From the NCBI RefSeq assembly GCF_030687145.1, contig NZ_CP117460.1, positions 1,426,001 through 1,490,000 of the forward strand: a stretch of DNA of 64,000 bases, written 5' to 3'. The DNA comes from Pseudomonas sp. FP1742 (GTDB lineage Bacteria > Pseudomonadota > Gammaproteobacteria > Pseudomonadales > Pseudomonadaceae). Below are positions 1 to 64,000 of the stretch, piece by piece; the stretch's first letter is position 1; every line of letters begins with the position of its first letter. The notes under the pieces were generated by a model. It made no database searches and was not told the origin of the DNA. It was given only the letters and a program-made list of their open reading frames with translations. The position numbers and the translations under genes are program-made.

Positions 1-230
1 CATTGAATTTGCTTGGAAAGGCACTGCCACAAGGGTTTCTCTCGTCGAGACAAGAGGCTTGAATGCTTGTGTGAAATATCTGAGAAGAAGGTCGGACAGG
101 AGCCATTTTCCTCATCTGGCGGATAAGGGGGACCGCCGCCCGCTTGTAGCGGGCGCGAAAAGCATCATCGATACAACCCGCTTTTAACGGGTGCAGATAC
201 AGGCTCTTGAAAGGATTCAAACCGAGGCAG
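1..230. other. Non-coding left edge with two small hairpins
   Basis: No gene is recognised here. Two stem-loops are visible: a perfect 7-bp stem CGCCCGC/GCGGGCG at 137-155 with a 5-base loop, and a 5-bp stem ACCCG/CGGGT at 176-192. They lie just downstream of the small minus-strand gene that ends at 231 and could end its transcript, but there is no clear T-run, so a terminator is not firmly supported. Confidence 0.4.
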
Positions 231-431
231 TCATGGCTCTTCGGCTTTGAGTTCCTTTTCCATCTTCTGCAATTCCTGGGTGAAGGCCTGATCCTGAACA
301 GTGGCGCGTTTACGCCAGGGTTTGCGTTCGGGTTCTGGCTGAGCGGCGTAGGTGGTGACTTCCCCGCCGTAAACTTCCTTGTAACGTTGTTCCTGGCGCT
401 CAAGTTCCGCGCGCAGTTCGTCTTTCGTCAC
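231..431 (-). CDS. Small hypothetical charged protein
   Basis: About 66 residues from a GTG start at 431 ([20 protein letters not shown]...). The product is very rich in Glu, Lys, Arg and Gln and looks like a helical, possibly coiled-coil cytosolic protein; no domain is recognised. An upstream in-frame ATG at 599 would give 122 residues, but that extra N-terminal part is Cys/Arg-rich and unlike the rest, so the GTG is preferred. It may be a conserved Pseudomonas small protein; function unknown. Confidence 0.5.
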
Positions 432-982
432 AGTGCTACCTGATTGAGTTGAGATTAATTCTGGTGAAACGCGCTGCATCGATCTATTGACCATGCTCGT
501 TGGAAGGACAATGCCTGTACGGCATCGTTCCAGCGGCGCAATCAATACGTCGATGTTGCAGGCGGCCACGGCACCAGAGAAAAACAGCTGACGCAGCATC
601 AGTCTCCTGTTTCAGCGAGCGCGTTGGCGGAACATATGAAATGAGCGTCAAGCGGCTTGCTGCGGACAGCGGCGATGGATATCGCGCTGCCGGTGGGCGG
701 ACTCGGTACGAAAAAACCGGTCGCCACTGAAATGCATTATAGCGGTCGATCCGAAGAACACTATCTCTTGGCAGTTAAAAGTAGTTCCTCATGTGTGATT
801 GTTTTGTACTCGCAACTTTGGCGGTAACTACGTTGGAGCGACGCCAGTTGCAGTGGTGACTTTCTGGCGCCATTAAGCCGGACAAATTATTACATCGTCC
901 ACCTATAAGCCAGTGACCGAAAATAACAACCGTATTGTGCGGCGAGCGAAAGCGGCATGGCTCGGTGCAGGCACAAAGAATT
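432..982. other. Stretch without a recognised gene
   Basis: About 550 bases upstream of the pcaR promoter region. Several short open frames cross it on both strands, but none has a convincing ribosome binding site, codon usage or recognisable product. Nothing else is seen. Confidence 0.4.
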
Positions 983-1014
983 GCGATTATCGCTCAATGG
1001 TTCGATAATCGCCC
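983..1014 (+). promoter_or_regulatory. Putative PcaR operator upstream of pcaR
   Basis: GTTCGATAATCGCCC at 1000-1014 matches the known PcaR box pattern (GTTCGATAAWCGCAC type) and is preceded by an inverted partial copy GCGATTATCGCTC at 983-995. It lies about 80 bases before the pcaR start, consistent with the autoregulation described for PcaR in Pseudomonas putida. Similar boxes occur before pcaK, pcaI and the porin gene. Confidence 0.7.
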
Positions 1015-1093
1015 AATCCTGGCCGCCGGTGGCTTGTATGTCAGACCGCGAGCCGCTTGTAATAGTCGCTGATCCGTGTAGGAACAACCTGAT

Positions 1094-1936
1094 ATGAACG
1101 ATCAAATGCGTAATTCCTTCGCTTCAGCGGCGCCGCCAATCGTCGCCTCGCCCGCCAAGCGAATCCAGGCCCTGACCGGTGACCCGGATTTCATGACCTC
1201 CCTGGCCCGTGGCCTGGCGGTGGTGCAAGCGTTCCAGGAGCGCAAGCGGCACCTGACCATTGCGCAAATCAGCCACCGCACGGAAATTCCCCGCGCCGCT
1301 GTGCGACGTTGCCTGCACACCCTGATCAAGCTCGGCTACGCCACCACCGACGGGCGCACCTATTCGCTGCTGCCCAAAGTCTTGACCCTGGGCCATGCCT
1401 ACCTGTCGTCGACCCCACTGGCGGTGTCTGCCCAGCCCTACCTGGACCGTATGAGCGAGCAACTGCACGAAGCCTGCAACATGGCCACGCTGGAGGGCGA
1501 TGACATTTTGTACATTGCGCGCTCGGCGACCACCCAGCGATTGATTTCCGTCGACCTCTCGGTGGGTGGACGGTTACCCGCCTATTGCACCTCCATGGGC
1601 AGGATTCTGCTCGCTGCGCTGGACGATACGTCGCTGCGCGAATACCTCGACCATGCAGAGCTGCAAGCCAAGACCAGTCGCACCCTGCATACCCCCGAGG
1701 CGTTGCTCGAATGCCTGCAAGAAGTACGGCGGCAAGGCTGGTGCATCGTCGATCAGGAACTGGAGCAGGGCCTGCGCTCGATTGCCGTTCCGGTGTACGA
1801 CGCTTCCGGCCAAGTGGTGGCGGCGCTGAACGTCAGCACCCATGCCGGCCGGGTCAGCCGCAGCGAGTTGGAGCAACGTTTCCTGCCCGGTTTGTTGAGT
1901 GCCAGCCGCGACCTTAGCGCGCAGCTGTTCGCCTAA
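1094..1936 (+). CDS. pcaR: PcaR, IclR-family regulator of the beta-ketoadipate pathway
   Basis: 280 residues. The N-terminal winged helix-turn-helix (about residues 35-95, LTIAQISHRTEIPRAAVRRC) is followed by an IclR effector-binding domain (about 110-275). PcaR activates pca genes in response to beta-ketoadipate. The assignment rests on family resemblance, on its place as the first gene of a complete pca cluster, and on PcaR-type boxes before several units of the cluster. PobR is a related alternative, but pobA is not adjacent. Confidence 0.92.
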   Translation: MNDQMRNSFASAAPPIVASPAKRIQALTGDPDFMTSLARGLAVVQAFQERKRHLTIAQISHRTEIPRAAVRRCLHTLIKLGYATTDGRTYSLLPKVLTLGHAYLSSTPLAVSAQPYLDRMSEQLHEACNMATLEGDDILYIARSATTQRLISVDLSVGGRLPAYCTSMGRILLAALDDTSLREYLDHAELQAKTSRTLHTPEALLECLQEVRRQGWCIVDQELEQGLRSIAVPVYDASGQVVAALNVSTHAGRVSRSELEQRFLPGLLSASRDLSAQLFA

Positions 1937-1939
1937 GCT

Positions 1940-1977
1940 GTTCGATAAACGCACAGAGTCGCGTTTATCGAATTGAC
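1940..1977 (+). promoter_or_regulatory. Putative paired PcaR operator upstream of pcaK
   Basis: GTTCGATAAACGCAC at 1940-1954 is essentially the canonical PcaR box. A second, inverted copy GCGTTTATCGAAT follows at 1961-1973, so the two face each other across about six bases. The site is just after the pcaR stop codon and about 250 bases before pcaK, implying a long 5' leader for pcaK. Confidence 0.75.
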
Positions 1978-2081
1978 GCTCTTTCCCTCGGATCATTAAT
2001 GTCGCGGCAGCGTCATCCGGCGCTGCTGGCCCTCAGCAGTTGCCGGGCGACGACCCAATAATAATGAGAAGAGGCATCGTC

Positions 2082-2144
2082 ATGCGCACGTTTCCCCACT
2101 GTCGCTGTTCCCACCGGTTCAACTGCCGAAACCGGATCGCCTGA
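2082..2144 (+). CDS. Possible short leader ORF in the pcaK 5' region
   Basis: A 20-residue frame (MRTFPHCRCSHRFNCRNRIA) is preceded by a purine-rich AGAAGAGG at good Shine-Dalgarno distance. It lies in the long stretch between the PcaR boxes and the pcaK start. It has three Cys codons and many Arg codons. It might be a leader peptide or chance; nothing else supports translation. Confidence 0.2.
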   Translation: MRTFPHCRCSHRFNCRNRIA

Positions 2145-2224
2145 TTCCCGACCTCCTTTTCTTGCGACAGCGTCAGCCGCGGCTGGCACTTGTTCGACTG
2201 CGTTCTTTGCGTGGAATAAAAATA

Positions 2225-3571
2225 ATGAACCAGCCTCAGTCTGCTGTAGGAAGCTGCCTCGATGTGCAGTCCTTCATCAATGCTCAACCCATTTCGCGCT
2301 ACCAATGGCGAGTGGTGATCCTGTGTTTCCTGATTGTCTTCCTCGATGGCCTCGACACCGCGGCCATGGGGTTTATCGCGCCGGCACTGTCCCAGGACTG
2401 GGGCATCGATCGCGCCAGCCTCGGCCCGGTGATGAGCGCGGCATTGATCGGCATGGTCTTCGGCGCCTTGGGTTCCGGGCCGTTGGCTGACCGCTTCGGG
2501 CGAAAAGTCGTACTGGTGAGCGCGGTGCTGTTGTTCGGCGCCTTCAGTCTGGCGTCGGCTTACAGCACCAATGTCGATCAATTGCTGGTACTGCGGTTCC
2601 TCACCGGCCTGGGCCTGGGCGCCGGCATGCCGAACGCCACAACATTGCTGTCCGAATACACCCCGGAGCGCAAAAAGTCCCTGCTGGTGACCAGCATGTT
2701 CTGCGGCTTCAACCTCGGCATGGCCGGTGGCGGGTTCATCTCGGCCAAACTGATCCCGGCCTTTGGCTGGCACAGCCTGTTGATGATCGGCGGGATTCTG
2801 CCACTGATACTCGCCGTCGTATTGCTGTTGTGGTTGCCCGAGTCGGCGCGCTATCTGGTGGTACGCAATCGCGGTACCGACAAAGTGCGCAAGGCCCTGG
2901 CGCCGATCGACCCGGCGGCGGTGGCCCAGGCTTCGAGCTTCAGCGTGCCGGAACAGAAAACCGTGAAGGCACGCAATGTGTTCGCGGTGATCTTCTCCGG
3001 CACTTACAGCACCGGCACGTTGTTGCTGTGGCTGACGTACTTCATGGGCCTGGTGATTGTTTATCTGCTGACCAGTTGGTTGCCGACCCTGATGCGTGAC
3101 AGCGGCGCGAGCATGGAGCAGGCCGCATTCATTGGTGCGCTGTTCCAGTTCGGTGGGGTGTTGAGCGCGGTGGGCGTGGGTTGGGCGATGGACCGATTCA
3201 ATCCGCACAAGGTCATCGGCACGTTCTACCTATTGGCCGGGGTGTTTGCCTACGCGGTAGGACAGAGCCTGGGCAACATCGCGGTGCTGGCGACCCTGGT
3301 GCTGGTGGCCGGGATGTGTGTCAACGGCGCGCAATCAGCGATGCCGTCGCTGGCGGCGCGGTTTTATCCGACGCAAGGCCGGGCGACCGGTGTGTCGTGG
3401 ATGCTTGGGATTGGCCGCTTCGGCGCGATCCTCGGGGCGTGGATGGGCGCAACGTTGCTGGGCCTGGGCTGGAACTTCGAGCAGGTGCTGACAGCGCTGG
3501 TGATTCCGGCTGCGTTGGCGACCACGGCGGTGGTGATCAAGGGCATGGTCAGCCATGCGGATGCGACCTGA
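2225..3571 (+). CDS. pcaK: PcaK, 4-hydroxybenzoate/protocatechuate MFS transporter
   Basis: 448 residues, the usual length of Pseudomonas PcaK. It is an aromatic acid:H+ symporter of the major facilitator superfamily with about 12 membrane helices. The first helix carries FLDGLDTAAMGF, matching the conserved acidic DGxD motif of this family, and the loop 2-3 motif GPLADRFGRK is present. It imports 4-hydroxybenzoate or protocatechuate across the inner membrane and has a reported role in chemotaxis to these compounds in P. putida. The start at 2225 matches the family N terminus. Confidence 0.92.
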   Translation: MNQPQSAVGSCLDVQSFINAQPISRYQWRVVILCFLIVFLDGLDTAAMGFIAPALSQDWGIDRASLGPVMSAALIGMVFGALGSGPLADRFGRKVVLVSAVLLFGAFSLASAYSTNVDQLLVLRFLTGLGLGAGMPNATTLLSEYTPERKKSLLVTSMFCGFNLGMAGGGFISAKLIPAFGWHSLLMIGGILPLILAVVLLLWLPESARYLVVRNRGTDKVRKALAPIDPAAVAQASSFSVPEQKTVKARNVFAVIFSGTYSTGTLLLWLTYFMGLVIVYLLTSWLPTLMRDSGASMEQAAFIGALFQFGGVLSAVGVGWAMDRFNPHKVIGTFYLLAGVFAYAVGQSLGNIAVLATLVLVAGMCVNGAQSAMPSLAARFYPTQGRATGVSWMLGIGRFGAILGAWMGATLLGLGWNFEQVLTALVIPAALATTAVVIKGMVSHADAT

Positions 3572-3589
3572 GGGCGACTTTCAAGATGT

Positions 3590-3620
3590 GATCGTTTCCA
3601 CGCTGAGCGTGGGAACGATC
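3590..3620. repeat. Inverted repeat after pcaK, REP-like or terminator
   Basis: Two 15-base arms, GATCGTTTCCACGCT and AGCGTGGGAACGATC, are complementary except for one position and are separated by one base. It starts 18 bases after the pcaK stop codon. The sequence resembles a second common Pseudomonas REP family rather than a classic terminator, since no T-run follows. Confidence 0.6.
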
Positions 3621-3650
3621 TGAGAGAGAACGATAGCGAGGTAACAATCT

Positions 3651-3686
3651 GTTCGATAAACGAACACTCAGTCGATTATCGGATTG
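3651..3686 (+). promoter_or_regulatory. Putative PcaR operator upstream of pcaIJF
   Basis: GTTCGATAAACGAAC at 3651-3665 is a PcaR-type box, followed by an inverted, weaker copy GTCGATTATCGGATTG at 3671-3686. The geometry is the same as before pcaK. The site lies about 100 bases before pcaI, where PcaR control of pcaIJ is established in P. putida. Confidence 0.75.
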
Positions 3687-3785
3687 TTTGAGTTTTTCCA
3701 GGGGCTTAACCTTCAGTCATTCCGGCGCTGAACCTCGCGCCCTTTTCTACCACTGTCGGTTCATAACAAAACGGGAGCCTGCCCC

Positions 3786-4643
3786 ATGGCTGAAATCCTT
3801 TCGCTGCATGACGCGGTGAAGCAGTTCGTCAACGACGGTGATACCGTCGCGCTCGAAGGCTTCACTCACCTGATTCCTACGGCGGCGGGTCACGAAATCA
3901 TTCGCCAGGGCAAGAAAGACCTGACCCTGGTGCGGATGACGCCTGACTTGATCTACGACCAGTTGATCGGTGCCGGTTGTGCTCGCAAACTGATTTTCTC
4001 CTGGGGGGGCAACCCCGGCGTCGGTTCGCTGCACCGTCTGCGTGACGCAGTCGAGCGGCAGTGGCCGCATGCGCTGGAAATCGAAGAACACAGCCACGCC
4101 GACCTGGCCAATGCCTACGTCGCGGGGGCTTCGGGCTTACCGTTCGCGGTGCTGCGTGCCTACGCCGGTTCCGATCTGCCGAAGGTCAACCCGCTGATCA
4201 AGACCGTCACCTGCCCGTTCACCGGCGAAGTGCTGGCGGCGGTGCCGTCGGTGCGCCCGGACATCACCGTGATTCACGCGCAGAAGGCTGACCGTCAAGG
4301 CAACGTGCTGCTCTGGGGCATTCTCGGCGTGCAGAAAGAAGCGGCGCTGGCGGCCAAGCGCTGCATCGTCACTGTCGAAGAAATCGTCGATGATCTCAAT
4401 GCACCGATGAACGCTTGCGTGCTGCCGACCTGGGCCTTGAGCGCGGTCTGCCACGTACCGGGCGGCGCGCATCCGTCCTACGCCCACGGTTACACCGAGC
4501 GTGACAACCGCTTCTATCAGGCCTGGGACCCGATTGCCCGCGACCGTGAAACCTTCACCGCCTGGATCAACGAGTACATCCATGGCTGCGCTGACTTCAG
4601 CGAGTTCCAGGCCAAGCTGGCCGCTGCTTCGGAGGCCAAGTAA
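3786..4643 (+). CDS. pcaI: PcaI, 3-oxoadipate CoA-transferase subunit A
   Basis: 285 residues, CoA transferase family I, alpha subunit. With PcaJ it moves CoA from succinyl-CoA to beta-ketoadipate in the cytosol, giving beta-ketoadipyl-CoA. The stop codon overlaps the pcaJ start by one base (TAATG), indicating translational coupling. At 285 residues it is longer than PcaI of P. putida (about 231) and closer to the longer GctA/CatI-like type, so the subunit class is clear but the exact subfamily is less so. Confidence 0.88.
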   Translation: MAEILSLHDAVKQFVNDGDTVALEGFTHLIPTAAGHEIIRQGKKDLTLVRMTPDLIYDQLIGAGCARKLIFSWGGNPGVGSLHRLRDAVERQWPHALEIEEHSHADLANAYVAGASGLPFAVLRAYAGSDLPKVNPLIKTVTCPFTGEVLAAVPSVRPDITVIHAQKADRQGNVLLWGILGVQKEAALAAKRCIVTVEEIVDDLNAPMNACVLPTWALSAVCHVPGGAHPSYAHGYTERDNRFYQAWDPIARDRETFTAWINEYIHGCADFSEFQAKLAAASEAK

Positions 4644-5422
4644 TGACTTACACCACCAATGAAATGATGACCGTCGCCGCCGCCCGCCGCCTGAAAAACG
4701 GTTCGGTGTGCTTCGTTGGTATCGGCCTGCCGTCGAAAGCCGCCAACCTGGCGCGACTGACGTCCTCGCCAGATGTAGTCCTGATCTACGAATCGGGTCC
4801 GATTGGTGCCAAGCCCAGCGTACTGCCGTTGTCGATCGGTGACGGCGAGCTGGCGGAAACCGCCGACACCGTCGTCCCGACCGGTGAGATTTTTCGCTAT
4901 TGGTTGCAGGGCGGGCGCATCGACGTCGGCTTCCTCGGCGCCGCGCAAGTCGACCGCTTCGGCAACATCAACACCACGGTGGTCGGCGACTACCATCAGC
5001 CGAAAGTTCGCCTGCCGGGTGCAGGTGGCGCGCCGGAGATCGCCGGTTCCGCCAAGAGCGTGCTGATCATCCTCAAGCAGTCGGCGCGTTCGTTCGTCGA
5101 CAAGCTCGACTTCATTACCTCGGTTGGTCATGGCGAGGGCGGTGATTCGCGCAAGCGTCTCGGCCTGCCGGGCGCCGGTCCTGTCGGCATTATTACCGAC
5201 CTGTGCATCATGGAACCGGAAGCCGGCACCCATGAATTCGTGGTCACCGCGCTGCACCCAGGGGTGACCCGCGAGCAAGTGATCGCGGCCACCGGTTGGC
5301 CGATTCGTTTTGCCGACACCGTTGAAAACACTGCCGAGCCAACTGAAGTCGAGTTGACCGCGCTGCGTGATCTGGAAGCCCGTACCGCGGCGGCCCACGG
5401 CCAAGCACCCGGAGAAGCCTGA
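4643..5422 (+). CDS. pcaJ: PcaJ, 3-oxoadipate CoA-transferase subunit B
   Basis: 259 residues, CoA transferase family I, beta subunit. The likely catalytic glutamate is Glu50 in the motif YESGPIGA, equivalent to the SENG-type motif of the family. It works with PcaI. It overlaps pcaI and pcaF by one base at each end, so pcaI-pcaJ-pcaF form one translationally coupled unit. Confidence 0.9.
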
Positions 5423-6624
5423 TGCGTGACGTTTATATCTGCGACGCGATTCGCACCCCCATCGGCCGTTTCGGCGGTGGCCTGTCGGCGGTTCGCGCCG
5501 ATGACCTGGCCGCCGTGCCGATCAAGGCGCTGATGGCGCGCAACCCGTCGGTGGACTGGAACGCGGTGGACGAGGTGTTCCTCGGCTGCGCCAACCAGGC
5601 CGGCGAAGACAACCGCAACGTGGCTCGCATGGCGTTGCTGCTGGCGGGGCTGCCGGAAACCATTCCGGGTGTCACCCTCAATCGCCTCTGCGCTTCGGGT
5701 ATGGACGCTATCGGCACTGCGTTTCGGGCCATCGCCAGCGGTGAGATGGAGTTGGCGATTGCCGGTGGCGTCGAATCGATGTCCCGCGCGCCGTTCGTGA
5801 TGGGCAAGGCCGATGCGGCGTTTTCACGCAACATGAAGCTGGAAGACACCACCATTGGCTGGCGTTTCATCAACCCGTTGATGAAAGCCCAATACGGTGT
5901 CGATGCGATGCCGCAAACTGCCGATAACGTGGCCGACGATTACGAAGTTTCCCGCGAGGATCAGGACGCTTTCGCCCTGCGCAGTCAGCAACGGACAGCC
6001 GCCGCGCAAGCCGCAGGATTTTTCGCCGAAGAAATCGTTGAAGTGCGCATTGCCCACAAGAAGGGTGAAACAGTGGTCAGCCAGGACGAACATCCTCGCG
6101 CCGACACCACGCTCGAAACCCTGGCCAAACTCAAACCGGTCAACGGCCCGGACAAAACCGTCACCGCCGGCAATGCCTCGGGTGTGAACGATGGCGCGGC
6201 GGCGCTGATTCTGGCCTCGGCCGAAGCGGTGAAAAAACACGGCCTGACCGCCCGCGCCAAAGTGCTCGGCATGGCCAGTGCCGGCGTCGCGCCACGGGTG
6301 ATGGGGATCGGTCCGGTGCCGGCGGTGCGCAAATTGACCGAGCGCCTGGGCCTGGCGGTGAGCGATTTCGACGTGATCGAACTCAATGAAGCCTTCGCCA
6401 GCCAGGGTCTGGCGGTGCTGCGTGAACTGGGGCTGGCGGATGACGCGGCCCAGGTCAACCCCAACGGTGGCGCCATTGCCTTGGGCCATCCGCTGGGCAT
6501 GAGCGGTGCACGTTTGGTACTGACCGCACTGCATCAACTGGAAAAGACCGGCGGCACGAAAGGCCTGGCGACCATGTGCGTGGGTGTCGGCCAGGGTCTG
6601 GCCTTGGCGATCGAACGGGTCTGA
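5422..6624 (+). CDS. pcaF: PcaF, 3-oxoadipyl-CoA thiolase
   Basis: 400 residues, the standard thiolase length. It cleaves beta-ketoadipyl-CoA with CoA to succinyl-CoA and acetyl-CoA. The acyl-accepting Cys90 is in [10 protein letters not shown]; the second catalytic pair is His356 (in IALGHPLG) and Cys386 (in MCVGVGQG). It overlaps the pcaJ stop codon (TGATG) and completes the pcaIJF unit. Confidence 0.95.
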
Positions 6625-6677
6625 CACGCTTGGCTGTGAATAAGAAGCGTCGACTAATAAGAACTGAGGAAAGCGCA

Positions 6678-7382
6678 ATGACTGACAAACCTGGTTACCG
6701 TCGCCCGCAAGCGGGCACTCAGCCGGAATACCTGCACCCTCCTTATCAATCCACCAACCTTCGCTCGCCGTCCAAGCCGTTGGTGTTTTTGCCTCATTCG
6801 CTGTCGGAAATCACCGGCCCGACCATCGGCGCCGAGCGTATTCAGGAGCGGGACAACGACCTGACCGCCCAGCACTCGGGCGAGCCATTGGGTGAACGGA
6901 TCATCATCCACGGCCGTGTGCTGGATGAGGACGGCCTGCCGGTGCCGGGCATTCTGGTGGAGATCTGGCAGGCCAATGCCGCCGGTCGTTACAACCATGC
7001 CCGCGACCTGCACGACGCGCCGCTGGACCCGAACTTCACCGGCACCGGTCGTACCGTGACCGACGCCGAAGGTTGGTATCAGTTCCAGACCATCAAGCCC
7101 GGTGCTTATCCGTGGGGTAACCACCATAACGCCTGGCGCCCGGCGCATATCCATTTCTCCCTGTTCGGGCCGAGTATTCTGACGCGCCTGGTGACCCAGA
7201 TGTATTTCCCGGGTGACCCGTTGCTGGCCTACGACCCGATCTACAACTGCGTGCCCGATACCAGCGCCAAAGAGCGTTTGATCGCCAGTTTCGACCTGGA
7301 AAAAACCATCCCTTCCTATGCCCTCGCTTATCGTTGGGACATCGTTTTGCGCGGCCGCGACGCCACGCCGATGGAGAAATAA
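6678..7382 (+). CDS. pcaH: PcaH, protocatechuate 3,4-dioxygenase beta subunit
   Basis: 234 residues; the start at 6678 follows GAGGAAAGCGCA and gives the family N terminus. Intradiol ring-cleaving dioxygenase subunit holding the non-heme Fe(III). The expected iron ligands are Tyr105 (AAGRYNHA), Tyr144 (GAYPWG), His157 and His159 (RPAHIHFS). With PcaG it converts protocatechuate and O2 to 3-carboxy-cis,cis-muconate. One base separates its stop codon from the pcaG start. Confidence 0.95.
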   Translation: MTDKPGYRRPQAGTQPEYLHPPYQSTNLRSPSKPLVFLPHSLSEITGPTIGAERIQERDNDLTAQHSGEPLGERIIIHGRVLDEDGLPVPGILVEIWQANAAGRYNHARDLHDAPLDPNFTGTGRTVTDAEGWYQFQTIKPGAYPWGNHHNAWRPAHIHFSLFGPSILTRLVTQMYFPGDPLLAYDPIYNCVPDTSAKERLIASFDLEKTIPSYALAYRWDIVLRGRDATPMEK

Positions 7383-7383
7383 G

Positions 7384-7950
7384 ATGACGCTGAACGCGAC
7401 CACGTCCCACACCGTCGGACCGTACTACCACATCGGCCTGACCTGGCTGAACCGTGAAGACCTGACCGTTGCACAGACCCTCGGCGAGCGTGTGGCGATC
7501 ACCGGGCAAGTCGTCGATGGCAACGGCGACTTCGTCAACGACGCCATGCTCGAAGTCTGGCAGGCCAACGCCGCCGGCAAATACGACCACCCCGAAGATG
7601 ATCAGGACAAACCCCTGGACCCGAACTTCGAAGGGTTTGGCCGAGTGCCGGTGGATGCGCAAGGGCGCTTCCGCTTTACCACGATCAAGCCGGGCACCGT
7701 GGAAGGGCTGAAGGGCACGACCCAGGCGCCGCACCTGGTGGTGCTGGTGTTTGCTCGCGGGTTGGTGAAGCACCTGCTGACGCGGATTTACTTTGATGGC
7801 GAACCGGCCAACGTGGCGGATCCGCTGCTCGAATGCGTGCCTGCCGAACGTCGTGGCACCTTGTTGGCGAAGCAGGATGCTACGGGTGTTTATCAGTGGA
7901 ATGTGATTCTGCAGGGGACGGATGCGGAGACGGTGTTCTTCGATTATTGA
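7384..7950 (+). CDS. pcaG: PcaG, protocatechuate 3,4-dioxygenase alpha subunit
   Basis: 188 residues, slightly shorter than the roughly 200 usual in P. putida. It has the intradiol dioxygenase fold (LEVWQANAAGKYDHPED, GRFRFTTIKPG) and the typical alpha-subunit start HTVGPYYHIGL, but lacks the iron-ligand set of PcaH, as expected for the structural subunit. A 90-base REPIN follows the stop codon and separates pcaHG from pcaT. Confidence 0.94.
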   Translation: MTLNATTSHTVGPYYHIGLTWLNREDLTVAQTLGERVAITGQVVDGNGDFVNDAMLEVWQANAAGKYDHPEDDQDKPLDPNFEGFGRVPVDAQGRFRFTTIKPGTVEGLKGTTQAPHLVVLVFARGLVKHLLTRIYFDGEPANVADPLLECVPAERRGTLLAKQDATGVYQWNVILQGTDAETVFFDY

Positions 7951-7967
7951 GAGAACACCACAAAACC

Positions 7968-8057
7968 TGTGGGAGCGGGCTTGCTCGCGAAAGCGGTGTG
8001 TCAGGCGACATCAATGTTGACTGTGCCGCCGTCTTCGCGAGCAAGCCCGCTCCCACA
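7968..8057. repeat. REPIN, convergent type, 90 bp
   Basis: Two inverted REP arms, TGTGGGAGCGGGCTTGCTCG and its complement, flank a central spacer with the core CGACATCAATGTTGA. It sits in the pcaG-pcaT gap. REPINs are non-autonomous elements mobilised by RAYT transposases; no RAYT gene is in this window. It can fold into a long hairpin in the transcript. Confidence 0.93.
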
Positions 8058-8143
8058 GGGAATCGTGTCGTTAATGCATTTGCGGAACGGGGCTATTGCT
8101 AAATGTGTCTAGACTCTCACGGTCCCCAAAAGAGTAAAAAACA

Positions 8144-9439
8144 ATGACTACTCTCACTGCTCTCTACACCCGTGAAGAACGCAACAAAAGGATCTTCGCG
8201 ATTGTCGGCGCCTCGTCCGGCAACTTGGTCGAGTGGTTCGATTTTTACGTCTATGCCTTCTGCGCGATCTATTTCGCGCCTGCCTTTTTTCCGTCCGATA
8301 ACCCCACGGTGCAGTTGGTCAATACCGCGGGCGTGTTTGCCGCCGGGTTTCTGATGCGCCCCATCGGCGGCTGGATTTTCGGTCGGTTGGCGGACAAACA
8401 CGGGCGCAAGAATTCGATGCTGATCTCGATTCTGATGATGTGCTTCGGTTCGTTGCTCATTGCCTGCCTGCCGACCTACAACAGTATCGGTGTCTGGGCG
8501 CCGATACTGCTGCTGTTCGCGCGCTTGCTGCAGGGTTTGTCGGTGGGCGGCGAATACGGCACCACCGCGACCTACATGAGCGAAGTCGCCCTCAAGGGCC
8601 AGCGCGGGTTCTTCGCGTCGTTCCAGTACGTGACACTGATTGGCGGACAGTTGCTGGCGGTGTCACTGGTGGTGATCCTGCAGCAGTTCCTCAACGAGGA
8701 TGAGTTGCGTGCCTACGGCTGGCGGATTCCGTTCGTGGTCGGTGCGGTGGCTGCGTTGATTTCATTGTTCCTGCGTCGTGCGCTCAAGGAAACCAGCAGT
8801 AAGGAAATGCGCGAAAGCAAGGATGCCGGCAGCATTGGTGCGCTGTTCCGCGATCACAAGGCAGCCTTCATCACCGTGCTGGGTTACACCGCCGGCGGTT
8901 CGCTGATTTTCTACACCTTCACCACGTACATGCAAAAGTACCTGGTGAACACCGCCGGCATGCACGCCAAGACCGCCAGCTACATCATGACCGGCGCGCT
9001 GTTCCTTTATATGTGCATGCAACCGCTGTTCGGCATGCTCGCGGACAAGATCGGCCGGCGCAATTCGATGCTCTGGTTCGGCGCCCTCGGGACGTTGTTC
9101 ACCGTGCCGATCCTGTTGAGCCTGAAAAGTGTCAGCAGTCCGTTGCTGGCGTTTGTGCTGATTACCGTGGCGTTGGCGATCGTCAGTTTCTACACCTCGA
9201 TCAGCGGTCTGGTGAAAGCCGAAATGTTCCCGCCCGAGGTGCGCGCCTTGGGCGTCGGCCTGGCGTATGCGGTGGCCAATGCGATCTTCGGCGGTTCGGC
9301 GGAATATGTAGCGCTGAGCCTTAAAGCCGGGGGCATGGAAAACTCCTTCTACTGGTACGTGACGGTGATGATGGCGGTGGCGTTCCTGTTCAGCCTGCGC
9401 TTGCCGAAACAGCCGAAGTACCTGGAAAACGACCTTTGA
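8144..9439 (+). CDS. pcaT: PcaT, dicarboxylate/beta-ketoadipate MFS permease
   Basis: 431 residues, MFS metabolite:H+ symporter resembling the KgtP/PcaT group: N terminus [17 protein letters not shown], loop motif [13 protein letters not shown] and [13 protein letters not shown]. PcaT of P. putida takes up beta-ketoadipate and is placed in the pca cluster before pcaB, as here. The ribosome binding site is weak. A separate promoter is likely because a REPIN and about 190 bases separate it from pcaG. Confidence 0.88.
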
Positions 9440-9484
9440 TCTTTCCGCGGGGGTCGTACTGGCCCTCGCCTGCAAGGACTGTTT

Positions 9485-10849
9485 ATGAATCAGCGACCGG
9501 GCAATCAATTGTTCGATGCCTATTTCACGGCGCGCGACATGCGCCAGGTGTTCTGCGATCAAGGCCGGGTCCAGGCCATGCTGGATTTCGAAGCCGCATT
9601 GGCCCGGGCCGAAGCGCGGGTTGGCCTGATTCCGCAAGCGGCTGTCGCGTCTATTGAAGCGGCCTGTAAAGCCGAGCATTACGATTTCGCCGCCCTCGGC
9701 GAGGCGATTGCCACGGCGGGCAATTCGGCGATCCCTTTGGTCAAGGCACTGGGCAAGCAGATCGCCCAAAGCGATGCCGAAGCCGAGCGCTACGTGCATC
9801 TGGGCGCGACCAGCCAGGACGTGATGGACACCGGCCTGGTGTTGCAATTGCGCCGCGCGCTGCAACTGATCGACGCTGATCTGGCGCAACTGGGGGAAAC
9901 CCTCGCGACCCAGGCCTGGCGTTACGTCGCCACACCGCTGGCCGGACGCACCTGGTTGCAACACGCGACGCCGGTCACCCTCGGCATGAAGATCGCCGGT
10001 TGGCTGGGCGCCGTGACGCGTAGCCGCCAGCGTCTGCTGGAACTCAAGCCGCGCCTGCTGGTGCTGCAATTCGGTGGCGCCTCCGGCACCCTCGCAGCCC
10101 TTGGCGATCAGGCGATGCCGATTGCCGAAGCCTTGGCCGCGGAACTGCAACTGACCTTGCCGGAACAACCCTGGCACACCCAGCGCGATCGTCTGGTGGA
10201 GTTCGGTGCGGTGCTTGGCTTGATCGCCGGCAGCCTGGGCAAACTCGGCCGCGACGTCAGCCTGTTGATGCAGACCGAAGCCGGCGAAGTGTTCGAACCG
10301 TCGGCGCCGGGCAAGGGCGGTTCCTCGACCATGCCGCACAAACGCAACCCGGTGGGCGCGGCGGTGCTGATCGGGGCCGCAACGCGGGTGCCGGGTTTGC
10401 TCTCGACCTTGTTTAGCGCCATGCCCCAGGAACACGAGCGCAGCCTGGGCCTGTGGCATGCCGAATGGGAAACCCTGCCGGAGATCTGCTGTTTGGTGTC
10501 GGGCAGCCTGCAGCAAGCGCTGTTGGTGGCTGACGGGCTGGAAGTGGATGCCGACCGGATGACGCGCAACCTCGACCTGACCCAGGGCCTGGTGCTGGCC
10601 GAGGCGGTGAGCATCGTCCTGGCGCAACGGGTCGGTCGCGACACCGCGCATCATCTGCTGGAGCAATGCTGCAAGCGCGCCGTGGCCGAGCAACGTCATC
10701 TGCGCGCGGTACTCGGCGACGAGCCGCAAGTGACCGCCGAACTGTCGGACGCTGAACTCGATCATCTGCTGGACCCTGCCCATTACCTCGGTCAGGCCCA
10801 TACCTGGGTCGAGCGCGCGGTGGCCGAACATTTTGCATTGACTGCCTGA
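9485..10849 (+). CDS. pcaB: PcaB, 3-carboxy-cis,cis-muconate cycloisomerase
   Basis: 454 residues, aspartase/fumarase superfamily. The family signature is at about residues 278-290 (GKGGSSTMPHKRNPVG), holding the catalytic Ser of the flexible loop; the substrate-binding motif GATSQDVMDT is at about 101-110. It forms gamma-carboxymuconolactone from 3-carboxymuconate in the cytosol. It follows pcaT by 45 bases and precedes pcaD by 11. Confidence 0.94.
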   Translation: MNQRPGNQLFDAYFTARDMRQVFCDQGRVQAMLDFEAALARAEARVGLIPQAAVASIEAACKAEHYDFAALGEAIATAGNSAIPLVKALGKQIAQSDAEAERYVHLGATSQDVMDTGLVLQLRRALQLIDADLAQLGETLATQAWRYVATPLAGRTWLQHATPVTLGMKIAGWLGAVTRSRQRLLELKPRLLVLQFGGASGTLAALGDQAMPIAEALAAELQLTLPEQPWHTQRDRLVEFGAVLGLIAGSLGKLGRDVSLLMQTEAGEVFEPSAPGKGGSSTMPHKRNPVGAAVLIGAATRVPGLLSTLFSAMPQEHERSLGLWHAEWETLPEICCLVSGSLQQALLVADGLEVDADRMTRNLDLTQGLVLAEAVSIVLAQRVGRDTAHHLLEQCCKRAVAEQRHLRAVLGDEPQVTAELSDAELDHLLDPAHYLGQAHTWVERAVAEHFALTA

Positions 10850-10860
10850 AGGAGACTGCT

Positions 10861-11652
10861 GTGGCATTCGTACAACTCGCCGAAGGCGAATTGCATTACC
10901 AACTCGATGGACCTGAAGGCGCACCGGTGCTGGTGCTGTCCAACTCACTGGGCACCAATCTGCACATGTGGGACGCGCAGATGCCGGCCTTCACCGAGCA
11001 TTTTCGCGTACTGCGTTTCGACACCCGTGGTCACGGCAAATCATTGGTGACGCCGGGGCCCTACAGCATCGAGCAACTGGGCCGCGACGTGCTGGCGCTG
11101 CTGGATGCCTTGCACATCGAGCGCGCGCATTTCTGTGGCCTGTCCATGGGCGGGTTGATCGGCCAGTGGCTGGGGATCAATGCCGGTCAGCGATTGAACA
11201 AACTGATCGTGTGCAACACCGCGGCGAAAATCGGCGATCCATCGGTGTGGAATCCACGGATCGAAACCGTGCTGCGCGATGGCGCGGCGGCGATGGTCGC
11301 ATTGCGCGATGCGTCGATTGCGCGCTGGTTCACTCCGGACTTTTCTGCGGCGCATCCAGGTGTAGCCAAACAGATTACCGACATGCTCGCGGCCACTTCC
11401 CCTGAAGGCTACGCGGCCAACTGCGCGGCGGTGCGCGATGCCGATTTCCGCGACCAACTGTCCTCGATCAAGGCTCCGCTGCTGGTGATCGCCGGCACTG
11501 AAGACGCAGTAACGCCGCCGTCTGGCGGGCATTTCATTCAGCAACACGTGCAGGGCGCCGAGTACGCCGAGTTCTACGCCGCGCACCTGTCCAACGTCCA
11601 GGCCGGTGCTGCGTTCAGCGACCGGGTGCTGGCGTTTCTTTCAGGTCATTGA
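10861..11652 (+). CDS. pcaD: PcaD, 3-oxoadipate enol-lactonase
   Basis: 263 residues from a GTG start preceded by GAAGGAGA. Alpha/beta hydrolase with nucleophile Ser95 in GLSMGG and the oxyanion region SNSLGTNLHMW. It hydrolyses beta-ketoadipate enol-lactone to beta-ketoadipate. The C-terminal catalytic His is in AAHLSNVQ, the usual ending of this family. It is separated from pcaC by only 10 bases. Confidence 0.94.
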   Translation: MAFVQLAEGELHYQLDGPEGAPVLVLSNSLGTNLHMWDAQMPAFTEHFRVLRFDTRGHGKSLVTPGPYSIEQLGRDVLALLDALHIERAHFCGLSMGGLIGQWLGINAGQRLNKLIVCNTAAKIGDPSVWNPRIETVLRDGAAAMVALRDASIARWFTPDFSAAHPGVAKQITDMLAATSPEGYAANCAAVRDADFRDQLSSIKAPLLVIAGTEDAVTPPSGGHFIQQHVQGAEYAEFYAAHLSNVQAGAAFSDRVLAFLSGH

Positions 11653-11662
11653 GGGATTTTTT

Positions 11663-12055
11663 GTGGACGAGAAACAACGTTACGACGAGGGCATGAAAGT
11701 CCGCCGCGCAGTACTGGGCGACGCTCACGTCGACCGCAGCCTGAATGCGCTGACCGAGTTCAACTCGGAGTTCCAGGAAATGATCACCCGCCACGCCTGG
11801 GGCGACATCTGGACCCGCCCGGGCCTGCCGCGCCATACCCGCAGCCTGATCACCATCGCCATGCTGATCGGCATGAACCGCAACGAAGAACTCAAACTGC
11901 ACCTGCGCGCCGCCGCCAACAATGGCGTAACCCGTGGCGAGATCAAGGAAGTGATCATGCAGAGCGCGATCTATTGCGGAATTCCGGCGGCCAACGCGAC
12001 GTTCCACCTGGCCGAGTCGGTGTGGGATGAGTTGGGGGTTGAATCGCGGGAGTAA
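11663..12055 (+). CDS. pcaC: PcaC, 4-carboxymuconolactone decarboxylase
   Basis: 130 residues from a GTG start (VDEKQRYDEGMKVRRAVLG), the usual length of stand-alone PcaC. All-helical AhpD-like decarboxylase acting between PcaB and PcaD; MQSAIYCGIPAANATFH is the family's conserved C-terminal helix. The upstream ATG at 11606 lies inside pcaD and would not match the family, so the GTG is chosen. It ends the pcaTBDC unit. Confidence 0.94.
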   Translation: MDEKQRYDEGMKVRRAVLGDAHVDRSLNALTEFNSEFQEMITRHAWGDIWTRPGLPRHTRSLITIAMLIGMNRNEELKLHLRAAANNGVTRGEIKEVIMQSAIYCGIPAANATFHLAESVWDELGVESRE

Positions 12056-12072
12056 CTGTCCTCCACAATTCC

Positions 12073-12162
12073 TGTGGGAGCGGGCTTGCTCGCGAAAGCG
12101 GTGGATCAGTCGACATCATTGTTGAATGTCACACCGCCTTCGCGAGCAAGCCCGCTCCCACA
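12073..12162. repeat. REPIN, convergent type, 90 bp
   Basis: Same structure and length as the copy after pcaG: inverted GTGGGAGCGGGCTTGCTCGC arms around a spacer containing CGACATCATTGTTGAATG. It lies between the convergent pcaC and porin genes and may serve both as a transcript-end hairpin. Confidence 0.93.
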
Positions 12163-12176
12163 TTTGGTTTGGGGGT

Positions 12177-13436
12177 TTACAGCAGGCTGATCGGGTAGCT
12201 GACGATCAACCGGTTCTCGTCGAATTCGTTGTTGCTGAAGTCGCGGCGGATGGTGGAGTTACGCCATTTGACGTTGAGGTCCTTGAGTGCGCCGCTCTGC
12301 ACGGTGTAGCCCAGTTCGCTTTCACGGCCCCATTCCTTGCCGTCGCTGGTGGTGGCGGTGTGTACGTTGTCGCCGCTGATGTAGCGGTTCATCAGGGTCA
12401 GGCCCGGCACGCCCAGAGCGGCGAAGTTGTAGTCGTGGCGCACTTGCCAGGAGCGTTCCCTGGCGTTGTCATAGCTGGAGTTGTAGCTGTCGTTGGCCAG
12501 GGTGCCGCCGCTGGTGCCGTTGACCCGCATCCAGGCGTTGTCGCCGGTGAGTTTTTGCAGGCCGACGTAAAAGGTGTTGCCACCGTATTTGGCCGAGAAC
12601 AGGCCCGACCAGGTCTTGTTGTCCAGCTCGCCCGCCCGGGCGCTGCCGTCATCCTTGCCGTAGAAGAACCCGAGATTGGCGCCCAGGGTCCAGTCGCCCA
12701 GCGGCTGGGTGTGGATCAGGTTGATATATTGCTGGCTGTAGATGTCCTTGAGTTCAGCATTCCACAGGCCGATCTGAGTGCGCTTGTCGTTGAAGACGTA
12801 TTCGCCGCCCTGGAAGTTGAAGCGGTCTGAGGTGAACGCCGCTTTGCCGGTCATCGACATGTCATTCATGCTGCTGTCGTCGCGCGGGCTGTTGGCGCGG
12901 AACTGGCCGCCGTAGAGCGTCAGGCCATTGATTTCCTTCGAGGTGATCTGGCCACCACGGAAAGTTTGAGGGAGCGAGCGACCGTCGTCCGAACGCAGGA
13001 TCGGCAGCACCGGCATCCATTCGCCGACTTTCACTTCGGTCTGGGACAGCTTCGCCTTGAACGCCACATTGGTGCGGCCAAAGTTGTCCGCCGGGCGACC
13101 ATCGTGATCCAGCGGCAGCAACTGCGTACCGCCAGTGCCTTTACCGCCGTCGAGCTTGACCGAATACAACCCCAGCACGTCCATGCCGAACCCGACGGTG
13201 CCCTGGGTGAACCCGGATTTTGCGTCGAGGATGAAGCTTTGTGTCCACTCTTCAGCCTTGCCCTGAGCCTTGGTCGGATTGGTGAAGTTACGGTTGATGT
13301 AGAAGTTGCGCAGGTTCAGGTTGACCTTGGCGCCTTCGACAAAGCCCGCTTCCTCGGCCATGGCGGGCAGGGCCGCACCGGCCAGTGCGATGGCGATCAG
13401 GCTGGGAAACAAATACTGCGGGGTGGAGGAAGTCAT
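12177..13436 (-). CDS. OprD-family outer-membrane porin
   Basis: 419 residues with a signal peptide (cleavage near residue 27, LPAMA/EEAGF) and the OprD-type 18-strand barrel pattern: FVEGAKVNLNLRNFYINRNF at the mature N terminus, frequent alternating hydrophobic strands and a terminal NRLIVSYPISLL. OprD/Occ porins take up carboxylates; OccK members handle aromatic acids such as vanillate and benzoate. Its place next to the pca cluster and a PcaR-type box 215 bases upstream suggest it admits protocatechuate or 4-hydroxybenzoate. The exact substrate is inferred. Confidence 0.88.
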   Translation of the reverse strand: MTSSTPQYLFPSLIAIALAGAALPAMAEEAGFVEGAKVNLNLRNFYINRNFTNPTKAQGKAEEWTQSFILDAKSGFTQGTVGFGMDVLGLYSVKLDGGKGTGGTQLLPLDHDGRPADNFGRTNVAFKAKLSQTEVKVGEWMPVLPILRSDDGRSLPQTFRGGQITSKEINGLTLYGGQFRANSPRDDSSMNDMSMTGKAAFTSDRFNFQGGEYVFNDKRTQIGLWNAELKDIYSQQYINLIHTQPLGDWTLGANLGFFYGKDDGSARAGELDNKTWSGLFSAKYGGNTFYVGLQKLTGDNAWMRVNGTSGGTLANDSYNSSYDNARERSWQVRHDYNFAALGVPGLTLMNRYISGDNVHTATTSDGKEWGRESELGYTVQSGALKDLNVKWRNSTIRRDFSNNEFDENRLIVSYPISLL

Positions 13437-13650
13437 GGGCTCGGGTCTCTCTAATTGTCAGGGATAAAGCAGTACACAGCCGCAACCAAGAGGTCGCAGA
13501 CACAAGAATCGAATTCGGATAAAGGATCGGGTCAGCCGGAGCGGGGAGGGCGCGTAGTCATGGTGTCGGACCTTGTTGTTATTGATTTTGCAGGTGCGGG
13601 CAATGGTGCGAGGGATGGACAGGGGGATTCAATTGGGTGGATGGGGTTTT

Positions 13651-13665
13651 GGGCGATTATCGAAC
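13651..13665 (-). promoter_or_regulatory. Putative PcaR operator upstream of the porin gene
   Basis: Read on the minus strand this is GTTCGATAATCGCCC, identical over 15 bases to the box before pcaR at 1000-1014. A degenerate second half (GTCGATTAGCG on the minus strand) adjoins it at 13664-13674. It implies that the porin belongs to the PcaR regulon. Confidence 0.6.
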
Positions 13666-13808
13666 GCTAATCGACGCCAGCCGGGACACGGACGGTATGA
13701 GGCATTCTTAATCAAATCCTATCGTTATTCGGGTTGATAACAGGTATCCGGGTGCGTGTTTTATGAATGGCGCTTTTTATGTTAGATGGAAGTGCTTAAT
13801 GCTTTGGT

Positions 13809-13826
13809 TGTAAGAAGCTTCTTACA
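13809..13826. promoter_or_regulatory. Perfect palindrome upstream of the RiPP cassette
   Basis: TGTAAGAAGCTTCTTACA is a perfect 18-bp palindrome about 215 bases before the precursor gene. It overlaps a second inverted repeat, TTACAG-6-CTGTAA at 13822-13839. Such sites usually bind a dimeric regulator; no regulator gene is in the cassette, so the protein is unknown. Confidence 0.4.
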
Positions 13827-14039
13827 GTTATTTCTGTAATTAAAGATATATGGGTAATCGCCAGTTAAACTTAAGGATTGGCATTATCGGTTATCGTGAA
13901 AAGATTTAAAGACAGTTGCTGACATTGCTGGAAAACAAAGGAGGTCTTGCTATATTCAAAATCCTCAGGGCAGGCAAAGGAAATTTATGCCTCGTCAGGA
14001 GTACTTTTTTATCAGGCTGAAATAACAAGGAGAAACACC

Positions 14040-14303
14040 ATGCCCACAAGAGCTGTTAATCAGGAGCGTCTTGCTACGGTTTTAGGTCGCGCCCTTCTCG
14101 ATAAGGAGTTTGCTGAGCAACTGCATAAAGACACCGAGGCCGCTGTAAAAGGAATAGGTGTGCACTTAACTGCTACTGAACTCGCAGCCGTAAAGAACAT
14201 TGATACTGCAAAGCTGGGAAGTGCCGGCGCGGGTATTCGCGACAAGTTGGGTAATGCCGCGATATTCGACCAACAACAGAATGTACAGGCACAAATGGAT
14301 TAA
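14040..14303 (+). CDS. Putative RiPP precursor peptide, NHLP/Os1348-like leader
   Basis: 87 residues; start chosen at 14040 after a strong AAGGAG. The leader (about residues 5-56) has the pattern of Nif11/NHLP-clan precursors of the Os1348 and Franean1_4349 type: ATVLGRALLDKEFAEQL, AAVKGIGVHLTATELAAV, then Asp55. The presumed core (about 57-87) is Gly/Ala/Gln-rich, contains AKLGSAGAGIRDKLGN, has no Cys, Ser at only one position (61), and ends in Asp87. It is the first gene of a cassette with three modifying-enzyme genes. Leader/core boundary and product are inferred. Confidence 0.75.
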   Translation: MPTRAVNQERLATVLGRALLDKEFAEQLHKDTEAAVKGIGVHLTATELAAVKNIDTAKLGSAGAGIRDKLGNAAIFDQQQNVQAQMD

Positions 14304-14314
14304 CGATCGGTGAT

Positions 14315-14367
14315 GCCGTTTGGCGTGCCACGTAAAGCCGGTCGATTTGTGCGGTACGCCAAATGGC
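14315..14367 (+). promoter_or_regulatory. Long hairpin between precursor and enzyme genes
   Basis: Arms GCCGTTTGGCGTGCC (14315-14329) and GGTACGCCAAATGGC (14353-14367) pair over 15 positions in RNA, 13 Watson-Crick and 2 G-U, with a 23-base loop. It begins 12 bases after the precursor stop codon. There is no T-run. A stabilising or attenuating hairpin at this place would raise precursor output relative to the enzymes. Confidence 0.55.
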
Positions 14368-14417
14368 TCGATTCAATACCAGTACAACAACGTGGTCGAA
14401 CAGGGAGTGAATGCCCC

Positions 14418-14894
14418 ATGTCTGTCACCCTGGCTCCAATGGATAACGCGGATTTCGTGACGTTCGCCGAAAGAGCCGTTGCCGAGTATGGCCAGGGCAT
14501 GGTCGCCTCAGGTGAGTGGGGGCGGGAAGAGGCATCGCAAAAGTCCAGGAACGTCTTCGAGCAATTGTTGCCGCAAGGGCGACTGACTGAAAACAATCAA
14601 CTCTGGGTAATCAAGGACGAAGACCGGCGCATCGGTGAACTGTGGATCGCCCTGCGACATGCCGGTACCCGGCTGAGCGCTTTTATTCTGGATATCTACA
14701 TTGAGCCCGGCGAACGCCGTCGGGGTTATGCCAGGCAATCAATGTTGGCCGCCGAGTCGTGGGCGCGCCAGGCGGGGTGTGAGGAAATACGCTTGCATGT
14801 ATTTGGCCGCAACGAGGCGGCTCGTGGTCTTTATGAACAACTGGGTTATGGCATCGCCAGTCTGACGATGGCGAAGCCGTTGCCGTCTGCCTAA
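14418..14894 (+). CDS. GNAT-family N-acetyltransferase of the RiPP cassette
   Basis: 158 residues from ATG 14418 (MSVTLAPMDNADF), preceded by GGGAG. C-terminal GNAT fold: strand ILDIYIEPGERRRGYARQSM holds the acetyl-CoA binding R/Q-x-x-G-x-G/A motif (about residues 96-107), followed by EIRLHVFGRNEAARGLYEQL, the usual beta5-alpha4 part. It resembles general RimI-like acetyltransferases. Placed between precursor and other maturation genes with a 15-base gap to the next gene, it may acetylate the peptide, give self-protection, or be a passenger; the first is favoured by operon position. Confidence 0.8.
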   Translation: MSVTLAPMDNADFVTFAERAVAEYGQGMVASGEWGREEASQKSRNVFEQLLPQGRLTENNQLWVIKDEDRRIGELWIALRHAGTRLSAFILDIYIEPGERRRGYARQSMLAAESWARQAGCEEIRLHVFGRNEAARGLYEQLGYGIASLTMAKPLPSA

Positions 14895-14909
14895 GGGAAG
14901 GTTTGAAAA

Positions 14910-16070
14910 ATGGATATCGGGAACAGTGGACAACGTGAGTTATCCGTCGACGATTTATTTCAAGGCACGACATTTCTCCCTGATACGGAGTCCTCTCGAT
15001 TTGACGTATTACTGGAGCGTGTCAGCCGAAATCGTTATACGACTTTTACTGTGCTGTATGCCGAACTTTTCAGACTGTTTCCCGATTCACCACGCTTGGC
15101 CGTCTTTTTTGAACAAGCGGTGAATCTTATATTGCTTGAGTCTCAGGAGCAGCATCCGATTATTAATGATCCGGTATTTCAGATATGGCAGGGGCTGACG
15201 TTTCGTCATACCAATCTGGTGTTGACCGAAAAATCTGAAGAGACAGGCGAGTTGGAAAAACTGCTGATCGGATTTCCCGATATGCTGGCGCGGGTAAAGG
15301 CAAAAGATACATCCCGTTTGATTCATGATTGCCCGCCGGTGTATCGATTCGATGTCGATCCGCTCATCGCGATGGCGGCACCACCCAGTTATAAGTTTCC
15401 GGAAGATGAAGCGACCCGCAAGCAATTGGAACGTGATGGTCACCCAGTGCGTTTCTTTAGCGATATCGTGAGTATTGCCTTGTTGCGAATAGAGCACACC
15501 TGGCCCGCCTGCCATGAGCGGTTCAAGAAGCTGGTCAAGGCCATTTGTTATTTGCCCGATGGCTCATTTCGAAGTTGTTCGGCGTCCCGTTACACCGGGG
15601 TCATCCTGTTGTCGAGCCGGGACAATTCGATACTCGATCTGGAAGAGTCACTGGTGCATGAGGCCACTCATCAACTGCTCTATTACATTGTCGAAATGTG
15701 CCCGGTGATCGAAGAAGTCGCCTCGCGGGAGGCGTCGTTCACCCTGCCGTGGTCAGGGCAGAAGCGTGATTTGTACGGCTATTTTCATGCGTTTTACGTG
15801 TATATCGCATTGGTCAAATACCTGGAGCGGGTCCGCTCGCGCTCGTCCGATGAGTTGCAGCGAGCGCAAAACCGACTGGCGTTCATCATGCGAGGATTGA
15901 TCCGGGCCTTGCCGGATCTGCAAGCCAGTGGCGATTTCACGCCCCAGGGACGCCAGCTTCTGGAAAACCTGGCCAAAGAAGTCAGGGCACTGGAGAGCAA
16001 GCACGCCGGGTTAATGGCCAAGACGGCGCCGGCGACAGTGCCTGAGCGTGCGCTGGGTGCGACCGCTTGA
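14910..16070 (+). CDS. HExxH-type putative peptide-modifying enzyme
   Basis: 386 residues. Metal-binding His250-Glu251-Ala-Thr-His254 lies in SLVHEATHQLLYY, with a likely third ligand His293 in LYGYFHAFYVY. The length and arrangement match the HEXXH-motif family found with RiPP precursors, recently recognised to include Fe/2-oxoglutarate peptide beta-hydroxylases rather than proteases. No signal peptide; cytosolic. Flanked at 15-base spacing by the acetyltransferase and the MNIO-SagB gene. It probably hydroxylates Asp, Asn or another residue of the precursor. Its first 500 bases are more AT-rich than neighbouring genes, hinting at transfer. Confidence 0.78.
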   Translation: MDIGNSGQRELSVDDLFQGTTFLPDTESSRFDVLLERVSRNRYTTFTVLYAELFRLFPDSPRLAVFFEQAVNLILLESQEQHPIINDPVFQIWQGLTFRHTNLVLTEKSEETGELEKLLIGFPDMLARVKAKDTSRLIHDCPPVYRFDVDPLIAMAAPPSYKFPEDEATRKQLERDGHPVRFFSDIVSIALLRIEHTWPACHERFKKLVKAICYLPDGSFRSCSASRYTGVILLSSRDNSILDLEESLVHEATHQLLYYIVEMCPVIEEVASREASFTLPWSGQKRDLYGYFHAFYVYIALVKYLERVRSRSSDELQRAQNRLAFIMRGLIRALPDLQASGDFTPQGRQLLENLAKEVRALESKHAGLMAKTAPATVPERALGATA

Positions 16071-16085
16071 GCCCGGGAGGCGATC

Positions 16086-18056
16086 ATGGCGATGTTTGAT
16101 GCTGCGCAATTTCCCGAGGCAGGGGTAGGGCTGGAATACCACTTGCCGCGACGCGGTCCTCGGCATGACAGTTCGCAGGAAGGGCTTGATCCAACCGTCG
16201 AACGGATTCTCGCCGAGGGCCTGCCGCACTTTGACTATGTCGAATTTCAGCCGACCCATTGCATCCTCGAGCCGCGCTTGCTCGAGGTCGGCGTGCAGAC
16301 ACCGAGCCTGCTGCATTCGTCCAGTTTGTCCCTGGGCAGCGTGGGGATCGCGATGGATCGCGAATTTCTGAACATGACGCGGCGACTGTGCGACAAAACC
16401 CGCTCGCCGTGGCTGGCCGAGCATATTTCCTGGTCGCGTTTCCACGGTGGCGACACGCAGCATTTCATTTTGCCGACCCTGGCCCAAGAGGTGGCTGACA
16501 CGGTGGTGGCCAATGCCATCGAATTGCGCGAGCTCACGGCCACACTGCTGGTGCTGGAAAACGCGCCGCGCTTGTTTTCATTCTCGGGTGGAGAAGAACT
16601 GCCCGAAGGTGAATTCATCTCCAGTGTGGTGGAGCGCAGCGGGGCGGGTTTCCTCCTGGATCTGGACAGCGCGATGGCGACCGCCAGAACCCAGGGGTAT
16701 GACCTGAACGACTATTTGCGTTCGTTGCCGCTGGACCGATTGATTGAGGTTCACACCGGCCATCCGCAGCGGGATTGGGAGATCTTGCGCCAACTGTTCG
16801 CCTCATCCCCGGTGAAAGCGATCACCCTGGAGTGGGATATTTCCCGCAGAACCGATGACGCGGAACTGCTGACGTTGATCAAGGCCATCAAGTCCTTGAA
16901 GCCCAAGGCCCTGTTCTGGCGGGGCCGTAATCAACAGGGCGCGCAAGAGGCCCTGGCGGAGGATGCGCAGACTCCTTTGCGACTCAGGGAGAGCACCTGG
17001 CTCAGCATCGGGACGGAGTCGTTTTTTATTCGGGATCGGCAACGAGACCTGAGCCTGGAGTTTGGCGCGACGTTGCTGCCGTTACTGCGCCATTTCCTGA
17101 GCCCGCAAACGCTGGAAAGTGCCTTGTTGCTGCCGGGTGTTTTGCAAAGTCCTGCACAGGACGACAACCTGGCGTTTCTGAGGACACTGGTCAGCCAGGG
17201 TGTTTTGCTGCCCGTGGCGAATCAATCGGATTCGGTCACCTGTAACGAAGGTAAGCATCCGCTCAACCTTTGGACCCGCTGGGACGCCGCGCTGGAGTTT
17301 TACCTGAGTACCCGGACCGGCTCGCACACGCCCTACATCAGCGTTGCCGAGCTGGATACGGAGCTGGAGCAAAAGGCCTCGACGCAACGCCAGCCCTCGG
17401 CGTTCAAGGACTATTGGTCCCATCCGTTCATCGCCCTGGAAAATCCGCTGCTGACGCCCTGTGCGATCACTCAGCCGACGCTGCTGGACTCGCTGTGCAA
17501 TCGCCGCACGTCACGAACCTTCAGCGACCAGCCGTTGAGTTCGGCGCAACTGTCTTTGTTGCTCTATTACACCTGGGGCGCGACCGTCATGGAGCAGAAC
17601 CGCATGGGCGACTACTTCCTGAAGAAGACCTCGCCGGCCGGCGGATCGCTGCAGGGCACCGAGGTGTATGCGGTGCTGATGAACGTGCAGGGTTTCGAGC
17701 GGGGGCTTTACCACTATTCAGTACGCCGTCATGGGCTTGAGCTGATTTCCCTGGAAGATCCGCGAACCTGGATCAGCGAGGCCTGTGGTGGACAGGCGTG
17801 GATCAAGGATGCGGCAGCGGTGTTCGTTTCCACGGCGCGGGTCGAGCGAATGGCCTGGAAATACGAGTTCAGCCGCGCACTGCGGGTGGCGCTGATGGAT
17901 GCGGGGCATCTGAGTCAGACCTTTTCACTGCTGGCCACCGCCCTGGGCCTGGGCAGCTTCACCACTGCGGCGTTACGCGACGAGATGTTCGAAAATCGCT
18001 TGGGGCTCGATTATCTGGAGGAGCCGGTGTTTCTGGTCAACGGAGTCGGGGGGTGA
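16086..18056 (+). CDS. MNIO (DUF692)-SagB fusion, putative bifunctional RiPP oxidase
   Basis: 656 residues in three parts. Residues 12-285 are a DUF692/MNIO domain (multinuclear non-heme iron oxidase; relatives MbnB, TglH): candidate metal ligands His77, Glu112-His113 (AEHISW), Glu158 (LENA), Asp192, His223 and His226 (VHTGH), Glu249 and Asp251 (EWD). The usual Asp-Val-Asn-Asn motif is Asp-Leu-Asp-Ser (192-195). Residues about 300-378 look like a PqqD/winged-helix segment that could bind the leader. Residues 440-656 are a SagB-type FMN dehydrogenase (RRTSRTFSDQPL 473-484, SPAGGSLQGTEVY, ATALGLGSF). No partner protein gene (MbnC-like) is present; the middle domain may replace it. Confidence 0.8.
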   Translation: MAMFDAAQFPEAGVGLEYHLPRRGPRHDSSQEGLDPTVERILAEGLPHFDYVEFQPTHCILEPRLLEVGVQTPSLLHSSSLSLGSVGIAMDREFLNMTRRLCDKTRSPWLAEHISWSRFHGGDTQHFILPTLAQEVADTVVANAIELRELTATLLVLENAPRLFSFSGGEELPEGEFISSVVERSGAGFLLDLDSAMATARTQGYDLNDYLRSLPLDRLIEVHTGHPQRDWEILRQLFASSPVKAITLEWDISRRTDDAELLTLIKAIKSLKPKALFWRGRNQQGAQEALAEDAQTPLRLRESTWLSIGTESFFIRDRQRDLSLEFGATLLPLLRHFLSPQTLESALLLPGVLQSPAQDDNLAFLRTLVSQGVLLPVANQSDSVTCNEGKHPLNLWTRWDAALEFYLSTRTGSHTPYISVAELDTELEQKASTQRQPSAFKDYWSHPFIALENPLLTPCAITQPTLLDSLCNRRTSRTFSDQPLSSAQLSLLLYYTWGATVMEQNRMGDYFLKKTSPAGGSLQGTEVYAVLMNVQGFERGLYHYSVRRHGLELISLEDPRTWISEACGGQAWIKDAAAVFVSTARVERMAWKYEFSRALRVALMDAGHLSQTFSLLATALGLGSFTTAALRDEMFENRLGLDYLEEPVFLVNGVGG

Positions 18057-18086
18057 AGTGAACAGGCTGGTTTATTCACGGCCAAC

Positions 18087-18111
18087 AAAAAGCCCACCAA
18101 ACGGTGGGCTT
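18087..18111. terminator. Bidirectional rho-independent terminator
   Basis: Stem AAGCCCACC/GGTGGGCTT (18090-18098 and 18103-18111) with a 4-base loop. On the minus strand it is followed by a run of T (from AAAAA at 18086-18090), so it clearly ends ttgABC. On the plus strand it is the only hairpin after the MNIO-SagB gene and could end the RiPP transcript too. Confidence 0.85.
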
Positions 18112-18127
18112 CGTGTTTACGGCGCTA

Positions 18128-19588
18128 TCAGAACAACCTCATCTTCGGCGCTTCTTCTTTCAACGGCTCGTTCTTCGCCGTCTGTTCATTCCAGCCACCG
18201 CCCAACGCCTTGTACAGGTTGACCGCGCTGGTCAGCTGCGCCAGACGGTCGGTGATCAGTGCCTGTTGGGCACTGAACAGCTGGCGCTGGGCATCGAGGA
18301 AGGTCAGGTTGCTGTCGACCCCGATGCGATAACGACGCTCGGCCAGACGGTAGTAGTCCTGGTTGGCGCTGACGAAATCACGCTGAGCCTGCAACTGCTC
18401 GGTGTAGGTCTGGCGGGCAGCCAGGCCATCGGCGACTTCCTGGAAGGCCGTTTGAATGGACTTCTCGTAGTTCGCCACGCTGATGTCTTTCTGGATCTTG
18501 GAGTAATCCAGGCTGGCGCGCAGGCTGCCGGCGTTGAAGATCGGCAGGTTGATTTGCGGCTGGAACAACCAGGTGCCCGAACCACCCTTGAACAGACCGG
18601 ACAGGTCCGGGCTCAGGGAACCGGCATTGGCGGTCAGGCTGATGCTCGGGAAGAACGCAGCCCGCGCCGCGCCGATGTTGGCGTTGGCGGCCTTGAGGTT
18701 GTATTCGGCCTGGAGGATGTCCGGGCGACGTTGCAGCAAGTCCGAGGGCAGGCCTGCCGGCACGTCGCTCAGCAGGTCATCCGACAGTGGCTTGGCCGCT
18801 TGCAGATTGGCCGGGATACCGGTGCCGAGCAGCAACACCAGACTGTTTTCATCCTGGGCGACCTGACGGGTGTACTTGGCCTGTTGCGCACGGGCGTTTT
18901 CCACCGAGGTACGCGACTGGGCCAGATCCAGCGCCGAGGCTACACCCACTTCGTTGCTGCGCGAGGTGAGCTTGAAGCTCTCCTCGTAGGCTCCGAGGGT
19001 TTCCTGGGTCAGTTTCAGCAGTTCCTTGTCGGCCTGCCAGGTCAGGTAGGCATTGGCCACGCTGGCCACCAGACTGATCTGCGTGCTGCGCCGTGCTTCT
19101 TCAGTGGCGAAGTACTTCTGCAGGGCTTCTTCGCTCAGGCTGCGCACCCGACCGAACAGGTCGAGTTCATAGGCGCTGATGCCGACGGTAGCCGAGTAGG
19201 AGCTGCTGATGGCCGCTTCACCGGTTTGCGAGGCCCGTGCCGGAACCCGCTGACGGCTGCCGCTGCCGGTGGCCGAAACCGCCGGGAACAGATCAGCGCG
19301 CTGGATGCGGTATTGAGCCGCATAAGCGTCGATGTTCAGCGCCGCGACACGCAGGTCACGGTTGTTTTCCAGCGCGGTCTGAATCACCTGTTGCAGCGCC
19401 GGGTCGTGGAAAAACTGCTTCCAGCCCTGTTCGGCGGCGGCCTGGTTGGGCGCCTGGGCCGACGAGTACGCCGGGCCTTGCGGGTATTGGCCCGCCACCG
19501 GTGCTTCAGGCCGCTGATAATCGGGTATCAGCGAGCAGCCACTTAGCACGAAGGCGGTGACTGCCAGGGAGAGTAGCGACTTGCTCAT
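18128..19588 (-). CDS. ttgC: TtgC/OprM-type outer-membrane efflux channel
   Basis: 486 residues. Outer-membrane lipoprotein: lipobox LSGC with Cys18, then two repeats of the outer-membrane efflux protein family (about 60-270 and 280-470) forming the trimeric beta-barrel and alpha-helical tunnel. Third gene of the ttgABC operon; its ATG overlaps the ttgB stop codon by one base. It exports drugs and solvents with TtgA and TtgB. In other pseudomonads the equivalent is OprM or EmhC. Confidence 0.92.
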
Positions 19589-22500
19589 TAGCCAGCCTCT
19601 TGAGGAGTTTTAATGGCGTCATCCTGGTCGGCGACTTTGCGCTGGCCCATGGACGACACGGTAACGAAGAACAACGGGACCCAGAAGATCGCCAGGATCG
19701 TGGCCGTGAGCATACCGCCAATCACCCCGGTACCGATCGCATGTTGGCTACCCGAACCTGCACCCGTGGAAATGGCCAGCGGTACCACGCCGAGCACGAA
19801 CGCGAGCGAGGTCATGATGATCGGTCGCAGACGCATCCGGCAGGCTTCGATCGCTGCATCGCGCAGGCTACGTCCTTGCTCATGCAGTTCCTTGGCGAAC
19901 TCGACGATCAGAATGGCGTTTTTCGCCGCCAGACCGATGGTGGTCAACAGCCCCACCTGGAAATACACGTCGTTGGACAGGCCGCGCAGGCTGGTCGCCA
20001 TCAGCGCACCGATAATCCCCAGCGGCACGACCAGCATGACCGCGATCGGAATCGACCAGCTTTCATACAACGCCGCCAGGCACAGGAACACCATCAGCAG
20101 TGACAAGGCGTACAACGCGGGTGCTTGCGAGCCGGACAGACGCTCCTCATACGACAGACCGGTCCAGGAAATACCGACACCGGCCGGCAGTTTCTTGGCC
20201 AGTGCTTCGACTTCGGCCATGGCTTCACCGGTGGAATAGCCGGGCGCCGGGGCACCGAGGACTTCCATCGCTTCGACGCCGTTGTAACGGGCCAGTTTCG
20301 GCGAACCGTAGATCCATTCACCCCTGGCGAACGCCGAGAACGGAACCATGGTGCCGGCGCTGTTGCGCACGTACCACTTCTTCAGGTCTTCAGGGCTCAT
20401 CCGAGCGCCGGGCAGGCCTTGCACGTAAACCTTCTTCACTCGACCGCGGTCGATGAAGTCGTTCACATAGCTACTGCCCAGGGCAATCGACAGAGTGTTG
20501 TTGATGTCGGTGAGGGTCACACCCAGGGCGCTGGCCTTCTCATCATCGATTTCCAGTTGGTACTGCGGTTCGTCATTCAGGCCGTTCGGACGGACTTGCG
20601 ACAAGACCTTGCTTTGCGCCGCCATGCCGAGGAACTGGTTACGGGCTTCCATCAGTTTGTTGTGACCGAGCCCGGCGCGGTCCTGAAGGAACACGTCGAA
20701 ACCGGTGGCGTTACCCAGTTCCAGTACCGCCGGTGGCGCGAAGGCAAACACCATGGCATCGCGGAAGGTAAAGAAGTGCTGTTGGGCACGGGCCGCCAGT
20801 TTGAACACGCTGTTGTCGGCGTTACGTTCATCCCACGGTTTGAGCATGATGAACGCCATGCCCGAACTCTGACCACGGCCGGCGAAGTTGAAGCCGGTCA
20901 CGGTAAACACCGAGGCCACCGCATCGCCTTCGCCGCCATCCTTGCTCGGACGCAGCAGGAACTCGCGCATCTCGTCCACGACCACTTGTGTGCGCTGGGA
21001 GCTGGAACCGGCCGGGGTTTGCACCTGAGCGAACAGTACGCCCTGGTCTTCTTCGGGCAGGAACGCCGTTGGAATGCGGGTGAACAGCCAGATCATGCCG
21101 ACCACGATGATCAGGTACGCCAGCAGGTACGGCGCCTTGTGGGCGAGCATGTTGCCCACGCCACGCTCGTAGCTTTTGACGCCACGGTCGAAGTTGCGGT
21201 TGAACCAGCCGAAGAAGCCGCGTTTCGGCGTGCCGTGCTCGCCTTTCGGAATCGCCTTGAGCATGGTGGCGCAGAGCGCCGGGGTGAAGATCAATGCAAC
21301 CATCACCGACAAGGCCATGGCCGAAACGATGGTGATCGAGAACTGCTTGTAGATCACACCGGTGGAGCCACTGAAGAACGCCATCGGCAACAGTACCGCC
21401 GACAACACCAGGGCGATGCCGACCAGGGCACCCTGGATCTGCCCCATGGATTTCTTGGTGGCCTCCTTGGGTGACAGGCCTTCTTCGCTCATGACCCGTT
21501 CGACGTTTTCCACCACGACGATGGCATCGTCCACCAGCAAACCGATGGCCAGCACCATGCCGAACATGGTCAGGGTGTTGATGCTGAAGCCGAATGCCGC
21601 GAGGATCCCGAATGTACCCAGCAATACCACCGGCACGGTCATCGTGGTGATGACGGTGGCGCGGAAGTTCTGCAGGAACAGGAACATCACCAGGAACACC
21701 AGCACGATCGCTTCGACCAGGGTTTCAACCACACCCTTGATCGATTCGGTCACCACCGGGGTGGTGTCGTACGGGAACACCACTTCCATCCCTTGCGGGA
21801 AGAACGGCTTCAGGTCATCGATGGTTTTACGCAGGGCCTTGGCGGTATCGAGGGCGTTGGCACCGTTGGCCAGTTTCACCGCCAGACCGGAGGCCGGGCT
21901 GCCGTTGAACTGGGCGCTGACGCTGTAGTTCTCGCCGCCCAGGCCGACTTCGGCGACGTCTTTGAGACGAACCTGCGAGCCGTCCTTGTTGACCTTGAGC
22001 AGGATTTCCTTGAACTGCTCGGCGGTCTGCAGACGGGTCTTGCCGATAATCGTAGCGTTCAGTTGCTGGCCGGGCAGGGCAGGCAGGCCGCCGAGTTGAC
22101 CGGACGAGATCTGGACGTTCTGCGCCGCGATGGCGGTTTTCACGTCCACCGGGGTCAGGTTGAAGTTGTTCAACTTGGCCGGGTCGAGCCAGATTCGCAT
22201 CGCGTACTGGGCACCGAAGACCTGGAAGTCACCGACACCGGCGGTCCGCGAGATCGGGTCCTGCATGTTCGACACGATGTAGTTGGACAGGTCGTCCTTG
22301 GTCATGCTGCCGTCGCGCGATACCACGCCGATGACCATCAGGAAGTTTTTCACCGACTTGGTCACGCGGATACCCTGCTGCTGCACTTCTTGCGGCAGCA
22401 GCGGGGTGGCCAGGTTCAGTTTGTTCTGGACCTGAACCTGCGCGGTATCGGAGCTGGTGCCCTGCTCGAAGGTCGCGGTAATGGTCATGCTGCCGTCGGA

Positions 22501-22749
22501 GTTACTTTCCGACGACACATAACGCAGGTTGTCGATACCGTTGAGCTGTTGCTCGATCACCTGCACCACGGTGTCCTGCACGGTTTGTGCAGACGCGCCA
22601 GGGTAAGTCACGGAGATCGCAATGGCCGGAGGCGCAATGCTCGGGTATTGGTTGATCGGCAGCTTGAGAATCGATAAAGCCCCGACCAGCATGATCACCA
22701 GGGCAATTACCCAGGCGAAAATCGGACGGTCGATAAAAAATTTCGACAT
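19588..22749 (-). CDS. ttgB: TtgB, RND multidrug/solvent efflux pump
   Basis: 1053 residues, the standard length of the HAE1 RND family (MexB, AcrB, TtgB). N terminus [20 protein letters not shown]; twelve membrane helices with two large periplasmic loops; the proton-relay Asp-Asp pair is in [17 protein letters not shown] of helix 4. The inner-membrane pump takes antibiotics, solvents and plant compounds from membrane and periplasm. It starts 3 bases after ttgA and overlaps ttgC by one base. Confidence 0.95.
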
Positions 22750-22752
22750 GGT

Positions 22753-23910
22753 TTACTCCCCTTTGCCGCCGACAGCGATTTTGGCTGTCTGTGCGGGGGC
22801 CGGGCTCTTGGCGCCAACGTTGGTGGCTTCAGTGGCCTTGACTTCAACGCCAGGTCTGACGAATTGCAGCCCTTCGGTGATCAGGCGATCGCCAGCCTTC
22901 AGGCCATCTTCAATCAACCATTGGTTGCCGACAGTACGGCTGGCTTTGAGCTGACGCAGTTCGACCTTGTTGTCCGGACCCACGACCAGTGCGGTCGGGG
23001 TGCCTTTGAGGTCGCGGGTCACGCCTTGTTGCGGAGCCAGAATCGCCGCGCTGTTCACGCCGGATTGCAACTGCGCGTGAACGAACATGCCCGGTAGCAG
23101 GGTGTGATCAGGGTTCGGGAACACGGCGCGCAGGGTCACGGAGCCGGTGGTCTGGTCTACCGAGACTTCAGAGAACTCGAGCTTGCCGTCCAGTTTGTAC
23201 TGGCTGCCGTCTTCTAGGGTCAGCTTGACCGCGGCGGCGTTGTCGCCCGCTTTTTGCAGACGACCGCTTTCCAGTTCACGGCGCAGCTCAAGCAGCTCCA
23301 CCGAGGACTGGGTCACGTCGACGTAGATCGGGTCCAGTTGCTGGATGACCGCCATGGCGTCGCTCTGGCCGCTGCTGACCAGCGCGCCTTCCGTCACCGA
23401 CGAACGGCCGATGCGACCGGAGATCGGTGCGTAGACCTTGGTGTAGCGCACGTTGATCTGGGCGCTCTGCAGAGACGCTTCCGATTGCAGGCGGTTGGCC
23501 AGTGCCGTGTCGTATTCCTGACGGCTGACGGCCTGCTCGTCGACCAGTTGCTTGTAGCGATCCGAGATCGACTTGGTCGAACGCAGGTTGGCTTCAGCGC
23601 TTTTCAGGGTCGCGTCATAGACCGACGGGTCGATCTGATACAGCTGCTGACCGGCCTTGACGTCGCCGCCTTCCTTGAACAGTCGTTTAAGAATGATGCC
23701 GTTGACCTGTGGGCGAACTTCGGCGATGCGGAACGCACTGGTGCGCCCCGGAAGTTCGGACGTCAGGGTGAAGGCTTGTGGTTGCAGGGTTACGACGCCG
23801 ACCTGAGGGGTGGGTGCGGCAGGTGCCGCCTCTTCCTTTTTACATCCGCTGAGCAGCGATGCCAGGGCGAGGGCAGTAACCAGAGCGGTAACAGCTGGCT
23901 TGAATTGCAT
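22753..23910 (-). CDS. ttgA: TtgA, RND efflux periplasmic adaptor
   Basis: 385 residues from ATG 23910, preceded by GAGGATCTTC. Lipoprotein with lipobox LLSGC (Cys22), lipoyl-like and hairpin domains (RPQVNGIILKRLFKEGGDVKAGQ), beta-barrel and membrane-proximal domains: a membrane fusion protein of the MexA/AcrA type. A longer reading to 24117 would put the start inside the operator region and before the signal sequence, so it is rejected. First gene of the operon, divergent from ttgR. Confidence 0.93.
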   Translation of the reverse strand: MQFKPAVTALVTALALASLLSGCKKEEAAPAAPTPQVGVVTLQPQAFTLTSELPGRTSAFRIAEVRPQVNGIILKRLFKEGGDVKAGQQLYQIDPSVYDATLKSAEANLRSTKSISDRYKQLVDEQAVSRQEYDTALANRLQSEASLQSAQINVRYTKVYAPISGRIGRSSVTEGALVSSGQSDAMAVIQQLDPIYVDVTQSSVELLELRRELESGRLQKAGDNAAAVKLTLEDGSQYKLDGKLEFSEVSVDQTTGSVTLRAVFPNPDHTLLPGMFVHAQLQSGVNSAAILAPQQGVTRDLKGTPTALVVGPDNKVELRQLKASRTVGNQWLIEDGLKAGDRLITEGLQFVRPGVEVKATEATNVGAKSPAPAQTAKIAVGGKGE

Positions 23911-23997
23911 GAAGATCCTCGGGTCAGGCGCGCATGTTGCGCACAAGAAAGGTGGAAGGTTAAAAAATTTTACCGGGTGGATAAGTAGCTTGCTAAG

Positions 23998-24028
23998 GAA
24001 TATACTTACGTTCATGGTTGTTTGTAAA
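23998..24028. promoter_or_regulatory. TtgR operator in the ttgA-ttgR gap
   Basis: Read on the minus strand, 24028-23998 begins TTTACAAACAACCATGAACG and continues with TAAGTATATTC. This agrees at nearly every base with the TtgR operator as known from P. putida, which overlaps both divergent promoters. TtgR bound here represses ttgABC and itself and is released by drugs or plant phenolics. Confidence 0.85.
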
Positions 24029-24174
24029 GGCCTTGGCGGCGTATCCACACGGTTACAAAATCCGTTCAAAGGTTTGAATTGTAGGCCTGAGACGAAGCCC
24101 GAGAGCGCTCGTCCCACTTTTATTCAGCGGATATTCAGACATCGCTGAGGCACCCTGATTGAGGTTGTACTGCC

Positions 24175-24807
24175 ATGGTTCGTCGTACCAAAGAGGAAGC
24201 TCAAGAAACCCGAAGCCAGATACTCGAAGCGGCAGAGAAAGCCTTTTTCGAGCGGGGTGTGGCGCGCACGACGCTGGCGGATATCGCTACTCTGGCCGGG
24301 GTGACTCGTGGGGCTATCTACTGGCATTTCAGTAACAAGGCAGATCTGCTGCAGGCGATGCTCGATACCCTGCATGAACCACTGGATGAAATGGCCAAGG
24401 CCAGTGAAAGCGAAGATGAACTCGATCCGCTGGGCTGCATGCGCAAGCTGCTGATTCATTTGTTTCAACAAGTTGCCATGGACCCGAAAACCCGACGCAT
24501 CAACGAGATTCTGTTTCATAAGTGCGAATTCACCGATGAAATGTGCGACCTGCGCCAGCAGCGCCGAACGGTCAATCTCGATTGCAATGTGCGAATCGCG
24601 CTGGCCTTGAGTAATGCAGTGAATCGGGGGCAGTTGCCGGAAAACCTCGACGCTGCCCGCGCGGCCATCAGCCTGCATGCCTATGTCGATGGCATCCTGT
24701 ATCAGTGGCTGTTGGCGCCCGAGAGTTTTCAACTGCACGCCGACGCCGAGCGTTGGGTCGATGCAGGGTTGGATATGCTGCGCTTGAGTCCCAGCCTGCG
24801 CAAATGA
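24175..24807 (+). CDS. ttgR: TtgR, TetR-family repressor of ttgABC
   Basis: 210 residues, identical in length to P. putida TtgR. N-terminal TetR helix-turn-helix ([21 protein letters not shown], about 32-52; the recognition helix is in [11 protein letters not shown]) and a C-terminal ligand pocket domain. Divergent from ttgA with the operator between. It binds chloramphenicol, flavonoids and similar ligands in P. putida; the same is inferred here. Confidence 0.94.
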
Positions 24808-25107
24808 AACAAAATGCGTAATTGGATCCGTTTGTGTCAAGGCATGACGCGGGGAATATCCCTGCTTCGCGCGCCTTTTTGCATTGGGGTGCTTTTATAT
24901 ACGTACGTTCGCCAGGTTGATAGGTAGCGAGCTACGTATTTTGTAGGGATTTTGTGTCGAGTATGTGAATGAGTGTGAACGCCCCGGCTACAAGGGCGCC
25001 GAGTAGCCGACCAAAGGCATCGCATTTACCTCAGTGGCCTTTGATCTTCCATACGCAAAAGCCCCGGCTCTTTCGAGTCGGGGCTTTTGCGTTTCAACGG
25101 CTGATGC
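24808..25107. other. Intergenic stretch between ttgR and the reductase gene
   Basis: About 300 bases without a recognisable gene. It contains the strong terminator at 25055-25090 and, upstream of it, AT-rich sequence with no assigned role. Confidence 0.5.
25055..25090 (-). terminator. Rho-independent terminator of the arsR-MFS-reductase operon
   Basis: Perfect 12-bp arms GCAAAAGCCCCG (25055-25066) and CGGGGCTTTTGC (25079-25090) around a partly paired loop. The A/T runs are within the stem on both sides, so it can end transcription from either direction. It lies 17 bases after the reductase stop codon on the minus strand. Confidence 0.85.
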
Positions 25108-26157
25108 TTATAGCGCCGGGTAGTCGATATAGCCAACCGGGCCCTTGCCGTAGAACAGTTCCGGACGAGGCTCGTTCAACGGCGCATCGGCTTTCAAGCG
25201 TGCCGGCAGATCGGGGTTGGCGATAAAGGGTACGCCGAACGCCACCGCGTCAGCCTTGCCGCTGGCCAGCCACTCGTTGGCGCTGTCCTTGGTGAAGCGT
25301 TCGTTGGCGATATATGGGCCGCCGAAGGCTTCTTTCAGTTGTGGGCCGAGGCTGTCGGCGCCTTCTTTTTCGCGCGAGCAGATGAACGCGATACCGCGTT
25401 TGCCCAGTTCGCGAGCGACGTAGGTGAAGGTCTCGGACAGGTTGTCGTCGCCCATGTCATGGGAATCGGCGCGCGGTGCCAGGTGCATGCCGACGCGGCC
25501 AGCGCCCCAGACTTCGATCACGGCGTCAGTCACTTCCAGCATCAGGCGCGCGCGGTTTTCCAGGGAGCCGCCATAGTTGTCGGTGCGCTGGTTGGTGCTG
25601 CTTTGCAGGAACTGGTCGAGCAGGTAACCGTTGGCGCCGTGGATTTCCACACCGTCGAAACCGGCGGCCTTGGCATTCTCGGCACCCACGCGGTAAGCGT
25701 CGACGATGTCGGCGATTTCAGCGGTTTCCAGGGCGCGCGGGGTTGGGTAGTCGGCCAATGGACGAACCAGGCTGACATGGCCTTTAGGCTGGATGGCACT
25801 CGGTGCGACCGGCGCTTCGCCGTTCAGGTACGAAGGGTGGGAAATCCGACCCACGTGCCACAGTTGCAGGAAGATTTTGCCGCCCGCGCCGTGGATCGCT
25901 TTGGTCACGTTGCTCCAGCCGCGCACCTGGTCGTTGGACCAGATACCGGGCGTGTCCGGGTAACCGACGCCCATCGGCGTGACCGACGTGGCCTCGCTGA
26001 GGATCAGGCCGGCAGAGGCGCGCTGCACGTAGTACTCGGCCATCAGCGCGTTCGGCACACGGCCTTCGTCGGCGCGGCAGCGGGTCAGCGGAGCCATGAT
26101 GATGCGGTTGGCCAACTCGAGGTCGCCCAGTTTGATCGGATCGAAAATAGTCGTCAT
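25108..26157 (-). CDS. xenB: Old yellow enzyme-family xenobiotic/alkene reductase (XenB-like)
   Basis: 349 residues, the same length as XenB of P. fluorescens. FMN-dependent (beta/alpha)8 barrel: MAPLTRCRAD near residue 22, substrate-binding pair in GVEIHGANGYLLDQFLQ (His-x-x-Asn) and TDNYGGSLENRAR typical of the family. It reduces activated alkenes, nitro esters or N-ethylmaleimide with NADPH. It is the last gene of an arsR-MFS-reductase operon (21-base gap), suggesting a response to electrophiles. NemA is a close alternative name. Confidence 0.85.
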   Translation of the reverse strand: MTTIFDPIKLGDLELANRIIMAPLTRCRADEGRVPNALMAEYYVQRASAGLILSEATSVTPMGVGYPDTPGIWSNDQVRGWSNVTKAIHGAGGKIFLQLWHVGRISHPSYLNGEAPVAPSAIQPKGHVSLVRPLADYPTPRALETAEIADIVDAYRVGAENAKAAGFDGVEIHGANGYLLDQFLQSSTNQRTDNYGGSLENRARLMLEVTDAVIEVWGAGRVGMHLAPRADSHDMGDDNLSETFTYVARELGKRGIAFICSREKEGADSLGPQLKEAFGGPYIANERFTKDSANEWLASGKADAVAFGVPFIANPDLPARLKADAPLNEPRPELFYGKGPVGYIDYPAL

Positions 26158-26178
26158 GAAAAAGCTCTCTTTTAGCGA

Positions 26179-27345
26179 TCAGTTAGTAGCAGGGGCCAGT
26201 TCGGCATCGCCGCTCTGACGGAAAGTAATCAGGGTTACCAGCAGGGCGAGCACTGCCAGTGCGGCGGCGGCCAGTGGCACGCGGGTCAGGCCGAAGCCAT
26301 GGGCGATGACGCTGCCGCCGACCCAGGCACCGAGTGCGTTGCCGACGTTGAAGGCGCCGATGTTCAGGGTCGACACCAGGTTCGGTGCAGCCTTGCCGAA
26401 GGTCACCACATTGACTTGCAGTGCCGGCACGGCGGCAAAGCACGCGGTGGCCCAGAGGAACAGGGTGATTTCGGTCGGGATCAGGGCCACGCTGGTCCAG
26501 GTCAGCACGGTGGAGACCACCGCCATGGTGATGAACACGCCGATCAGCGTCGCCGCCATGCCTTTGTCAGCCAGCTTGCCGCCGATGATGTTGCCGACCG
26601 TCAGGCCCAGGCCGATGAGCACCAGGGTCCAGGTCACGCCGCGTGGCGAGACACCGGTGACCTCGCCCAACAGGGGGGCTACATAGGTGAATAAGGTGAA
26701 GACCGACGCGGCGAACAAGGCGGTCATGCTCAGCGACAACCAGATGCCGGCCCCCTTGAGGGCGCGCAGTTCGGCGCGCATGTCGAGTTTCTCTTCATCA
26801 CGCTTGGCCGGCAGGAAGCGGATCAGGCCGATCAACGCAATCACACCGATCACGGTCACCGCCCAGAAGGTCGAGCGCCAACCGGCTTCCTGGCCGAGCG
26901 CGGTGCCCAGCGGTACGCCGAGGACGTTGGCCAGGGTCAGGCCGGTAAACATCAGAGCCACGGCCGACGCGCGTTTATTGGCCGGCACCAGGCCTGCCGC
27001 CACCACCGAACCGATGCCGAAGAACGCGCCATGGCACAAGGCGGTGACCACACGGGCAAACATCAGGACGTTGTAGTCACTGGCCAGGGCGCAGAGCAGA
27101 TTGCCGATGATGAAAATCCCCATCAACGCTACCAGCGCGGCCTTGCGCGGCAGCCTGGCGGTGGCCAGTGCCATGAACGGCGCGCCGATGGCCACGCCCA
27201 GGGCGTAACCGGTCACCAGCCAGCCGGCGCCGGGAATCGATACGCCGAGGTCCGCCGCCACATCGGGCAGCAAGCCCATGATGACGAACTCGGTGGTGCC
27301 GATGGCGAAGGCGCTCAAGGCCAGAATGAGTAGCGAGAGAGGCAT
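26179..27345 (-). CDS. MFS efflux transporter (DHA1 family, AraJ/YdhP-like)
   Basis: 388 residues, about 12 membrane helices. The N terminus LALSAFAIGTTEFVIMGLLPDVAADLGVS is typical of the DHA1 AraJ/YdhP/NepI group of sugar, nucleoside or drug exporters; motif A-like ATARLPRKAAL follows helix 2. Middle gene of the operon between the ArsR-type regulator (34-base gap) and the reductase. Substrate unknown; probably a toxic small molecule also handled by the reductase. Confidence 0.83.
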   Translation of the reverse strand: MPLSLLILALSAFAIGTTEFVIMGLLPDVAADLGVSIPGAGWLVTGYALGVAIGAPFMALATARLPRKAALVALMGIFIIGNLLCALASDYNVLMFARVVTALCHGAFFGIGSVVAAGLVPANKRASAVALMFTGLTLANVLGVPLGTALGQEAGWRSTFWAVTVIGVIALIGLIRFLPAKRDEEKLDMRAELRALKGAGIWLSLSMTALFAASVFTLFTYVAPLLGEVTGVSPRGVTWTLVLIGLGLTVGNIIGGKLADKGMAATLIGVFITMAVVSTVLTWTSVALIPTEITLFLWATACFAAVPALQVNVVTFGKAAPNLVSTLNIGAFNVGNALGAWVGGSVIAHGFGLTRVPLAAAALAVLALLVTLITFRQSGDAELAPATN

Positions 27346-27379
27346 GGTTGATTCCTTATCGGCGTACTGACGTAAAGGG

Positions 27380-27682
27380 TCAGAGCTCTTTGCTGAAGGT
27401 GCGGAGGAATTCCTGGATGGTTTCCTCGTTGCGTTTGAAAAAATGCCACTGGCCGACTTTGCGGCTGCTGATCAGGCCGGCGCGTTGCAGGGTCGCCAGG
27501 TGTGCGGACACCGTGGACTGCGACAAACCGCAACGTTGATCGATTTGCCCGGCGCAGACGCCGTGCTCGTTGCTATGGGTCTGGTCGGGGAATTCGACGG
27601 TCGGGTCTTTGAGCCAGTGCAGGATTTCTCGCCGTACCGGGTGTGCCAGGGCTTTTATTATTTCGTCGAGGTCGAGGTTCAT
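27380..27682 (-). CDS. ArsR-family transcriptional regulator
   Basis: 100 residues. Winged helix-turn-helix: IIKALAHPVRREILHWL, then QIDQRCGLSQSTVSAHLATL (recognition helix) and a wing at KVGQWHFFKRN. Cys residues are few (Cys43, Cys51) and not in the metal-site CVC pattern of ArsR/SmtB sensors, so it may sense an organic or thiol-reactive ligand. First gene of the operon with the MFS exporter and reductase; a repeated operator lies immediately upstream. Confidence 0.88.
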   Translation of the reverse strand: MNLDLDEIIKALAHPVRREILHWLKDPTVEFPDQTHSNEHGVCAGQIDQRCGLSQSTVSAHLATLQRAGLISSRKVGQWHFFKRNEETIQEFLRTFSKEL

Positions 27683-27733
27683 GATTTGGGGCTCGTGATG
27701 AGTAAAACGCTATATCGCGATGGGGCGAACTTT

Positions 27734-27813
27734 AAATCGGTATTTCGCGATATACCAATATGGTTTTGATCTGATAACTGCATAAATCGGTATATCGAGT
27801 TATAACGATATGG
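27734..27813. promoter_or_regulatory. Tandem operator repeats between arsR and acpH
   Basis: Two 30-base direct repeats, 27734-27763 and 27784-27813, agree at 25 positions (both begin AAATCGGTAT and end ATATGG) and start exactly 50 bases apart. Each holds an inverted core; the first reads GGTATTTCGCGATATACC (27739-27756). A partial third copy, TATATCGCGATGG, is at 27711. They probably bind the adjacent ArsR-type protein. Confidence 0.65.
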
Positions 27814-27837
27814 ATGGCGCAGTGCTAAGCTGCGCCC

Positions 27838-28416
27838 ATGAACTATCTCGCACATCTACACCTTGGTGGTCAGCGCCCCGGTCAAATGCTCGGCAGTCTG
27901 TATGGCGATTTCGTCAAAGGGCAGCTGCAAGGGCAGTTCGATCCGGAGATCGAGGCGGCCATCCAGCTGCACCGCAGCATCGATGTCTTCACCGACCGTC
28001 ATCCGCTGGTGGATGTCTCGTTGTCACGGTTTTCCATGACGCGCCGACGTTATGCGGGGATCGTGCTCGATGTGTTTTTCGACCATTGCCTGGCCCGGGA
28101 CTGGACGCATTACGCGGAACAGCCGCTGGCGCAGTTCACCTCCGACGTTTACCGAGTGCTGTTGGCCGAGCCACAGTTGCCGGAGCGCCTGGCGAAGATT
28201 GCGCCGCACATGGTGGCCAATGACTGGTTGGGGGCTTACCAGGAGTTCGATGTGCTTGAGCAGGTGCTGCGGGGGATTTCGCGCAGGTTGACCCGGCCCG
28301 AGGAACTGGCCGCGGCGATGCAGGAGTTGCGGGTTTTGTATGAGCCGTTGAGCGAAGACTTCAGGTTGTTCTACCCGCAGCTTCAGGATTTTGTGCAGCG
28401 TCAGCCAGCGGCATAA
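27838..28416 (+). CDS. acpH: Acyl carrier protein phosphodiesterase
   Basis: 192 residues, AcpH/DUF479 family. The HD-like metal-binding pattern is visible: MNYLAHLHL with His6, LYGDFVKG (Asp), QLHRSIDVFTDRHP (His and Asp residues) and LDVFFDHCLARDW. It removes the 4'-phosphopantetheine arm from ACP. Transcribed away from the ArsR operon; its start is 25 bases after the second operator repeat, so it may share that control. Confidence 0.9.
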   Translation: MNYLAHLHLGGQRPGQMLGSLYGDFVKGQLQGQFDPEIEAAIQLHRSIDVFTDRHPLVDVSLSRFSMTRRRYAGIVLDVFFDHCLARDWTHYAEQPLAQFTSDVYRVLLAEPQLPERLAKIAPHMVANDWLGAYQEFDVLEQVLRGISRRLTRPEELAAAMQELRVLYEPLSEDFRLFYPQLQDFVQRQPAA

Positions 28417-28422
28417 AAAACC

Positions 28423-28512
28423 TGTGGGAGCGGGCTTGCTCGCGGAAGCGGTGTGTCAGTCGACATCAATGTTGAATGAAAAACCGCTTTCGCGAGCAAG
28501 CCCGCTCCCACA
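28423..28512. repeat. REPIN, convergent type, 90 bp
   Basis: Begins 7 bases after the acpH stop codon. Inverted REP arms flank a spacer with GTCAGTCGACATCAATGTTG. Same 90-base length as the other convergent copies. Confidence 0.93.
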
Positions 28513-28541
28513 GGGATTGGCGTTCCTTCAGGGGATTTGTG

Positions 28542-29333
28542 TCAGGCCGCGATGGCAGGACGTAGCGGCTCCGGTTGCGCCTGTGGAATCGCCCCGAACA
28601 ACGCCTTCTGCACCGCCTGCTGCGCCTCGAACGCCAGCGCAGCACGCTCCCGGCCCTGGCACTCGATCGGCTTGAGCAGATGAATCTCCACTTCACCCCG
28701 GTCATTGGCGAACAAGCGCATCAGGTGCGACAGCAAATCATCATCGCCAATGAACGGTGCCAGGGTATCGAGCTCGCCATTGCGCAGATAACGAATCGCC
28801 ACTGGTTGCAGCGCCACTTCGGAATCGATCGCCGCGGACAGCAAACGACCGTGGAAGGTGCGCAGCGAGCGGCCATCGGTGGTGGTGCCTTCCGGGAACA
28901 TCAGCAGCGGATGTTCCTGTTCCAGATGGCGAGTCATCTGTTTGCGGATCAACTGGCTGTCGCCCGAACCACGGCGAATGAACAGGCTGCCTGCCTTGGC
29001 CGCCAACCAGCCCGCCACCGGCCAGGTGCGCACTTCGGCCTTGGACAGAAACGACAGCGGCGTGAGCATGCCCAGCAGCGGAATGTCGGTCCAGGACACG
29101 TGATTGCTCACCCAAAGCATCGGCGTCGTCGGCAATTGACCATGGACGGTCACGCGAAAGGGCAGGGCATTGCTCAGCCGCGCCATGAAAAACCGCGACC
29201 AGCGCTGGCGACGGACCATCGAATGGGCAATCCCCAGTCGCTCGAACACGCCGAACACACTGGCCATGCTCAAGCCCAGCGTCACCACCATCAGCACTCG
29301 CGCAATTCGCGCGTACACCCGTAAACGGCTCAT
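28542..29333 (-). CDS. olsA: OlsA, lyso-ornithine lipid O-acyltransferase (PlsC family)
   Basis: 263 residues from ATG 29333, which overlaps the olsB stop codon (TAATG). PlsC acyltransferase with the catalytic NHVSWTD (His-x4-Asp) motif and the phosphate-binding FPEGTTTDG motif; an N-terminal membrane helix (about 8-28). It adds the second acyl chain to lyso-ornithine lipid at the inner membrane. A longer reading to 29639 lies inside olsB and is not real. General lysophosphatidic acid acyltransferase is the alternative; coupling to olsB favours OlsA. Confidence 0.87.
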   Translation of the reverse strand: MSRLRVYARIARVLMVVTLGLSMASVFGVFERLGIAHSMVRRQRWSRFFMARLSNALPFRVTVHGQLPTTPMLWVSNHVSWTDIPLLGMLTPLSFLSKAEVRTWPVAGWLAAKAGSLFIRRGSGDSQLIRKQMTRHLEQEHPLLMFPEGTTTDGRSLRTFHGRLLSAAIDSEVALQPVAIRYLRNGELDTLAPFIGDDDLLSHLMRLFANDRGEVEIHLLKPIECQGRERAALAFEAQQAVQKALFGAIPQAQPEPLRPAIAA

Positions 29334-30088
29334 TACACGGCCGCCTTGAAGTGCTTGGCGTAACGCGGGCAGAGCTCGTCGCGCTTGAGCAGGATGAACA
29401 CGTCGGCCACCTGGAAGTCTTCGTCCCAGCACGGCTCGCCGCAGATTTTTGCGCCCAGGCGCATGTAGGCCTTGAGCAGCGGCGGCATTTCGGCGATGAC
29501 GTTGGACGGAATATCCAGCGTCGGCAACGGCTTCTTCGGCTCGGCCCGCAGGTGTTCGGTGCACAGGTAGCGTTCGCGCAGGCGCTGCATGATCGCATGG
29601 GCCTGGATGCCGCCGTCCTGCATCGGAATGCTCGCGCATCCCATCAGATAGCTGTAGCCGCCCTGGTTCAGCACTTCGGCCAGTTCACCCCAGAGCACGG
29701 CGATGGTGCCGCCGTTGCGGTAGGCCGGGTCGACGCAGGTGCGACCGATTTCCAGGATCGGGCCTTTGAGATGGACCAGGCCATGCAAGCTGAATTCTTC
29801 TTCGCTGTAGAACTTGCCCAGGCTGCTGGCGGCGGTGTGGTCGAGCAAACGAGTGGTTGCCACCAGACGCCCGGTATTCAAGTCACGTACGCCGATGTGG
29901 GCGCAGTGAACATCATAGTCATCCATGTCCAGACCCAGCTCCGCGCCTTTCAGTCTGGCGTTGAATTCGCCACTGAACACGTTGAAGCGCAAGGCCTGGG
30001 CTTCCTGCAGCGCCTCGGCGCCCACCAGGCGTTCGGCTTGCAGGCGGCGTTCATTGCCGGTGTCGCTGATGCGGGCGATCTGAGTCAT
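29333..30088 (-). CDS. olsB: OlsB, L-ornithine N-alpha-acyltransferase
   Basis: 251 residues, OlsB/hemolysin-like GNAT family. Conserved parts: [14 protein letters not shown] near residue 32, [14 protein letters not shown] and [16 protein letters not shown] (acetyltransferase-like core). It transfers a 3-hydroxyacyl chain from ACP to ornithine, the first step of ornithine-lipid synthesis. It is translationally coupled to olsA. Ornithine lipids typically replace phospholipids under phosphate limitation. Confidence 0.88.
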
Positions 30089-30242
30089 TGTGAGTCTCCG
30101 TACGGGCTGTCCACCCTTCTTGGGTTGCAGCCGATCGACTTTCTTTATGCAGCCGTGTTGTGCAAAGTCAGGCTATGTAGCCCCGGTGTCATCGCCATGA
30201 AGCTTTGGTGATGCTTATATGACAGCCCACAAGGAGCCTCTT

Positions 30243-31130
30243 ATGCCCTGGCAAACCCTGTTGAACCGCAGCGATCGCCTGCCCGCCGACCCAGACCTTG
30301 GTGAAGGCTTCGCGACCTTGCTGCACCGGTTGGGTACGGTCACGCCGTTCGAACTGGCGGTGAACGGCGGTCGGCTGATGGCGACACCGGGGCTGGCGTT
30401 TCTGGTGGGGTATCAGGCGGCGCTGCGCATGCTCTGGCCGAGCGCGCCGCTGAGCCTCGGTGCGTTGTGTGCGACCGAGCAGCGCAGCTTGCGGGTGGCG
30501 GACATGCAGACCCGGCTGCGCGATCTGCGCTTGAGCGGGCGCAAGGATTTCGTCACCGCCGGCGATGCCGCCGACTGGCTGCTGGTGGCCGCTCGCAGCG
30601 AAGAGCCCGGTGAAGCTCCCCGCTTGAGTCTGGCGGTGGTTTACCCCGGCGAGCCAGGCGTGCGACTGGAAAAACTCGCACCGATGCCGTTGATGCCCGA
30701 GATCAGCCACGGTCGGCTGTTTCTCGACAACGCGCTGTGCGAATTGCTGGCGGGGGATGGCTGGGATGCTTACGTCAAACCGTTCCGCACCCTGGAAGAC
30801 ATTTATGTGCTGAGCGCCATGACCGCGTGGCTGTTCGGCATTGGCCAGGACAATGACTGGCCGCCCACCTTGCAACTGCGTTTACTGGCGCTGCTGGCCG
30901 GGTGCGCGGAAGTCAGCCGCCAGGCGCCGAGCAATCCGGCCGGGCATGTGTTGCTGGGGGGGTTGTTTGCGCAATTCGACGGGCTCAAGGCTGAAGTGAA
31001 TCAGGCCATGACCGACGGCCCGCCGCAGTGGGCGGCGATGTGGCAGCGCGATCAGGCCGTGATGGATCTGGCGGCAGGGGCGCGGGGCAAGCGGTTGGCC
31101 AAGGCGTTGGCGGAATCTTCGTTGGGTTGA
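30243..31130 (+). CDS. Conserved hypothetical protein
   Basis: 295 residues from ATG 30243, chosen because AAGGAGCCTCTT precedes it. Not recognised with confidence; the Ala/Leu-rich helical C-terminal half (about 190-290) and central part recall acyl-CoA dehydrogenase-related proteins, but no flavin or catalytic motif can be pointed to. No signal peptide or membrane helix. It stands alone, divergent from olsB, with a REP pair right after the stop codon. Confidence 0.65.
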   Translation: MPWQTLLNRSDRLPADPDLGEGFATLLHRLGTVTPFELAVNGGRLMATPGLAFLVGYQAALRMLWPSAPLSLGALCATEQRSLRVADMQTRLRDLRLSGRKDFVTAGDAADWLLVAARSEEPGEAPRLSLAVVYPGEPGVRLEKLAPMPLMPEISHGRLFLDNALCELLAGDGWDAYVKPFRTLEDIYVLSAMTAWLFGIGQDNDWPPTLQLRLLALLAGCAEVSRQAPSNPAGHVLLGGLFAQFDGLKAEVNQAMTDGPPQWAAMWQRDQAVMDLAAGARGKRLAKALAESSLG

Positions 31131-31138
31131 CGGGCCTC

Positions 31139-31230
31139 TTCGCGAGCAAGCCCGCTCCCGCAGTTGATCTGCGGTGTTCACACATTTTGTGCTCACCACA
31201 ATCCCTTGTGGGAGCGGGCTTGCTCGCGAA
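31139..31230. repeat. REP pair, divergent type
   Basis: Two REP units in the opposite arrangement to the 90-base REPINs: TTCGCGAGCAAGCCCGCTCC (31139 on) first, then TGTGGGAGCGGGCTTGCTCG (31207 on), with about 44 bases between. It begins 9 bases after the preceding stop codon. Confidence 0.9.
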
Positions 31231-31313
31231 GGCGATCTCTTGGATGACGCAAATTCCAAAACTGTCATCCAGCTCGACTAGGCTCTGCAGGTTCATTCTC
31301 CGAGCCTCCCACC

Positions 31314-32408
31314 ATGTTCAAAGGCCTGTCCCTGACTATCACTCTGCTGCTCAGCCTCACGGCCCAGGCCGAAAACTGGCCGGCCGAGCAATGGATTCCC
31401 GGCCCGACAGTCACAGGCCCAGACGTTCAGGCCCTGGAAAACTACGCCTTTCCACCCCGCGACGAGGCCACTCACCAAGGCATCCGCACCGACGCCCTGC
31501 TGGTGATCCGCGACGGCCAGCTCGTCTATGAACGCTACGCTGGCCCGACCCGCGCCGACACCCCGCACCTGACCTGGTCGATCAGCAAAAGCCTGATGGC
31601 CGTGGTGCTCGGTGTGGCTTATGGCGAAGGCCTGTTCAAACTGCAGGACCCGGCGGTGCAGTTTTATCCAGCGCTGGAAAAACACCCCGCCGTGACCATG
31701 GCCGATCTGCTGCACTGGGCCTCGGGCCTGGATTGGCAGGAAGACTATGAATACGCACCGTTGAAGTCCTCGGTGGTGGCCATGCTCTACACCCGTGGTC
31801 ACCGCGACATGGCCGCGTTTACCGCCGACCACGAAACGTACGCCCGGCCCGGCCAGGCATTCCGTTACTCCAGCGGCGACAGCAACCTGCTTTCCGCCGC
31901 GTTGAAAAACATCGTCGGCCCAGCCCGCTATCCGGATTATCCGTGGACCGCGTTGTTCGAACCCTTGGGGATTCGCGGCGCGGTTTGGGAAGCGGACGCC
32001 ACGGGGACATTTGTCGCGTCATCCTATGCCTACCTCACCGCCCGGGACCTGGCCCGCGTCGGCCTGTTGATGGCGCGCGACGGTCGTTGGCGCGAGCGGC
32101 AGCTGCTGCCCAAGGAGTGGGTCGACTTCAGTCGTGAGCCGTTCGTCCACTACCGAGCCAACCAGGATGAAGCGGTGCCTGGCGGTCATTGGTGGCTCAA
32201 TCGGGCAGTGGACGGCGCGGCACAACCCTGGCCCGATGCGCCCGTCGACACCTTCGCCGCGTTGGGCCATTGGGGCCAGGCCATGTACGTGATTCCCAGC
32301 GAAAAACTGGTGATCGTGCGCTACGGTGATGATCGCGACGGAAGTTATCGGCACAACGAATTGCTCAAACTCGCGCTCAAGGCGTTTGCCATGCAGGTGC
32401 AGCCATGA
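31314..32408 (+). CDS. Secreted serine hydrolase, beta-lactamase/class C family
   Basis: 364 residues with a signal peptide (cleavage near residue 19, TAQA/EN). Class C beta-lactamase-like fold: Ser89-x-x-Lys92 in LTWSISKSLM is the nucleophile motif and YSSGDSNLL supplies the Tyr motif; the third motif is near HWGQAMYV. Such proteins are often 6-aminohexanoate-dimer hydrolase or esterase-like rather than true beta-lactamases. Its last four bases overlap the next gene (ATGA), so both are co-translated. Confidence 0.83.
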   Translation: MFKGLSLTITLLLSLTAQAENWPAEQWIPGPTVTGPDVQALENYAFPPRDEATHQGIRTDALLVIRDGQLVYERYAGPTRADTPHLTWSISKSLMAVVLGVAYGEGLFKLQDPAVQFYPALEKHPAVTMADLLHWASGLDWQEDYEYAPLKSSVVAMLYTRGHRDMAAFTADHETYARPGQAFRYSSGDSNLLSAALKNIVGPARYPDYPWTALFEPLGIRGAVWEADATGTFVASSYAYLTARDLARVGLLMARDGRWRERQLLPKEWVDFSREPFVHYRANQDEAVPGGHWWLNRAVDGAAQPWPDAPVDTFAALGHWGQAMYVIPSEKLVIVRYGDDRDGSYRHNELLKLALKAFAMQVQP

Positions 32409-32731
32409 GCCGCAGTTTTGTCCGCCGTCGACCGTTCAGCACGCTGTTGCTGGTGCTGCTGATCGCCATGCTCGGCTGGGTCTGGCAGGAGCGTGTCGCG
32501 CTGTGGGCGTTCCCGGACATCATCAGCGCTTACACCGCCAAGGAATATTGCTCGTGCCGCTACGTGATGAACAATCCGGCGGCGTATTGCCTGGGCTATG
32601 TGAAGCAGTATTTGCCCGCCAGCGGTTTCGTCGATGATGCCGCGAGCAAGCGGGTGACGGTCGGCGGCATGGGGCGCAGCAACAGCGCACAGTGGATCGG
32701 CGAGCGCCAGGGTTGCCGTCTGCAACCCTGA
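32405..32731 (+). CDS. Small membrane-anchored hypothetical protein
   Basis: 108 residues; not recognised. One N-terminal membrane helix (about 11-27, FSTLLLVLLIAMLGWVW) and a periplasmic domain with four Cys (EYCSCRYV, AYCLGY, QGCRLQP) that could form disulfides. Its start overlaps the stop of the serine hydrolase gene, so the two probably work together, for example as enzyme and accessory anchor. That role is inferred from coupling only. Confidence 0.7.
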   Translation: MSRSFVRRRPFSTLLLVLLIAMLGWVWQERVALWAFPDIISAYTAKEYCSCRYVMNNPAAYCLGYVKQYLPASGFVDDAASKRVTVGGMGRSNSAQWIGERQGCRLQP

Positions 32732-32808
32732 ACTTTCCTGTGCCGCAGGTTTGCAACTGACTCGCGGACAGTTAAGGTTCGCTCAGGTTTATCTGCCCAT
32801 GAGTCTCT

Positions 32809-33399
32809 ATGTTCAACCGCTTTGTCTGCAAAACCCTCGCTTTCCTGCTGCTGGCCGGTGTCACCGTGTCGGCCCAGGCCAATTGGTATCTGGACGGCGA
32901 GTCCTCGCGGCTGTCGTTTGTCAGCACCAAAAACGCCAACATCTCCGAAGTGCAGCGCTTTCTGGTGCTGCATGGCAAGGTCGACCCCAAGGGGCTGGCC
33001 GAGGTAGAAGTCGAGCTGGAGTCGGTCAACAGCGGCATTCCGCTGCGTGACGAGCGCATGCGCAAGGCGCTGTTCGAGATCCAGACGTTTCCCGAAGCGC
33101 TGATTACCACGCAGATCGACCTGCGGCCAATCAACGACCTGGCGCCGGGTGCGCAACTGGAATTGCGCTTGCCGGTAACCGTCAACCTGCATGGCAAGCA
33201 ACACCAATACAACGCCGAACTGCTGGCGACCCGTCTCGATGACCGGCGCTTTCAAGTGGTGACCCTCGAACCGTTGGTGATCAGCGCCGAAGATTTCGAC
33301 CTGGCCCCGGGCCTGGAAAGCTTGCGCAAGGTCGCCGGTTTGTCGGCCATCAGTCTGTCGGTGCCGGTGAGTGCGGTGCTGATTTTCACGGCGCGCTGA
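32809..33399 (+). CDS. YceI-family periplasmic protein
   Basis: 196 residues with a signal peptide (MFNRFVCKTLAFLLLAGVTV, cleavage near AQA/NW). YceI lipocalin-like fold: NWYLDGESSRLSFVSTKNA at the mature start, ERMRKALFEIQTFPEA in the middle and VNLHGKQHQYNAEL. Members bind isoprenoid-like lipids in the periplasm. One base separates it from the cardiolipin-synthase-like gene, suggesting a shared transcript and an envelope-lipid role. Confidence 0.87.
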   Translation: MFNRFVCKTLAFLLLAGVTVSAQANWYLDGESSRLSFVSTKNANISEVQRFLVLHGKVDPKGLAEVEVELESVNSGIPLRDERMRKALFEIQTFPEALITTQIDLRPINDLAPGAQLELRLPVTVNLHGKQHQYNAELLATRLDDRRFQVVTLEPLVISAEDFDLAPGLESLRKVAGLSAISLSVPVSAVLIFTAR

Positions 33400-33400
33400 C

Positions 33401-34558
33401 ATGCGTGGTGCAATTTTTCCGTGGCGCGAAGGCAATAGCTTTGAATTGCTGATCGACGGCCCGCAGTTTTTCCCGCGCATGCTGGTGGCGATTGCTCGCG
33501 CCGAAGAACAAGTTGAACTGGAACTGTACCTGGTAGAGGCGGGTGCGTGCGCCGAGGCCATGGTTCAGGCGCTGGTCCAGGCGGCCGAACGCGGCGTGCG
33601 GGTACGCTGTCTGTTCGATGACTATGGCAGCCTGGCCTTCACCCTGACTTTGCGTCAGCGCCTGATGGCCGCCGGTGTCGAGTTGCGCTTCTACAATCGC
33701 CTGAGCTGGCGACGCTGGGTGGGCAACTTCTATCGCGATCACCGCAAGTTGCTGCTGGTGGATCAATCCCTGGCGGTCGTTGGTGGCACCGGGGTCACCG
33801 ATGAGTTCTGGTCACCGGGCGAAGACACCTGCGAATGGCACGAAGTGATGGTGGAAATCACCGGTCCCCTGGTCATCGACTGGCAATTGCTGTTCGATCG
33901 CCAATGGATCGCCAACCGCTATCGGCGTGCCTGGAGACCCGTTTCGCATTTCGGTTTACCGCGCCTGCCGCGGGTGCCGGTCATGGGCGAGGGCATGGGC
34001 CGGGTGGCCTATGCCGACGCCCGCCAGCATCGGGACATTCTGCAATCGCTGGTTCGCGCGCTGAACAGCGGCAAGCAGCGAATCTGGCTGGCCACGCCGT
34101 ATTTCCTGCCGACCTGGAAAGTCCGCCGCTCGCTGCGCCGGGCGGCGAATCGTGGCATCGACGTGCGTCTGTTGCTGACCGGCCCGCGAACCGATCACCC
34201 ATCGGTGCGCTACGCCGGGCATCGCTATTACCCGAGACTGCTCAGGGCCGGGGTGAAGATCTTCGAGTACCAACCGTGTTTCCTGCACCTGAAAATGGTG
34301 TTGATCGATGACTGGGTGAGCATCGGCTCGTGCAACTTCGATCACTGGAATCTGCGCTTCAACCTGGAGGCTAACCTCGAAGCCCTGGACCCCGGACTGA
34401 CCCGGGCGGTGGCGGCGAGTTTCGAGAATGACTTTGCCTTGAGCCAGGAAGTCAGCCTCGAAGCCTGGAAGCGCCGACCGTTGTGGCGGCGGGTCAAGCA
34501 GCGGGTGTGGGGATGGGTGGATCGGCTGGTGGTGAATCTGCTGGATCGGCGGGGCTGA
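33401..34558 (+). CDS. Phospholipase D-type cardiolipin synthase-like protein
   Basis: 385 residues with two HxKxxxxD catalytic motifs: His114-Asp121 in HRKLLLVD and His296-Asp303 in HLKMVLID, both followed by the Gly/Ser-x-x-Asn pattern. There is no N-terminal pair of membrane helices, so it resembles ClsB more than ClsA. It probably makes cardiolipin or phosphatidylglycerol by phosphatidyl transfer at the inner membrane. Co-transcribed with yceI. Confidence 0.87.
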   Translation: MRGAIFPWREGNSFELLIDGPQFFPRMLVAIARAEEQVELELYLVEAGACAEAMVQALVQAAERGVRVRCLFDDYGSLAFTLTLRQRLMAAGVELRFYNRLSWRRWVGNFYRDHRKLLLVDQSLAVVGGTGVTDEFWSPGEDTCEWHEVMVEITGPLVIDWQLLFDRQWIANRYRRAWRPVSHFGLPRLPRVPVMGEGMGRVAYADARQHRDILQSLVRALNSGKQRIWLATPYFLPTWKVRRSLRRAANRGIDVRLLLTGPRTDHPSVRYAGHRYYPRLLRAGVKIFEYQPCFLHLKMVLIDDWVSIGSCNFDHWNLRFNLEANLEALDPGLTRAVAASFENDFALSQEVSLEAWKRRPLWRRVKQRVWGWVDRLVVNLLDRRG

Positions 34559-34587
34559 ACCCAATCTTCAAAACACCCAAAAACCAA

Positions 34588-34677
34588 TGTGGGAGCGGGC
34601 TTGCTCGCGAAGGCGGTCTGACAATCAACATCTCTGTTGAATGTTAAGCCGCCTTCGCGAGCAAGCCCGCTCCCACA
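34588..34677. repeat. REPIN, convergent type, 90 bp
   Basis: Inverted REP arms around a spacer with CAACATCTCTGTTGAATG. It lies between convergent cls-like and bglX genes. Confidence 0.93.
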
Positions 34678-34700
34678 GTTTTATTGCAGTGTGTCAGGGA

Positions 34701-36992
34701 TTACAGCAACTCAAAGCTCTGCTGCGTCACGTCCTGAGAGTCCAGGCCGATCTGCACGTTGAACTTGCCCGGTTCCGCGGCGTACTTGAGTTGGGCGTTG
34801 TAGAACTTCAGGTCATCCTCGGTGATGGTGAAGTGCACGACTTTCTGTTCGCCGGCCTTGAGCATTACTTTCTGGAAGTTCTTCAGTTCCTTGACCGGGC
34901 GGATCATCGAACCGGTCACGTCCTGGATGTACAACTGCACCACGGTTTCGCCGTCACGCTTGCCGGTGTTTTTCACCACCACGCTGGCGTCGAGCTTGCC
35001 GGTCTTATTCAGTGTGGTCGACGACAGCGCCATGTCGGTCAGGCTGAAGTTGGTGTAGCTCAGGCCGAAGCCGAACGGGAACAGTGGCCCCGTAGTGTCT
35101 TCGAAATACTGCGAGGTGTAGTTGCCCGGTTTGCCCGGCGTGAACGGCCGGCCAATGCTCAGGTGGTTGTAGTAGGTTGGAATCTGACCCACCGAGCGGG
35201 GAATGGTGATTGGCAATTTGCCCGACGGGTTGTAGTCGCCGAACAGCACGTCAGCGATAGCGTTGCCGCCTTCGGTGCCGCTGAACCAGGTTTCCAGAAT
35301 CGCATCTGCCTGCTCTTTCTCTTCGAGAATCGACAGCGGACGGCCGTTCATCAACACCAGCACCAGCGGTTTGCCGGTGGCTTTCAACGCCCGGATCAGC
35401 TCGCGCTGGTTGCTCGGGATGTTCAGGTCGGTGCGGCTCGACGATTCGTGGGACATGCCACGGGATTCGCCCACCGCAGCCACTACCACATCAGCATCCT
35501 TGGCGGCTTTTACCGCTTCGTCGATCAACACGTTGGCCGGGCGCGGATCGTCCACCACTTCTGACGCATCGAAGTTGAGGAAATTGAGGTAGTCGAGGAT
35601 CTTCTTGTCGTCGGTGATGTTCGCGCCACGGGCGTAGATCAGCGTCGACTGCGCGCCGAGGGCATTGGTCATGCCGTCGAACAGCGTGACCGATTGCGCC
35701 GGTCTGCCGGCGGCGGCCCAACTGCCCATCATGTCGATCGGTGCTTTGGCCAATGGGCCGACCAGCGCGATTTTCGCGGTTTTCTTCAATGGCAGGGTGT
35801 CACCCTGGTTCTTCAGCAATACCTGGCTGCGGCGCGCGACATCACGGGCCTCGGCGCGGTGCAGGCGGCTTTCGGCGTAGGTGTCGGCCGGGTCATCCTC
35901 GGCCTTGCCGATGCGCAGGTACGGGTCTTTGAACAGGCCCATGTCGTACTTGGCTGCGAGCACTTCACGCACGGCGTTGTCGATGTCTTTCTGTTCGATC
36001 TCACCGGCTTTCAACAGTCCTGGCAATTCCTTGCCATAGAGGGTGTCGTTCATGCTCATGTCGATGCCGGCCTTGATCGCCAGCTTCGCCGCTTCGCGAC
36101 CGTCCGCGGCGACGCCGTGCTTGATCAGCTCGAAAATCGCCCCGTGGTCACTGACCGCCAGGCCCTTGAAGCCCCATTCCTTGCGCAGCAGGTCATTCAT
36201 CAACCAAGTGTTGGCGGTGGCCGGCACGCCGTTGATCGAGTTCAGTGCAACCATCACCCCGCCGGCACCGGCGTCGATCGCGGCGCGGTACGGTGGCAGG
36301 TAATCCTGGTACATCTTGACCGGGCTCATGTCGACGACGTTGTAGTCGCGACCGCCCTCGACCGCGCCGTACAAGGCAAAGTGCTTGACGCTGGCCATGA
36401 TGCTGTCGGCCGCGTTCGCACCACTGCCCTGGAAGGCCTTGACCATCACCCCGGCAATCCGCGAAACCAGATAGGTGTCTTCGCCGAAACCTTCGGACGT
36501 GCGGCCCCAGCGTGGGTCGCGGGAGATATCGACCATTGGCGCGAAGGTGATGTCGAGGCTGTCCGCCGCGGCTTCCTTGGCGGCGATGCGTCCCGACAGG
36601 CCGATGGCATCCATGTCCCAGCTCGAGGCCAGGGCCAGGGGAATAGGGAAAATCGTGCGGTGGCCATGGATCACGTCATAGGCGAAGAACATCGGGATCT
36701 TCAACCGGCTGCGCATGGCCGCGTCCTGCATTGGACGGTTTTCCGCGCGGGTGATCGAGTTGAAGGTGCCGCCGATATTGCCGGCGGCGATTTCCTTGCG
36801 GATCAGCTCCCGAGGCATTTCCGGGCCGATGCTGATCAGGCGTAACTGGCCGATCTTTTCATCGAGGGTCATTTGCTTCATCAGGTGGCTGATGAAGGCA
36901 TCCTTGTTTTCTATCGGTGCGGGCGTCGTGGCGGCCAATACGGTATGACTGGCCAGGCTGACGAACAGGCCCAGCAAACACAGCTTCTTCAT
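34701..36992 (-). CDS. bglX: BglX, periplasmic beta-glucosidase (GH3)
   Basis: 763 residues from ATG 36992 (MKKLCLLGLFVSLASHTVLA), which gives a clean signal peptide; an ATG 24 bases upstream is less fitting. GH3 N-terminal barrel (about 40-370) with nucleophile Asp282 in GLAVSDHG and substrate residues in SVKHFALYGAVEGGRDY; GH3 C-terminal domain (about 400-620) with the acid/base region near GESRGMSHESSSR; fibronectin-III-like domain at the end. It releases glucose from beta-glucosides in the periplasm. Confidence 0.93.
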   Translation of the reverse strand: MKKLCLLGLFVSLASHTVLAATTPAPIENKDAFISHLMKQMTLDEKIGQLRLISIGPEMPRELIRKEIAAGNIGGTFNSITRAENRPMQDAAMRSRLKIPMFFAYDVIHGHRTIFPIPLALASSWDMDAIGLSGRIAAKEAAADSLDITFAPMVDISRDPRWGRTSEGFGEDTYLVSRIAGVMVKAFQGSGANAADSIMASVKHFALYGAVEGGRDYNVVDMSPVKMYQDYLPPYRAAIDAGAGGVMVALNSINGVPATANTWLMNDLLRKEWGFKGLAVSDHGAIFELIKHGVAADGREAAKLAIKAGIDMSMNDTLYGKELPGLLKAGEIEQKDIDNAVREVLAAKYDMGLFKDPYLRIGKAEDDPADTYAESRLHRAEARDVARRSQVLLKNQGDTLPLKKTAKIALVGPLAKAPIDMMGSWAAAGRPAQSVTLFDGMTNALGAQSTLIYARGANITDDKKILDYLNFLNFDASEVVDDPRPANVLIDEAVKAAKDADVVVAAVGESRGMSHESSSRTDLNIPSNQRELIRALKATGKPLVLVLMNGRPLSILEEKEQADAILETWFSGTEGGNAIADVLFGDYNPSGKLPITIPRSVGQIPTYYNHLSIGRPFTPGKPGNYTSQYFEDTTGPLFPFGFGLSYTNFSLTDMALSSTTLNKTGKLDASVVVKNTGKRDGETVVQLYIQDVTGSMIRPVKELKNFQKVMLKAGEQKVVHFTITEDDLKFYNAQLKYAAEPGKFNVQIGLDSQDVTQQSFELL

Positions 36993-37240
36993 GAATGTTT
37001 TTCTCAAAAGGCCCAAGCGGCCGTGAATACGCGCCGGTCAGCCAAAATTTCGGGAGCGACTATTGTTGTTTGAGCATTGTTCTGAAAAATGCAGCACACT
37101 TCTAAACTGTTTTTTTGCTGGGCATCTTTTAGCCCATTGGCTCGATGCAATCCAGTAGCGGCGCAGATTATGCCCCAAGAGCCGGGTTCGAAGTTCGCCG
37201 GTTGTTTCATCAACGGAATGTGCAAGGGAGCATCAACCAG

Positions 37241-37852
37241 ATGAATGTACGACACCACTATCGCTCGGGCCTGCAGGTTGCAGCCTTGATGTTGCTGACC
37301 ACTGTGCTGGCGGGTTGCGGTATCAACACGATCCCGACCCTCGATGAACAGGCCAAGGCCGCCTGGGGCCAGGTGCAGAACCAGTACCAGCGCCGCGCCG
37401 ACCTGATCCCCAATCTGGTGGAAACCGTCAAGGGCTATGCCAAACACGAGGAAGAAACCCTGACCGCGGTGGTCGAAGCCCGGGCCAAGGCGACGTCGAT
37501 TCAGGTGGATGCCAGCACGCTGGATAATCCGGAAAAGCTCAAACAGTTCCAGCAGGCGCAGGATCAGCTGACCGGCGCGCTGAGTCGGTTGATGGTGGTG
37601 TCCGAGCGTTATCCGGACCTCAAGGCCAACCAGAACTTCCTGGCGCTGCAATCGCAACTTGAAGGCACCGAGAACCGTATCGCCGTGGCGCGTCGCGATT
37701 TCATCCTCGCGGTGCAGAAATACAACACCGAACTTCGTACTTTTCCCGGTCGCCTGTGGCACACCGTGATGTACAGCGATTTGCCGATCCGCGAAACCTT
37801 CGAGGCCACCAGCCCCGGTGCCGAGAAAGCGCCTGAAGTGAAGTTCCAGTAG
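37241..37852 (+). CDS. LemA-family lipoprotein
   Basis: 203 residues from ATG 37241. Lipobox VLAGC with Cys26, then the LemA domain: AWGQVQNQYQRRADLIPNLV and a long helical bundle to about residue 180. LemA proteins are cell-envelope proteins of unknown mechanism commonly paired with TPM-domain proteins, as here (44 bases to the next gene). An upstream in-frame ATG at 37145 would hide the signal sequence and is rejected. Confidence 0.9.
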   Translation: MNVRHHYRSGLQVAALMLLTTVLAGCGINTIPTLDEQAKAAWGQVQNQYQRRADLIPNLVETVKGYAKHEEETLTAVVEARAKATSIQVDASTLDNPEKLKQFQQAQDQLTGALSRLMVVSERYPDLKANQNFLALQSQLEGTENRIAVARRDFILAVQKYNTELRTFPGRLWHTVMYSDLPIRETFEATSPGAEKAPEVKFQ

Positions 37853-37895
37853 GCGCTGGGCCGGGTTTGAAGTGCCACCAAGGATGAGGTTGCCA

Positions 37896-38636
37896 ATGCG
37901 TGTGTTGAAAGTGGGCCTGGTGCTGTTGCTCTGGGTGTTTGCCCTGACGGCCCGGGCCGAGTTGAAGTTCCCGGAATTGACCGGGCGGGTGGTGGATAAC
38001 GCCCAAATGATCGAGCCAGCGGTGCGCGAGCAGCTTGTTCAGCAGCTTAATGCCCACGAGAAAACTACCGGCGAGCAGTTGGTGGTGGTCACATTGCCGG
38101 ACCTGCAGGGCGCCGATATCGCGGATTTCGGTTATCAGCTGGGGCGCTACTGGGGCATTGGTCAGAAGGACAAGAACAACGGCGCACTGCTGATCGTTGC
38201 GCGTGCCGAGCGAAAATTGCGGATCGAAGTCGGTTATGGCCTGGAAGATCGCCTGACCGATGCGCAGAGTTCGGTGATCATCAATCAGGTGATCACGCCT
38301 GCGTTCAAGGCTGGCAACTTCAGCAAGGGCATCAGCGATGGCGTCTCGGCAATGCTGGTGGTGCTGGGGGGCAACCCGTTGAACGAGCCGTCGACGGTGT
38401 ATGAGTCGCGTGGCAATCAGGAGAGCGATTTCGTTGCGCGGCATCCGGGGATATTCGTGTTCCTGGTGTTGCTGTTTATCCTGACGGTCTTCGTCGGCCA
38501 GATGTTCGGTATTCTGCCAAGTGGAGGGGGTAGAGGCCGGGGCGGTTTCGGTGGCGGAGGTTTTGGGGGCGGTGGTGGTGGCTTCAGTGGCGGTGGGGGC
38601 AGTTTCGGTGGCGGCGGTTCGTCGGGCGGCTGGTGA
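37896..38636 (+). CDS. TPM-domain membrane protein, YgcG-like
   Basis: 246 residues from ATG 37896. Signal peptide (cleavage near ARA/EL), TPM domain (about 25-150; GRVVDNAQMIEP, GEQLVVVTLPDLQG, RKLRIEVGYGLEDRLTDAQ), one membrane helix (about 190-210) and a C-terminal tail that is almost only Gly with Ser and Phe. TPM domains are linked to envelope or photosystem repair in other organisms. Middle gene of lemA-TPM-TPM. Confidence 0.9.
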   Translation: MRVLKVGLVLLLWVFALTARAELKFPELTGRVVDNAQMIEPAVREQLVQQLNAHEKTTGEQLVVVTLPDLQGADIADFGYQLGRYWGIGQKDKNNGALLIVARAERKLRIEVGYGLEDRLTDAQSSVIINQVITPAFKAGNFSKGISDGVSAMLVVLGGNPLNEPSTVYESRGNQESDFVARHPGIFVFLVLLFILTVFVGQMFGILPSGGGRGRGGFGGGGFGGGGGGFSGGGGSFGGGGSSGGW

Positions 38637-38684
38637 TGACACGGCAGGAAACATAACAACAATAGCGAGCAGGCACTCATAGAC

Positions 38685-39302
38685 ATGGCATTACTGACTG
38701 AACACGAACAACGCAAAGTCGCCGAGGCGATTGCCCGGGTCGAGCGCGATACCGACGCCGAACTGGTGACGGTGCTCGCGGCCCGCGCCGACGATTACGC
38801 GTACATCCCGTTGCTGTGGGCCAGTCTGCTGGCGCTGGTGGTGCCGGGTATCGTGCATTACCTGACTGGCTGGCTGACCATGCACAGCCTGTTGCTGGTG
38901 CAATGGGTCAGTTTCATCGTGTTGTGCCTGGTGTTCCGGATTCCGAAAGTCACCACTCGCCTGATCCCGCGCTCGGTCCGTCACTGGCGTGCCTCGAACC
39001 TGGCGCGCCGGCAGTTCCTGGAGCAGAACCTGCACCACACCGTGGGCGGCACCGGCATGCTGATTTTTGTCTCCGAGGCCGAGCGCTATGTGGAGATCCT
39101 GGTGGATGAAGGGATTTCCAAACGGCTGGATAACAAGAACTGGGACGCGATCGTGGCGGCGTTTACGCAACAGGTGAAACAGGGGCAGACGTTGCAGGGC
39201 TTTGTGACGTGCATCGAGGCGTGCGGCGAGTTGCTCAAGGTGCATGTGCCGGTGACCCAAGTGCGCAATGAATTGCCGAATCGGTTGGTGGTGTTGAGCT
39301 AA
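38685..39302 (+). CDS. TPM-domain protein, second copy
   Basis: 205 residues, no signal peptide. TPM-like parts at the N terminus (EHEQRKVAEAIARVERDTDAELVTVLAARADD) and C-terminal half (FVSEAERYVEILVDEGISKRL), with two membrane helices between (about 43-85). Follows the Gly-rich TPM gene by 48 bases; the trio is probably one operon. Function unknown beyond envelope association. Confidence 0.85.
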   Translation: MALLTEHEQRKVAEAIARVERDTDAELVTVLAARADDYAYIPLLWASLLALVVPGIVHYLTGWLTMHSLLLVQWVSFIVLCLVFRIPKVTTRLIPRSVRHWRASNLARRQFLEQNLHHTVGGTGMLIFVSEAERYVEILVDEGISKRLDNKNWDAIVAAFTQQVKQGQTLQGFVTCIEACGELLKVHVPVTQVRNELPNRLVVLS

Positions 39303-39331
39303 AAACCAGATCCCGGCAATGACGCGTTCTT

Positions 39332-39463
39332 GTAGCAGCTGGCGCAGCCTGCGTTCGGCTGCGAAGCAGTCGCTAATTCGCCTGGATACGGTCTATCTGA
39401 TACACCGCGTATTTTGACTTTACGACTGCTGCGCAGCCGAACGCAGGCTGCGCCAGCTGCTAC
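39332..39463. repeat. Long inverted repeat, a different REP family
   Basis: Arms 39332-39372 and 39423-39463, each 41 bases, are complementary with a single mismatch (both contain GGCGCAGCCTGCGTTCGGCT or its complement). A 50-base spacer separates them. The unit is unlike the GTGGGAGC REPINs and looks like a REPIN of another REP class. It fills the gap after the TPM gene. Confidence 0.85.
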
Positions 39464-39561
39464 GGATCGCACCGTTTGGTAAATAACTGCGTGTCCCGAA
39501 CGGCCATCCCCCCTAAAATACCCGCCATTCTCCGATTCGCACCGCCCGAGGCCGTTTTTTC

Positions 39562-40776
39562 ATGTCTGTCACCGCCACCCCCGCCAGCCTCGCGCCGGAT
39601 CACCACGCCCAGTTCATCGACCTGCTGCAAACCAGTCTCGATCAGAACGCCTTCATCAAACTGGTGCTGGCCAAATACGTCGGCGGCGAAGCGGATTTAC
39701 AGCGGTTGATCATCAAGCAGCTGACGGTCAAGGATCAGCCGTGCCTGTCCTTCGTCTACCGCTACAAGACCCGCGACATCACCAAGAACCTGCCGATTGC
39801 CGAAGGCGTGGCGAGCATTGCCGCGCTGTTACCGGCGTCGTTCAAGAATGCGCATTTACTGTCATTGACCGACGAAGCCCAGCTCGAATACAGCAAAAAG
39901 GGCAAGTCTTCGCTGTTCAAGAGCAAACCCCAGCAATTGCGCGAGGTACCGTCCGCCGAGCACAACCGTGAGAAGAACCGTTTCCTCGACCTGAGCCGGC
40001 CGTTCCTCAAGGACCTCGGCGTGACCAACGCGCAGCACGAACTGATCCCGGCGATGTCGCGCAAGTGGAAGCAGATCAACAAGTTCATCGAAGTCTTCAG
40101 TCACGCGCTGACCTCTTCGCCGCTGGCGCTGGACAAGCCGGTACGGGTGGCGGATTTCGGCTCGGGCAAGGGTTACCTGACGTTCGCGATCCATGACTAC
40201 CTGCGCAACACCCTGAAAGCCGAGGGCGAAGTGACTGGCGTCGAACTGCGCGAAGACATGGTCAAGCTGTGCAACAGCGCGGCGGCGAAGCTGGAGCATC
40301 CGGGGCTGGTGTTCAAATGCGGTGATGTGCGCAGCGTGGCGCCGAGCGAGCTGGATGTGATGATCGCGTTGCATGCCTGCGACATCGCCACCGACTATGC
40401 GATTCATACCGGCATTCGTTCCGGCGCTTCGATCATCATGTGCTCGCCGTGCTGCCACAAACAGATCCGCCTGCAGATCCAGAGCCCGGCATTACTCAAG
40501 CCGATGCTGCAATACGGCCTGCACCTGGGCCAGCAGGCGGAAATGGTCACCGACAGTTTGCGTGCGTTGTTTCTGGAAGCCTGCGGCTACGAGACCAAGG
40601 TGTTCGAGTTCATCTCACTGGACCACACCAACAAGAACAAGATGATTCTGGCGGTCAAACGCGCCGAGCCGGTGGACCCGGCTCAGTTGTTGGTGAAGAT
40701 CCAGGAACTGAAGGATTTCTACCACATCAGCGAGCATTGCCTGGAAACATTGCTGCGGGCTGATGGCTACCTCTGA
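39562..40776 (+). CDS. SAM-dependent methyltransferase, METTL25/GSTCD-like
   Basis: 404 residues. An N-terminal domain (1-180) of unknown role precedes a Rossmann methyltransferase domain with SAM motif VADFGSGKG (196-204) and acidic end-of-strand residue in VTGVELRED. ALHACDIATDYAI and CSPCCHKQ (a Cys-Cys pair) are hallmarks of the family shared with eukaryotic METTL25 and GSTCD. Substrate unknown; a stand-alone gene. Confidence 0.82.
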   Translation: MSVTATPASLAPDHHAQFIDLLQTSLDQNAFIKLVLAKYVGGEADLQRLIIKQLTVKDQPCLSFVYRYKTRDITKNLPIAEGVASIAALLPASFKNAHLLSLTDEAQLEYSKKGKSSLFKSKPQQLREVPSAEHNREKNRFLDLSRPFLKDLGVTNAQHELIPAMSRKWKQINKFIEVFSHALTSSPLALDKPVRVADFGSGKGYLTFAIHDYLRNTLKAEGEVTGVELREDMVKLCNSAAAKLEHPGLVFKCGDVRSVAPSELDVMIALHACDIATDYAIHTGIRSGASIIMCSPCCHKQIRLQIQSPALLKPMLQYGLHLGQQAEMVTDSLRALFLEACGYETKVFEFISLDHTNKNKMILAVKRAEPVDPAQLLVKIQELKDFYHISEHCLETLLRADGYL

Positions 40777-40778
40777 GG

Positions 40779-41753
40779 CTACCTCTGATCCTGTGGGAGC
40801 GGGCTTGCTCGCGAAGACGGATTATCATTCAACATTGATGTCGACTGGCACTCCGCTTTCGCGAGCAAGCCCGCTCCCACATGGGGTTTGACTGCGGTCT
40901 TGCGCCCGAGCATCACCGTCACGATCACCCCGGCTGCAAACAGCCAGGTAATCGGTTCGACCTGCTCACCAAAGAACAACGCCGAAAACGCGATGGTGAA
41001 GAAGATCTGCAGCAACTGGATCTGACTGACCCGGGCAATGCCGCCCATGGCCAGCCCGGCGTACCAGGCAAAGAACCCGATGAACTGCGAAAACAGCGAG
41101 ACATAACCGAAGGCCCACCAGGTCTTGGCCGAAATCTCGCCCTGATGTTGCAGCGCCAGGTACAACACCGGCCCGATCAGCAACGGCGTCGACAGCACCA
41201 GCGCCCAGCAGATCACCTGCCAACCGCCCATCTCCCTGGCTAACCGGCCGCCTTCGGCATAACCCAGCCCACCCACGGCAATCGCCCCGAGCATCAGCAA
41301 ATCACCGGCCTGAATGCTGCCGGCGCCGCTGATCAGCGCATAACCGAGCACCAGTGCACTGCCCAGCGCGGCGCAGGCCCAGAAGGCTTTCGACGGACGC
41401 TCATGGGACAGCCACGCGGCATATAGCGCCACGCACAGCGGTTGCAAGCCGTTGACCAGTGCGCCGTGGGAGGCGGGCAACGTCTGCATGGCCCAGGCCG
41501 ACAGCACCGGGAAACCGAGAATGACACCGGCGATCACCAGCGTCAGGCCTTTGATCTGTTTCCACGTGGGCCATTTTTCCCGGTGCCACAGCAACAGCAG
41601 CGCTGCCGGAATCGCCGCGAACAGCGCACGACCGAGGCCGTTGAGCAGCGGATGGAGTTCTTGCACGACGATTCGTGTGAAGGGCAGGGTCAGGCTGAAG
41701 ATAACGACGCCGAGCAGGCCGAGGGCCATGCCGGTGTTTTCGCGTGAAGACAT
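40779..41753 (-). CDS. EamA/DMT-family transporter with REPIN-encoded tail
   Basis: 324 residues; ten predicted membrane helices in two EamA repeats (about 10-135 and 150-290), typical of drug/metabolite exporters. The fold ends near VMLGRKTAVKPH. The final 33 residues (from [10 protein letters not shown]) are translated from the REPIN at 40792-40881, and the stop codon lies just beyond it. This looks like loss of the original stop codon by REPIN insertion. Substrate unknown. Confidence 0.83.
   Translation of the reverse strand: MSSRENTGMALGLLGVVIFSLTLPFTRIVVQELHPLLNGLGRALFAAIPAALLLLWHREKWPTWKQIKGLTLVIAGVILGFPVLSAWAMQTLPASHGALVNGLQPLCVALYAAWLSHERPSKAFWACAALGSALVLGYALISGAGSIQAGDLLMLGAIAVGGLGYAEGGRLAREMGGWQVICWALVLSTPLLIGPVLYLALQHQGEISAKTWWAFGYVSLFSQFIGFFAWYAGLAMGGIARVSQIQLLQIFFTIAFSALFFGEQVEPITWLFAAGVIVTVMLGRKTAVKPHVGAGLLAKAECQSTSMLNDNPSSRASPLPQDQR
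40792..40881. repeat. REPIN, convergent type, 90 bp, inside a coding frame
   Basis: Same family and exact length as the others, but the spacer is in the opposite orientation (CAACATTGATGTCGACTG). It overlaps the 3' end of the EamA transporter gene, which reads through it. Confidence 0.93.
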
Positions 41754-41863
41754 GATGGCAACCAGAATCGAAGGTGGCGGGAACAGCCTTTATCTAGCCA
41801 TAAACCATTGGTTTCGCACTATTACAGCTAGGTGCTGAGTAATCCGTACAGTTTGAGGACACC

Positions 41864-41957
41864 TTCGCGAGCAAGCCCGCTCCCACATTTAATCTGCGGC
41901 GAACACATCATTCACTGACACTGAAGACCTAATGTGGAAGCGGGCTTGCTCGCGAAG
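41864..41957. repeat. REP pair, divergent type
   Basis: CTTCGCGAGCAAGCCCGCTC first, then a mutated forward copy ATGTGGAAGCGGGCTTGCTC (GGGAG changed to GGAAG). It occupies the middle of the roughly 300-base gap between the EamA and DJ-1 genes, which otherwise holds nothing recognised. Confidence 0.88.
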
Positions 41958-42057
41958 AACGATGACGCCGTAGTAACTGGTTATTACCCGACCCGCCGGA
42001 TAAGGACTACCTTGAATACTCCTGCAGGCCCACGCATTTCCCAGAGGAGTCCTCCCC

Positions 42058-42639
42058 ATGGCTGCTAAAAAAATCCTGATGCTGGTCGGTGATTACGTCG
42101 AAGACTATGAAGTGATGGTGCCGTTCCAGGCGCTGCTGATGGTCGGTCACACGGTGCATGCCGTTTGCCCGGACAAATCCGCCGGCCAGACCGTGCGCAC
42201 CGCGATCCATGACTTCGAAGGCGACCAGACCTACAGCGAAAAACCCGGTCACCTGTTTGCCCTGAATTTCGATTTCGCCAAGGTCGATGCGGCGGACTAC
42301 GACGCGCTGCTGATCCCGGGCGGTCGTGCGCCGGAGTACCTGCGGCTGAACGAAAAAGTCCTGGCGCTGGTGCAAGCGTTCGACAAGGCCGGCAAACCAA
42401 TCGCCGCCGTGTGTCATGGCGCGCAATTGCTGGCCGCCGCCGGGATTCTTGAAGGTCGCGAATGCAGCGCCTACCCGGCCTGTGCCCCGGAAGTGCGCCT
42501 GGCCGGCGGCACGTACATCGATATCCCGGTGACGGAAGGTCATGTTCAAGGCAATCTGGCCACTGCTCCGGCCTGGCCGGCGCATCCGAGCTGGCTGGCC
42601 GGTTTCCTCGGGTTGCTGGGCACCAAAATCACGCTGTAA
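42058..42639 (+). CDS. DJ-1/PfpI-family protein
   Basis: 193 residues. DJ-1/PfpI fold with nucleophile Cys in [14 protein letters not shown] (about residue 119) and the preceding [14 protein letters not shown]; a glutamate partner lies near YVEDYE at the N terminus. Members act as glyoxalase III, deglycase or peptidase-like proteins. A strong AGAGGAG ribosome binding site precedes it. It is followed after 14 bases by an RHH-domain gene. Confidence 0.88.
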
Positions 42640-42653
42640 CGAGGGACCTGTCC

Positions 42654-42959
42654 ATGTGCGAGCTCTACGTCAAGGCCGACCCGATTCTCTACGAATCGCG
42701 CTCCCGCTCGCTGCGCATCTGCGGGGTGGTCACCACCCTGCGGCTGGAGAACCAGTTCTGGGACATCCTCAGCGAAATCGCCGAGGTCGATGGCATGACC
42801 ACCAATCAGTTGATCGCCAAATTGTATGAAGAGGTGATGGACTACCGCGGCGAAGTGGTGAATTTCGCCTCGTTCTTGCGGGTCAGTTGCATGCGCTATT
42901 TGAGTCAGCGCCGAGTGCAGGCGCCTGAGTTGTCGGTGGTGCGGGCGGTGGTGAAGTAG
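42654..42959 (+). CDS. Ribbon-helix-helix domain protein
   Basis: 101 residues. The central part, SRSLRICGVVTTLRLENQFW then EVDGMTTNQLIAKLYEEV, matches the RHH_4-type ribbon-helix-helix family, small DNA-binding-like proteins of proteobacteria. Probably co-transcribed with the DJ-1/PfpI gene and may regulate it. Function otherwise unknown. Confidence 0.78.
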   Translation: MCELYVKADPILYESRSRSLRICGVVTTLRLENQFWDILSEIAEVDGMTTNQLIAKLYEEVMDYRGEVVNFASFLRVSCMRYLSQRRVQAPELSVVRAVVK

Positions 42960-42988
42960 GGCGGTTTTGTTCAGGCCTTACCGGCCTC

Positions 42989-43070
42989 TTCGCGGGCAAG
43001 CCCGCTCCCACAGTTGACCGGGTTGTTCAGCAGGATGCGGTCTGATGGGGGAGCGGGCTTGCCCGTGAAG
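42989..43070. repeat. REP pair, divergent type
   Basis: CTTCGCGGGCAAGCCCGCTC (42989 on) followed by a degenerate forward copy GGGGGAGCGGGCTTGCCCGT. Both arms carry the same GGGC variant in place of GAGC, so the pair has co-varied. Confidence 0.85.
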
Positions 43071-43150
43071 GAGCCGGTACAGGCGACAGAAATCCTGGCT
43101 TGGTCTTTACTCTGAAGCGCGAAACCTCTCAATCGCCAAGGAGCAAGAAC

Positions 43151-43495
43151 ATGTCTGGATGGTACGAAGTGAGCAAAACCAGCAATGGTCAGTTCAAGTT
43201 TGTGTTGAAAGCGGCCAACGCCGAAACTATTCTGACCAGCGAGCTCTACACCACGCGCAAAGCGGCCGACAGCGGTATCGCCTCGGTCCAGGCCAATAGC
43301 CCGCTGGACGAACGCTACGAGAAAAAAAACACCAAGGACGGCCATCCTTACTTCAATCTGAAGGCCGGTAACCACGAGATCATTGGCAGCAGCGAGTCCT
43401 ACTCGTCCGATGCCGCGCGGGATAAAGGCATCGCCAGCGTCAAGGCCAACGGCCCGACCACGGTGATCAAGGACAAGACCTTGCCGGTGTTCTAA
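43151..43495 (+). CDS. YegP-family protein (two DUF1508 repeats)
   Basis: 114 residues from ATG 43151, preceded by AAGGAG. Two tandem repeats of about 50 residues: SGWYEVSKTSNGQFKFVLKA and then DGHPYFNLKAGNHEIIGSSE, each followed by a helix with GIASV. Small cytosolic protein of unknown function, often stress- or stationary-phase linked. Confidence 0.92.
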   Translation: MSGWYEVSKTSNGQFKFVLKAANAETILTSELYTTRKAADSGIASVQANSPLDERYEKKNTKDGHPYFNLKAGNHEIIGSSESYSSDAARDKGIASVKANGPTTVIKDKTLPVF

Positions 43496-43512
43496 ACACA
43501 CCGCTGATCAAC

Positions 43513-43602
43513 TGTGGGAGCGGGCTTGCTCGCGAAGGGGGCTTAACAATCAACGAAGATGTTGAATGTCAGACCGCTTTCGCGAGCAAGCCCGCTCCCA
43601 CA
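43513..43602. repeat. REPIN, convergent type, 90 bp
   Basis: Inverted arms around a spacer with CAACGAAGATGTTGAATGTC. It lies between the convergent yegP-like and dapA-like genes. Confidence 0.93.
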
Positions 43603-43625
43603 GTGGTTTTGTGTGTGGCTGAAGA

Positions 43626-44513
43626 TCAGCGCAATGCGTTTAACAAACCCTGCAACTGACCGCTGCCTGCCTCACCCAACGCAAACACCGGCAGCCGCGG
43701 GTCACCCGCTTCCAGCCCGGTCAGGCGCAAACCGGCCTTGATGGTCGCCGGCAGGCCGCCCTTGAGGATGAAGTCCAACAACGGCAACTGGCGATAGAAC
43801 AGTTCGCGAGCCTTGCTCAGATCATTGGCCAATACCGCTTCGTACAAGTCGAGATTGAGCTGCGGGATCAGGTTCGGCGCCGCTGTGCACCAGCCTTTGG
43901 CGCCGGCCGCGAACGCTTCCAGTGCCAATGGATTGCAGCCGTTATAGAACGGCACCCGGCCTTCGCCCAACAGTTGCAGTTTGTGCATGCGCTGAATGTC
44001 GCCGGTGCTTTCCTTGACCATGGTGACGTTGTCGACGGCGTTGAAAATCCGCAGGATCAGCTCCACCGACATATCGGTACCGCTGGTGGCCGGATTGTTG
44101 TAGAGCATGATTGGCACGCCGATGCTCTCGCCGATGGCGCGGTAGTGGGCGAGGATTTCCGCTTCGCTGAGTTTCCAGTACGACGCCGGCAGCACCATCA
44201 CCACGTCGGCGCCGTGGGCCTCGGCGAAACGCGCGCGGCGCACGGCTTTGGCCGTGGTCAGGTCGGACACGCTGACGATGGTCGGGACACGTTTGGCGAC
44301 GTGCCGGATGCTGAATTCGCTGACCTGATCCCATTCCCCATCGCTCAAATAAGCGCCTTCGCCGGTGCTGCCCAATGGGGCGATGGCGTGGACGCCGCTG
44401 TCGATCAGGCGGTCGATGGAACGCCCGAGCGCGTCGAGATCGACGCCTTCGCCCTGGGCGGTGAACGGGGTGATGGTGTAGCCGATGATGCCGTGAATGT
44501 TTGCGGTCGACAT
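43626..44513 (-). CDS. DapA-family aldolase (dihydrodipicolinate synthase-like)
   Basis: 295 residues from ATG 44513 with GAAAGGAGA before it. TIM-barrel class I aldolase: GSTGEGAYLSDGE (substrate loop), Tyr in IMLYNNPATSGTDM and Schiff-base Lys in TMVKESTGD. True DapA is normally elsewhere and has a different pocket; partner with a class II aldolase gene (29-base gap) suggests catabolism of a keto-acid such as a sugar acid or hydroxyproline product. Exact substrate not known. Confidence 0.8.
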   Translation of the reverse strand: MSTANIHGIIGYTITPFTAQGEGVDLDALGRSIDRLIDSGVHAIAPLGSTGEGAYLSDGEWDQVSEFSIRHVAKRVPTIVSVSDLTTAKAVRRARFAEAHGADVVMVLPASYWKLSEAEILAHYRAIGESIGVPIMLYNNPATSGTDMSVELILRIFNAVDNVTMVKESTGDIQRMHKLQLLGEGRVPFYNGCNPLALEAFAAGAKGWCTAAPNLIPQLNLDLYEAVLANDLSKARELFYRQLPLLDFILKGGLPATIKAGLRLTGLEAGDPRLPVFALGEAGSGQLQGLLNALR

Positions 44514-44542
44514 GGCGTCTCTCCTTTCAAGAATGAGTGGGG

Positions 44543-45325
44543 TCAGTTCAGGCAATCGGCGTGTTGGCGCAGGTTCTGCCGGGCGTAATAGTTGAACGCG
44601 GCGGCGTGGCGCTTGGGCTTGGATATCCAGTCATGGGCTTCACGGCCCAGCTCGGGAAGAATCGGTTTGATCGAACCCGCGGCCATGGCCAGCAATTGCA
44701 ACTTCGCTGCGCGTTCGATCAATTGCGCAATGACGCAGGCTTCTTCAATGGTCGCGCCGGTGGACAACTGCCCATGGTGGGAAAGCAGGATCGCCCGCTT
44801 GTCGCCCAAGGCCCCGGCAATCAGTTCGCCTTCTTCATTGCCCACGGGCACTCCCGGCCAGCCTTCGAGAAATGCGCAGTCGTCGTAGAGTGGGCAGAAG
44901 TCCATGTGGGAAATCTGCAGCGGTACTTCCAGCATCGACAGCGCCGCGACGTGAGTCGGGTGCGTGTGAATGATGCAGTTCACGTCCGGCCGGGCGCGGT
45001 ACACCCAGCTATGGAAGCGGTTGGCCGGGTTGGGCATGCCGTGGCCTTCAAGCACTTCCAGGTCTTCGTTGACCAGCAACAGATTGCCTGCCGTGATCTC
45101 GTCGAAACCCAGCCCCAGTTGCTGGGTGTAATAGGTGCCTGGTTGCGGGCCGCGGGCGGTGATTTGCCCGGCAAGGCCGGAGTCGTGACCGTTTTCGAAC
45201 AGAATGCGGCAGGTCAGGGCCAGCTTTTGCCGGTCGGTCCACGTATTATCCGCCAGGGTGTTTTGCATCTGGTTCAGCGCTTGCTTGACCAGTTGCTCTT
45301 TGGGCAGTGCTAATGTCTTGGCCAT
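44543..45325 (-). CDS. Class II aldolase/adducin-family protein
   Basis: 260 residues from ATG 45325. FucA/AraD fold: metal ligands in CIIHTHPTHVAALSML (His-x-His) and a third His in LLSHHGQLSTG; N-terminal active-site Glu is not obvious but GAL-type residues are present. Such proteins split or decarboxylate phosphorylated or free sugar acids with a divalent metal. First gene of a two-gene operon, divergent from the XRE-cupin regulator. Confidence 0.83.
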   Translation of the reverse strand: MAKTLALPKEQLVKQALNQMQNTLADNTWTDRQKLALTCRILFENGHDSGLAGQITARGPQPGTYYTQQLGLGFDEITAGNLLLVNEDLEVLEGHGMPNPANRFHSWVYRARPDVNCIIHTHPTHVAALSMLEVPLQISHMDFCPLYDDCAFLEGWPGVPVGNEEGELIAGALGDKRAILLSHHGQLSTGATIEEACVIAQLIERAAKLQLLAMAAGSIKPILPELGREAHDWISKPKRHAAAFNYYARQNLRQHADCLN

Positions 45326-45352
45326 ATCGGTGTCCTTCGGTGGATCATGCAA

Positions 45353-45388
45353 ATGACACAAAAAATGCTATATGACACATTGTGTCAT
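45353..45388. promoter_or_regulatory. Palindromic operator between aldolase operon and XRE-cupin gene
   Basis: ATGACACATTGTGTCAT at 45372-45388 is a perfect inverted repeat of 8-base arms around one base. A further half-site ATGACACA is at 45353-45360, 19 bases away in the same orientation as the first arm. The probable ligand is the adjacent XRE-cupin protein controlling both divergent units. Confidence 0.65.
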
Positions 45389-45433
45389 TGGCAAGGACAA
45401 ATCGTTGCCTCCTTGATGGATTAATCGCTCCGC

Positions 45434-45976
45434 ATGTCTATCCGTTTGAAATTATTGAGAAAAAAACTTGGCGTGACGCTGGAGGCCCTGGCCGAAAAAT
45501 CCGGCATGACCAAGAGCTATCTGTCGAAAGTCGAGCGTGGGCTGAATACCCCGTCGATCGCGGCCGCGCTGAAACTGGCCAGGGCGTTGAATGTGAAAGT
45601 CGAGGAGTTGTTTTCCGAAGACAGCGTCAGCCTCGACAGCTACAGCCTGGTACGCAGCGACGAACGCCAGTCCCTGGCCGCCAACGACCAGAGCCCGGGT
45701 TATGCAGTGCTGGCCCGTCAGGTCAGTGAGCGCAGCCTGCTGCCGTTCATCATTTACCCGCCGACCGAGTTCACCGACAAAACCTTTAAGGAACACTTGG
45801 GGGAAGAGTTTCTGTTCGTCCACGAAGGGCAGGTGGAAGTGGACTTCATGAACGAGCGGGTGCTGCTCAATCGTGGGGATGCACTGCACTTCAATGCGCA
45901 GAAACCCCATCGCATCAGGTCAGTGGGCGAGGTGCAGGCGCAGTTGCTGGTGGTGGTGCACAGCGCCGAGGAATGA
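45434..45976 (+). CDS. XRE-family regulator with cupin domain
   Basis: 180 residues. N-terminal lambda-type helix-turn-helix (about 6-60, TLEALAEKSGMTKSYLSKVERG) and C-terminal cupin (about 105-178; EEFLFVHEGQVEVDF, LLNRGDALHFNAQKPHRI). The cupin probably binds the pathway metabolite. Divergent from the aldolase pair with a palindromic operator between, so a local regulator of that pathway. Confidence 0.88.
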   Translation: MSIRLKLLRKKLGVTLEALAEKSGMTKSYLSKVERGLNTPSIAAALKLARALNVKVEELFSEDSVSLDSYSLVRSDERQSLAANDQSPGYAVLARQVSERSLLPFIIYPPTEFTDKTFKEHLGEEFLFVHEGQVEVDFMNERVLLNRGDALHFNAQKPHRIRSVGEVQAQLLVVVHSAEE

Positions 45977-45990
45977 GTTGGCTTCAAAAG

Positions 45991-46067
45991 CTTCGCGAGC
46001 AAGCCCGCTCCCACAGGGGATTTGTGTACACCGCAGACCCAATGTGGGAGCGGGCTTGCTCGCGAAG
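45991..46067. repeat. REP pair, divergent type
   Basis: CTTCGCGAGCAAGCCCGCTC then TGTGGGAGCGGGCTTGCTCG with 27 bases between. It lies 15 bases after the XRE-cupin stop codon and 19 before the end of the convergent SIR2-like gene. Confidence 0.9.
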
Positions 46068-46085
46068 GCATCAGCCCGGTCGCCT

Positions 46086-47105
46086 CTAAGCTTCGACCGG
46101 AACCGATAACTTTGGACTACCCAGCGCATGGGTCTTCGAATCAAAAAACCGCAACTCCACACCCGTCCCTTCGAACACCTTCGTGTAATGCCGTTTCTGA
46201 TGCTGGATGAACGCCTTGCTGCGCGGGTAAATCGAGATCGCTACGACTTTCGGCTTCGCCTGGCGCAACGCATGAACGATGTGACTGTCCTGCTCGCCAA
46301 GGGCCTGCCCGAAGATGCACAACCCGTCGCCATGGCCCAGTAACTGGTCGTAGCAGAACGACAGGTAATCCGAACTGCGAATCGTCTTGAGCTTGTCCTG
46401 CGCCGGGCCTTCGTTGACGAACAGCGGCACGTCGTCGAGGGTCTTGATCGTATTGTTGATGGCGAAATTGCCCAGCAACGTCCCTTCGGTCGACATCAGT
46501 TTGCGCGCCGTGCCGTCCTGATTGCGCACCAGATGCAGGCCGCCGTGCAGGTACAACAAACGTGGCTTGTCAGTGGCGCTGGCGCTCAAATCGAAGCTCG
46601 GCTCGGCACCCTGGAACAGATCGGTAACGACGTCCGGCCGATGCTGGATCGCCCAATAGCTGAGCAAGTCGTAGTTGGTGGTAAACACCGTCCGATAGCT
46701 GCCCAGTTCCTGATTGATGGTCGCCAGCGTCGAAGGCTTCACCAGCCGCCACGGGATGTGTACCGCGTGCACGGTGTTGATCAGCGCTTCCTTGATTGCG
46801 TAGTAGCGATTGCGTGGTGCCGCAGAGCTGACGGCCAGGGCCTTGTTGACCCGGCTGGTGGTTTTCAGCGCACTGAGAACCTGCTCGAAACTGCGCGTCT
46901 GCATCGCGTCGAACACGCTCAGCTCGGACTGGCTCAGCGGTTTTTCTTCGACGGTGCGGGCGTTTTCGAACAGCGAATCGTAGCCGAAGTCGTCCCACAC
47001 GGCGCGGCTGGCGCCGTTACCCACCAGCAGGCCGCCGAACGAGGCGGTGGCGCGCAAGGCGTTCCAGTCTTCAAGGTGGGCATCGACATCCTGGAAATCG
47101 GTCAT
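46086..47105 (-). CDS. DUF4917, SIR2-like protein
   Basis: 339 residues. A Rossmann-type SIR2-like core is visible: GGLLVGNGAS (nucleotide-binding loop, about 24-33), TTNYDLLSYWA (the Asn/Asp motif, about 142-152), LLYLHGGLH (catalytic-position His, about 186-194) and GDGLCIFGQALGEQDSHI (about 258-275). SIR2-like proteins of this kind often hydrolyse NAD in anti-phage systems, but here there is no partner gene. No membrane helix. Function not established. Confidence 0.78.
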   Translation of the reverse strand: MTDFQDVDAHLEDWNALRATASFGGLLVGNGASRAVWDDFGYDSLFENARTVEEKPLSQSELSVFDAMQTRSFEQVLSALKTTSRVNKALAVSSAAPRNRYYAIKEALINTVHAVHIPWRLVKPSTLATINQELGSYRTVFTTNYDLLSYWAIQHRPDVVTDLFQGAEPSFDLSASATDKPRLLYLHGGLHLVRNQDGTARKLMSTEGTLLGNFAINNTIKTLDDVPLFVNEGPAQDKLKTIRSSDYLSFCYDQLLGHGDGLCIFGQALGEQDSHIVHALRQAKPKVVAISIYPRSKAFIQHQKRHYTKVFEGTGVELRFFDSKTHALGSPKLSVPVEA

Positions 47106-47261
47106 TGCGTTAGTCGTCTCGAAGCAAAAGGTCTGATGGACGGCGACTTTATCACGCCCCGACGTTGAGCCAGATCAAGGAACGACGTGACTGATCGGTC
47201 GACCCTGTGCGCACCCGCCGAATCGACATTGCCGATTCGGTTTCAGCCAGGAGACTTGCGC

Positions 47262-48410
47262 ATGAGCAGTACGTTTTTCATCCCCGCCGTGAACATCATG
47301 GGTAACGGTTGCCTCGACGAAGCCATGGACGCCATCGGCAAGTATGGTTTTCGCAAGGCACTGATCGTCACCGACACCGGGCTGGCCAAGGCTGGCGTGG
47401 CGACGATGATTGCCGAGAAACTGGCGATCCAGGACATCGACTCGGTGATCTTCGATGGCGCCAAGCCGAATCCGAGCATTGCCAACGTCGAACTTGGCCT
47501 GGGCCTGCTCAAGGAAAGTCGCTGTGATTTCGTAGTGTCTCTGGGGGGCGGTTCGCCCCACGACTGCGCCAAGGGCATCGCCTTGTGCGCCACCAACGGG
47601 GGGACGATTCGTGACTACGAAGGGGTCGATCGGTCGGCCAAACCCCAACTGCCGCTGATCGCGATCAACACCACCGCCGGCACTGCCAGCGAGATGACCC
47701 GTTTCTGCATCATCACCGATGAATCGCGCCACGTAAAAATGGCCATCGTCGACCGCAACGTTACGCCGCTGCTGTCAGTCAACGACCCGGCGCTGATGGT
47801 CGCCATGCCCAAGGGCCTGACCGCCGCCACCGGCATGGACGCATTGACCCATGCCATCGAAGCCTACGTCTCCACGGCGGCCAACCCGATTACCGATGCC
47901 TGTGCGCTGAAAGCCGTCACGTTGATCAGCAACAACCTGCGCCTGGCGGTACAGAACGGCAGCGACATGACCGCGCGGGAAAACATGGCTTACGCGCAAT
48001 TCCTGGCGGGCATGGCGTTCAACAATGCGTCCCTTGGTTACGTTCACGCAATGGCCCACCAGTTAGGCGGGTTCTACGACTTGCCCCATGGCGTGTGCAA
48101 CGCGGTGTTGCTGCCTCACGTGCAAAGCTTCAACGCGCTGGTTTGCGCCCCTCGCCTGACCGACGTTGCCCACGCGATGGGGGCCGACATCCGCGGGCTC
48201 AGCCCGGAAGAGGGCGCGCAGGCGGCGATCACGGCGATCCGCAGCCTGGCCAGGGACGTCGACATCCCCGCCGGTTTGCGTGAGCTCGGTGCCAGGCTCA
48301 ATGACATCCCGGTCCTGGCCAGCAATGCCCTGAAAGACGCCTGCGGGCTGACCAACCCACGGGCGGCGGATCAGCGGCAGATCGAGGAGATTTTCCGCAG
48401 CGCGTTCTAA
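47262..48410 (+). CDS. Iron-containing alcohol dehydrogenase
   Basis: 382 residues from ATG 47262, preceded by AGGAGA. Group III Fe-ADH (YiaY/AdhB type): NAD-binding [17 protein letters not shown] (about 94-110) and the metal signature [19 protein letters not shown] with His ligands (about 263-281). It oxidises ethanol or other primary alcohols, or 1,2-propanediol-like substrates. Stand-alone; its stop codon overlaps the last bases of the convergent MFS gene. Confidence 0.92.
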
Positions 48411-49573
48411 GCGTTTCGACGGCCGGGCGCGAGCACTACGCAAAGTAGCGCGCCCAAGGCCAGCAAGGTGCATAACAGCGACAAAGGCCATGCCTGCTGG
48501 CTGGCTGCCAGGCTGGCGATACCGCCGATAACGGCGGCCATCAGTTGATGAGTGAAACCGCTCAACGCCATCGCATAAGCACCGCCGACCGGCGAACCGT
48601 GGTTGGCCAGGGACAAGCTGATCGGGTAAATCAGCGATTGGCCGAATACTGCAAAACAATAGGGCAACCAGAACAGCAGCGCGATAGACGTGCCTGCGAG
48701 GCTACCCAGCAACATGACTGCGCTGCCGGCCAGTATCAGCCCGACGCCCACCGTCATCAGCCATTGCTGACCGGTATGCAGTACGAAGCGATTGACCGCC
48801 ACGGCCCCGAGAAAGTACGCCGCGCTGATGGGCCAGCCCAACAAGCCGTATTCCACTGCCGACCACTTGAAGGCGCCTTGCAGAATCAGCGGAGCAGCGG
48901 TGTTGAACGCGACAATCACCCCATACCCCAAGCCACCGGCGAGGGCCGGTAACAGGAAGGCCCTATGCTGCAGAATGTGCCCGTAGCTCGTCCAGGCGGA
49001 TGATGGTGTGTTCTCTTCTGCCAGCATCGGGAACGTGACCCGCGCCACCACCAGCGCCATCAACAGGCTCACACCACCCAATAAGTAGAAAATCGCTGAC
49101 CAGCCTAGTGTCACCTGGATGATCGACCCCAGGTATTGGCCGATGCCCAGCGCCACCACAAAGGAAATCGATATCCAGGACAACGCCTTGGCCAGCAGAT
49201 CGCCGCGAAAACTGTCGCGGATCAGCACCCGGGCCATGACTGAAATCCCGCTGGCGCCAATCCCCTGAATCAGGCGAAAAACCAGGAACGACTCAAGCGT
49301 CTGGCCCAGGGGCAGGGCCAGGTTGCCCAGCCCATAGAGGCCGAGCGCCGCGAGCAACACCGGTTTGCGGCCAATGCGCTGGCCCAGGCTGCCCCAGAAC
49401 AGCATCGGCAGCGCCATGCCGATCAGATACACCGCCAATCCCCATGAAATCTGCGAGGCATCGGCGGACAGATCACCGGCAATTTCCGGCAGCGCCGACA
49501 GGTAAATGCTCATGCCCAATTGAGCGAGAAATACCGTGCAGCAGGTGATGAGGAGGGTGGTGCTGCTCTTCAT
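48407..49573 (-). CDS. MFS exporter, Bcr/CflA-like, next to an alpha-oxoamine synthase
   Basis: 388 residues from ATG 49573, twelve membrane helices. [28 protein letters not shown] holds motif A, and [23 protein letters not shown] is characteristic of the Bcr/CflA drug-export branch. It begins 19 bases after the alpha-oxoamine synthase gene in the same direction, so it probably exports that enzyme's product. No experimental clue to substrate. Confidence 0.85.
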
Positions 49574-49592
49574 TTGATCTTCCCTGTTTTTT

Positions 49593-50828
49593 TCAGCCGC
49601 CGATGTCCCGGCCGTGCGTGCGTAAAAGCTCGGTGATGAGTTCACAGAAATGGCGGATCAGCGTCGTCTCCATGTCGGCGCGCAGGGTGATTCTGATGGC
49701 TGCCTTGCCTTGGGCAACCACCGGGAAAAAGACTGCCGAGGTGAAGAATCCGTGATCGGCCAGTTCAATGGCGATGTTGTTGGCCAGCGATGCCTCACCG
49801 CAATTGACCAGTCGAATCGCCATGTTGCTGTTGTGTTGTTCGGTTCGTATGAGGCTGTCAAAGAGGCGGATATTAACCTGAAGCTTTTCCTGCAGCGCAG
49901 CGAATTCCAGGGTGTGGTGTAACTGGATGGATGCCCGGCCCGCGCCAATGGCTGCACTGTTCAGGCTTTGCGACCAGTTGCTGGGGCCGCCGTAACGCGC
50001 AATGAGTTTCTTTTGCCGTTCACTGCCCAGCATCACCAGACCGCCACTGGCGCCGAACGACTTGGCCAGCGAGGCGACAATGAGGCAGTCATCATCCAGG
50101 GTATGCAGCCTGGGACGCACAAGACCGGCGCCGAATGTTCCTACAGCGGAAAGCGCGTGGGAATCGTCCAGATACAGAAACAGCCCGTAGCGGTCCTTCA
50201 GATATAAAAGGCTGTCCATGTCCGCAACCCCGCCCATGCTGTAGGCGCCGTCGGCGACATACGCGACCCTGGTGTGCTGTTGACACAGCGATTCGAGGAA
50301 GTCCATGTCGTTATGCGGGCACGTCACGACCTTGGTTTCATCGGCACAGGCAGCTTTGAGGTGATTCATCGAGTAATGCGCCAACCGGTCGAAAGCCATC
50401 ACTGGAGGGCGATTTTCCGTGAATACGCCGCTGGCCAGCAGCGGCAGGATCCCGGCACTCGCTGCACTGCACGACAGAGTGCTCAGGCAACTGGCACCGA
50501 ACAACTCGGACAGTTCGGTTTCGTATTGGTCCAGAATTGCCAGCTTGCAGCGGTTCTTTGAATTGGCGATGCGAAGTGTGCCGGTTTCCCACAGCGTGGT
50601 CATGGCACCGTCGAGAATATCGGGATGGTGATCCAGACCCAGGTATGACGTCGTACAGAAATGATGAAACGCTCGCCCGTACTGATCGAGCATGCGGTTG
50701 GCACTTTTTATCTCAACGTTGAGCCCCGCGATTTTTCCGGTTTCGGCGGTCTCCCAATCATGATCGGCCAAGGAAACGAGTTTGCGGTAGTTGGTGAAGG
50801 TGTGCGCCCTGTACGGTATCTGGTTCAT
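49593..50828 (-). CDS. PLP-dependent alpha-oxoamine synthase-like enzyme
   Basis: 411 residues from ATG 50828. Fold type I PLP enzyme of the BioF/Kbl/CqsA family: TSYLGLDHHPDI, VADGAYSMGGVADM (about 191-204), cofactor-binding LYLDDSHALSAVG (Asp221, His224) and Schiff-base Lys256 in SLAKSFGASGG. The family condenses an amino acid with an acyl-CoA or acyl-ACP with loss of CO2. There is no bio or kbl/tdh context; coupling to an exporter suggests a secreted alpha-aminoketone, as for CqsA-type signals. The product is inferred only. Confidence 0.8.
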   Translation of the reverse strand: MNQIPYRAHTFTNYRKLVSLADHDWETAETGKIAGLNVEIKSANRMLDQYGRAFHHFCTTSYLGLDHHPDILDGAMTTLWETGTLRIANSKNRCKLAILDQYETELSELFGASCLSTLSCSAASAGILPLLASGVFTENRPPVMAFDRLAHYSMNHLKAACADETKVVTCPHNDMDFLESLCQQHTRVAYVADGAYSMGGVADMDSLLYLKDRYGLFLYLDDSHALSAVGTFGAGLVRPRLHTLDDDCLIVASLAKSFGASGGLVMLGSERQKKLIARYGGPSNWSQSLNSAAIGAGRASIQLHHTLEFAALQEKLQVNIRLFDSLIRTEQHNSNMAIRLVNCGEASLANNIAIELADHGFFTSAVFFPVVAQGKAAIRITLRADMETTLIRHFCELITELLRTHGRDIGG

Positions 50829-51068
50829 GTGTGAGTGACATTCCTTGAGTGAATCTATCCGTGGGTTTGTTGCAGTTTGTGTGTGTTGCCAGACTTTACA
50901 GAGAGTCCCGATGGGCTTTGAATCGGCTGTTTCCGGTAGTACTGAGAGTTGTAAGAGAATTAGTTGTAGGGCGATGCCCCGGGGGGCTGTGGGTAATTGG
51001 ATGGCGGGCACGAATCGAATCCGGGCTATCCTGCCGACTCAGTCGAACCGAAATCATCGAGCCCTGCC

Positions 51069-51977
51069 ATGCTGCAAAAAAGCCTGATCCGCCGCCTCGA
51101 CCTGATCACTCTCCAGCTGTTTGTGGCCGTCCACGAAGAGGGCACGCTGACCCGTGCCGCCGCCCGCGAAGCGATCGCAGTGTCGGCGGCCAGCAAGCGT
51201 TTGATGGAGTTGGAGGAGGCGTTTGGCATCAGCCTGTTCGTGCGCCAGGCCAAGGGCATGACGCTGACGCCGGCCGGTGAAACCCTGCTGCACCATGCCC
51301 GGCAGATGCTGTTCAATGTCGAGAAAATGGGCCTGGAACTGGGCGAACACAGCCACGGTGTGCGGGGATATGTGCGGATGCTCGCCAACCTGTCGGCGAT
51401 CATTCAATTCCTGCCCGAAGACCTGCGGGACTTTTCCGCGCGTCATCCGCAAGTCAAGACCGACCTCGAAGAACGCCCCAGCAGTGGGGTGATTCAAGGC
51501 GTGCTCGATGGCGTGGCGGACCTCGGGATCTGTTCCAGCGACAGCGACGTCAAGGGGCTGCACAGCGTTGTTTATCGCCAGGACAAACTGGTGGTGCTGA
51601 TGCCGGCCGATCATCCGTTGGCGAGCCGTTCGGCCCTGGCCTTTGCCGACACGCTGGACAGCGATTACGTCGGTCTGCATTCGGCCAGTTCCATCAACAT
51701 GCGCACCCATGCGGCGGCGCGCAAGGCCGGCAAAGTGCTGAGGCTGCGGATTCATGTGCCGGGGTTCGACGCCATGTGCCGGATGGTCCAGGCCAACATG
51801 GGCATCGGCATCCTGCCGCTAAAGGCCTACGAACTGTTTGGCCGGGCGCTGGGGTTACACGCGGTGCCGCTGACGGATGACTGGTCGGATCGTGCGTTGA
51901 TTCTGGTGGTGCGCGATCAAGCGGCGCTGTCGCCGGTGAGCCGGATGTTGTTCGAGCAGTTGGGCGGGGTGGTCTGA
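51069..51977 (+). CDS. LysR-family transcriptional regulator
   Basis: 302 residues from ATG 51069. N-terminal winged helix-turn-helix (about 11-70; EEGTLTRAAAREAIAVSAAS) and a LysR substrate-binding domain (about 95-300). It lies between the divergent alpha-oxoamine synthase gene (240 bases away) and the co-directional CoA-transferase operon. Either could be its target; the CoA-transferase operon is the more typical partner of such regulators. Confidence 0.9.
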   Translation: MLQKSLIRRLDLITLQLFVAVHEEGTLTRAAAREAIAVSAASKRLMELEEAFGISLFVRQAKGMTLTPAGETLLHHARQMLFNVEKMGLELGEHSHGVRGYVRMLANLSAIIQFLPEDLRDFSARHPQVKTDLEERPSSGVIQGVLDGVADLGICSSDSDVKGLHSVVYRQDKLVVLMPADHPLASRSALAFADTLDSDYVGLHSASSINMRTHAAARKAGKVLRLRIHVPGFDAMCRMVQANMGIGILPLKAYELFGRALGLHAVPLTDDWSDRALILVVRDQAALSPVSRMLFEQLGGVV

Positions 51978-52002
51978 TAGTTATTTGTCGGATTGGCGGG
52001 CC

Positions 52003-52097
52003 TCTTCGCGAGCAAGCCCGCCCCCACAAGGGATTTGTGTCGGACGCGATATTCGACTCCCCACAAATCAAATGTGGGAGCGGGCTTGCTCGCGAAG
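52003..52097. repeat. REP pair, divergent type
   Basis: CTTCGCGAGCAAGCCCGCCC (a one-base variant) then TGTGGGAGCGGGCTTGCTCG, about 45 bases apart. It separates the LysR gene from the CoA-transferase operon; the rest of the 264-base gap is unassigned. Confidence 0.9.
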
Positions 52098-52241
52098 ACT
52101 GACTTGAAGCCGCGGTAATCCCCCAACCAGCCAACCAGGCATTCGCGTTTCGCGAACGCTCGTTGCCAACTGAAGGTTGGATTCCTGGCCATCCGGTCCT
52201 CTAGCCTTGGCGCATATTCCAAGAACAAGAGGTACCCCGCA

Positions 52242-53435
52242 ATGACTGCCCCCTTGAGTGCAATCAAAGTGATCGAGATCGGCACACTGATCGCCGCGCC
52301 GTTTGCCGCGCGCATGCTGGCCGAGTTCGGCGCCGAAGTGATCAAGATCGAAGCCATGGGCCAGGGCGATCCTCTACGCAAATGGCGCAAGCTGCACGAA
52401 GGCACTTCGCTGTGGTGGTACCTGCAATCGCGAAACAAGAAGTCCCTGGCGCTGAATCTGAAATCCCCTGAAGGCATCGAACTGGTCAAGCAACTGGCGA
52501 GCGACGCCGATGTGCTGATCGAAAACCTGCGCCCCGGCGCCCTGGAGAAACTCGGCCTGGGCTGGGACGTGTTGCATGCCCTCAATCCCAACCTGACATT
52601 GGTGCGCATTTCCGGTTACGGCCAGACCGGCCCGTACCGTGATCGCCCGGGGTTCGGTGCGATCGGCGAGGCCATGGGCGGGATTCGCTACACCACCGGC
52701 ACCCCCGGTTCACCGCCGGCCCGAGTAGGGGTGAGCCTCGGTGATTCCCTGGCTTCGCTGCACGCTGTCATCGGCGCCTTGATGTCGCTGCTGCGGGTCA
52801 AGACCGGGCAGGGCGGCGGGCAGGTGGTCGATGTGTCGTTGGCCGAAAGCGTGTTCAACGTGATGGAAAGCCTGGTGCCGGAATATGACATGCAGGGTCA
52901 TGTGCGTGAGCGCAGCGGCGGAGCGTTGCCGGGCATCGCGCCGTCCAACACCTACCTGACGGCCGACGGTGCCTACGTGGTGATCGCCGGCAACAGCGAC
53001 CCGATCTACAAGCGCTTGATGGCGGTGATCGGCCGCATCGACTTGGCCGAGGCGCCGGAATTTGCGCACAACGATGGCCGCGCCGCCAAAAGTAATGTGC
53101 TCGACGCAGCGATCACCCACTGGACCAGCAGCTTGCCGATCGACGAAGTGCTGTCGGCCCTGGAAGCCGCCGAAGTCCCGGCCGGGCGAATCTATTCGGT
53201 GGCCGATATCGTCGCCGATCCTCACTATCAGGCGCGGGGCATGCTGCTCAACGCCGAACTGCCCGGTGGCGCCACGGTGAAGATGCCGGGCATCGTACCG
53301 AAAATGTCCGAGACCCCTGGCGGCGTGAACTGGTCGGGGCCGAGTCTGGGGCAACACACCGACGGCATCCTTGCGGGTTTGGGCCTGACTGCACTGGACA
53401 TTGAGCGGCTGAAAACTGAAGGGGTGGTGCAATGA
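52242..53435 (+). CDS. CaiB/BaiF class III CoA-transferase
   Basis: 397 residues. Class III CoA-transferase: VIEIGTLIAAPFAARMLAEF at the N terminus, likely catalytic Asp168 in GVSLGDSLASLHA, and VVDVSLAESVFN. It moves CoA between carboxylic acids. Its last four bases overlap the start of the HMG-CoA lyase-like gene (ATGA), so the two act in sequence: activation of a 3-hydroxy-3-methyl acid, then cleavage. Confidence 0.9.
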   Translation: MTAPLSAIKVIEIGTLIAAPFAARMLAEFGAEVIKIEAMGQGDPLRKWRKLHEGTSLWWYLQSRNKKSLALNLKSPEGIELVKQLASDADVLIENLRPGALEKLGLGWDVLHALNPNLTLVRISGYGQTGPYRDRPGFGAIGEAMGGIRYTTGTPGSPPARVGVSLGDSLASLHAVIGALMSLLRVKTGQGGGQVVDVSLAESVFNVMESLVPEYDMQGHVRERSGGALPGIAPSNTYLTADGAYVVIAGNSDPIYKRLMAVIGRIDLAEAPEFAHNDGRAAKSNVLDAAITHWTSSLPIDEVLSALEAAEVPAGRIYSVADIVADPHYQARGMLLNAELPGGATVKMPGIVPKMSETPGGVNWSGPSLGQHTDGILAGLGLTALDIERLKTEGVVQ

Positions 53436-54358
53436 TCACTGATTATTCCCAGACCCTGATCGTTCAGGAAGTCTCCCCGCGTGACGGCTTGCAGATCGAG
53501 CCGACCTGGGTCGAAACCGACGACAAGATTGCGCTGATCGATCAGTTGTCGCTGGCGGGGTTCAGCCGTATCGAAGCGGGTTCGTTCGTGTCGCCCAAGG
53601 CGATTCCGGCGCTGCGCGATGGTGAGCAGGTGTTCAAGGGCATCGTCCGACAGCCGGGCGTGATCTATGTCGCGTTGATCCCCAACCTCAAAGGCGCGCA
53701 ACGAGCACTGGACTCGGGTGCCGATGAGCTGAACCTGGTGATGTCCGCCAGCCAGACCCATAACCTGGCGAACATGCGGATGCACTGCGAGGCGTCATTG
53801 GCGGCGTTCGGCGAGATCGTCGAGTTCGTTCGCGGCACGCCGGTACGGCTCAATGGCAGCATCGCCACCACCTTCGGTTGCCCGTTCGAAGGCAAGATCG
53901 ATGAGGATCGCGCGCTGCAGATCGTCGAGGCTTATCAGGAGCTCGGCATCCAGGGCATTACCCTGGCCGACACCACCGGCATGGCCAATCCTCGTCAGGT
54001 CGATCGCCTGGTGCGGCGGGTGTTGCAGCGGGTTTCGCCGGCGGATCTGACCCTGCATTTCCACAACACCCGCGGCCTCGGTCTGTGCAACGTGCTGGCT
54101 GCCTACGAGGCCGGTGCCCGGCGTTTCGACGCAGCCCTCGGCGGCCTTGGCGGTTGCCCGTTTGCACCGGGTGCCTCGGGCAATATCTGCACCGAAGACC
54201 TGGTCAACCTGTGCGATGAAATCGGTATTCACACCGGCATCGATCTGCCGTTGTTGCTGACATTGTCCCGAGGCTTGCCCGCGTTGCTGGGCCATGAAGT
54301 GCCGGGGCAGCTCGCCAAGGCCGGGCGCAATTGCGACCTGCACCCGACGCCTTCCTGA
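53432..54358 (+). CDS. Hydroxymethylglutaryl-CoA lyase-like enzyme
   Basis: 308 residues, HMGL-like TIM barrel. Conserved parts: VQEVSPRDGLQIEP with the metal/catalytic Arg-Asp, RIEAGSFVSPKAIPAL, LHFHNTRGLGL (metal His pair) and the catalytic-Cys loop GLGGCPFAPGASGN. It splits HMG-CoA to acetoacetate and acetyl-CoA, or citramalyl-type CoA esters to pyruvate and acetyl-CoA. Partnered with a CaiB-type transferase rather than leucine-degradation genes, so a free dicarboxylic acid is the probable starting substrate. Confidence 0.88.
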   Translation: MITDYSQTLIVQEVSPRDGLQIEPTWVETDDKIALIDQLSLAGFSRIEAGSFVSPKAIPALRDGEQVFKGIVRQPGVIYVALIPNLKGAQRALDSGADELNLVMSASQTHNLANMRMHCEASLAAFGEIVEFVRGTPVRLNGSIATTFGCPFEGKIDEDRALQIVEAYQELGIQGITLADTTGMANPRQVDRLVRRVLQRVSPADLTLHFHNTRGLGLCNVLAAYEAGARRFDAALGGLGGCPFAPGASGNICTEDLVNLCDEIGIHTGIDLPLLLTLSRGLPALLGHEVPGQLAKAGRNCDLHPTPS

Positions 54359-54372
54359 CCCACCACGAACCC

Positions 54373-54462
54373 TGTGGGAGCGGGCTTGCTCGCGAAGGCG
54401 GAGTGTCAGTCGCCATCAATGCTGAATGTCAGACTGCTTTCGCGAGCAAGCCCGCTCCCACA
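54373..54462. repeat. REPIN, convergent type, 90 bp
   Basis: Inverted REP arms around a spacer with GTCGCCATCAATGCTGAATG. It lies in the gap between the lyase and MFS genes of the same catabolic unit. Confidence 0.93.
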
Positions 54463-54543
54463 TCAAAGCACCCACACAGATCACTTGAACCAGACAACAA
54501 AAACAATCGGACGCCCACGGGTAGTCCGCCTGGAGAAACCACG

Positions 54544-55875
54544 ATGAGCCTTAATGTAATGGAGGCGGGCGTGAGCCCGTCCGTTAGCCTCGATGCCGAA
54601 AAAGCCCTGGTCCGCAAAGTCGCCTGGCGACTGATGCCGCTGATCATGGTCTGCTACCTGTTTGCGTTTTTCGACCGCATCAACATCAGCTTCGCCAAGT
54701 TCCAGCTACAGACCGACCTGAGCCTGAGCGACACCGCTTACGGTCTCGGTGCCGGGCTGTTTGTAGTCGGTTACGTGATCTTCGAAGTACCCAGCAACAT
54801 GATGCTCTACAAGGTCGGTGCCCGACGCTGGATCGCCCGGATCATGATGTCCTGGGGGATCGCGACGGCGGCCATGGTCTTCGTCAACAGCGAATGGCAG
54901 TTCTACGTCCTGCGCTTCGTGATCGGCGCGATGGAGGCGGGTTTTGCACCGGGCGTGCTGTATTACCTGACGCTGTGGTTCCCGCAGCACTATCGCGGGC
55001 GCATCACCTCGATGCTGTTTCTCGCGTCGGCGTTTGCCGGGCTGGTTGGCGCACCGTTCTCCGGGCTGGTGTTGCAACACCTTGATGGCTTCCTCGATAT
55101 GCGCGGCTGGCATTGGCTGTTTCTGCTCGGTGGCGTGCCTTGCATCGGCCTCGGTTTGCTGGTGCTGACCGTGCTCAAGGACCGCATCGAAGACGCCCAT
55201 TGGTTGAGCCCGTCGGAGAAGACACTGCTCGCCAGTCGTATCGCGCACCACGAACCCCACAAGGGCGGCGGCTCCTTGCTGGCCGCACTGCGGATTCCGG
55301 GTTTCCTGATGCTGGGGCTGATCTACTTTCTGATTCAGGTGGCGTCCTACGGCTTGAATTTCTGGGCGCCGCAACTGATCCGCAGTGCCGGCACCGAGAG
55401 CCCGGTGATAATCGGCTTGCTGACCGCCATTCCCTACATTTGCGGCGCCATCAGCATGGTGGTGATCGGGCGGCTGTCCGATGCCACCGGCGAGCGGCGC
55501 AAGTTCGTCGCGGGTCTGGTGGCGGCAGGCGCGGTGGGATTCTTCTGTGCAGGAATTTTCGCCAACCACACGACTTTCCTGATTGTTGCCCTGGGCTTGC
55601 TCGGTGCCGGGATCATCGCGTCCATCCCGAGCTTCTGGACCCTGCCGCCGAAACTGCTGGCCGGCGCCGGAGCGGGTGCTGCCGGCGGGATCGCGGTGAT
55701 CAACACCCTTGGCCAGTTCGGTGGCATCGTCAGCCCGGTCATGGTCGGGCGGATCAAGGACCTGACCGGCAGCACCACTCCAGCGCTGTACGTCATTGGC
55801 GTCGCTGCGTTGATCGCCGCTGCATTGTTGCTGTGGGGGTTACCGCAGAAGTTGCGCACGCTCGATAAGTTCTGA
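54544..55875 (+). CDS. MFS transporter, anion:cation symporter type
   Basis: 443 residues from ATG 54544, after CTGGAGAAACC. ACS-family MFS (tartrate/phthalate/hexuronate type): RLMPLIMVCYLFAFFDRINISFA at helix 1, GYVIFEVPSNMMLYKVGARRWIARIM and RFVIGAMEAGFAPGVLYYLTLWFP are typical. It probably imports the carboxylic acid used by the CoA-transferase and lyase just upstream. A longer in-frame reading starts inside the REPIN and is rejected. Confidence 0.9.
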   Translation: MSLNVMEAGVSPSVSLDAEKALVRKVAWRLMPLIMVCYLFAFFDRINISFAKFQLQTDLSLSDTAYGLGAGLFVVGYVIFEVPSNMMLYKVGARRWIARIMMSWGIATAAMVFVNSEWQFYVLRFVIGAMEAGFAPGVLYYLTLWFPQHYRGRITSMLFLASAFAGLVGAPFSGLVLQHLDGFLDMRGWHWLFLLGGVPCIGLGLLVLTVLKDRIEDAHWLSPSEKTLLASRIAHHEPHKGGGSLLAALRIPGFLMLGLIYFLIQVASYGLNFWAPQLIRSAGTESPVIIGLLTAIPYICGAISMVVIGRLSDATGERRKFVAGLVAAGAVGFFCAGIFANHTTFLIVALGLLGAGIIASIPSFWTLPPKLLAGAGAGAAGGIAVINTLGQFGGIVSPVMVGRIKDLTGSTTPALYVIGVAALIAAALLLWGLPQKLRTLDKF

Positions 55876-55900
55876 AATTTTCTGCGTCAGGAAAACCGCT

Positions 55901-55981
55901 TTCGCGAGCAAGCCCGCTCCCACACTTGACCGAATTCCAAAGTTGGACACGGTTAAATGTGGGAGCGGGCTTGCTCGCGAA
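55901..55981. repeat. REP pair, divergent type
   Basis: TTCGCGAGCAAGCCCGCTCC then TGTGGGAGCGGGCTTGCTCG, about 33 bases apart, between the MFS and fosA genes. Confidence 0.9.
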
Positions 55982-56076
55982 GACTGACTCACAGTCAACA
56001 CAACCCCAGCGGCTATACGCTCAAGGAGTTTAAGTTGTACGCTCCGCTCGGAACCAGCCCCAAGGTTACTAAACTC

Positions 56077-56493
56077 ATGCTGACCGGCCTCAACCACCTG
56101 ACCCTAGCCGTTACCAACCTGAATCGCAGCGTGGCGTTCTATCGCGATCTGCTGCAACTTCAGCTTGAAGCCACTTGGGATACCGGCGCCTATCTCTCGC
56201 TTCCCGGTCTGTGGCTGTGCCTTTCTCTCGATCCATTGCGCGAATCCGCGCCCGCCGCCGACTATACCCATTACGCCTTCAGCCTCGATGCTGCGGATTT
56301 CCCGTTGTTCGTCGAACGCCTGCGATCCGCCAAGGTGCGGGAATGGCGGGACAACCGCAGCGAAGGGGCGTCGTTCTATTTTCTCGACCCGGACGGGCAC
56401 AAGCTCGAGGCGCATGTCGGGTCTTTGGCGTCGCGGCTGGCGGCTTGTCGGCAGCGGCCCTATGCGGGGATGAAGTTCTTCGACGATCAGTGA
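56077..56493 (+). CDS. fosA: FosA-type fosfomycin resistance glutathione transferase
   Basis: 138 residues from ATG 56077, the usual FosA length. Vicinal oxygen chelate fold with metal ligands His7 (LNHLTLAV), His65 (YTHYAF) and Glu111 (HKLEAHVG), matching His7, His64 and Glu110 of the Pseudomonas enzyme. It adds glutathione to the fosfomycin epoxide using Mn(II). A chromosomal fosA is common in Pseudomonas. An upstream frame through the REP pair is not used. Confidence 0.93.
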
Positions 56494-56555
56494 GTCGAGA
56501 TCCGGGGTCCTGAGATAGAATTGCGCCCCTTCACCCGGCGTCCAGAGGAATTCCC

Positions 56556-57194
56556 ATGACTCCATCGCTGCTAATGGCCGTTCTCGCCTCGGGCTTCATT
56601 TATGGCATTACGCCGGGGCCCGGTGTGTTGGCGGTGTTCGGCATCGGCGCGGCACGCGGACGGCGGGCCGGGGCGGGGTTTCTGTGCGGGCATTTGCTGG
56701 GCGACGTGGTCTGGTGCAGTACGGCGCTGATCGCGATTGTCGGTGCGCGGGAAATCGGCAGCACTGCGTTCGATGTGCTGGGTGTGCTCAGCGGGCTGTA
56801 TTTGTTCTGGCTGGGCCTGCGCGCGGTTCGCGCTCGTCGCGCCAGTGCCGAGGCGCCTCAGGGCCCTGCGCGGCAGCCGTTCTGGCATGGCATCCTGTTC
56901 GGCCTGACCAACCCCAAGGCATACCCGGTGGCGGTGGCGACCTTTACTGCGCTGTTGTCCAGCCGTGCGGAGTTGCTGCATTGGTCCATGTTGCCCTGGT
57001 TGATCATCTTGAGCTTCATTGGTGGCCTTTTGGCCTACGCTATTCTCATTGGCATCGTCGGTGCGCGTCAGGTGCGCACGTTGTATCAGCGTCATGAACT
57101 GGCGATCACCCGCTTATGCGGGATCATGTTCATCGGTTTCGCCATCAATGCCCTGGTGCATGCGCTGCCGGGGCTGGTGACGAACAAGGCTTGA
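56556..57194 (+). CDS. LysE-family translocator
   Basis: 212 residues, about six membrane helices, with the family start FIYGITPGPGVLAVFGIGAARGRRAG and the internal FGLTNPKAYPVAVATFTALL. RhtB/LysE proteins export amino acids or related metabolites. AGAGGAA precedes the start. Stand-alone; substrate unknown. Confidence 0.88.
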   Translation: MTPSLLMAVLASGFIYGITPGPGVLAVFGIGAARGRRAGAGFLCGHLLGDVVWCSTALIAIVGAREIGSTAFDVLGVLSGLYLFWLGLRAVRARRASAEAPQGPARQPFWHGILFGLTNPKAYPVAVATFTALLSSRAELLHWSMLPWLIILSFIGGLLAYAILIGIVGARQVRTLYQRHELAITRLCGIMFIGFAINALVHALPGLVTNKA

Positions 57195-57297
57195 GGCTGA
57201 ACGCAGGGACGCGTCGGCTGCACAGTCATCGCTTGGGCGTATGACCGGTCAGGGAGGGTTGTTCAATGTTGCATTGTCCGGACACGCTCTCGGCATC

Positions 57298-58647
57298 ATG
57301 GAAACCAGAAATTCCGCGCCACTGGCGAGCTACATCGACCTCTTGCTGGACGCCGTCTGTGCGGTGGACAAACAAGGTCGCTTCGTATTCGTCAGCGCGG
57401 CCTGCGAGCGCATTTTCGGCTACACCCCCGACGAGCTGATCGGCCAGTCGATGATCGACCTGGTTCATCCCTCCGACCGACAGCGCACCCTCGACGCCGC
57501 GCGGGAGATCATGGGCGGCGAGCCCAAGCTCAACTTTGAAAATCGTTACGTGCGCAAGGACGGCCGGGTGGTGCACATTCTCTGGTCGGCACGCTGGTCG
57601 GAGGTCGATCAGTTGCGTATCGCCGTGGCTCGCGACATCACCGAGCGCAAACAGGCCGAGTCCCGACAAGCGGCGCTGTATGCGATCTCCGAAGCGGCCC
57701 ACGCGGCGGAAGACTTACTGGCGCTGTTCAAACGCATCCATTCGATCATCGGCGAATGGCTGCCGGCGTTGAATTTCTCCGTGGCACTGTATGATGAACA
57801 CTGCGCGCAGCTGAATTTCCCCTATCACGTCGACGACCATGAGCTGCAGCCCGAGGATCCCGGGACTGTTACCGGGCGCTTGTGCGCCGAAGTGATTCGC
57901 AGTGGCTTGCCGATCCTGCTGACCCCGGATCAGGACAATCTGCCGGAAGGGTTTGCGGCATTGGTCAAGGGCCAGGACTCACCCTGCTGGCTGGGCGTGC
58001 CGTTGAATTCGCAGAACGGCACCATTGGCGCTCTGATCGTCAAAAGCGTACCGGGCGGCGAGCGCTATACCGAGCAAGACAAGGAGTTGCTGCAGTATGT
58101 TTGCGCCCAGGTCGCAACCGCGATCGAGCGCAAGCAATTGCATGCCCGGCTCCAGCGCATGGCCCAGTACGATCAACTGACTCAGTTGCCCAATCGCGAG
58201 TTGTTGCGCGAACGCCTGAAAGCCTCGCTGGCACTGGCCCGGGCAGACTCCGGGCGAATGGCGTTGCTTTACGTCGACCTCGATCGCTTCAAGCAAGTCA
58301 ACGACACCCTCGGTCATGCGGTTGGCGACATGCTGCTGCAAGCGGTCGCCAATCGGCTCAAGGGCTGCGTGCGTGAAACCGACACGGTGGCGCGCATTGG
58401 CGGTGATGAATTTGTCGTGCTGTTGCATAGCATTCATGCCGCGGAAGACGCCGAGAATGTGGCGGGAAAAATCCGCCAGGTGCTGGCTCAACCCCTGCGC
58501 CTGGACGGACACAACCTGACGATCCAGCCGAGCATCGGTGTCGCGCGATACCCCGAACATGGCATCGAAGAAAAGCAGCTGTTCAGGCATGCCGATGAGG
58601 CGATGTACACCGCCAAGCGCCAGCACCATTCGCGTCTCGGGGTCTGA
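57298..58647 (+). CDS. Diguanylate cyclase with PAS and GAF domains
   Basis: 449 residues if started at 57298 (METRNSAPLASYIDLL); an ATG at 57241 would add 19 residues and neither has a clear ribosome binding site. PAS domain about 13-125 (CAVDKQGRFVFVSAACERIF), GAF about 150-285, GGDEF about 290-449. The catalytic GGDEF is at 368-372, and RETD (359-362) five residues before it is a product-binding I-site. It should make c-di-GMP with feedback inhibition; no EAL domain. Soluble. Confidence 0.9.
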   Translation: METRNSAPLASYIDLLLDAVCAVDKQGRFVFVSAACERIFGYTPDELIGQSMIDLVHPSDRQRTLDAAREIMGGEPKLNFENRYVRKDGRVVHILWSARWSEVDQLRIAVARDITERKQAESRQAALYAISEAAHAAEDLLALFKRIHSIIGEWLPALNFSVALYDEHCAQLNFPYHVDDHELQPEDPGTVTGRLCAEVIRSGLPILLTPDQDNLPEGFAALVKGQDSPCWLGVPLNSQNGTIGALIVKSVPGGERYTEQDKELLQYVCAQVATAIERKQLHARLQRMAQYDQLTQLPNRELLRERLKASLALARADSGRMALLYVDLDRFKQVNDTLGHAVGDMLLQAVANRLKGCVRETDTVARIGGDEFVVLLHSIHAAEDAENVAGKIRQVLAQPLRLDGHNLTIQPSIGVARYPEHGIEEKQLFRHADEAMYTAKRQHHSRLGV

Positions 58648-58764
58648 ACATTCCATCACCGTTCGTCGCGACGCTGCCAGGTTTTCTAAACCTTTTCAGG
58701 CATGGAAATTCATATCCTATGCGGGCGTCTGCTCGCTGTGATCATCACCAAGAGGATGAGAACC

Positions 58765-58920
58765 ATGCCTACTTCAAAAAATCCGAGCCCGGGTAGCGCC
58801 ATCGATCGAACGAAGACGTCTGAAGCCGGTCGCAAAGGTGGGAAAACTACCACCACGACTGTTGATAAAGACCCTGCCAAAGGCGGCATGGGCCGTAAAG
58901 GCGGTCAGAAGTCCCGGTAA
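58765..58920 (+). CDS. KGG-motif stress-induced small protein
   Basis: 51 residues from ATG 58765, preceded by AGAGGATGAGAACC. Highly polar, with KGG motifs RKGGK (about 23-27), AKGGMG and RKGGQ typical of con-10/GsiB-like general stress proteins. Probably abundant in stationary phase or under osmotic and desiccation stress. Confidence 0.85.
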   Translation: MPTSKNPSPGSAIDRTKTSEAGRKGGKTTTTTVDKDPAKGGMGRKGGQKSR

Positions 58921-58947
58921 TAGGTGAAGGTGTTTTTTGTTTAATAG

Positions 58948-58970
58948 ACGGGGGCGCGAGCTCCCGTTTT
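58948..58970 (+). terminator. Possible rho-independent terminator after the KGG gene
   Basis: A GC-rich stem ACGGG/CCCGT, extended by partly paired GG and CT, closes on GCGCGAG and is followed by TTTTAATTT. It lies 28 bases after the KGG stop codon and 25 before the next start. Confidence 0.6.
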
Positions 58971-58994
58971 AATTTCAAGAAGGAGGGCGCGACC

Positions 58995-59498
58995 ATGAGC
59001 CGGATGGCCACCCGTATACGCAATGCCAGTTTTGCCACGTTGCTGGGCCTGTGCGCCAGCAGCGCCTTTGCCCAGTCTCCTGCCGAATTCGTCAACGACG
59101 CGTCGGCCAAAGGCATCGCCGATATCGAAGCCAGCCGACTGGCGCACCAGAAAACCGAATCCAAAGAGGTCAAGGATTACACCATCGTGGTGATCAACGA
59201 TCGCACCACCGCCAACCAGCATCTGGCGAAAATTGCCAAACAACTCGATTTACCGGTCGCGCCACGCGAGGAGGTGGTCGACAAGGCCAAAGCCTTGCTA
59301 CCGCAAATGAAGGACGACGCCTCTTTTGATCAGGCCTATGTCGCCAGCCAAGTGAAAACCACCCAGGAAGCCATCGCACAGCTTCAACAAGTAGCGCAGA
59401 CCACGGATGTGCCGCAAATCAAAGCCTTCGCCGAAGAAACCCTGCCCAAGCTGCAAAACCATCTGCAAATGGCCAGGGCACTGCAAGCCAGTCGCTAA
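58995..59498 (+). CDS. DUF4142 periplasmic protein
   Basis: 167 residues with a signal peptide (cleavage near AFA/QS, residue 27) and the ferritin-like four-helix DUF4142 domain: FVNDASAKGIADIEASRLA, VKDYTIVVINDRTTANQHLAKIA and AFAEETLPKLQNHLQMA. Preceded by AAGGAGGGCGCGACC, a strong ribosome binding site. Function unknown; often in stress-protein neighbourhoods like this one. Confidence 0.88.
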   Translation: MSRMATRIRNASFATLLGLCASSAFAQSPAEFVNDASAKGIADIEASRLAHQKTESKEVKDYTIVVINDRTTANQHLAKIAKQLDLPVAPREEVVDKAKALLPQMKDDASFDQAYVASQVKTTQEAIAQLQQVAQTTDVPQIKAFAEETLPKLQNHLQMARALQASR

Positions 59499-59506
59499 CT
59501 GCCTGC

Positions 59507-59536
59507 CCCGCGGGTGACGTCGGTCACTCGCGGGGA
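59507..59536. terminator. Hairpin between convergent DUF4142 and iron-permease-like genes
   Basis: Stem CCCCGCGGGTGAC / GTCACTCGCGGGG, paired over most of 13 positions, 8 bases after the DUF4142 stop codon. There is no T-run, so it may stabilise transcript ends rather than terminate by itself. Confidence 0.55.
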
Positions 59537-59541
59537 ATGGG

Positions 59542-59952
59542 TCAGCATTGATTCAAATCCTGCTTCTTTGTTTCTTCAACGACGGTGCCGTCCAGGGAAA
59601 TCGTCTCGCCCTCACCGAGGTTGCGATATTTCTTTCTCAACGCTTCCAGTTGATTGAGGTCCAGCGATTCGAGCCCCAGCATCGCGTTCTGCGCTTGCGT
59701 GGTCACCCGCAATAGCTCATCGATTTTCAAGTGCAGGATGTCCGTGTCGCGGTTCTGGGTGTTCTGGATCAGAAACACCATCAAGAAGGTGATGATGGTG
59801 GTCGAGGTGTTGATGACCAGTTGCCAGGTATCGTTGAAATGAAACAGAGGCCCGCTCAGCGCCCAAAGGAATATCAGGATGATTGCCCCCAGAAAAGTCC
59901 GGGGATTGCCGGCCCACAGGGCGAGTTTCTGTGCGACTTTCGCGAATTTCAT
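59542..59952 (-). CDS. Low-affinity iron permease-family membrane protein
   Basis: 136 residues from ATG 59952. Two membrane helices (about 19-36 and 45-63; TFLGAIILIFLWALSGPLF and LVINTSTTIITFLMVFLIQ) followed by QNTQNRDTDILHLKIDELLR, the signature of the Fet4-like family, and a cytosolic helical tail. Its true substrate in bacteria is not established. Confidence 0.85.
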   Translation of the reverse strand: MKFAKVAQKLALWAGNPRTFLGAIILIFLWALSGPLFHFNDTWQLVINTSTTIITFLMVFLIQNTQNRDTDILHLKIDELLRVTTQAQNAMLGLESLDLNQLEALRKKYRNLGEGETISLDGTVVEETKKQDLNQC

Positions 59953-60341
59953 TGCCGTGTTCCTTATAGGGATGCGCCTGATTTTCAGACACCGCGGGCA
60001 TGGCGAAAATTCTGCTGAATAATGCCTGCTGAATAAAACGCTCAGTGTCCTGACCCTTCCATTAACGCTCATCGCTGTGGGCTGAAAAAATCGCAACCAT
60101 TTCCCGCCTGGGTAGGTCACTGCTTCACGCTCCTGAAACTGGAGGAGAGCATGAACCTCGCCCGCACACTTTGTCTTTCCTGCTACGTGCTCGCGCTCTT
60201 CGTAGAAGTCTGAACCTATGGCTTATTGCGTTTGGAATCTTTGATTGGAATCTTTCTTTGTGCCGGTTTGTGTCTAGTATCAATGGGAGTCAATTTGCCA
60301 GCACGCAAACACACGGATCGACACCAAGTAAGAGGTCACTC
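59953..60341. other. Intergenic stretch with a possible truncated ORF
   Basis: About 390 bases. The only notable item is a 20-codon frame at 60151-60213 with a perfect ribosome binding site. After about 60214 the base composition drops in GC toward that of the following nuclease gene. Nothing else is recognised. Confidence 0.5.
60151..60213 (+). pseudogene. Possible truncated gene start (20 codons)
   Basis: ATG at 60151 follows GGAGGAGAGC, and encodes MNLARTLCLSCYVLALFVEV before a TGA. The hydrophobic start looks like a signal or membrane segment of a larger protein that is cut off. The change in composition right after it suggests that the nuclease gene was inserted here. It could instead be a genuine tiny leader or membrane peptide. 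Confidence 0.35.
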
Positions 60342-61424
60342 ATGGAATTCTTTGAGAAGTTAGCAAGTCTAGCCGCCAAGGTTCGTTTGCAAAGCGCTGC
60401 AATTCAAACAGAGGAGGCCACCAAGAATGCTTTCGTCATGCCCTTTATCAGCACGGTGCTGGGCTATGATGTCTTTGATCCGAGTGAGGTGACTCCGGAA
60501 TTCGTTTGCGATATAGGAACGAAAAAAGGAGAAAAAATTGACTACGCGATCATGAAGGAAGGAGAGGTACAGATCCTCATTGAGTGCAAAAAAATAGGCG
60601 AGTCGCTGCACATCAATCATGCCTCCCAACTGTTTCGCTATTTCCATGTCACCAGTGCTCGAATCTCCATCCTCACCAATGGCCAGGTCTATAAATTTTT
60701 CACCGACCTAGATGCGCCCAACAAGATGGATGAGAAGCCGTTTCTTGAGCTCGACCTTTTAGATATCGACGAGTACTCCGTCCCTGAATTGATCAAGCTC
60801 ACCAAGTCTGCATTCGACGTAGATTCGATCATCAACGCCGCAGGTGAGTTGAAATACGTCAGTCAGATCAAAAAGGTCATTGCTTCGCAGGTCATCAAAC
60901 CTGATGACGACTTTGTAAAAGTCTTTGCTTCTAGAGTGTACGACGGGGTTATAACCCAGAAAGTCCGTGAGCAGTTCCATGAGCTGACGAGAAAAGCAGT
61001 CGTCCAGTTTCTCAATGATCAGATCAATGACAGACTCAAATCGGCTATGAGTGGCGCCATTCCTGTGCTGGCATCGACACCGGTTCCTACCAGTGGTAGT
61101 GGATTGGCAGGTCAGCGTGATGAGTCAGAGGATAAAGTGCTGACGACTCTGGAAGAGTTGGAGGGGTATCACATTGTCCGTGCAGTGGTTCGATCGGTTG
61201 TGGACGCTAAACGGATAGTGCAACGTGACACGCAAAGCTACTTTGGCATTTTGCTAGACGACAACAATCGAAAACCGATTTGTCGCCTTCATTTCAATCG
61301 TTCACAAAAGTACATTGGGATTTTTGACGAAGAAAAAAATGAGACGCGGCATCCGATTGGATCGGTTGATGAGATTTACGATTATTCGGATCACTTGAAG
61401 AAGACTGTTGGATATTACGACTAG
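60342..61424 (+). CDS. Orphan type I restriction R-subunit N-domain-like nuclease
   Basis: 360 residues from ATG 60342. Residues 20-130 are a PD-(D/E)xK nuclease-like domain of the HsdR-N type: ATKNAFVMPFI, Asp67 in EKIDYAIM, Glu81-Cys-Lys83 in ILIECKKI, and Gln96 in QLFRYF. No helicase motifs follow and no hsdM or hsdS is nearby, so it is not a complete restriction enzyme. A C-terminal domain (about 260-360) is unrecognised. GC is lower than in neighbouring genes, suggesting transfer. Possible stand-alone defence or DNA-repair nuclease. Confidence 0.78.
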   Translation: MEFFEKLASLAAKVRLQSAAIQTEEATKNAFVMPFISTVLGYDVFDPSEVTPEFVCDIGTKKGEKIDYAIMKEGEVQILIECKKIGESLHINHASQLFRYFHVTSARISILTNGQVYKFFTDLDAPNKMDEKPFLELDLLDIDEYSVPELIKLTKSAFDVDSIINAAGELKYVSQIKKVIASQVIKPDDDFVKVFASRVYDGVITQKVREQFHELTRKAVVQFLNDQINDRLKSAMSGAIPVLASTPVPTSGSGLAGQRDESEDKVLTTLEELEGYHIVRAVVRSVVDAKRIVQRDTQSYFGILLDDNNRKPICRLHFNRSQKYIGIFDEEKNETRHPIGSVDEIYDYSDHLKKTVGYYD

Positions 61425-61446
61425 CCCTGTTGAACACGAACCATGA

Positions 61447-61475
61447 AAAAAACCGGCCCTTGAGGCCGGTTTTTT
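61447..61475. terminator. Bidirectional rho-independent terminator
   Basis: Perfect 12-bp stem AAAAAACCGGCC/GGCCGGTTTTTT around a 5-base loop, with T-runs on both strands. It ends the nuclease gene from one side and the AidA/PixA-like gene from the other. Confidence 0.92.
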
Positions 61476-61487
61476 GTGCAAATCCCT

Positions 61488-62030
61488 TCAAGCCGTCAGC
61501 GTTACCTCAGTCTTCCAGCTGAAGTACCCCGATGCTTCACAGCGCTGGTTGATCAGCATGAAGCTCAGTTCACAGGTTGCAACGCCCGTGCTCAGTTGTG
61601 AGCACTCCCAATAATGATCATCGGCCTTGTGGCTGCCCGGCTGGTTCGGGTTGGCGGGGTCGGGCGCGGGGACGGTCTGGTCGCCGTGGACGATCAGTTT
61701 GGGAGGTGAAAGGATTCCGGCATCGTCCACCGTCATGTTGTGGAATACCACGGTGTGTTCGGCCAGCAAACTGACGGTCCTGCCACGAATATGAAAGACT
61801 TTTCCGTTATTGGTGGTTAGCGTGATTTTATTGTCATATTTAACACTTTTTGCTGGCGTTGTAGCACTGATGGCGAAGATGAAACCATCTTCAATTACCG
61901 TCGGCTTTTGCGGGTCAAGGCTGGGTTGCGGATAGCGGGATAGCAGCGATTCGGCATCGACGATCAGCAGCACGCTATTGGCTGTCACGGTACTCGCCGA
62001 AGAGGGGGTAATCGGTTCGGAAGTCATCAT
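61488..62030 (-). CDS. AidA/PixA-family protein, copy 1
   Basis: 180 residues; AAAGGAATCC precedes the start. Inclusion-body PixA/AidA family: SVLLIVDAESLLSRYPQPSLDPQKPTVI at the start, LLAEHTVVFHNM in the middle and DDHYWECSQLSTGVATCEL then FMLINQ near the end. Relatives include PixA inclusion protein of Xenorhabdus and quorum-controlled AidA of Burkholderia and Ralstonia. Function unknown; secreted or abundant cytosolic in relatives. Second of two tandem, diverged copies. Confidence 0.85.
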   Translation of the reverse strand: MMTSEPITPSSASTVTANSVLLIVDAESLLSRYPQPSLDPQKPTVIEDGFIFAISATTPAKSVKYDNKITLTTNNGKVFHIRGRTVSLLAEHTVVFHNMTVDDAGILSPPKLIVHGDQTVPAPDPANPNQPGSHKADDHYWECSQLSTGVATCELSFMLINQRCEASGYFSWKTEVTLTA

Positions 62031-62153
62031 GGATTCCTTTCATGATGTTGACGCAAAACGGTAGCCGCTTCGGTTTCAAGCAAGACATCCTGTTCCAGCC
62101 GAGGCGGCAACGAACTGGGGTGACCCCTCGTTGCCAAGGGGTCGATTCCATCA

Positions 62154-62657
62154 TCAGTTATGGATGGAAATGAACGGGTCCCACGAGCAGCAGCCGATGA
62201 TCTGGCAGTTGCGGTCGACGATCAGGAAGTTGAAGTGGTAGGTCACGCGACCACACGCTAGGGTTTCCGAGGACCAGTAATGGTTGTCGACTTTCTGGCA
62301 GCTAGGCACTGACGGATTGCTGGTGTTGGGTACCGCAACGCACGCGGTAGCGCGGCGCGGCGAGGGTGGGGAGATCAGCTCGTTACCTGAGTTGCCAATG
62401 AATTTGTAGAAGATCACCGCGGTTTCGAAACTCTGGGACAAGCTGGTTTCACGCCAGCGAATCAGATCGCCAACCTGCGCCTTGAGGTCCAGCTCGCCAC
62501 CGGCCTGGCCGGTGACCACGTTATCCTGATTGGTGACCATGTAGACGTGCTTCCAGTCGATCAGCGTCGGGGAAGCAGGATTTTTGCTGATGTTCGGGTA
62601 GTTTTTCAGAATGGTTTCAGTGTCGATGGAAACAAGTACATCCGTGACTCGAGACAT
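62154..62657 (-). CDS. AidA/PixA-family protein, copy 2
   Basis: 167 residues, preceded by AAGGAGCTTTACT. Same family: VLVSIDTETILKNYPNISKN, LIRWRETSLSQSFETAVIFY, VDNHYWSSETLACGRVTYHF and LIVDRNCQIIGCCSWDPF. It is upstream of copy 1 with a 123-base gap, so both may be on one transcript. The two share layout but only modest identity, indicating an old duplication. Confidence 0.85.
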   Translation of the reverse strand: MSRVTDVLVSIDTETILKNYPNISKNPASPTLIDWKHVYMVTNQDNVVTGQAGGELDLKAQVGDLIRWRETSLSQSFETAVIFYKFIGNSGNELISPPSPRRATACVAVPNTSNPSVPSCQKVDNHYWSSETLACGRVTYHFNFLIVDRNCQIIGCCSWDPFISIHN

Positions 62658-63102
62658 AGTAAAGCTCCTTTGATCATAGTGATTGTCTGGCTACTCACCA
62701 GGCACGACAACGCTTGCTTGCCTTGCGGCCGTTGCGAACACACGACTTTGGAACCCACTCGATCACGGGGTACGAGCTGGCCTTGCTCCTTGCCTTGAAA
62801 TGACGGGTTGGGTTCCTTCCAACGGGCCGCGATAGGACTATAGATGTCATTTTTATACTGTCAAAATCGCTTTACTCGATGTTCGACGAACGGTCTTGTT
62901 GGTTATGGTTTCCAATGTTTTGGCGATAAAAAAAGACTCATTCAGATCCTCTGCGTTTTTCAATCGTCAAATGATCCGGGTTCAGGCAATAGACAGATAA
63001 GAGCTGTTAAAAAAGCAGTGAACCTGGCAGGAGCCTGGTTGGAAAAGGGGGCTGTTTTTTTGCTGATTCACTCGATTTGGCTTTCGAGCCAGAGGAGGCG
63101 GC
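62658..63102. other. Divergent promoter region, nothing recognised
   Basis: About 445 bases between the AidA-like gene and the YXWGXW lipoprotein gene. It must hold both promoters. It is more AT-rich from about 62835 to 63070. No gene, repeat or clear operator was found. Confidence 0.4.
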
Positions 63103-63432
63103 ATGTTGTTACGTTACATGGTGTTGCTGGCAGCGGTGGTCGCCGCTGCGGGGTGTGTACAGGAACGGGTCGTTCATGACCGGCGTCCGGTACAGCGCGA
63201 ATATGTTGAGGTCATCGCACCGCAGCCGCCACCGGAACGTGTTATCGAGGTAGAGCCTGCGGGGCGGCCGGGTTACCTCTGGTCCCGGGGGTACTGGCGA
63301 TGGGAAGGCGGACGTTATGTCGCGGTTCATGGTCATTGGGTCCCGGAACGACCGGGTTATCGTTATGTGCATCCGCACTGGGAGCAACGTAGCGATGGCT
63401 GGCATTGGCGGGTGGGGGCGTGGGTTAACTGA
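63103..63432 (+). CDS. YXWGXW-repeat lipoprotein
   Basis: 109 residues; AGAGGAGGCGGC precedes the start. Lipobox VAAAGC with Cys18. After a Pro-rich linker come aromatic repeats of the YXWGXW type: GYLWSRGYWRWEGGRYV, HGHWVPERPGYRYVHPHWE and GWHWRVGAWVN. Small outer-membrane-attached proteins of unknown role. Confidence 0.87.
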   Translation: MLLRYMVLLAAVVAAAGCVQERVVHDRRPVQREYVEVIAPQPPPERVIEVEPAGRPGYLWSRGYWRWEGGRYVAVHGHWVPERPGYRYVHPHWEQRSDGWHWRVGAWVN

Positions 63433-63503
63433 CGCGGAGGATGTATCGTAGCGATCCGGTTGCCTGCCTCTGGCAGCAATAACGCACCCGACAGGAGAGC
63501 GAT

Positions 63504-64000
63504 ATGAGTTGGTCCGCCAAACAATACGTGGCTTTTGAAGATGAGCGCACGCGCCCGGCGCGTGACTTGCTGGCCGCCATCCCCGCAGTGGATGTCCGTT
63601 CGGCCATCGACATCGGTTGTGGGCCCGGTAATTCGACCGAGTTGCTGATGCAGCGCTTTCCCGATGCCGCGGTGCGTGGGTTGGACAGTTCGACCGATAT
63701 GATCGAGGCCGCCCGAAAGCGTTTGCCTCAGGTACGTTTCGACACCGCTGACATTGATACCTGGAACGAGGCCGGCCCGTTCGATGTGATTTTCGCCAAT
63801 GCGGTGCTGCAGTGGGTGCCGGATCACGCCAGGTTGCTGCCGTCGCTGGTGAACAGGCTCACGCCCGGCGGCAGCCTGGCGATCCAGATGCCCGATAACC
63901 TCAACGAACCGTCGCACCGGTTGATGCGCGAGGTCGCAGCGAACGGCCCTTGGGCTGACAAGCTGGCAAGGGCTGCCGGCCAGCGAACGGAAATGGAGGG
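63504..64000 (+). CDS. tam: Trans-aconitate 2-methyltransferase, 5' part
   Basis: Runs off the right edge; 165 residues seen of about 255. ATG 63504 follows CAGGAGAGC. The start [22 protein letters not shown] is typical of Tam; SAM motif [15 protein letters not shown] at about 39-53, then [14 protein letters not shown] and [12 protein letters not shown]. It methylates trans-aconitate, an inhibitor of aconitase, in the cytosol. Confidence 0.9.

Follow-up and report, generated by a model that had tools for sequence, protein, structure and literature searches.

The window analysed here is a stretch of 64,000 nt from Pseudomonas sp. FP1742 (GCF_030687145.1, NZ_CP117460.1, positions 1,426,001–1,490,000 of the forward strand). 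Four genes, coding for a small precursor, a GNAT acetyltransferase, an HExxH enzyme and an MNIO-SagB fusion, were confirmed at 14040–18056 in the place, strand and order of the original prediction (Table 1), which was equally right about the 15-base gaps between the enzyme genes; the full series of gaps is 114, 15 and 15 bases. The same order, in one direction, was found in all of the 20 loci compared, including the probable Os17 locus, so the arrangement is not due to chance.

Table 1. Features of the cassette and its surroundings (positions in the window)
Feature	Position	Strand	Basis or remark
Insertion of ~4.4 kb that includes the whole cassette, flanked by emhC and an oprD-type porin gene	13668–18080		Boundaries approximate
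Putative Gac box, exact TGTAAG-N6-CTTACA	13809–13826		231 nt before the precursor gene; inside the inserted segment
Most conserved upstream block, TTATCGTGAAAAGATTTAA	13891–13909	+	Top 19-nt window over 20 loci
Likely promoter: CTGGAAA (13928–13934) and extended −10 TTGCTATATT (13947–13956)	13928–13956	+	Conservation, consensus scan
Ribosome site AAGGAG	14027–14032	+	AAGGAG in 19 of 20 loci
Os1348-family precursor (87 aa; core FDQQQNVQ, tail AQMD)	14040–14303	+	NF038399, tail alignment, 6lk7 match
GNAT acetyltransferase, 158 aa, PflB/Os1349 counterpart	14418–14894	+	PF00583
Putative aKG-HExxH peptide hydroxylase/cleaving enzyme, 386 aa, PflC/PosC/Os1350 counterpart	14910–16070	+	TIGR04267; HEATH at residue 250
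MNIO-SagB fusion, 656 aa, PflD/Os1351 counterpart	16086–18056	+	PF05114 and TIGR03605
Stem-loop, emhC terminator by origin	18092–18109	−	GCCCACC...GGTGGGC hairpin
emhC, outer-membrane part of RND pump, Os1352 counterpart	18128–19588	−	Adjoins the cassette
emhB	19588–22749		Beyond emhC
emhA-like frame	22753–24117		Beyond emhB

The precursor matches NCBIfam NF038399, "Os1348 family NHLP clan protein" (70.9 bits; cut-off 40), and, over residues 5–87, PDB entry 6lk7 (E-value, 1.9e-33). The name of the latter, "Nitrile hydratase, alpha chain", is also the annotation of Os1348 in the 2020 paper (PMC7726476), and the entry is taken to be the crystal structure from that work. The GNAT protein matches PF00583 with 61.4 bits; ATG 14418 was preferred as its start to the GTG of the ORF list, and the homologues in all 20 loci align from the first residue of this version. 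The HExxH enzyme belongs to TIGR04267, "aKG-HExxH-type peptide beta-hydroxylase" (122.5 bits; cut-off 40), and its HExxH region matches ChlH (PDB 8s5f; E-value, 1.1e-9) and other aKG-HExxH hydroxylases. The introduction of PMC12636437 describes the earlier aKG-HExxH enzymes as beta-hydroxylases working after cyclophane formation, and ChlH would be one of these. Both parts of the fusion were recognized (PF05114, 96.6 bits with a cut-off of 25; TIGR03605, 116.4 bits with a cut-off of 78.4), and an alignment of 27 fusions shows no variation at His77, His113, His126, Glu158, Asp192 and His223 in the MNIO half. His77 probably corresponds to His73 of PflD.

Comparison with loci devoid of the cassette outlined the insertion. 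In 22 of 29 such loci, oprD lies near emhC across a gap of 169–1036 bases that is free of the inserted stretch, and the left-end sequence of the insert is present in all of these 22 empty sites. The stem-loop previously assigned to the cassette as its terminator turned out to have another origin: 16 of the 22 empty sites (19 with a GCCCGCC version included) have the hairpin at the emhC 3' end, the longer of its T-runs lies on the minus strand, and it was not listed by the consensus scan of the region. The statement that no transporter is present holds for the four genes themselves but not for their surroundings, as a convergent RND pump follows directly, in a place where transporters are counted as part of the published clusters.

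The cassette had been regarded as undescribed, which proved incorrect: gene for gene it corresponds to cluster OS3 (Os1348–Os1351), described in 2020 (PMC7726476), and to the pfl and pos clusters of a 2025 preprint (PMC12636437). Because the four-gene order of Os1348–1351 and PflA–D recurs here with transporters adjoining, it is very probable, by analogy, that the cassette belongs to the Os1348/pfl/pos RiPP family and runs the same pathway on a variant tail, with HExxH hydroxylation and cleavage and the fusion chemistry as in pfl/pos. The proposal of one RiPP pathway yielding an oxidised and hydroxylated peptide was sound: NMR and mass spectrometry have established it for the pfl/pos homologues of the cluster (PMC12636437). 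Thus, the pathway as such is already known, and what is new here is the AQMD tail, the Gac box, the signs of exchange and the sister pairs without the fusion. Cluster OS3 of Os17 (PMC7726476) is alike in its four genes, their order and their place beside the RND pump; relative to the probable Os17 locus (L033, genome G061), the precursor is 74% identical, the HExxH enzyme 60% and the fusion 64%, and the published PosA core is identical to the tail of this locus. PflA–D of the pfl cluster of P. fluorescens CH267 likewise have counterparts here, and the core AAIFDQQQ is common to PflA and the window.

The differences are concentrated at the C-terminus of the precursor. In the core of the window peptide, Phe-Asp leads into a run rich in Gln, and the last four residues start with Ala and end with Met-Asp (FDQQQNVQ-AQMD, compared with FDQQQQIQ-ARMD). 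Os17 has the tail ARMD, whereas the window has AQMD and a broken Gln run (QQQNVQ); relative to pfl/pos (PMC12636437), the window has Asn-Val for Gln-Ile and Gln for Arg. In the published account ARMD is completely conserved, and the window departs from it. AQMD was found in two of the 20 cassette loci, and the tails of 13 precursor homologues comprise four AQMD, eight ARMD and one fragment without the tail. The natural occurrence of the AQMD tail in a small clade is new.

Upstream of the precursor, the window carries an exact copy of the Gac box consensus, TGTAAGN6CTTACA, as printed in PMC11837529. The 6.67 Mb genome has two such exact boxes, one at the cassette and the other at rsmY. In Os17, the cluster is GacA-controlled, an Os1348'-'lacZ translational fusion being GacA-dependent (PMC7726476). 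Since the putative box lies inside the insert, is absent from the 22 empty sites and is kept in 13 of the 20 loci, the sequence suggests that GacA may activate the operon directly, while the other seven loci have no convincing box. Expression is presumably under GacA, acting via RsmA and possibly also by binding the Gac box directly. We tentatively propose, at somewhat less than an even chance, that the operon is wired like an Rsm sRNA gene, with GacA at the box switching on transcription and RsmX/Y/Z freeing the mRNA from RsmA/E in a coherent feed-forward arrangement, and that the product of the clade is shifted by AQMD and Asn.

Alternatively, the Gac box may be unused, and GacA may act only via RsmX/Y/Z and RsmA/E at AAGGAG, as proposed for Os17; we regard this as a serious possibility, itself short of an even chance. 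The seven loci without a convincing box (3–5 mismatches) include the probable Os17 locus, where GacA control was measured: instead of the exact box of the window, it has a version with three mismatches at the same place, and 50 of 300 shuffles score as well. Moreover, a reversed control pattern gives one exact site and five one-mismatch sites in the genome of FP1742. On the other hand, the box is exact in three loci (the window, L005 and L008) and has one or two mismatches in 10 more, at a nearly constant distance (−222 to −235), and in these 13 loci, a set selected by presence of the box, the half-sites are 92% identical compared with 68% for the spacer. Exact sites in other genomes are mostly those of Rsm sRNAs (of the 27 examined, 24 lie at genes for RsmY or RsmZ and another one at a cassette), and the best candidates in the empty sites have 3–6 mismatches. 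To judge by its title, a 2009 paper reportedly has GacA act exclusively through two sRNAs in P. aeruginosa, and the box makes it possible to test cleanly whether, in the fluorescens group, a biosynthetic operon is under direct GacA control.

Other elements precede the precursor gene. For the most conserved block, a genome scan with a degenerate pattern found one exact and one 1-mismatch site and no regulon. The extended −10 element is present in all 20 loci, and the transcription start is predicted near 13963; the consensus scan lists this promoter, but the number of sites it found is at chance level. AAGGAG is the counterpart of the potential RsmA/E site published for Os17. A leader hairpin of the RsmA-presenting kind was considered and rejected, since folding of the 101 nt starting at 13962 was not better than that of shuffled sequences (z 0.96). 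An Rsm sRNA between the Gac box and the precursor is unlikely, as 13300–14500 gave no Rfam match with E-values up to 5, although Rfam may not include RsmX.

In the pfl/pos systems, beta-hydroxylation of the Gln run, oxidative removal of the C-terminal ARMD that leaves an amide, and formation of Z-dehydro-Phe with hydroxylation of Asp have all been measured, while co-expression of PflB gave no further mass change (PMC12636437). As PosD was inactive in E. coli, what is known of the fusion chemistry comes only from PflD, for which Z-dehydro-Phe was shown. PosC and PflC are incompletely active on each other's precursor, so specificity differs among family members (PMC12636437). By analogy, the enzymes of the window are presumed to act as those of pfl/pos. 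An NHLP-type leader (about residues 1–70) would present the C-terminal end to the enzymes, and the aKG/Fe HExxH enzyme would beta-hydroxylate the Gln run, and probably Asn as well, before oxidising the alpha-carbon of Ala in AQMD, whereby the last four residues would be released and a C-terminal amide left. Z-dehydro-Phe would be formed from Phe by the SagB-type half of the fusion, whose MNIO half would hydroxylate the adjacent Asp; the GNAT presumably acts late, a host protease would remove the leader, and the neighbouring RND pump may export the product.

AQMD and QQQN should be functional because published mutants (PMC12636437) show that ARMD tolerates the loss of its Arg, whereas its Ala is critical, and that Asn is accepted in place of a Gln. 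The tail is thus a natural test of the rule that only Ala of ARMD is critical. The predicted mass shift with the HExxH enzyme is −366.17 Da, for hydroxylation of four Gln and Asn and replacement of AQMD by an amide, or −382.17 Da if Asn is spared, by a formula that reproduces −410 for PosA and −394 for PflA. With the fusion added, the prediction becomes −352.19 or −368.19 Da, including −2 on Phe and +16 on Asp. It is unlikely that the enzyme instead hydroxylates the Gln/Asn run without cutting AQMD, so that the clade makes an uncut, multiply hydroxylated peptide. AQMD is indeed a natural departure from an otherwise fixed tail, and such a switch would be easy, as PosA A91Q and A91V stop cleavage and not hydroxylation; however, the critical Ala is retained in AQMD, and PosA-R92A was fully modified and cut (PMC12636437).

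Even less probable is that the HExxH protein is a plain protease with the small protein as its substrate and no hydroxylation in the cell: PflC does cut truncated peptides hydrolytically at the same site (PMC12636437), and Os17 lacking Os1350 had a higher level of Os1348 protein (PMC7726476), but this hydrolysis is confined to truncated peptides, full-length PflA is not cut without oxygen, and alpha-ketoglutarate is essential in vitro on full-length peptides (PMC12636437). A TOMM-like pathway with the SagB domain oxidising azolines, an idea discussed in the 2020 paper (PMC7726476) and favoured by the presence of that domain, is highly improbable given a precursor without Cys, a core, AAIFDQQQNVQAQMD, without Cys, Ser and Thr, the lack of YcaO among those flanking genes that were identified, and the Z-dehydro-Phe product of PflD (PMC12636437).

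The association of the enzymes with the small gene, on which the original prediction depended, was followed up in part among 398 genomes of the genus: it held for the fusion, as all 12 fusion-bearing genomes have the precursor family, and less strictly for the HExxH enzyme, with 18 of 22 matches beside the precursor family and four not. Among 398 genomes of the phylum, the full fusion was found only in FP1742 itself and one other of the genus, while a match confined to the SagB part was obtained in three others, two from the genus and one from another family. The protein database also contains fusions that are 45–49% identical, from sources named, for example, Allosphingosinicella, Terriglobales and Bryobacteraceae. 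An apparent split of MNIO and SagB in L034 was a run of undetermined bases in the record, and fusion distances and the tree cover 19 of the 20 loci, with L034 left out. There are signs that the precursor-HExxH half has been exchanged between close relatives.

Six two-gene loci (L085–L090) pair an Os1348-family leader with an HExxH enzyme 54–57% identical to that of the window; unlike in the window, no GNAT or MNIO-SagB gene was seen beside them, and the other neighbouring genes differ. The core FDQQQVRTD is found in four of the six, and Val, Ile or Ala occupies the position of the cleavage Ala. For the L086 pair, the enzyme is predicted to hydroxylate Val and to leave the precursor uncut. The natural Val in the four sister loci mirrors the laboratory mutant A91V, which is hydroxylated instead of cut.

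The four plus-strand genes claimed in the original prediction were present as stated, according to the profile matches, and are separated by intergenic gaps of 114, 15 and 15 bases, in this order. The left neighbours of the cassette are presumably pcaB-, pcaD- and pcaC-like genes and an OprD-type porin gene (oprD), while the genes of an RND pump lie convergently on its right: emhC, emhB and one that is emhA-like (names after the Os17 table).

Genes of the RiPP cassette and their positions in the window
Feature	Position	Strand
Precursor, Os1348 family, 87 residues	14040–14303	+
GNAT	14418–14894	+
aKG-HExxH enzyme	14910–16070	+
MNIO-SagB fusion	16086–18056	+

The cassette had also been presented as undescribed, but the consulted parts of two sources show it already published, as OS3 (PMC7726476) and as pfl/pos (PMC12636437, a bioRxiv preprint). 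According to passages of PMC7726476, OS3 of Pseudomonas sp. Os17 consists of Os1348–Os1351 followed by efflux genes; it is the same cluster as that of the window, with the same efflux genes downstream, and loss of Os1348 reduced the antibiotic activity of Os17. The window precursor matches PDB 6lk7, titled 'Nitrile hydratase, alpha chain', which is taken to be that paper's crystal structure of Os1348, and G061 of the genus survey is probably Os17 itself, as its gene coordinates agree with PMC7726476. The pfl and pos clusters are likewise the same thing as the window cassette. The preprint passages report that with PosC the Gln run is beta-hydroxylated and the peptide is cut before ARMD, leaving an amide, that the PflD products contain Z-dehydro-Phe and hydroxy-Asp, and that no activity was observed for PflB (PMC12636437). 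The cassette is a real and ordinary pathway that has already been described, and the window holds an additional member with a variant tail.

The window precursor ends in FDQQQNVQAQMD, compared with FDQQQQIQARMD in PflA and FDTQQQQARMD in PosA, as given in the preprint passages (PMC12636437). AQMD was found in two of the 20 cassette loci (the window and L003) and ARMD in 18. The protein search gave 13 precursor homologues: four with AQMD, eight with ARMD, and one fragment without the tail. In the same passages, ARMD is described as completely conserved, yet Ala alone is critical, and Asn is hydroxylated in the Q90N mutant (PMC12636437); because of these two properties, a cut before AQMD would be expected by analogy. 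The mass formula, which returns the −410 and −394 Da found in the consulted part of PMC12636437, predicts a shift with the HExxH enzyme of −366.17 Da if Asn is hydroxylated or −382.17 Da if it is spared, and with the HExxH enzyme and the fusion of −352.19 or −368.19 Da.

In the survey of 398 genomes of the genus, 12 gave a match to the full fusion (own genome counted), 17 to the precursor family (18 places), and 21 to an HExxH homologue (22 places). The 20 cassette loci compared were the window, 11 named contigs and eight survey loci, with three survey genomes omitted as already represented by named contigs. All 20 keep the four-gene order. At 18 of them oprD was detected on one side and emhC on the other, at L029 only emhC, and at L012 (P. 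batumici) neither flank. Extra sequence separates the fusion from emhC in some loci, up to ~4.5 kb in L009. The protein search also returned MNIO-SagB fusions of 45–49% identity, including P0080, P0087 and P0089, under the source names Allosphingosinicella, Terriglobales and Bryobacteraceae.

A set of 58 genomes with an emhC match provided 29 cassette-less emhC loci, and oprD lay within the fetched stretch in 22 of these, 169–1036 bases from emhC (<450 bases in 21). These gaps align with the window to ~13667 (all 22) and resume near 18081, and the extra segment is therefore roughly 13668–18080. The GCCCACC...GGTGGGC hairpin belongs to emhC, since it was found in 16 of the 22 empty sites (19 counting the GCCCGCC version). 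In P. batumici, the shared upstream sequence starts near the conserved block TTATCGTGAAA, with the alignment judged by eye.

The oprD and emhC of the window and L027 are 98–99% identical, with identities of 90%, 74% and 59% for the fusion, HExxH enzyme and precursor, respectively; the values for L003, which has the same precursor type as the window, are 90%, 88% and 84%. Nucleotide identity to L004 and L027 is 92–98% in oprD and just after it, 66–85% from ~13740 to 16340, and 81–99% thereafter, while L003 is 76–93% identical in the middle stretch. The precursor tree separates two types, of nine and 11 loci (support 100/100), and the HExxH tree repeats this split (98/96), whereas in the oprD tree and the fusion tree, weakly supported there, the types are mixed among close relatives. 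We read the pattern, in which the precursor–HExxH half (13740–16340) is strongly diverged between genomes with flanks of 92–99% identity, as suggesting that this half was exchanged as a module between close relatives, although it may instead diverge faster. Such an exchange would agree with the role of the HExxH enzyme in reading the variable tail.

Six sister loci (L085–L090) carry an Os1348-family precursor and an HExxH homologue (54–57% identity) at about 5000–6700 in the cassette direction; neither GNAT nor fusion was seen in their open-frame lists, and no fusion was matched in their genomes, except in G079 at its other locus. Their cores read FDQQQVRTD in four, FDQQRIRMD in one, and VDPQQARTN in one. 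In the FDQQQVRTD cores the cleavage position is occupied by Val, which parallels the A91V mutant. Four further HExxH homologues (L091–L094) are 48–51% identical, and the precursor family was not matched in their genomes. In L093 and L094, the gene lies directly upstream of that for a ~1,900-residue protein, without a small family precursor; the large protein of L093 has a ToxA_N domain.

A putative Gac box, TGTAAG-AAGCTT-CTTACA, is found at 13809–13826 and starts 231 nt ahead of the precursor ATG; it is the one lead with reach, its direct use by GacA having a moderate probability. The own genome (6.67 Mb) has two exact boxes, the second at rsmY, against one site of the reversed control pattern, and with ≤1 mismatch six sites (rsmZ among them) against five. 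Among 28 further, hand-chosen genomes, of which 11 have the cassette and 17 lack it, 27 carry at least one exact box, with 31 sites in total against five control sites. Of the loci around 27 of these 31 sites, 24 hold RsmY (23) or RsmZ (1), and L109 is the GM50 cassette. The exact boxes in the remaining two, near 1501–1518 of L099 and L110, the latter in the probable Os17 genome, have neither cassette nor Rfam sRNA nearby, and may mark rsmX or other genes under direct GacA control. Thirteen of the 20 cassette loci carry a box with 0–2 mismatches, placed between −222 and −235 (no mismatch in three, one in eight, two in two). It is missing in P. batumici (L012); there and in L013, L029, and L031–L034 the best box has 3–5 mismatches, equalled by 46 to 300 of 300 shuffles. 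In the 13 box-bearing loci, identity is 92% in the half-sites, 68% in the spacer and 74% in the region, the choice of loci by their box favouring this result, and the half-site value is reached or exceeded by 11 of 379 other windows. Over all 20 loci, the identity is 73% in the half-sites and 63% in the region.

In PMC7726476, Takeuchi and colleagues connected the regulation of Os1348 by GacA with a potential RsmA/E site, and neither 'Gac box' nor 'TGTAAG' occurs in the main text. No Pseudomonas biosynthetic operon under direct GacA control was found in the titles and abstract openings searched, or in passages of PMC12724241, PMC11837529, PMC9927353, PMC7911923 and PMC2375449; these passages do include a direct GacA-type case in Dickeya (cited in PMC12724241) and two new candidate targets of GacA in P. 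aeruginosa (PMC9927353).

The likely promoter TTGCTATATT is present in all 20 cassette loci, and the centre of the Gac box lies ~146 bases ahead of the start predicted from it, in between the distances for rsmY (~66) and rsmZ (~180), both measured to Rfam starts. Upstream of the precursor, the stretch most conserved among the 20 loci is TTATCGTGAAAAGATTTAA, whose only exact copy in the own genome is at 13891–13909 of the window.
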